From IMG/VR virus record IMGVR_UViG_3300030060_000377, positions 954-22,460 of that record: a stretch of 21,507 nt of DNA. One strand, written 5' to 3'. The stretch is from a virus. The notes below the pieces were generated by a model, which saw nothing but the letters and a program-made list of their open reading frames with translations, had not been told where the DNA came from and did no database searches. The translations under genes were made by a program, and so were the position numbers. Within the stretch, counting starts at the first letter, position 1, and every line of letters starts with the position of its first letter. Below are positions 1-21,507 of this stretch, piece by piece.

Positions 1-237
1 TTCATACCTGATTTTAAAGATCAACTAGGCGATGTAGATGTAGAATTAAACTTTAAACTATATCCGAGCTCCACGGCCACAACAAATGGTCCTTTCACAG
101 TATCACCTACAACGACAAAAATAGACACACGTGCACGTGGTAGACAAGCATCGTTAAAAATAACAAGTTCTGCATTAAATACTAAATGGCGATACGGCAC
201 GTATCGTGCAGACGTACAACCAGACGGAATGAGATAA
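1..237 (+). CDS. Phage virion structural protein, C-terminal fragment
   Basis: Only the last 78 residues lie in the window; the frame is open from base 1 and stops with TAA at 235-237. The tail contains RARGRQASLKITSS followed by KWRYGTYRADVQPDGMR. A GRQ-(hydrophobic strand)-W.G..R.D..PDG.R ending is familiar from large tail/connector-region structural proteins of marine podovirus-like phages; I recognise the pattern but cannot assign the precise virion position. The next gene starts inside the stop codon (TAATG), so translation is probably coupled. The N-terminus and total length are unknown. Confidence is high that it is a real gene and moderate that it is a virion component. Confidence 0.75.
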   Translation, partial: FIPDFKDQLGDVDVELNFKLYPSSTATTNGPFTVSPTTTKIDTRARGRQASLKITSSALNTKWRYGTYRADVQPDGMR

Positions 238-407
238 TGGCACAGATAAATATACCTAGATTACCACAAGCACCGCAAGAATATAGTAAAAATCAAATAG
301 ATCAAATGATACAGTCATTAGATTTATTAATACAGTTATTGAATAGTTCATATACACCAGAAACACTTAGAGAGGATGACGAGGCTTTTGCCTGGTTTTT
401 AAATTAA
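237..407 (+). CDS. Small conserved phage virion-module protein (56 aa)
   Basis: I place the start at the ATG at 237, overlapping the previous stop as TAATG. The longer open frame from 186 would overlap the upstream gene by about 50 bases and begins with an Arg-rich stretch unlike the rest. The product starts MAQINIPRLPQAPQEYS, followed by an amphipathic helix rich in Leu, Ile and Gln (QMIQSLDLLIQLLNS), and ends EAFAWFLN. This RLPQAP...SLDLLIQ...WF pattern recurs in small proteins encoded between structural genes of marine phages. No catalytic motif or membrane segment is seen. It could be a minor virion component or an assembly factor; the function is unknown. Confidence 0.75.
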   Translation: MAQINIPRLPQAPQEYSKNQIDQMIQSLDLLIQLLNSSYTPETLREDDEAFAWFLN

Positions 408-712
408 TGGCTAACACATACAAACGAGTAATATCTGCTTTGACTAGCACAGGGGATAATACGGTATACACCTGTCCTACAGCTACAACTACCATAGTAA
501 AAACTGTAAAAGTGTTTAATGCTAGTGGCGGAGCTGCAAATGTAACCATGAAAGTAAATGCTATAGCAATAGATAACGAGTCTAGTTTGGCTAATAATGG
601 CACAAAAACCTTTGTTTCTGGGTCAGATGTATTAGAAGCAGGAGACTTACTTAAAATTAATACAAATGCACAACCAATCAATGTGTACGTAACATTTTTG
701 GAGATATCATAA
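407..712 (+). CDS. Small beta-rich virion protein (101 aa), probable decoration or tail-associated protein
   Basis: The start ATG at 407 overlaps the preceding stop (TAATG). The sequence is rich in Thr, Val, Asn and Ala with alternating hydrophobic strands: VYTCPTATTTIVKTVKVFNAS, then NVTMKVNAIAI, then KTFVSGSDVLEAGDLLKINT, then INVYVTFLEIS. This predicts an all-beta sandwich and resembles the short 'TVYTCP..TT.IVK...V.N' proteins of phage tails or capsid surfaces. There is no signal peptide and no enzyme motif. It sits at the 3' end of a tightly overlapped run of structural genes. The fold class is inferred from composition only, and its exact place in the virion is unknown. Confidence 0.7.
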   Translation: MANTYKRVISALTSTGDNTVYTCPTATTTIVKTVKVFNASGGAANVTMKVNAIAIDNESSLANNGTKTFVSGSDVLEAGDLLKINTNAQPINVYVTFLEIS

Positions 713-715
713 TGA

Positions 716-744
716 TTGAAATTAAACAAAATACTTGCTATAAG
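716..744 (+). promoter_or_regulatory. Sigma70-type promoter with extended -10, upstream of the 82-aa gene
   Basis: A -35 TTGAAA at 716-721 is separated by exactly 17 bp from a -10 TATAAG at 739-744, preceded by TG at 736-737. It lies in a 40-nt gap, one of only four gaps over 20 nt in the window. Predicted initiation at about 750-752 is just before the ATG at 753, so the Shine-Dalgarno GGAGA (744-748) would be absent from transcripts made here and would act only in read-through mRNA. This is a sequence match only; activity is inferred. Confidence 0.55.
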
Positions 745-752
745 GAGAGATT

Positions 753-1001
753 ATGCCTATAAAAGATGACGGAGTAGTAGAGTACGTCGAGATCAACGGA
801 GAACAGGTACCAAAGATCGTTGTTCCAGCAGAAATAACTATTACCAATACTGTAACAGGACAGGAATATGGTTCAGCTAAAGAAGCTGACGATGATGTTG
901 CTGACCCTGCAACTGACACTAAAGCAGAACACATTAGACAAGATGTAGTTATTAGTGCAGCAATTCACAAAATTCTAGAAGGTAAAGCAGGAGACGTATA
1001 A
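753..1001 (+). CDS. Small acidic virion-module protein (82 aa)
   Basis: The start is ATG 753, preceded by AAGGAGAG at 742-749. The protein has an N-terminal beta segment (VEYVEINGEQVPKIVVPAEITITNTVTG), an acidic linker (AKEADDDVADPATDT), and a C-terminal helix (RQDVVISAAIHKILEG). It is soluble, acidic, and lacks cysteines and membrane segments. Similar short proteins beginning MP...DG.VEYVEI.G..VPKI occur in marine phage structural modules, but none has a function I can name. The next gene overlaps its stop (TAATG at 999-1003). A candidate promoter lies immediately upstream, so this gene may head a transcription unit for the distal virion genes. Confidence 0.75.
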   Translation: MPIKDDGVVEYVEINGEQVPKIVVPAEITITNTVTGQEYGSAKEADDDVADPATDTKAEHIRQDVVISAAIHKILEGKAGDV

Positions 1002-2023
1002 TGGCATCTATATTAGATAGAATAAAAGATAAACAGTTAGCTTCACAAACAGCCGATAGAATAAATTATGGTAGAGGAATTATGGCTGCAAGAGCAGCAA
1101 ATAATCCTGATATAGATTCACAAGGTTTTAATCGTGATATATTAAATCAAATGTATGGCGATGCCATGGCAGGTTATGCAGGTGGTGCAAACAGAAACAC
1201 ACAAGCAGCAATAAACACTGTAATGGATTTATATGCTGATGACGAAGAAGGCAGAGATACTGTAGGTCCTGATAGAATGTATAATTATCAAGATCTTATG
1301 GACATTTCAACAGCTGTAAATTCTTTAAACGAAGGAGCATTAAATCCAGAATTAATTGACGACATGTATCGTGATAGCGATAATCCTATAATGAATTATA
1401 TGAATCAAGTTACTCCTATGGAACAAGGTGTTAATTTACCAGTACAAGATGTAGGAATGGCTGTAAGACCAGGCGATCAATATCTTCCTTCTAATGCCTA
1501 TGGTGGCAGTGGTTTTGGAACAGAGAGTTTTAATCTTCCAGAAGGTTATGGAAGACCAGGTGATAGTTTTGGCGCTCCAGTACAAGGAAGAGGTAATCCT
1601 TTTATACAAGATCAAAGTTACACTACGACTGGACCGTCGACAGATGAAGATTTATTTTTTCAAGAAATAGATTCAGAAGGACCAGGACAAGCATTTACTT
1701 ATACAGGCCCTAGAATAAGTCAAATGGGCACGGGACCCGATTCCGCTGATATAGTTTATCCTGGTTTTACAATGAATTATGTACCTGGTTCATTTGGTCA
1801 ATACGACACTGGAACAGAAAGAATTACTTATCCTAGATTTGCTGGCACAGAAGAAATGCGTGTGCCTTTTAGTCCACAAGATATGGACATAGATCCAAGT
1901 ATTACAGGATTTAATCCTAGAAACATGGCGCCACCAAGAATGGCGACACAAAAAGGATTAAGAGCTTTTAGAAAAGGTATTGGTTCTTTTGACCCTTACT
2001 CAATGTTTGGCGCAGGAATTTAA
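1001..2023 (+). CDS. Gly/Asp-rich phage structural protein (340 aa), unknown role
   Basis: The start ATG overlaps the previous stop. The N-terminal ~60 residues are helical and Ala-rich (DRIKDKQLASQTADRINYGRG), and the middle ~110-290 is low-complexity, rich in Gly, Pro, Asn, Tyr and Asp. The C-terminus carries basic residues (GLRAFRKGIGSF) before ending MFGAGI. There is no enzymatic motif, transmembrane helix or cysteine. Position among virion genes and composition suggest a structural or fibre-associated protein. The end of this gene and the start of the next share a 14-bp direct repeat encoding KGIGS. I cannot name a family. Confidence 0.65.
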   Translation: MASILDRIKDKQLASQTADRINYGRGIMAARAANNPDIDSQGFNRDILNQMYGDAMAGYAGGANRNTQAAINTVMDLYADDEEGRDTVGPDRMYNYQDLMDISTAVNSLNEGALNPELIDDMYRDSDNPIMNYMNQVTPMEQGVNLPVQDVGMAVRPGDQYLPSNAYGGSGFGTESFNLPEGYGRPGDSFGAPVQGRGNPFIQDQSYTTTGPSTDEDLFFQEIDSEGPGQAFTYTGPRISQMGTGPDSADIVYPGFTMNYVPGSFGQYDTGTERITYPRFAGTEEMRVPFSPQDMDIDPSITGFNPRNMAPPRMATQKGLRAFRKGIGSFDPYSMFGAGI

Positions 2024-2057
2024 TGCGTAGATCAGATATGGCTAAAGGTATTGGTTC
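1973..2057 (+). repeat. 14-bp direct repeat spanning a gene boundary (copies 1973-1986 and 2044-2057)
   Basis: AAAGGTATTGGTTC occurs twice, 71 bp apart, once near the 3' end of the 340-aa gene and once near the 5' end of the 373-aa gene. Both copies are read in the phase giving KGIGS. This may be the trace of a local duplication or a shared peptide motif. It is short and could be chance in a repetitive Gly-rich coding context. Confidence 0.4.
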
Positions 2058-3144
2058 ATATGCTAACCGACCAGGATATTTTCTTGGCGGTATGGTAGGT
2101 GGTGCAATACTAGGAGCGTTGGTAAATAAAATACAAGGTAAAGATCCAATGCGTGGCGCTATATTTGGTGGCATAACAGGTGGTCTTGGCGGTGCTTTCT
2201 TAAAACCTGGTGGTTTTGGAGCTAAATACATATCTAATATGAACCCAGGCTTTGGTAAAACTGTATTACAAATGGCTGCAGCTAATCCTATGAGAGCTGC
2301 TGCAATTGGAGGTATGGGTGCATCATATTTAGCAGGAGATCCAGAAGCAGATAGAAAAAAACAAGAAGAAGCTATGGCGGCTGAAATGGAAGCACGAAGA
2401 AAAAGAAATGAGGAAATGTACAGTGGTTATTATGATAATCCTTTTGAAGGTTACATGGCTGGTGCTGCACGTGGTGGTCTAATGAAATATGCACGTGGTG
2501 GTTTTGCAGCTGGTGGACAAAAGCCAGAGGGCATTGCATCATTAGATGAAGGCAAAGAAATGGCAGGATTAACAGATTCAGATAGATCAGAACTACAAAT
2601 GTTACAAATGTTAAAAATGATAACACCTAGTGACGATCCAAAATATAAACAAATAGAAGATCAATTACAAAAATTAATGGACAAAATGAATTTAGATAAA
2701 ACAGCTATGTCAGCTCCACATCCAGATGCTGAATACAAACAGTTAATGGATAATTTTATATTAGAAAACCCTGGCATGCAGTTTGATAGTTTAGAAGATT
2801 TTAAAGAATACTACATGGAAAACGCAGATTTTTTACCATCTGACAATGCAGCAAGAGGTGGTTATAAAAAGTTAAGTTATGGTGGCATGACAGGTAACGC
2901 TGTTGAGGGTGTTACAGAGATGGATATGACAACTGGTGGCGCGACTAACGGCCCAGGCACAGGAACTTCTGATAGTATTCCTGCTATGTTGAGTGATGGA
3001 GAGTTTGTTGTCACAGCAAAAGCTGTAGAGAACTTAGGCGGTGGTAACCGCATGCTAGGAGCAAAACGAATGTATCAAATGATGAATTCGTTAGATCCTA
3101 ATTCACAAACACCAGCTGAAATGATGACAGCTGGAAGGGTTTAG
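2023..3144 (+). CDS. Gly-rich virion protein with glycine-zipper and DSIPAMLSDGEFV motif (373 aa)
   Basis: The start ATG 2023 overlaps the upstream stop. Residues ~18-75 are a glycine-zipper-like hydrophobic region (GGMVGGAILGALV, AIFGGITGGLGGAF) that could insert into membranes. Residues ~108-135 form a charged helix. Repeated ARGG blocks follow (149-152, 157-160, 277-280). Residues 312-335 hold the GTG.SDSIPAMLSDGEFVVTAKAV signature, which is widely found near the C-terminus of phage tail and tape-measure-like proteins, here followed by GAKRMYQMMNSL. The family is structural. A role in the tail or in DNA ejection across the host envelope is plausible, but the exact one is not determined. 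The stop overlaps the GTG start of the acetyltransferase. Confidence 0.75.
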   Translation: MRRSDMAKGIGSYANRPGYFLGGMVGGAILGALVNKIQGKDPMRGAIFGGITGGLGGAFLKPGGFGAKYISNMNPGFGKTVLQMAAANPMRAAAIGGMGASYLAGDPEADRKKQEEAMAAEMEARRKRNEEMYSGYYDNPFEGYMAGAARGGLMKYARGGFAAGGQKPEGIASLDEGKEMAGLTDSDRSELQMLQMLKMITPSDDPKYKQIEDQLQKLMDKMNLDKTAMSAPHPDAEYKQLMDNFILENPGMQFDSLEDFKEYYMENADFLPSDNAARGGYKKLSYGGMTGNAVEGVTEMDMTTGGATNGPGTGTSDSIPAMLSDGEFVVTAKAVENLGGGNRMLGAKRMYQMMNSLDPNSQTPAEMMTAGRV

Positions 3145-3596
3145 TGGATTGGAAGTTTTTTGAAGAGGGTGACCTCGATTGGATTCTAAGTGTCACGAAG
3201 GACATGTTTGAGGAATCTGAATGGAATGATGGAGAGTATGATAAAGATAAGGTATCACGTTATTTTTATCATGTAATTAATAATCCTTTATATATGTTTG
3301 GGATTATTAGTTTGCGAGGAGAAGATAAGATAGGATTTTTAACAGGTGAAATACACCAATTCTCTTTTATGCAAGATATCTTCGCAAGACAGTCGGAACT
3401 ATATGTGGTTCCTTCTGAAAGAGGCAAGATGGGAGCGTTGTTTATGATGCGAAAATTTATGGATTGGGCTAAAAATAATAAAGCACGAGAAATATATTTT
3501 GAACCATCAACGCATAACATGGATAAAAACAAATTTGACTCTTTTGCTAAACGATTAGGTATGGTAAAAGAAGCTAAGTATAGGAGTATATTGTAA
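3144..3596 (+). CDS. GNAT-family N-acetyltransferase (150 aa)
   Basis: The start is GTG 3144, overlapping the upstream TAG, with GGAAGGG at 3133-3139 as ribosome-binding site. The fold order fits GNAT. An N-terminal helix region is followed by strands around 50-70 (GIISL, KIGFLTGEI) and motif A at 86-101 (LYVVPSERGKMGALFM) leading into a helix (MRKFMDWAKNN). Strand REIYFEPS and a C-terminal segment KRLGMVKEAKYRSIL complete it. Members transfer an acetyl group from acetyl-CoA to an amine. The pyrophosphate loop reads RGKMGA rather than the consensus R/Q-x-x-G-x-G/A, as in many phage GNATs. It sits between virion genes, so the target could be a virion or host protein; the substrate is unknown. 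Confidence 0.85.
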   Translation: MDWKFFEEGDLDWILSVTKDMFEESEWNDGEYDKDKVSRYFYHVINNPLYMFGIISLRGEDKIGFLTGEIHQFSFMQDIFARQSELYVVPSERGKMGALFMMRKFMDWAKNNKAREIYFEPSTHNMDKNKFDSFAKRLGMVKEAKYRSIL

Positions 3597-4321
3597 TGGG
3601 AACAGGCACACCAGGTCCAATAGGTGGCGGAGCAGATTATGCTGTACGTTATCAAGCAGAATTACCTGAGGTAATGGGGCGTAAGCTTGGTCTTATGGAT
3701 CAAGCAGTAAAATTAGCAAAGGGTGAACAACCTGTATTCCAACCTACAATACCAACACAAGAAGTTACACCATTTACACAAATGCAACAACAAGCATTTG
3801 ACATTGGAAGTCAAGGCGTAGGATCTTTTCAACAATACATGAATCCATACCAAGACTTTGTTACACAAGGTATAGAAGATCAATTTGCAAAAGCAGAAAA
3901 TCAACAAAATTTAGACGCAGCTGCTAAAGGTGCTTACGGTGGATCAAGACTAGAAATTGCAAATGCAGAACTAGATAGACAAAGAGCACAAGCTGTAGGT
4001 CAATCAAATGCAGATGCATTTAATCAAGCGCAAAGTTTAAGAATGGCAGATATATCAAACTTAATGCAACTAGGTGGACAACAACAACAAAATTTACAGA
4101 TGCAAGCAGACGCAGATTACAGACAACAATTACAGCAAATGTACGAACCTTACCAAAGATTAGGGTTTGTATCCGACATATTCCAAGGCGCACCAACAAG
4201 TGCATCATCACTTGCCATGGCTACAACACCGCAGGCTAATCCGTTAGCACAAGCGGTAGGTGCTGGTATATCAGGATTAGCTGCATACCAAGGGTATAAA
4301 AATTTAACATCAGACGGCTAA
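3596..4321 (+). CDS. Gln-rich virion protein with MNPYQD / YGGSR signature (241 aa)
   Basis: ATG 3596 overlaps the previous stop, and AGGAG at 3582-3586 lies at suitable distance. The protein is helical and rich in Gln and Ala. It contains QYMNPYQDFVTQ (about residue 79-90), AAKGAYGGSRLEIANAE (about 108-124), then a Gln-rich stretch (GGQQQQNLQMQADADYRQQLQQM, ~160-182) and a Gly/Ala-rich C-terminus (AVGAGISGLAAYQGY). The YMNPYQ...GA.GGSR..........R pattern is common in phage virion proteins encoded just upstream of large internal proteins, probably part of the ejection or tail complex. No enzyme motif is present. The structural role is inferred from the pattern and the neighbours. Confidence 0.75.
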   Translation: MGTGTPGPIGGGADYAVRYQAELPEVMGRKLGLMDQAVKLAKGEQPVFQPTIPTQEVTPFTQMQQQAFDIGSQGVGSFQQYMNPYQDFVTQGIEDQFAKAENQQNLDAAAKGAYGGSRLEIANAELDRQRAQAVGQSNADAFNQAQSLRMADISNLMQLGGQQQQNLQMQADADYRQQLQQMYEPYQRLGFVSDIFQGAPTSASSLAMATTPQANPLAQAVGAGISGLAAYQGYKNLTSDG

Positions 4322-4330
4322 AGGAGAACC

Positions 4331-6814
4331 ATGGCGGGGAACACTTTAAATAGACCTCTATTTAGACGAGGTGACAGAGAAAGAGTACATGCATACACAG
4401 GAGGCCTAAAAGGTCTTTATAACTTATTTTTTGGTGGATCAAAGCAAGGCGAATTATTTAAGTATGGACCCAATGTTCCTGTAACAACCGTTGATGATTT
4501 AGGTCAAGTTAAAACAGTAAACACGCAAACAGTTAATCCTAAAAGAAGATATGATGTAGAAACAAATGTTTATGGTCAACCAATAAATGACCAGTTCTAT
4601 GACATGTCTGGTACTTTTAATAAAGAAAACAGAAGTAAGTTCCCACCGATTGTTAACAAAACAGAAGCATCAGAAACAACTGATTTGTTTGGTAATACGA
4701 TTAAAACACCTGAATCAACAACTTTTAATTTTGGGAATTTATACAACGAGCCATTTACAAATTTTGGTTCTATAAAAGCTAGATGGGCAGCAATGGATCC
4801 TGCACAAAAGAAAAGAGTGTACAGAAACATATTAGCTACAGGAACTGCTTGGACCATGATGCCGCAATGGTTAAAAGAAGATCCAGTAGCAAAAGAAATA
4901 ATACAAGAAGATGTAAGTGCAACGTTAGACGAGCAAGAATTACCACAACCAGTGCAACCTGCTGTGAACTACGATGAAGCTTACGGCGATCCCATAGAAA
5001 GAGATATAAACGAAGTTGTAAGCATAATAGACCAAGAGAATACTGGGAAAATAAATGAATTAAAAGAAGAAGAGTCTATATTAAATTCTAGTTCTAATTC
5101 TGCATTAAATAATAATAATGATCCTGATCTACAAGAAAGTAACGAAAACGCTTTAGCTGATGGTGTACAAGAAGAAGCAGAAAATATTGCAAGTGGTGGC
5201 AGCCAAACAGGCCCTGTTGATATGGATATGTTTGATTTAACAAGTGCTTACTTAGAAAATGACACATCTGTTGACGAAAAAAGTATAAAAGAAGTAAAAG
5301 CAGAACTTAAAGAGTTAATGGGCGATGATAGTAAACTTATGAACACCATGATGTTGTTGCAATTAGGTTTAGGCATGATGAGTAATACAACGAACCAAAG
5401 TGGTATAAGAGGATTTTTAGACGTTGCTGGTAAAACAGGTACACAAATTTTACCTATAGCTATGCAAAATTTACAAAACAAATCAAAAATGGATAAAGAA
5501 TTAGCATTAGCTGCTTATGATATTGTACGTGAAGATAGAAGAGCAAAAAATAAACAATATACCGACATACAAAATTTTTACATGAAAGAATTAATTAAAA
5601 AAGAATTTGAAGGTAACGAACCTAAAGGCACTTTACGTTCTGTAATGAAAAAAAGCACCATAGAATTACCGGATGGACAAAAATATGAATCATGGAGTCC
5701 TATTGATCAAGTATTTGATAAAGGTGAAAGAGCACAATATTATTTAGACTTGTCAAGAAATGGTAATAGTGATTTGGGATTAGAGCCAGGAGACATAAGA
5801 ATATCAAGTGATTTAGATCAAGCGTCTGCATCAGCTGGTAATGACCCATACCAAGGTGATTTAACAAAATCACAACGTGGTGAACATTTAGCACTGTCTT
5901 CAGTTTTTGAAGCAGCATTACCTGACATATTAAACATACAAATGAATCCGCAATACGGATTATATTCAGGACAGTTTCCTACTGGTGTAACAGGGGGTTT
6001 TGGTAAGTTTGCAAGAACAAGTGTAAGGGAGGCAAAACAAATAGCAGATAGATTAGGCATACCTGCATGGTTAATACCTTATACAGAAAATGTTGGCGGT
6101 GCTAGTTTAGCTGCATTAGATGTACAAATGAATAGAAACATGATTTTTTCAGCTTCACAAGCAAACGGTATATCAGAAACAGGAAAAGAAGATATTTACA
6201 AAGGTGATGCGATAGGGCCTGACGGTGTGACAATGACAGGTGAATGGGCTACAGACGCTTATGTTAAAAATTTAATATCTAATCCATCACTTGACATAGT
6301 AGAACAACTACAAAATAGAATGGGTTTCCTTGCTGCTCGTCTTAAACAGCCAACTGGTCGTCTACTTGCAGATACAATTAGACGTTCAATCGTAGAAGTT
6401 CAAATGTTAGGAATAGGAGCTGGTGATCCAGTGCAGGTTTCACACAGGCTACATCAATTTACAAAAGATTTATATCAACAATACGTAAAACACTCATTGA
6501 TGGGTGGTGGTAGAATCACTACATCTTGGGCCGTGGACCCAGGTATTTACGGATCGGAAAGAATATCAATAAAAGATTACCAAGATGGTTATTACAATTT
6601 TATTGGTGGATCACAAAACAGTCCTAACTTACCAATTGACATGTCTTGGATACAAGTTAATGATAGTATTACAAGCTCAGCACCAGCATATTCAGGAGAT
6701 TCAAGTGCAACTATAGATGCAGTTGGTCCTGTAAACTGGTTTGACTTAATGAACAAATGGTTACCAGAAGGCGATCAAACTTTTGGTGGTAAAAATTATA
6801 CAGGGAATGAATAA
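4331..6814 (+). CDS. Large internal virion / DNA-ejection-type protein (827 aa)
   Basis: ATG 4331 is preceded by AAGGAG at 4321-4326. No domain is recognised with certainty. Residues ~1-190 are mixed with a basic start (NRPLFRRGDRERV). Residues ~195-300 are a highly acidic, Asn/Glu-rich, probably disordered linker. Residues ~310-450 are helical (KEVKAELKELMGDDSKLM, then a hydrophobic MMLLQLGLGMM). The C-terminal half is more globular and Trp/Tyr-containing, with helical repeats ending in SWIQVNDSI and WLPEGDQTFGGKNY. The size, the position before a 1051-aa helical protein and the lysis genes, and the lack of other functions fit the internal virion proteins of podoviruses. That is an inference from context; the stop overlaps the next ATG. 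Confidence 0.7.
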   Translation: MAGNTLNRPLFRRGDRERVHAYTGGLKGLYNLFFGGSKQGELFKYGPNVPVTTVDDLGQVKTVNTQTVNPKRRYDVETNVYGQPINDQFYDMSGTFNKENRSKFPPIVNKTEASETTDLFGNTIKTPESTTFNFGNLYNEPFTNFGSIKARWAAMDPAQKKRVYRNILATGTAWTMMPQWLKEDPVAKEIIQEDVSATLDEQELPQPVQPAVNYDEAYGDPIERDINEVVSIIDQENTGKINELKEEESILNSSSNSALNNNNDPDLQESNENALADGVQEEAENIASGGSQTGPVDMDMFDLTSAYLENDTSVDEKSIKEVKAELKELMGDDSKLMNTMMLLQLGLGMMSNTTNQSGIRGFLDVAGKTGTQILPIAMQNLQNKSKMDKELALAAYDIVREDRRAKNKQYTDIQNFYMKELIKKEFEGNEPKGTLRSVMKKSTIELPDGQKYESWSPIDQVFDKGERAQYYLDLSRNGNSDLGLEPGDIRISSDLDQASASAGNDPYQGDLTKSQRGEHLALSSVFEAALPDILNIQMNPQYGLYSGQFPTGVTGGFGKFARTSVREAKQIADRLGIPAWLIPYTENVGGASLAALDVQMNRNMIFSASQANGISETGKEDIYKGDAIGPDGVTMTGEWATDAYVKNLISNPSLDIVEQLQNRMGFLAARLKQPTGRLLADTIRRSIVEVQMLGIGAGDPVQVSHRLHQFTKDLYQQYVKHSLMGGGRITTSWAVDPGIYGSERISIKDYQDGYYNFIGGSQNSPNLPIDMSWIQVNDSITSSAPAYSGDSSATIDAVGPVNWFDLMNKWLPEGDQTFGGKNYTGNE

Positions 6815-9800
6815 TGGCTGAAAAAGAATTTGACAGAGTAAAATTAAATCCTATTTCTACTAACCAACTTTCTAGTCTAATAGTTGGAGAAGAAGGTTTA
6901 CCTAAGAATGTAGGTCAAGCAGGTGATCCTGAATTAAATTATTTAACAGAAGGTAATGTTCCTATCAGCGAAGCTGAAATGAAAACTAGAGAAATAAGAA
7001 ACAAATTTGGCACTATGAAAGATGAAATTTTAGATGGTTTTTATAACGCTGTTAAAGGTGGAGCACAATCAGCTTTTGATTTTTACAACTACGGACCTAA
7101 AGGTCCACCTGAAACTGTTGTAAAAGAACGTGCACAAAAAGCACAATTGGAGTTAGAACAAATAAAAGAAAAAGAATCACTTGCATTATTAAATGAAGAA
7201 AAGTTAAGAAACAGACCCGACATAAGAAGTGTAAGAGCACAAGTAGCACAATTAATTGCAGCTGCAGAAAAGAGAGAACAATTAGAACCTGGATCCGTAA
7301 ACCAAGATGCGTTTGAAAGAGATCTTGTATCGTTTGTATATTCACAAGGATATACACCAAGAGAAATACAAGGTGGTCCAGATGTACAAGCTAACTTAAT
7401 GCCAGATCCATTTGGTCTAGAAACAAGTAGTCCTGATCCTTTTCCTGAAGCTAGGATAGCTGGAGAAATTACAGCGTCTGTTGGTGGTAACATACTTGGT
7501 TATAAATTAGGTGCAAGAAAATTTGCCAGTGGTGCAGCCAAAGGTTTTAGAACAACACCAGGACCATTTTATGCAAAGATTGGTGGTGCCATGGTTGGTG
7601 GTTTTACAGCTGTTATGGCAGCTAATTATGGATACGAAACATCATTAGATATTATGAATCAAGCTGGTGTATTTGGAGAAAAAGGTATTAATCGTCCTGA
7701 TCAATCAGAAAGAATTATGCAAGCAATGAATGCTGGTGAGTTTGATGCAAAAATGACACTAGGTGTTGCTTCTTTTGTACCTGCAGTACAAATAGTTAGA
7801 AATTTGACACGAGGTGCATTAGGTGCCGGTAAAAACGAAATGCGTCTTGCAGAATTATCACAAGGATTAACTAAAAAATTTACTAAACCAGGCACGTATG
7901 AATATCCTGGTCTGGGTAAATTTAAAATTACAAAAGAAGGTGATGCAATACTAGGTATATCAGACCTTACAAGATTTGGTGGTATAAGAACTGTCAAACA
8001 AACATTAGGTAAGTTTCCAATTATATCTGGTGGTATTACAGGTAACTTAAAAATAAAAGCACAAAAGTTAAATTTAATTTTACAAAACATGACTGACTCT
8101 ATTGGTCCTTACATGACATATGCAAAGTTATCAGAAATAACAAAACCTGCGGCTTATGCTACAGCAACAAAATACAATAAATATTTACAAGGTTTATTAG
8201 ATGATTGGATGAAATTAGCTGACTCACAGGGTGACACTGTTGTTATTGGTGGCGGCATGATGGATCCAAAAGCAATTGCAAAACAATATATATTATCTTT
8301 AGATAACCGTGTTGGCGTAGGTTTAAATGGACAAATATTACCAACACCTAAATCAGCACCTTTGAGAGATTATATAGAAAACAATTTGTTAATGCGTGAT
8401 GATGCAATAAATTATTCACAAGTAAAAGAGATTTTAACAAAAGAATTACCTGATTTAATGAAGGCTATTGGAGAAGATGGTTATTCATTACAATTTGCAA
8501 CTGATTTAAAAACAGCATTTGAAAGAGCTATGGCAACATCACCTAAAAGTGCACAAGTATTAGGTGCAAAACAAGCTTTTGATAATGCGTACATGGATGG
8601 TAAACTTTTATTTGATACACCGATAGCAAAAGCTTTAGGTATACAAGGCATGGACATGTACGGCTATCGTGTCAAAATGTTAAAACAAGGCACTAAATAT
8701 GCAGATCAATTATTAGACACTGCTAAATTTATGGAATCGCCAGAAGCTATGAAAAATTTTCATCGTTTGGTAGGAGATGATATATTTAGAGCTGCTTTAA
8801 GAAGGCATGTAGACAATGCATACAAAAGTGCTGTTGTGCCATTTAAAGGTCAATCAGAAATAGATCCTTTGTTTGCAGGGTTTTTAAGATCTGGAGATGA
8901 TCCAAGAAAACTTGCACCTAAAGGACAAGAGGCAACTTATTTAGATACTAAAAAATTTATACGTGCTCTAGGGTTGTCTGATCCTGGTACTAATCAATTT
9001 CAAACATTAGATGAAGCTTTTAAAATAGCTTCTAGATCTTACACGCCTGGTAGTAAATTACCTAGTTGGGCAAAAACAGGATCTAGTGATTTAATAGATG
9101 CAGGTGCACGAGAAGACACAGTTAGAATATTAGCTGATGGGTCTAGAAAGTATGGTCAAGTTGGTAGAATGCCTACTACAAAAGAAGTATTAGAATTTAC
9201 ACAAGTGTTAGAAAGAGCATTCCAAGGTGGCGTGCCTGACATCAGTACATTCATAGCTAGACGTGCACAGATTTCTGGATTACGAGGAGCTATTAGATCA
9301 TTTGCACCTGGTGCAAAAACCGGTGTTGCAGGTTCTGGTGCTGGTGCAATGTTAGGATCATCATTATTTTCTACAGTTTTATTTTCTTTGCTTGCTAGAC
9401 AAACAGGTAAGATACTTACAAACCCTGTAAACATGAATGCATTTATGAAACTAATAGATCCTAATTCAGCAAAAAATAGTGTCGCTGTTGCAAGAGCATT
9501 AGAAGTAATTGGTATTAATTTTAAATCTGATTTAGATGATTTAGATAGAACTTTAGCTAGCATAGAAGCAGAACAATTAAGAAATAATGACATACAAAAT
9601 TTTAGAAACACTGTAACAAATCCTCCTACAAACAATACAAACATGATTAATGAACAAATAAAAAAACAACAGGAGAATTTACAAAATATACAAAACCAAA
9701 GACAGTTTAACCAGTTCCGTGAGCAATCCATACAGCCCACGGTTGTTGGAACTAATAGAGTTCCATCCTCGCCAACGTCTACGGTAGGTTCGCCTGCCGT

Positions 9801-9969
9801 AGGCACTTCTATTGCTAGTAATACTACAATGAATCCTGCAGCTGCAGCTAGTTTGTATACAGGAAATACAGATGCTGCATTAGCAAATCAATTTGGTAAT
9901 AGAAATAACCCAGTACAACAAATGCCACGTCTAGCTGCAAAGGGTGGTATAATTTCTTTAGTATCATGA
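6814..9969 (+). CDS. Very large internal virion / ejection-type protein (1051 aa)
   Basis: ATG 6814 overlaps the upstream stop (TAATG). The protein is largely helical, with a charged coiled-coil-like stretch at ~100-160 and Gly-rich hydrophobic segments near 216-275 (GEITASVGGNILGYKLG, AKIGGAMVGGFTAVMAANYG) and 836-867 (GSGAGAMLGSSLFSTVLFSLL) that could cross membranes. A Gln/Asn-rich coiled coil follows at ~945-975, and the C-terminus has NPAAAASLYTGNTDAALANQFG and LAAKGGIISLVS. The terminal motif is shared by many marine phage structural proteins. The membrane-active segments fit a protein ejected into the host envelope during DNA entry (inferred). Near the 3' end the coding sequence also carries two strong RNA hairpins. 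The stop overlaps the next gene (ATGA). Confidence 0.75.
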   Translation: MAEKEFDRVKLNPISTNQLSSLIVGEEGLPKNVGQAGDPELNYLTEGNVPISEAEMKTREIRNKFGTMKDEILDGFYNAVKGGAQSAFDFYNYGPKGPPETVVKERAQKAQLELEQIKEKESLALLNEEKLRNRPDIRSVRAQVAQLIAAAEKREQLEPGSVNQDAFERDLVSFVYSQGYTPREIQGGPDVQANLMPDPFGLETSSPDPFPEARIAGEITASVGGNILGYKLGARKFASGAAKGFRTTPGPFYAKIGGAMVGGFTAVMAANYGYETSLDIMNQAGVFGEKGINRPDQSERIMQAMNAGEFDAKMTLGVASFVPAVQIVRNLTRGALGAGKNEMRLAELSQGLTKKFTKPGTYEYPGLGKFKITKEGDAILGISDLTRFGGIRTVKQTLGKFPIISGGITGNLKIKAQKLNLILQNMTDSIGPYMTYAKLSEITKPAAYATATKYNKYLQGLLDDWMKLADSQGDTVVIGGGMMDPKAIAKQYILSLDNRVGVGLNGQILPTPKSAPLRDYIENNLLMRDDAINYSQVKEILTKELPDLMKAIGEDGYSLQFATDLKTAFERAMATSPKSAQVLGAKQAFDNAYMDGKLLFDTPIAKALGIQGMDMYGYRVKMLKQGTKYADQLLDTAKFMESPEAMKNFHRLVGDDIFRAALRRHVDNAYKSAVVPFKGQSEIDPLFAGFLRSGDDPRKLAPKGQEATYLDTKKFIRALGLSDPGTNQFQTLDEAFKIASRSYTPGSKLPSWAKTGSSDLIDAGAREDTVRILADGSRKYGQVGRMPTTKEVLEFTQVLERAFQGGVPDISTFIARRAQISGLRGAIRSFAPGAKTGVAGSGAGAMLGSSLFSTVLFSLLARQTGKILTNPVNMNAFMKLIDPNSAKNSVAVARALEVIGINFKSDLDDLDRTLASIEAEQLRNNDIQNFRNTVTNPPTNNTNMINEQIKKQQENLQNIQNQRQFNQFREQSIQPTVVGTNRVPSSPTSTVGSPAVGTSIASNTTMNPAAAASLYTGNTDAALANQFGNRNNPVQQMPRLAAKGGIISLVS
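9747..9804 (+). other. Tandem RNA hairpins inside the 3' part of the 1051-aa gene
   Basis: Hairpin 1 (9747-9765) is TGGAACT, loop AATAG, AGTTCCA: a 7-bp perfect stem. Hairpin 2 (9777-9804) has arms GTCTACGGTAGG and CCTGCCGTAGGC around a TTCG tetraloop: 12 bp with two G-U wobbles. This is unusually GC-rich for the region. It encodes a low-constraint Ser/Pro/Thr/Gly linker. No U-tract follows, so it does not look like a classic intrinsic terminator. An RNA processing, stability or attenuation element is possible. Confidence 0.6.
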
Positions 9970-10169
9970 GTATAAGAGACGCGGTTTGGATTGTGGGAAT
10001 CTTTATTGCGTTAGGTGTTACATGGGGTATGACATCACAACGTATTAATGCCATGGAACGTGACATAGATAGAATAGAAGAAGCACTTATTTTGTTTACA
10101 AAAATGGAAGCTAGGATAGCTGTAATAGAAAACGAAATAAAAAATATAAATAAAAAATTGGATAGATAA
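9966..10169 (+). CDS. One-TM small protein of the lysis cassette, holin or i-spanin candidate (67 aa)
   Basis: ATG 9966 overlaps the previous stop (ATGA), and its own stop overlaps the endolysin ATG (TAATG). Residues ~5-23 form one hydrophobic segment (AVWIVGIFIALGVTWGM), followed by a charged heptad-like helix over ~24-66 (RINAMERDIDRIEEA, MEARIAVIENEIKNINKKLDR). Small single-TM proteins beside an endolysin are typically holins; T7's gp17.5 holin is of similar size. A TM anchor plus periplasmic coiled coil is also the layout of inner-membrane spanins. Either role places it in the inner membrane at lysis. I favour holin because no other holin candidate is seen, with moderate certainty. Confidence 0.65.
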   Translation: MSIRDAVWIVGIFIALGVTWGMTSQRINAMERDIDRIEEALILFTKMEARIAVIENEIKNINKKLDR

Positions 10170-10675
10170 TGAAAGAAAATTACAACAAATGTTTAGAGAC
10201 TATACTACACCATGAAGGTGGCTATGTTAACCACCCCGAGGACCCAGGTGGAGAAACAAATTTAGGTGTTACAAAAAGAGTGTACGAAGAACATGGTGGC
10301 ACAAAAGACATGAAAGATTTAACAGTAGAAGACGTAGCACCAATTTACAAAAAAGGTTATTGGGACAAAATGAAAGGTGATGACTTACCTAGCGGTTTAG
10401 ATTTATGTGTATTTGATTTTGGTGTTAATGCAGGACCAGGACGTGCTGCTAAATTTTTACAAGAAATGATTGGCACCACAGTAGATGGCGGCATAGGACC
10501 TATGACCTTGGCTAAAGTAAATGAGTATGTAGATAGTAATGGTTTGGAAGAAACCATAAAACAATATCAAGTAGCTAGACACGAATATTATGAAAGTCTT
10601 TCTACGTTTGCAACATTTGGAAGAGGTTGGACAAGAAGAGTAGAAGAGACAACCGAGTTAGCACTAGAATTATAA
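10169..10675 (+). CDS. GH108-type endolysin (N-acetylmuramidase, 168 aa)
   Basis: ATG 10169 is translationally coupled to the small TM protein. The N-terminal domain shows the glycoside hydrolase family 108 signature: ILHHEGGYVNHPEDPGGETNLGVT (residues 12-35), with Glu16 as the expected catalytic acid, then APIYKKGYWDKM and LPSGLDLCVFDFGVNAG. The C-terminal half (about 85-168; DGGIGPMTLAKVN, then FGRGWTRRVEE) matches the peptidoglycan-binding domain usually paired with GH108. It cleaves peptidoglycan glycan strands to release progeny. There is no signal peptide, consistent with holin-dependent export. Length is typical and all signature blocks are present. Confidence 0.9.
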   Translation: MKENYNKCLETILHHEGGYVNHPEDPGGETNLGVTKRVYEEHGGTKDMKDLTVEDVAPIYKKGYWDKMKGDDLPSGLDLCVFDFGVNAGPGRAAKFLQEMIGTTVDGGIGPMTLAKVNEYVDSNGLEETIKQYQVARHEYYESLSTFATFGRGWTRRVEETTELALEL

Positions 10676-10684
10676 TACAATCTG

Positions 10685-10693
10685 TGCTATAAT
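10685..10693 (+). promoter_or_regulatory. Extended -10 element at the start of the nucleic-acid module
   Basis: TG at 10685-10686, C, then a consensus TATAAT at 10688-10693 lie in the 23-nt gap before the exonuclease gene. No good -35 is present (TAGAAT at 17 bp), but a perfect extended -10 can suffice. Predicted initiation (about 10699-10701) coincides with the GTG start at 10699, and no Shine-Dalgarno is visible, so a leaderless message is likely. A second TATAAT lies at 10671-10676, and an inverted repeat TAGCAC (10659-10664) / GTGCTA (10684-10689) flanks the region. Confidence 0.55.
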
Positions 10694-10698
10694 GTCGC

Positions 10699-11367
10699 GT
10701 GCAATTAATTAAGAAATATAATTACGCAGAACTAAAACGCAAAGAAGGGGATGGTAGATTATACCTTACACCTGATGGTCAAGCGTTACCTTCCGTTACC
10801 ACCATACTTTCTAAAACCAAAGATAAAACGTTTTTAAAACAATGGCGTGCAAAAGTTGGTGAGAAAAAAGCAGAAGAAATAATAAAGACAGCAGGTCAAA
10901 TTGGCACCGCGCTCCACCTATATATAGAACGTTTTGTGAACGAAGATAAATACAAAGATCTTACAGAAATAGGTGTGCAAGCAGAAAAAATGGCACAAAA
11001 GATAATAGATGAGGCTTTTGGTGACATAACAGAAATATGGGGGTCAGAGGTGCATTTGTACAATCCTGGTAAATACGCAGGCACTGCAGACATGATAGGT
11101 GTATATAAAGACAGACCTACCATTATAGATTTTAAACAAACTAATAGGCCAAAGAAACGTGAATGGATACAAGATTATTTAATGCAACTTTCAGCGTACG
11201 CCGCGGCCCACAATGCTTTGTTTGGCACAGAAATAGACCAGGGTGTTGTTCTTATGTGTTCGCGTGATTTAACCTTCCAAAGATTCGAACTGACTGGCGA
11301 GAAATTTGTACGTGCTACTAATGCATTTATGAAAAAATTGGATGATTATAATGCAAGTATAATCTAA
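10699..11367 (+). CDS. PD-(D/E)XK exonuclease, MGME1/RecB/Cas4-like (222 aa)
   Basis: The start GTG 10699 is the only usable start: an in-frame TAA lies at 10690-10692 and the conserved region begins soon after. Motifs in order are PSVTTILSKTKD (31-42), GTALHLYIE with His73 (69-77), SEVHL with Glu117, YAGTADMIG with Asp131, IIDFKQT with Asp144 and Lys146, and the QDYLMQLSAYAAA helix with Gln158/Gln163. This is the RecB-like nuclease layout, most like the MGME1-type exonucleases of marine phages. It likely degrades host DNA or processes DNA ends in recombination and replication, using Mg2+. It has no Fe-S cysteines, unlike Cas4. It runs convergent to the minus-strand helicase, with a 1-bp gap. 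Confidence 0.85.
   Translation: MQLIKKYNYAELKRKEGDGRLYLTPDGQALPSVTTILSKTKDKTFLKQWRAKVGEKKAEEIIKTAGQIGTALHLYIERFVNEDKYKDLTEIGVQAEKMAQKIIDEAFGDITEIWGSEVHLYNPGKYAGTADMIGVYKDRPTIIDFKQTNRPKKREWIQDYLMQLSAYAAAHNALFGTEIDQGVVLMCSRDLTFQRFELTGEKFVRATNAFMKKLDDYNASII
11344..11364. other. AT-rich hairpin at a convergent gene junction
   Basis: GATTATA (11344-11350), loop ATGCAAG, TATAATC (11358-11364): a perfect 7-bp stem at the 3' end of the exonuclease gene, just before the convergent helicase stop. A weak bidirectional terminator is possible, but the stem is AT-rich and no clear U-tract follows on the + strand. Confidence 0.3.
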
Positions 11368-11368
11368 A

Positions 11369-12805
11369 TCAAATCCAGTCTGATAATTCTTCTCCACTAA
11401 TTTCTTTTGCAATGTTTACCTTATTCTTTAACGCTTTTATTATTTTTTCATCTACAGTATTTTTTGATACCATGTCAATATATAACACTGGATTTTTTTG
11501 ACCTATACGATGTGCACGGTCTTCTGACTGTATTCTTTTTTCTAAATCGTAATTATTGGAATAATATATTACTGTGCTAGCTGCTGTCAGTGTAATACCA
11601 TATCCTCCTGTTTGTGTATTGCCTATAAAAAATCTACAATCATTCTTTTTGTTTTGAAAATCGTATATACAACGTTGCCTGTCCTCTGCTTTTGTTGCGC
11701 CATAGTATGTGCAGTATGACGTAGGACCATATTCTTTTTTTATTGCCTGCTCTATGTTTAGTATGTCATGTATGTAATTTGCCCATATAATTGCTTTACC
11801 TGTTGTCTCCGATAATATTTGCATTAACTCGTCTACCCTGTTGTTTTTAAGATTTAACACGTCACCACTATCTGTTTTCATGTGTCCACATGTTATTTGA
11901 TGTAGTCGCATTAACTGTGTCAATACATTAACAGCTGTAAGAGATTGTCCTTTTAACACAGTCATTGCATTTGTTTTCATGTCCTGGTATGCAACACGTT
12001 GTTCATCTGTTAGTTCTACTTCACGTTTAGTAAATGTTTTTTCTGGTAAATCTAAACAATCTTTTTTAAGAATACGGTAAGAGTGTGGTGATACTAAATT
12101 ACCTAGTTGTGCTAGATTTTTAAATTTAACTATTTTTTGATATTTATGTGTGCCACCTGCTGCGTTAGCTGTGATAACAACAGCATATCTAGTTCTAAAT
12201 GCATAAAAACTTTGTTGTCCTAGTATCTCTGGGTCAAGAAAATCCATCTGTGACCACAGATCCATGGGTGATTGTGTTACAGGTGATCCTGTAAGTATTC
12301 TTCTATACTTTGCTTCTTTGCTAAGTGCTAATATGTTCTTTGTTCTTTTTGCTTGTGGGTTTTTTATTGTTGTACTTTCGTCAACTATCATCATTGATTT
12401 ACCTATTAAAAATATCCTAGCAAATTCTACACCTTTTTTTGTAGACAATGCTTCTACATTCATAACCATAATTTTAAATCTAAAATCGTCAACTTTTTTT
12501 ATATCTATAAGTGACTGTTTATAATCAGAACTTGTAGATTGCTTCCATGCAACAACATTTTTTTCTATGTAGTCAGGAACATGAACTGGGATTTCTTGAT
12601 CTACCCAGTTCATGTATGTACCCTTCGGAGCAACTATTAAAACCCTATCTATCTTACCTTTGTTATATAATATACATGCATTATCTAATGCTATTTTAGT
12701 TTTGCCTGTACCCATCTCTGCAAATATGGCAAAAGATTCTTTATTCCAGCATTTTTTTAACGCATCTTTCTGATGCTCATACGGCTCAGTTTTAAATTTA
12801 TACAT
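11369..12805 (-). CDS. SNF2-family SF2 helicase / DNA translocase (478 aa)
   Basis: This is the only minus-strand gene. I start it at ATG 12805 (MYKFKTEPYEHQ) because the in-frame ATG at 12832 lies inside the predicted -10 box. Motifs (from 12805): Q-like YEHQKDAL, Walker A AEMGTGKT (29-36), Ia VLIVAPKG (55-62), Walker B VDEST (141-145, the fourth box residue being Thr), III LTGSPVTQSP, IV IIWANY, V TQTGGYGITLTAAS, VI SEDRAHRIGQ (427-436). DRAHRIGQ is diagnostic of SNF2-type ATPases. It is a full-length two-lobe ATPase core without extra domains. The family moves along duplex DNA and remodels protein-DNA complexes. In this setting it may assist replication, recombination or transcription (inferred). 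Confidence 0.9.
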   Translation of the reverse strand: MYKFKTEPYEHQKDALKKCWNKESFAIFAEMGTGKTKIALDNACILYNKGKIDRVLIVAPKGTYMNWVDQEIPVHVPDYIEKNVVAWKQSTSSDYKQSLIDIKKVDDFRFKIMVMNVEALSTKKGVEFARIFLIGKSMMIVDESTTIKNPQAKRTKNILALSKEAKYRRILTGSPVTQSPMDLWSQMDFLDPEILGQQSFYAFRTRYAVVITANAAGGTHKYQKIVKFKNLAQLGNLVSPHSYRILKKDCLDLPEKTFTKREVELTDEQRVAYQDMKTNAMTVLKGQSLTAVNVLTQLMRLHQITCGHMKTDSGDVLNLKNNRVDELMQILSETTGKAIIWANYIHDILNIEQAIKKEYGPTSYCTYYGATKAEDRQRCIYDFQNKKNDCRFFIGNTQTGGYGITLTAASTVIYYSNNYDLEKRIQSEDRAHRIGQKNPVLYIDMVSKNTVDEKIIKALKNKVNIAKEISGEELSDWI

Positions 12806-12821
12806 AAGTCTTTCTTTATTC

Positions 12822-12850
12822 TTGAAACGCATTATATCATATGGTATAAT
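12822..12850 (+). promoter_or_regulatory. Sigma70-type promoter for the replication operon
   Basis: -35 TTGAAA (12822-12827), 17-bp spacer, -10 TATAAT (12845-12850) preceded by TG (12842-12843). Predicted start is about 12856-12858, giving a 5' leader of roughly 12-14 nt before ATG 12870 (weak AAGAA upstream). It is the best sigma70 match in the window. It overlaps the divergent promoter of the helicase. Confidence 0.7.
12831..12850. repeat. 20-bp near-perfect palindrome formed by the two divergent -10 boxes
   Basis: ATTATA-T-CATATG-G-TATAAT: 18 of 20 positions are self-complementary, centred between 12840 and 12841; only the T/G pair flanking CATATG breaks symmetry. It could be a dimeric repressor operator, or simply the consequence of two facing extended -10 elements. 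Confidence 0.6.
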
Positions 12851-12858
12851 ATAATCAA
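12831..12858 (-). promoter_or_regulatory. Divergent promoter for the SNF2 helicase, overlapping the + strand promoter
   Basis: Read on the minus strand: -35 TTGATT (12858-12853), 16-bp spacer, TG (12839-12838), -10 TATAAT (12836-12831). Predicted start is about 12824, giving a leader of about 19 nt before ATG 12805. The two polymerase sites share most of their DNA, so they cannot be occupied together. Confidence 0.6.
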
Positions 12859-12869
12859 GAAATAAAAAT

Positions 12870-13175
12870 ATGACAGTTTACGTTTTACAAGAGATGGGAA
12901 GAAATATTAGATCAGCTGAAAAATTTGGTGATTTAAAAGTATTACTACCGGACAATAAACAAATAGTTTTATCTGCTGGACCCCTTACTCATAAATTAAA
13001 AAAAGAGTTATCCACATTTTGTGATGATGACTACTTGCTTTTGATTGGTGATCCTGCTATTATTGCTTTAGCTGGCGCAGTTGTTAGTGAGATGAATAGA
13101 GGTAAATTTAAAGTGTTAAAGTGGGATCGAGATGAGAAACGATACTACGACATAGAAATAGATTTGAAAGGATAA
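12870..13175 (+). CDS. Conserved phage protein of unknown function (101 aa)
   Basis: ATG 12870 is the first gene after the divergent promoter region. The sequence reads as a small alpha/beta protein: MTVYVLQEMGRNIRSAEKFGDLKVLLPD, then an IVLSAGPLTHKLKKEL helix, then DDDYLLLIGDPAIIALAGAVVSEMNRG and FKVLKWDRDEKRYYDIEI. The 'DYLLLIGDP..I' plus 'KVLKWDR...YY.I' pattern is familiar from marine phages at the head of replication operons. There is no catalytic motif or membrane segment that I trust; the hydrophobic IIALAGAVV fits a buried helix. First-gene position suggests an early product. Function is unknown. Confidence 0.75.
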   Translation: MTVYVLQEMGRNIRSAEKFGDLKVLLPDNKQIVLSAGPLTHKLKKELSTFCDDDYLLLIGDPAIIALAGAVVSEMNRGKFKVLKWDRDEKRYYDIEIDLKG

Positions 13176-13176
13176 T

Positions 13177-13746
13177 ATGACAAGTTTAGACCCAAGAGAT
13201 TTAGATTTAGTTACCCAAATGAAAATGGATGCGGGCAGCACGGCCCAGGATAACATGGGAAAGATAGGTGCTGTTGCAAATGATGTAGCAGACACAGATA
13301 AAGAGATTGCAGATCTAGAAGATCAATTAAAAAAGAAAAAAGATTATAAAAAACATTTAGCAGAAAATGTTCTACCTAACTTATTTGCAGAAGTAGGTTT
13401 GTCAGAATTAAAATTGTCAGATGGTAGACATTTAAAAGTTTCCAACTATTATGGTGCTTCAATCAAAGAAGCTAAGAAACAAGCAGCTTTTAGTTGGCTA
13501 AGAGACAATGGATTTGGTGATTTAATAAAGAACCAAGTCAGTTGTAGCTTTGGAAGGAATGAAGATGAGAAAGCTAAGTCGTTGATTAATACTTTGGATA
13601 GTCAAGGTTATCAATCAATGCAACGTGAATGGGTCGAACCTTCCACCCTTCGCGCATTCATACGAGAGCAGCATGAAGCAGGTAAGCAATTACCTATGGA
13701 TTTGCTTGGAGCTTTCGTAGGACAAAAAACAACGATAAAAGAATAG
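13177..13746 (+). CDS. Coiled-coil replication-module protein (189 aa), unknown function
   Basis: ATG 13177 follows GAAAGG. Residues ~36-66 form a strongly charged coiled coil (DKEIADLEDQLKKKKDYKKHL). A globular part follows with a beta motif (LSELKLSDGRHLKVSNYYGASI), a helix-rich QAAFSWLRDNGFGDLIKNQ, and the C-terminal block VEPSTLRAFIREQHEAGKQLPMDLLGAFVGQKTTI. That C-terminal block recurs in phage proteins encoded beside SSB-like genes. The coiled coil plus small domain is loosely reminiscent of Gam-like DNA-end binders, but I see no firm evidence for that. It lies 11 bp upstream of the SSB-like gene in the same operon, so a DNA-binding or SSB-partner role is plausible only. Confidence 0.7.
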   Translation: MTSLDPRDLDLVTQMKMDAGSTAQDNMGKIGAVANDVADTDKEIADLEDQLKKKKDYKKHLAENVLPNLFAEVGLSELKLSDGRHLKVSNYYGASIKEAKKQAAFSWLRDNGFGDLIKNQVSCSFGRNEDEKAKSLINTLDSQGYQSMQREWVEPSTLRAFIREQHEAGKQLPMDLLGAFVGQKTTIKE

Positions 13747-13757
13747 GAGAAAAGGCC

Positions 13758-14564
13758 ATGGCAAAAGCACAGGCAGTCGCAAAAGCGGCAACATTAGATC
13801 TAGCAGTTCTTGCTAGTGATTCTAAAGATGCTAGTGGTTTCGGTAATCTTGATATGTCAAGAGATATCGCAATCCCTTACATCAACATACTACAATCCAA
13901 TAGCCCACAACTTAATCCGCAGAAAGCAGAATATGTTGATGGCGCTAAAATAGGACAGTTTTATAACACTGTCACACAAGAGGTCAGTAATACTTTAAAA
14001 GTTATTCCTGTTCTCTATCAACTACGATACGTAGAATGGAAACCACGTGAGCAAGGTGGAGGATTCGTAGAATCACACCACGCTGATAGTGGCATTCTTA
14101 GTAAAACTAAACGTGACCAAATGACGTTTAAAGATGTATTACCTAGTGGTAATTACATTGCAACCACTGCCTATCATTATGTTATGGTGCAAGGCAAAGA
14201 TGGTGCATGGTCCCAGGCAGTTGTCAGCATGACATCTACTCAATTAAAAAAGAGTAGACGTTGGAACAGCTTAATGTTGAGCCAAAAAGTTAATGGTCCA
14301 TCGGGAAGTTTTACACCACCAACATATGCTATCATTTACAAGCTATCGACAGTTAGCGAGTCTAATGATCGTGGTAGTTGGTTTGGTTATCAAGTTGAGA
14401 GAGAAGGGCAACTAGAAGACGCTGGCGTCTACAACGAGGCGAAATCATTTTCTACTGCCGCATCACGAGGAGAAGTCGAAGCTAAACCTATGTCAGAGGG
14501 AGAGCCTGTAAAAGAGGCTCCACAATCTAACGGAAAAGAAAGCCAAGAAGACGTACCGTTTTAG
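13758..14564 (+). CDS. Putative phage single-stranded DNA-binding protein (268 aa)
   Basis: ATG 13758 has AGGAGAAAAGG upstream. The core (about 30-235) is beta-rich: IAIPYINILQSNSPQL, LKVIPVLYQLRYVEWKPR, YHYVMVQGKDGAWSQAVVSM, TSTQLKKSRRWNSLM, GSWFGYQVEREGQ. After an acidic, low-complexity tail (~236-268) it ends EDVPF, very close to the bacterial SSB C-terminal tip (DDIPF) that docks SSB partners. The aromatic/basic beta core plus acidic tail is the general architecture of phage SSBs such as T7 gp2.5. It probably coats ssDNA during replication and recruits the polymerase, primase or nucleases. The OB fold is inferred, not demonstrated; the tail is directly visible. Confidence 0.7.
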   Translation: MAKAQAVAKAATLDLAVLASDSKDASGFGNLDMSRDIAIPYINILQSNSPQLNPQKAEYVDGAKIGQFYNTVTQEVSNTLKVIPVLYQLRYVEWKPREQGGGFVESHHADSGILSKTKRDQMTFKDVLPSGNYIATTAYHYVMVQGKDGAWSQAVVSMTSTQLKKSRRWNSLMLSQKVNGPSGSFTPPTYAIIYKLSTVSESNDRGSWFGYQVEREGQLEDAGVYNEAKSFSTAASRGEVEAKPMSEGEPVKEAPQSNGKESQEDVPF

Positions 14565-14574
14565 GTAAGTCTTC

Positions 14575-14583
14575 TGCTATACT
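14575..14583 (+). promoter_or_regulatory. Extended -10 element upstream of the primase gene
   Basis: TG (14575-14576), C, TATACT (14578-14583) in the 28-nt gap after the SSB-like gene; no -35 is recognisable at 15-18 bp. Predicted initiation at about 14590-14592 directly precedes GTG 14593. The strong GGAGG at 14584-14588 would therefore serve only read-through transcripts. Confidence 0.45.
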
Positions 14584-14592
14584 GGAGGTTTA

Positions 14593-16083
14593 GTGGAAAG
14601 ATTCAAAGTAATATTTGAAGGCTTAGACGTGGCTTATGGTCAGCACCAACCTAGCGGTTCGCGTGCTGACGGTAAGCAAGAGGGCAAATCATATATTGTA
14701 AAACAAGAAGTAAATGATGATTTATGGAATAATCATCTAGCTGGCAATGGTCCATCGTTAGGTATTATTCCTATAAAAGCAGACAATACAGTTAAATGGG
14801 GGTGCATAGATATAGACACGTATCCCATAGATTACAAAAAAATAATAAATAGTATTAGAAATTTAAAATTACCGTTAGTGCCATGCAGATCCAAAAGTGG
14901 AGGCATGCATTTGTTTATGTTTTTTAAAAACCCAGTGTCCGCAAGACTAGCCAGAGAGAAGCTACGAGAGGTTGCATCTGGTTTAGGACATTCTTCTGTA
15001 GAAGTATTTCCCAAACAATCAACGATACTGATAGAGAAAGGAGACTTAGGTAATTTTTTAAATCTTCCTTATTATAATTCAAAAAGTACAACTAGATATG
15101 CTTACAAAGATGATGGAACGGCAGCAACATTGCCGGAGTTCTATTCTTTATATGATAAATATGTTGTAGAAGAAATAGACAAAGTTGCATTACAGATATC
15201 TAATGATGTCATACAAGATGGCCCTCCTTGTTTACAACAATTGTGCACGCAAGGATTTCCAGAAGGCACTCGTAACAATGGTTTGTTTAACATTGGTGTA
15301 TACTTACGTAAGTTTGATCCAGACAATTGGAAAACATTATTAGAAAAATACAATCAAGATTATATGACACCACCTTTATCAGCATCAGAGGTAGTAACAG
15401 TACAAAATCAATTAGAAAAAAAAGAATATAATTATAGATGTAAAGAACCACCCATTAGTTCTTACTGCAATGCAAAAGTTTGTAGAGGTAGAAAGTACGG
15501 TGTAGGTGGCAATGGTACATCGTTAGAGTTTAGCGCACTAACTAAATTAGAAACAGATCCACCTGTGTGGTTTTTAGATGTTGGTGACGCAAGAATGGAA
15601 TTACAAACAGAAGAGCTGCAGATACAAACTAAGTTTCAAAAGAAATGTATGAACAGTTTGAATCACATGCCTGCTCTTGTAAAACAGTCAGTATGGCAGG
15701 AAATAATTGAGAGATTGATGCAAAATCTTATCAAGATTCCTGTGTCTGATGATGGGTCATTGGCCGGTCAGTTTGAAGCTCACCTCCAGGAGTTTTGCAC
15801 TGATCGTGCCCAGGCTCTAAATCGTGACGAATTATTATTACGTAAACCATGGACAGAAGATGGTGTGACATGGTTTAGACTTAAAGATCTACAAGATTAT
15901 CTTACACGTAACAAGTTTACATATTTTAACACAGGTCAACTTGTGCAAGCATTACGACATCTAAAAGGTAAAAGTGAAAAGTATAATCTAAAAGGTAGAA
16001 CTGTTCGTGTGTGGGGTGTACCTGCATATCAACAACAAGATTCTGCATTTGACATAAAGGAGGTAGATGGTGCGCCGTTCTAA
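14593..16083 (+). CDS. AEP-superfamily primase with PriL-like cysteine region and C-terminal winged helix (496 aa)
   Basis: GTG 14593 is preceded by GGAGG. The AEP catalytic domain (~1-190) shows motif I WGCIDIDTY (Asp73, Asp75), motif II KSGGMHLFM (102-106, His106), and a VEVFPKQ strand (136-142) probably bearing the third motif. Residues 210-303 contain PPCLQQLC, GFPEGTRNNGLFNIGVYLRK, YRCKEPPISSYCNAKVC and RKYG. Cys213, 282, 292 and 297 have the order expected of a PriL-CTD 4Fe-4S primase region. The C-terminus (~405-475; RDELLLRKPW, WFRLKDLQDYL, LRHLKGK, RVWGVP) resembles a winged helix. The protein should make primers for the family A polymerase. It ends VDGAPF, echoing the SSB tail. No helicase domain is fused. 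Confidence 0.85.
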   Translation: MERFKVIFEGLDVAYGQHQPSGSRADGKQEGKSYIVKQEVNDDLWNNHLAGNGPSLGIIPIKADNTVKWGCIDIDTYPIDYKKIINSIRNLKLPLVPCRSKSGGMHLFMFFKNPVSARLAREKLREVASGLGHSSVEVFPKQSTILIEKGDLGNFLNLPYYNSKSTTRYAYKDDGTAATLPEFYSLYDKYVVEEIDKVALQISNDVIQDGPPCLQQLCTQGFPEGTRNNGLFNIGVYLRKFDPDNWKTLLEKYNQDYMTPPLSASEVVTVQNQLEKKEYNYRCKEPPISSYCNAKVCRGRKYGVGGNGTSLEFSALTKLETDPPVWFLDVGDARMELQTEELQIQTKFQKKCMNSLNHMPALVKQSVWQEIIERLMQNLIKIPVSDDGSLAGQFEAHLQEFCTDRAQALNRDELLLRKPWTEDGVTWFRLKDLQDYLTRNKFTYFNTGQLVQALRHLKGKSEKYNLKGRTVRVWGVPAYQQQDSAFDIKEVDGAPF

Positions 16084-16372
16084 ATTACCCAAAATAAAGA
16101 AAGGAATGTGGGCAGAACAATTAGCTGTGTTACATCTTTTAAACCAAGGATATTTTGTATTTAAAAATTTATATGGCGTTGGCCCTGCTGATCTTATAGC
16201 AATAAATGAAAAAGGCGCTGTAGAAATATATGATGTAAAAAGTGAAAGTTATCGTACAACATGGAGACCTGGCACACGTATATGTAGAAAATTAACACAA
16301 GAACAAAAGAAACTAAAGATGAAGTTTATTTTTGTAGAAAGAGATGGAACATGCAAAGTAAGACAAAGATAA
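16067..16372 (+). CDS. PD-(D/E)XK nuclease, Holliday-junction-resolvase-like (101 aa)
   Basis: The start is ATG 16067 or the adjacent GTG 16070; consensus AAAGGAGG lies at 16056-16063, and the spacing slightly favours the GTG. The gene overlaps the primase end by 17 bases. Motifs: helix WAEQLAVLHLLNQGYFVFKN with the early Glu, GVGPADLIAINEKG with the first catalytic Asp, and EIYDVKSES with the D-x-K pair. This minimal nuclease core resembles archaeal Hjc and related phage resolvases, which cut branched DNA. It may resolve replication or recombination intermediates before packaging. A Mrr- or VRR-like nuclease is the alternative. The fold is well supported; substrate specificity is inferred. 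Confidence 0.75.
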   Translation: MVRRSKLPKIKKGMWAEQLAVLHLLNQGYFVFKNLYGVGPADLIAINEKGAVEIYDVKSESYRTTWRPGTRICRKLTQEQKKLKMKFIFVERDGTCKVRQR

Positions 16373-17856
16373 TATTAGGTCCTCCTGGCACAGGTAAGAC
16401 ACACAATTTATTAAATTTGGTAGAACAAGAATTAGCAAAAGGCACTGCACCTGACCGCATAGCGTTTGTTGCATTTACCAAGAAAGCGGCAACCGAGGCT
16501 CGTGACCGGGCAATGAAGAAATTTAATTTAGAAGAACAACATCTACCATATTTTAGAACGTTACATTCATTTGCTTTTAATCAATTAGGATTAACAAAGT
16601 CAGAGGTAATGTCACGTGATAACTATAAAGAGTTTGCACAAACATTTGGCATGGATTTAGGATCTGTTGCTGATGGCACAGACTCTGGTGGTGTAGTGAC
16701 AACAGATAATATTTTAATTAATGAAATAAATTTAGCACGAATGAAGTGTATGGATTTAGAACATCATTATAATGAATCTAATTTACAAGATATGTCTTGG
16801 CATTCATTATTACGTGCACAAAGATCATTAGAAGAATTTAAAAAGAAAAAAGAAGTATTTGATTTTACCGATATGATTGAATTGTATTTGGATTCTGGTC
16901 CAACACCAAAATTAGAAGTGGTATTTGTAGATGAAGCACAAGATTTGTGTAAATTACAATGGCGTATGATAAATAAGATAACAGAGAATGCAAGACAAGT
17001 TTACATAAGTGGTGACGATGACCAAGCTATATACAACTGGGCTGGAGCAGATGTTAGATATTTTATACAATTACCAGGTGAAGTAGAAACACTAAAACAG
17101 TCTTTTAGGTGTTCTCGTGTTATTCAAAATTTATCAGGTAGAATAATAAGTAGAGTTAAATTAAGAAGAAACAAACAATGGAGAGGCACAGAGAGAGCTG
17201 GATTAGTGCAATACCATTCTTACCCAGATAGTGTCAATTTAAGAGATCCAGGTAGTTGGCTTGTAATGGCTAGGACTAATTATATGCTTGATGAGATAGA
17301 ACGTGACATACGATTACAAGGCATGTTGTATAAAAGAAATAATAAATTACCTATATCTGCAAAATTATTAAATGCTGTTGAGGCATGGAAAAAATTAAAT
17401 GGTGGTGAAATTGTACCTTTGGCAGACATAAGAGACATATATTCATATATGTCTAGTCAAATAGGAATTGAGAGAGGTCACAAAAATCTTAAGATGGCTG
17501 ACAAAGAACAATATGAATTAGAAGAACTTGTTATGCACCATGGATTATTAATGGGTGGCAGACCATGGGATGTAGCATTTGATAAAGTTGGCAATAGAGA
17601 TAAAGAATATTTACGTGCCATAGAAGTTAGAGGTACGATATCAAAAGATCCTAAAATAAATATAAGCACTATACATGGTGCAAAAGGTGGAGAAGCAGAC
17701 AATGTTATGTTGCTCACAGATCTATCTAAAAAATCACAAGAAGCTATGGAAAGAGATTCGGACGACGAATGCCGTGTGTTTTATGTAGGAGCAACACGCG
17801 CAAAAGAAAATCTACATATAATACAACCACAACGAGATGGAGGGTTTATAATATGA
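16351..17856 (+). CDS. UvrD/PcrA-like SF1A DNA helicase (501 aa)
   Basis: ATG 16351 overlaps the nuclease gene by 22 bases. All SF1 motifs are present: I GPPGTGKT (10-17), Ia AFTKKAATEARDRA (41-54), Ib FRTLHSFAF, II FVDEAQD (192-198), III SGDDDQAIYNWAGA (220-233), IV LKQSFRCS, V TIHGAKGGEADNV (440-452), VI VFYVGATRAKENL (476-488). At 501 aa it is shorter than bacterial UvrD/PcrA (~700) with reduced 1B/2B regions, as in many phage versions. SF1A enzymes unwind DNA 3' to 5'. Here it may act in replication restart, recombination, or as the replicative helicase, since no DnaB-like gene is visible. The stop overlaps the next start (ATGA). Confidence 0.92.
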   Translation: MQSKTKIILGPPGTGKTHNLLNLVEQELAKGTAPDRIAFVAFTKKAATEARDRAMKKFNLEEQHLPYFRTLHSFAFNQLGLTKSEVMSRDNYKEFAQTFGMDLGSVADGTDSGGVVTTDNILINEINLARMKCMDLEHHYNESNLQDMSWHSLLRAQRSLEEFKKKKEVFDFTDMIELYLDSGPTPKLEVVFVDEAQDLCKLQWRMINKITENARQVYISGDDDQAIYNWAGADVRYFIQLPGEVETLKQSFRCSRVIQNLSGRIISRVKLRRNKQWRGTERAGLVQYHSYPDSVNLRDPGSWLVMARTNYMLDEIERDIRLQGMLYKRNNKLPISAKLLNAVEAWKKLNGGEIVPLADIRDIYSYMSSQIGIERGHKNLKMADKEQYELEELVMHHGLLMGGRPWDVAFDKVGNRDKEYLRAIEVRGTISKDPKINISTIHGAKGGEADNVMLLTDLSKKSQEAMERDSDDECRVFYVGATRAKENLHIIQPQRDGGFII

Positions 17857-18146
17857 CCAAAGAAGAAATACTAGAAGAGGCTAGTAGGTTAGTAGCTAAA
17901 GATAGAAATCTATCACATGGCGATGCATTTAGTAATCATGCAGAGATAGCAGAATATTGGAATATTTTTTTAGATAAAAAATTACAACCAATGGCTAGTA
18001 TTACTGCAGATGACGTTGCTTTGATGATGATATTGTTAAAGATATCTAGAAACAATCAAGGTAGAAAAATAAACATGGATAATTTTGTCGACATGGCAGG
18101 TTATGCAGCAATAGCAGGAGAGATAATTGACTCAGGATCTATATAA
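17853..18146 (+). CDS. DUF6378-like small phage protein (97 aa)
   Basis: I start at ATG 17853, overlapping the helicase stop (ATGA). The open frame reaches back to 17769, but that part only shadows the helicase C-terminus. The sequence shows the pattern I associate with DUF6378: SHGDAFSNHAEIAEYWNIFL, ITADDVALMMILLKISRNNQG, NMDNFVDMAGYAAIAGEII. It is all-helical with conserved His, Asp and Lys/Arg, somewhat reminiscent of MazG-type helical nucleotide hydrolases but without a clear ExxE...ExxD site. It overlaps the polymerase gene by 20 bases. A link to nucleotide or DNA metabolism is suggested only by location. Confidence 0.75.
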   Translation: MTKEEILEEASRLVAKDRNLSHGDAFSNHAEIAEYWNIFLDKKLQPMASITADDVALMMILLKISRNNQGRKINMDNFVDMAGYAAIAGEIIDSGSI

Positions 18147-19971
18147 AACAGTAACATCACATTGGGTTGCACCTACAGAGTTTCCAGATATTGAGGGACG
18201 TGTAGCAATTGACTTAGAAACATGTGATCCGGATTTAATAAAACATGGACCAGGTTGGCCAACGATGAGAGGTAAGGTGATTGGAATAGCTATAGCCACT
18301 GCGTCCTTTAAAGCTTATTACCCTATTGCCCATGAGGGTGGTGGTAATATGGTGCAACATAAAGTTGTAAGTTACATAAAATCTATTTGTAATAATGACA
18401 AAATAGAAAAAATATTTCACAATGCACAGTATGACATAGGTTGGCTGTGGACACTTGGAATAGAAGTAAAAGGCAGAATACACGACACAATGGTAGCTGC
18501 TGCGTTAATAGATGAGAATAGATATTCGTATACATTAAATAGTATTGTGCACGAATATCTTGGTGAGTTTAAGAACGAGCAAAAGTTGAAAGAAGCAGCA
18601 GAAGCATTTGGTGTAAATCCAAAATCAGAAATGTATAAATTACCTGCAGAGTTTGTTGGTGAATATGCAGAGGCTGATGCTGATCTTACATATAAATTAC
18701 ATGAAAAACTTACATGGGAGATTGTAAAAGATAATCTTACTACGGTGTATGATGTAGAGTGTAAATTGATAAATGTAATATTTCATATGACAAGACGCGG
18801 TGTTAGATTTGACACAGTTAAATGTGACATTTTAAATGATAAATTTAAGAATAAAGAAAAAAAATTAATGAAACGTATAAAAGATTTAACAAATCTTAAT
18901 GTAGAAATATGGGCAGCAGCTTCTATTGCTAAAGCGTTTGATGCACTAAATTTACCGTACGAAAGAACGGAGAAGACTGATGCACCATCATTTACGAAAA
19001 TGTTTCTTACAGATCATCCACATGAATTACCAAGACTAATCATGCAAGCACGTGAATTAAATAAATTACGCGGCACGTTTTTGTATGGTTTGATGAACTA
19101 TGCAGACAATGGGAGGATACATGCACATATTAATCAAATTAGGTCTGACAGTGGTGGCACTGTGTCTGGCCGTTTTTCTTATAATCATCCTAACTTACAG
19201 CAAGTACCCAGCCGTGGTCAGTTTGCGAAAGATGTTAGGAAATTATTCATTCCTGAAATGGGTGAATATTGGCTCAAAGCAGATTACTCGCAACAAGAAC
19301 CAAGGTTACTTACTCATTGGGCCTGCCTCGTCGAACAGCCAGGTGCTAGGGAAGTACAGGAAGCATATCATAAAAAAGACCTCGATTTTCACCAACAAAC
19401 GGCCGATATGGCAGGTTGTGAAAGACGTCTTGCGAAGACTATTGGGTTAGGTGTAATGTATGGCATGGGTTATAACAAACTAGCACGTGAGTTAGATCTA
19501 GAGCCACAAGAAGCAAAAGAAATGCTTACAGACTTCCGTAAACGTGTACCTTTTATGCAAGGTATGCTTGAAGCAGTGATGAATCGCGCTAATTCTAAAG
19601 GTATAATTAGAACTTTATTAGGTCGTAAATGTAGATTTGATTTGTGGGAACCTACACAATGGGGTGTACACAAACCACTACCATTAAATCAAGCGAAGGT
19701 AGAGTATGGTGAAGCTATAAAAAGATATGGCACATACAAAGCTCTTAACAGATTGATTCAAGGATCAGCTGCAGATCAAACAAAGAAAGCGATGGTAGAT
19801 GTGTATGAACAATTAGGTGTTACACCACTAATACAAGTACATGATGAACTTGATTGTTCTGTTAAAGATGAGAAACAGGCAAATCAAATAAAAGAAGTTA
19901 TGGAGACTTGTGTAAAATTAGAAGTGCCATCAAAAGTAGATGTAGACCTAGGAGAAAGTTGGGGACAATGA
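18127..19971 (+). CDS. polA: Family A DNA polymerase with 3'-5' exonuclease domain, Leu762 type (614 aa)
   Basis: The start is TTG 18127 with AGGAGAG at 18116-18122. The exonuclease domain is intact: ExoI AIDLET (Asp29, Glu31), ExoII HNAQYD (Asn99...Asp103), ExoIII YAEAD (Tyr180...Asp184). The polymerase domain has motif A KADYSQQEPR (Asp386, Glu391), motif B RRLAKTIGLGVMYG (Arg434, Lys437, Tyr445) and motif C VHDE (571-574, Asp573). Aligning motif B with E. coli Pol I puts Leu441 at position F762. There is no 5'-3' exonuclease domain, as in other phage Pol I-type replicases. It is very probably the phage replicative polymerase, working with the adjacent primase, SSB and helicases. Confidence 0.95.
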   Translation: MTQDLYKTVTSHWVAPTEFPDIEGRVAIDLETCDPDLIKHGPGWPTMRGKVIGIAIATASFKAYYPIAHEGGGNMVQHKVVSYIKSICNNDKIEKIFHNAQYDIGWLWTLGIEVKGRIHDTMVAAALIDENRYSYTLNSIVHEYLGEFKNEQKLKEAAEAFGVNPKSEMYKLPAEFVGEYAEADADLTYKLHEKLTWEIVKDNLTTVYDVECKLINVIFHMTRRGVRFDTVKCDILNDKFKNKEKKLMKRIKDLTNLNVEIWAAASIAKAFDALNLPYERTEKTDAPSFTKMFLTDHPHELPRLIMQARELNKLRGTFLYGLMNYADNGRIHAHINQIRSDSGGTVSGRFSYNHPNLQQVPSRGQFAKDVRKLFIPEMGEYWLKADYSQQEPRLLTHWACLVEQPGAREVQEAYHKKDLDFHQQTADMAGCERRLAKTIGLGVMYGMGYNKLARELDLEPQEAKEMLTDFRKRVPFMQGMLEAVMNRANSKGIIRTLLGRKCRFDLWEPTQWGVHKPLPLNQAKVEYGEAIKRYGTYKALNRLIQGSAADQTKKAMVDVYEQLGVTPLIQVHDELDCSVKDEKQANQIKEVMETCVKLEVPSKVDVDLGESWGQ

Positions 19972-20489
19972 GTTGGATATGTAAAACATTACTTGTTTGT
20001 TTGGCATTTAATCCTGTCATGGATTACACAAATAATGATGAATTTGTAGAACAGGTGCAAGCATGTGCATTGCATCTTAATTCTATGCACGCGGAACAAG
20101 ACCGGGTGCCAGTTAATCTAATTGTTGCACAGGCAGTGCATGAATCTAATTGGGGTAAGTCTAGATTTGCACGAGAAGCAAACAACCTCCTTGGGATACG
20201 CACGTTTGACCCAGGTGATGATCAACTAAAGCCGCTAGATAATCCTAATGCGACGTGGGGGCTTAGGATCTTTGAGACAAAGTGCGAATCCATTGCATAT
20301 TATATTGATTTATTAAATCACAATCATCATTATTATAAGTTTAGGAGTGAGCGAATAAGCCAGCATTTTAGCGATGAAATTGATTTAGAACGATTAGCTA
20401 AGACCCTTGCAATATATGCTGAAGATGTATATTATACGCAAAAAATCATCAGAACAATTAAAGAACTAGAGGCCTATGACAGAGACTAA
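19968..20489 (+). CDS. Bax/GH73-like glucosaminidase, second peptidoglycan hydrolase (173 aa)
   Basis: ATG 19968 overlaps the polymerase stop (ATGA); GGAGAAAG lies at 19951-19958. After a short hydrophobic N-terminus (ICKTLLVCLAFNPV, ~4-17), which may be a weak export signal, residues 47-130 match Bax/FlgJ-type endo-beta-N-acetylglucosaminidases: VPVNLIVAQAVHESNWGKSRFAREANNLLGI with catalytic Glu59, LRIFETKCESIAYYIDLLN, and HHYYKFRSERI. The family hydrolyses GlcNAc-MurNAc bonds in peptidoglycan. It lies downstream of the replication genes, far from the lysis cassette, so it might act at a different stage: late lysis support, envelope weakening, or as a virion enzyme. The reaction is well supported; the timing is inferred. 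Confidence 0.85.
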   Translation: MSWICKTLLVCLAFNPVMDYTNNDEFVEQVQACALHLNSMHAEQDRVPVNLIVAQAVHESNWGKSRFAREANNLLGIRTFDPGDDQLKPLDNPNATWGLRIFETKCESIAYYIDLLNHNHHYYKFRSERISQHFSDEIDLERLAKTLAIYAEDVYYTQKIIRTIKELEAYDRD

Positions 20490-21507
20490 GAAACCCGGGT
20501 ACCGAGATCAAGGAAAAGCCAGAAGTGGTAATGTAAAGAATAATTTTGCAATTAATCCAGAACAAATGGAATTTGAAAGACGAAAAGTTCTTGAGCAAAT
20601 GTCTACAAAGGTTGATCAAAAAAAATTAAATAACATGGCTGCAGTTGCAGCTACGGTAGAGCCTAAATATTTTAAAACAACTAATTTACTTAAAAACGGT
20701 AACCCAGCAGAATATGACAGCACAGAAGGTAAGGGAGAGCAAAGAGAACCTACCATGCGTGTATTGTCATTAGGAGCTGGCGTACAATCATCATGCCTAG
20801 CATTGATGGCGCAAGAAGGATTAACAAAGCATAAACCAGATTATATGATATTTGCTGATACAGGTTGGGAACCTAAATTTGTATATGAGCATGTAGAATA
20901 CCTTAGAAAAGCAATAACAATTTGTCCGCTGATTACTGTAGAGAGAGGAAACATCAGAGAAGACCTTATCAAAGCAGCGAACCCAATACCAGGGTCTAGA
21001 GAAGAGGAAAAATCATTTGCTGGACGTGTACCAAACCCTCCGCTGTTTGCTGCACGACAAGGTGGACGTGTGGGGATGCTTTATCGTCAGTGTACACATG
21101 ACTATAAAGTTATCCCTATACAGAAAAAAATTAGAGAATTACTTGGTGTAAAACCAAAACACAGGGTTCCTAAAGATATGATCGTAGAACAGTGGATAGG
21201 TATATCTACAGATGAAGCTATGCGTATGAAAAACGCTAGATTGCCATGGTTAACATCAAGATGGCCTTTAATAGAAATGAAAATGTCTCGTATGGATTGT
21301 CTTAATTGGTATAAGGATATAAAAAAACATCCTATGCCTGGTAAATCATCATGCATTGGTTGTCCTTATCACCACAATGATCAATGGAAAAACATGCAAA
21401 AAAATTACCCAGAAGATTTTGCAGACGCTGTGGAAGTAGATAATCTTATTAGAAATGGATTAAAAAATTCAGAAGCTAAATTGTATCTACATAAATCAGC
21501 TAAACCA
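20476..21507 (+). CDS. PP-loop PAPS-reductase/sulfotransferase-like protein, 3'-truncated by window
   Basis: ATG 20476 overlaps the glucosaminidase end by 14 bases; the frame is open to the window end (344 codons seen). Residues 94-344 are a PP-loop ATPase of the PAPS reductase-like family: SLGAGVQSS (98-106), FADTGWEPKFVYEHVEYL (126-143), LYRQCTHDYKVIPI (202-215), QWIGISTDEAMRMK (239-252), SSCIGCPYHHNDQW (291-304), and DAVEVDNLIR. Phage members are common but their substrate is unsettled; DNA or tRNA thiolation and nucleotide-sulfur chemistry have been considered. No dnd partner genes are visible. Residues 1-93 are a lysine-rich extension without a recognised domain; translation from the internal ATG 20755 would give the bare enzyme. 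Confidence 0.8.
   Translation, partial: MTETKKPGYRDQGKARSGNVKNNFAINPEQMEFERRKVLEQMSTKVDQKKLNNMAAVAATVEPKYFKTTNLLKNGNPAEYDSTEGKGEQREPTMRVLSLGAGVQSSCLALMAQEGLTKHKPDYMIFADTGWEPKFVYEHVEYLRKAITICPLITVERGNIREDLIKAANPIPGSREEEKSFAGRVPNPPLFAARQGGRVGMLYRQCTHDYKVIPIQKKIRELLGVKPKHRVPKDMIVEQWIGISTDEAMRMKNARLPWLTSRWPLIEMKMSRMDCLNWYKDIKKHPMPGKSSCIGCPYHHNDQWKNMQKNYPEDFADAVEVDNLIRNGLKNSEAKLYLHKSAKP

Follow-up and report, generated by a model that had tools for sequence, protein, structure and literature searches.

Interlocked divergent promoters between a helicase gene and the replication operon of pelagiphages, a candidate partitioner of host RNA polymerase

When two opposite promoters are nested over a palindrome in a phage genome, is the palindrome an operator at which a regulator chooses the direction of transcription, or is it what two such promoters look like when they interlock? 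The question is raised by positions 12822-12858 of a 21,507-nucleotide stretch of viral DNA (hereafter the window), part of a 22,460-base IMG/VR virus record. Here, two oppositely directed sigma70-like promoters, as read from the sequence, were nested within 37 bp, the leftward one facing a SNF2-type helicase gene and the rightward one a replication operon (Table 1). The preliminary description of this DNA had claimed two interlocking opposite promoters as well as an 18/20 palindrome with the -10 hexamers as its arms and CATATG at its centre. The sequence agreed with the second claim, and the first was borne out in that both promoters were present and conserved, with interlocked elements. Each -35 box forms an outer edge of the element and contains the predicted start of the opposite promoter, and the two -10 hexamers lie inside, 8 bp apart. 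The palindrome is located upstream of both predicted starts and would therefore be absent from either predicted mRNA. Its centre, CATATG, is two extended -10 TG motifs placed back to back (nCA-TA-TGn), and in one relative (L016) the palindrome was perfect, 20/20. It was also noted that both leaders open with a similar A-rich AAGAA(A)TAAA (AGAAAG in other clades), a motif that may possibly pair with the 16S rRNA of alphaproteobacteria at its extended 3' tail.

Table 1. Positions of the promoter elements, leaders and flanking genes in the window.
Feature	Position	Strand	Remark
-35 hexamer TTGAAA, rightward promoter (replication operon)	12822..12827	+	TTG invariant in 44 distinct cores
Extended -10 TGG-TATAAT, rightward promoter	12842..12850 (hexamer 12845-12850)	+	17-bp spacer
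Predicted + transcription start (A, 7 nt past the -10)	12857	+	From standard -10 to +1 spacing
-35 hexamer TTGATT, leftward promoter (helicase)	12853..12858	-	CAA on the + strand invariant in 44 cores
Extended -10 TGA-TATAAT, leftward promoter	12831..12839 (hexamer 12836-12831)	-	16-bp spacer
Predicted - transcription start	about 12823-12824	-	From standard -10 to +1 spacing
37-bp interlocked core TTG-N31-CAA	12822..12858	both	38 bp in most relatives
18/20 palindrome (two inverted -10 hexamers and nCA-TA-TGn centre)	12831..12850		CATATG at 12838-12843
A-rich short leader AAGAAATAAAAAT, replication operon	12857..12869	+	Putative ribosome-binding role
A-rich short leader AAGAATAAAGAAAGACTT, helicase mRNA	12806..12824	-	Putative ribosome-binding role
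SNF2-type superfamily II helicase	11369..12805	-	PF00176 (1e-26), phrog_62 (2.4e-130)
First rightward operon gene, Pam3 gp32-like (PF23992), 101 aa	12870..13175	+	CARF/SAVED-like fold in predicted model
Remainder of the rightward operon, up to the point followed	13177..19971	+	Gene order as in HTVC027P, 023Pt_psg01 and DSL-LC04

Judged by predicted gene content, the window phage carries an HTVC023P-type pelagiphage module, with helicase, gp32-like protein, primase and DNA polymerase in the same gene order. The nearest named phages by helicase identity were 023Pt_psg01 (55%), HTVC027P (53%), DSL-LC04 (50%) and HTVC023P (43%). Relatives share the helicase start at 12805; the longest-ORF start, 12832, falls inside the gene's own -10 box. 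The helicase also matched the helicase parts of the defence proteins ZorD and DpdE (PADLOC-DB, 3e-47), which probably reflects mere membership of a shared helicase family. In the operon, the gp32-like gene is followed by genes for Pam3 gp33-like and gp34-like proteins, an AEP-type primase, a small nuclease-like ORF, a UvrD-like helicase, a DUF6378 protein and a family A DNA polymerase. The gp32-like protein was modelled at a pLDDT of 90 and, among the top listed solved-structure matches, resembled CARF and SAVED domains (best Z 8.9, 100 residues, 2.8 A); Foldseek matched it to a viral SAVED ring nuclease with an E value of 1.4e-3, while a protein-sequence search of the PDB gave no significant match. 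The model thus suggests a stand-alone CARF/SAVED-like domain, with Z values around 8-9 that are only moderate and no relation in sequence, and the protein may serve the phage as a ring nuclease or as a binder of cyclic nucleotides. Since the model contained no HTH, the protein is not an obvious regulator of the promoter.

Within the window, the rightward promoter was the top site on the + strand (score 13.2; next best 10.1) and the leftward promoter the top site on the - strand (10.5; next best 10.4), on a scale of E. coli weights that may not fit the uncalibrated promoters of SAR11. One interlocked pair with both scores of at least 10 was observed, against 0.09 expected from 100 dinucleotide shuffles of the window, and when the 64-bp intergenic stretch was shuffled 20,000 times, no pair arose in which both scores were at least 10.4. 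The pair falls into the broad class of overlapping divergent sigma70 promoters, since its opposite -35/-10 pairs are properly spaced and their footprints overlap. That it is a chance product of AT-rich DNA was ruled out by the shuffles together with the conservation in relatives, of which the conservation is the stronger evidence.

Relatives were gathered by helicase (80) and by primase (80), resulting in 44 distinct cores. The cores had been collected with TTG/CAA in the search pattern; a pattern-free listing showed the same TTG/CAA, and the conservation was therefore not created by the pattern. Among 94 loci carrying the first operon gene, TTG-N31/32-CAA adjoined that gene in 88; the other six include cases with a contig end, gene insertions or an alternative start, as well as the distant HTVC027P. 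Of 53 distinct contexts, 37 had a core of 38 bp and 16 a core of 37 bp, while the spacing to the start codon ranged over 9-21 nt on the left side and 9-26 nt on the right. A fixed core between variable leaders indicates that indels are tolerated outside the element and not inside it; the length would be frozen because each internal base serves both promoters, so that a single indel spoils both spacers. In the rightward -10 hexamer, T1, A2 and A4 were invariant across the 44 cores. The -10 boxes were 8 bp apart in the main peak of 65 contexts, and -10 scores in alternative registers (gaps -7, -9 and -10) were set aside as belonging to other or shifted sites. Some lineages of the window's clade had weak -10 boxes despite good -35 boxes. 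In all, hundreds of related phages retain the predicted overlapping layout of opposite promoters.

The element was also retained when the neighbouring genes differed on either side. In some relatives, a pyrimidine-dimer glycosylase-like gene with a weak match to PF03013 (7e-6) was inserted between the helicase gene and the promoter (L023:4562-5014, L101:1775-2248 and L109:2761-3213, among others), and the element stayed beside the operon. On the other side, differing small genes of about 45-114 aa, several of them short and basic, were present between the promoter and the gp32-like gene in L006, L047, L056, L060, L066, L129 and L136, an arrangement that resembles a slot for small first-expressed genes.

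Similar layouts were found in other pelagiphage clades. In the 023Pt_psg01-like clade (L249-L328), an outer TTGACA...TGTCAA at 37 bp was present in 47 of 49 distinct sequences; both -35 boxes were perfect TTGACA and the -10 boxes were poor, a pattern that might point to an activator or to a polymerase with other preferences. In the HTVC027P-like clade (L169-L248), TTTACT...AGTCAA at 51 bp was present in 45 of 46, both -35 boxes abutted or overlapped the start codons of the flanking genes, and in 40 of 50 sequences the -10 boxes overlapped by 4 bp; the predicted starts are separated by about 21 bp. Upstream of the helicase gene, this clade also shows mirrored arms that are long and A/T-rich (TTTACTTTT..CTTTCTA / TGAAAG..AAAAAGTCAA). 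The HTVC023P-like clade (L329-408) has the same divergent genes, with promoter scores no better than those of shuffles. A compact overlapping divergent promoter, as predicted, thus recurs in three clades and two geometries and is not universal. The papers searched contained no description of such a promoter element for pelagiphages, and the word "promoter" is absent from the paper describing the clade (PMC9599517).

We propose, with a probability of roughly 0.72, that the element is a compact divergent promoter pair that would be transcribed in both directions, exclude simultaneous use and partition host RNA polymerase between the helicase gene and the replication operon. A polymerase bound in one orientation would shut out the opposite one, and its orientation would decide whether the SNF2 helicase gene or the replication operon is fired; a near-consensus and roughly matched pair would thereby act as a steric partitioner and not as a regulator-driven switch. 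According to its RNA-seq paper (PMC12753301), the cultured relative HTVC027P encodes no RNA polymerase and depends on that of the host throughout, which makes the sigma70 polymerase of the host the enzyme to be expected here. The overlap between the two sites is nearly complete, which would make binding exclusive, in line with the report that opposing polymerases cannot share such promoters and that boosting one direction reduces the other (PMC12825309); with interlocked elements, simultaneous occupancy is sterically implausible. The main text of the HTVC027P paper contains no strand-resolved start sites and, with regard to timing during infection, presents expression clusters and not the helicase and operon genes themselves (PMC12753301).

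The predicted strengths of the two directions were consistent with such a matched pair. Across the 44 cores they were correlated, with a rho of 0.59 for the whole promoters and 0.81 for the -10 boxes. At the level of 11 clusters the correlation for strength reached 0.97, most of which came from 7 clusters with both -10 boxes at consensus against 4 with both weak. The mean difference in strength was 1.76 bits, compared to 2.97 bits when partners were re-paired, and the + direction was on average 0.93 bits stronger (p=0.005). These matched predicted strengths across related sequences are suggestive and not proof. They invite an extension, which we put forward tentatively and with some doubt, namely that the pair sets a ratio without any regulator. 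Each polymerase would then take its direction as in a coin toss, the helicase-to-operon ratio would stay fixed whatever the polymerase level, and the strengths would have been matched by selection in three lineages and two geometries.

The closest known counterparts are the bidirectional promoters of E. coli and Salmonella (Warman, Grainger; PMC12825309, PMC10268837), which share with the phage element pseudo-symmetric sigma70 elements, divergent transcription (predicted here), presumed use by one polymerase orientation at a time and, often, functionally linked genes. Bidirectional promoters are defined by divergent starts 7-25 bp apart and shared -10 positions (PMC10268837). In the window the predicted starts are about 33 bp apart (33-35 bp in relatives with the 38-bp core) and the -10 hexamers are separated by 8 bp without shared positions, which places the element outside the published definition, although it may well work like a bidirectional promoter. 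The form found in the HTVC027P-like clade, with its overlapping -10 boxes and predicted start distance, would fit the definition. Such promoters are already known to be common in bacteria, and those tested were too weak for polymerase competition; the five tested in E. coli were weak, whereas the -35 boxes and extended -10s of the phage pair are near consensus.

This comparison bears on the main rival to polymerase partitioning, according to which two independent promoters have merely been squeezed together for compactness, with occupancy too low for interference and no regulatory consequence. The basal activity of the tested E. coli bidirectional promoters was indeed too low for competition (PMC12825309), the double duty of each base would account for the constant core length without selection for exclusion, and the HTVC023P-like clade manages without the element. 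However, the -35 and extended -10 elements of the phage pairs are far better than typical and better than those of the tested E. coli promoters, so that competition would be expected, and in E. coli the improvement of one -35 box sufficed to suppress the opposite RNA (PMC12825309). The overlapping layout has, moreover, been retained in three clades with two different geometries, and we consider that compactness by itself is possible but somewhat unlikely. The two accounts can be tested against each other, since these abundant marine phages form a natural series of strong interlocked pairs with fixed geometry, dozens of variants and two layouts. Variants with both TG motifs, one or none, and with separate or overlapping -10 boxes, could reveal whether steric competition is used, tolerated or avoided.

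The preliminary description had suggested that a dimeric regulator could use the palindrome as its operator and that the locus could be a two-way switch between the helicase gene and the replication operon; the regulator would then pick one or the other as infection proceeds. We regard this as improbable. Mirrored positions were compared across the 44 cores, with permuted pairings as the reference, and the symmetry was located in the -35 TTG/CAA and the -10 boxes alone. Positions outside the promoter elements (spacer and centre) were less symmetric than permuted halves (1.50 versus 1.90 of 5, z = -3.1); an operator would predict the opposite trend, and this low symmetry therefore speaks against one. 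The sequence of the centre also varied freely between lineages. The extended -10 TG was present on both strands in 18 cores, on the + strand only in 9, on the - strand only in 12 and on neither in 5, and the occurrence of all four combinations indicates that the TG halves are gained and lost independently by strand. TG was absent mainly where the -35 box of the same strand was better (+, p=3e-6; -, p=0.02; 44 related cores), and this compensation, not significant over 11 clusters, fits selection on the promoter of each strand separately. On the basis of the covariation of mirrored positions, the operator was rejected as the main explanation. The preliminary description had also proposed that the -10 boxes and the CATATG core be examined for co-variation in relatives, which the boxes displayed and the core did not, and had said that its view would be refuted if close relatives had lost the symmetry together with both -10 boxes; these were retained. 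On present sequence evidence, the palindrome looks like a by-product of two promoters and not a docking site for a regulator, and a phage palindrome that spans divergent promoters should not be taken for an operator by default.

Overlapping divergent promoters were reportedly described for Tn10 tetA/tetR by Bertrand et al. in 1983 (as cited in PMC11686294); there, as in the phage element, a short intergenic region contains two complete divergent promoters that overlap. The tet region carries operators for a co-encoded repressor, while for the phage element no regulator of this kind and no additional dyad were found. In E. coli bioA/bioB, the palindrome is the BirA operator; that of the phage is explained by promoter elements. 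The bio promoters are otherwise alike in being face-to-face and divergent over a palindromic region, and are among the five tested in PMC12825309. The Pc/Pr promoters of pLS20 (PMC4207663) are overlapping and opposite and exclude each other, as the phage promoters presumably do, but they differ in having very unequal strengths and in being controlled as a switch by RcoLS20 and looping; the predicted phage strengths are matched. Dyad symmetry over overlapping divergent promoters is the layout of regulated tetA/tetR and Pc/Pr (PMC4207663), which favours a switch, as does the poor characterisation of the first operon gene and its neighbour, and the perfect -35 and poor -10 boxes of the 023Pt_psg01-like clade would suit an activator or an arm-binding protein. 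Against this, no HTH or other DNA-binding regulator family was recognised among the scanned proteins of the window, which belongs to a 22-kb fragment with several proteins of no assigned function, and the first operon protein is modelled as a CARF/SAVED-like domain without HTH. According to PMC4207663, which cites Bendtsen et al., overlapping promoters switch when they are of unequal strength and a regulator affects the two in different ways. Given these conditions, a two-way switch is unsupported by strengths that are matched across lineages and by the lack of a recognised regulator.

It could also be argued that only one promoter is real and the other an accident of the AT-rich, self-complementary -10 sequence, as -10 boxes are inherently near-symmetric and the + promoter is the stronger in the window (13.2 versus 10.5). 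This is very improbable, since the - strand -35 box (CAA on the + strand, usually TTGANT or TTGACT) and its spacer were kept in 44 of 44 cores, the helicase gene would otherwise be left without a promoter, and in several lineages the - direction equalled or exceeded the + direction in predicted strength. That the palindrome has a role at the level of DNA, for example in origin melting or as a replication or packaging signal, might be suggested by an AT-rich dyad adjoining replication genes and by the convention of opening phage records at this spot, but has a negligible chance of being right, as promoter elements account for every conserved position, the arms differ in sequence between clades with the promoter logic kept, and no iterons were seen in the stretch read.

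Finally, a further promoter-like site was observed before the exonuclease gene, at about 10663-10700 of the window on the + strand. In some relatives the -10 box of this site lies within a palindrome, GTGGTATAATACCAC (L109, about 221; L128, about 163).
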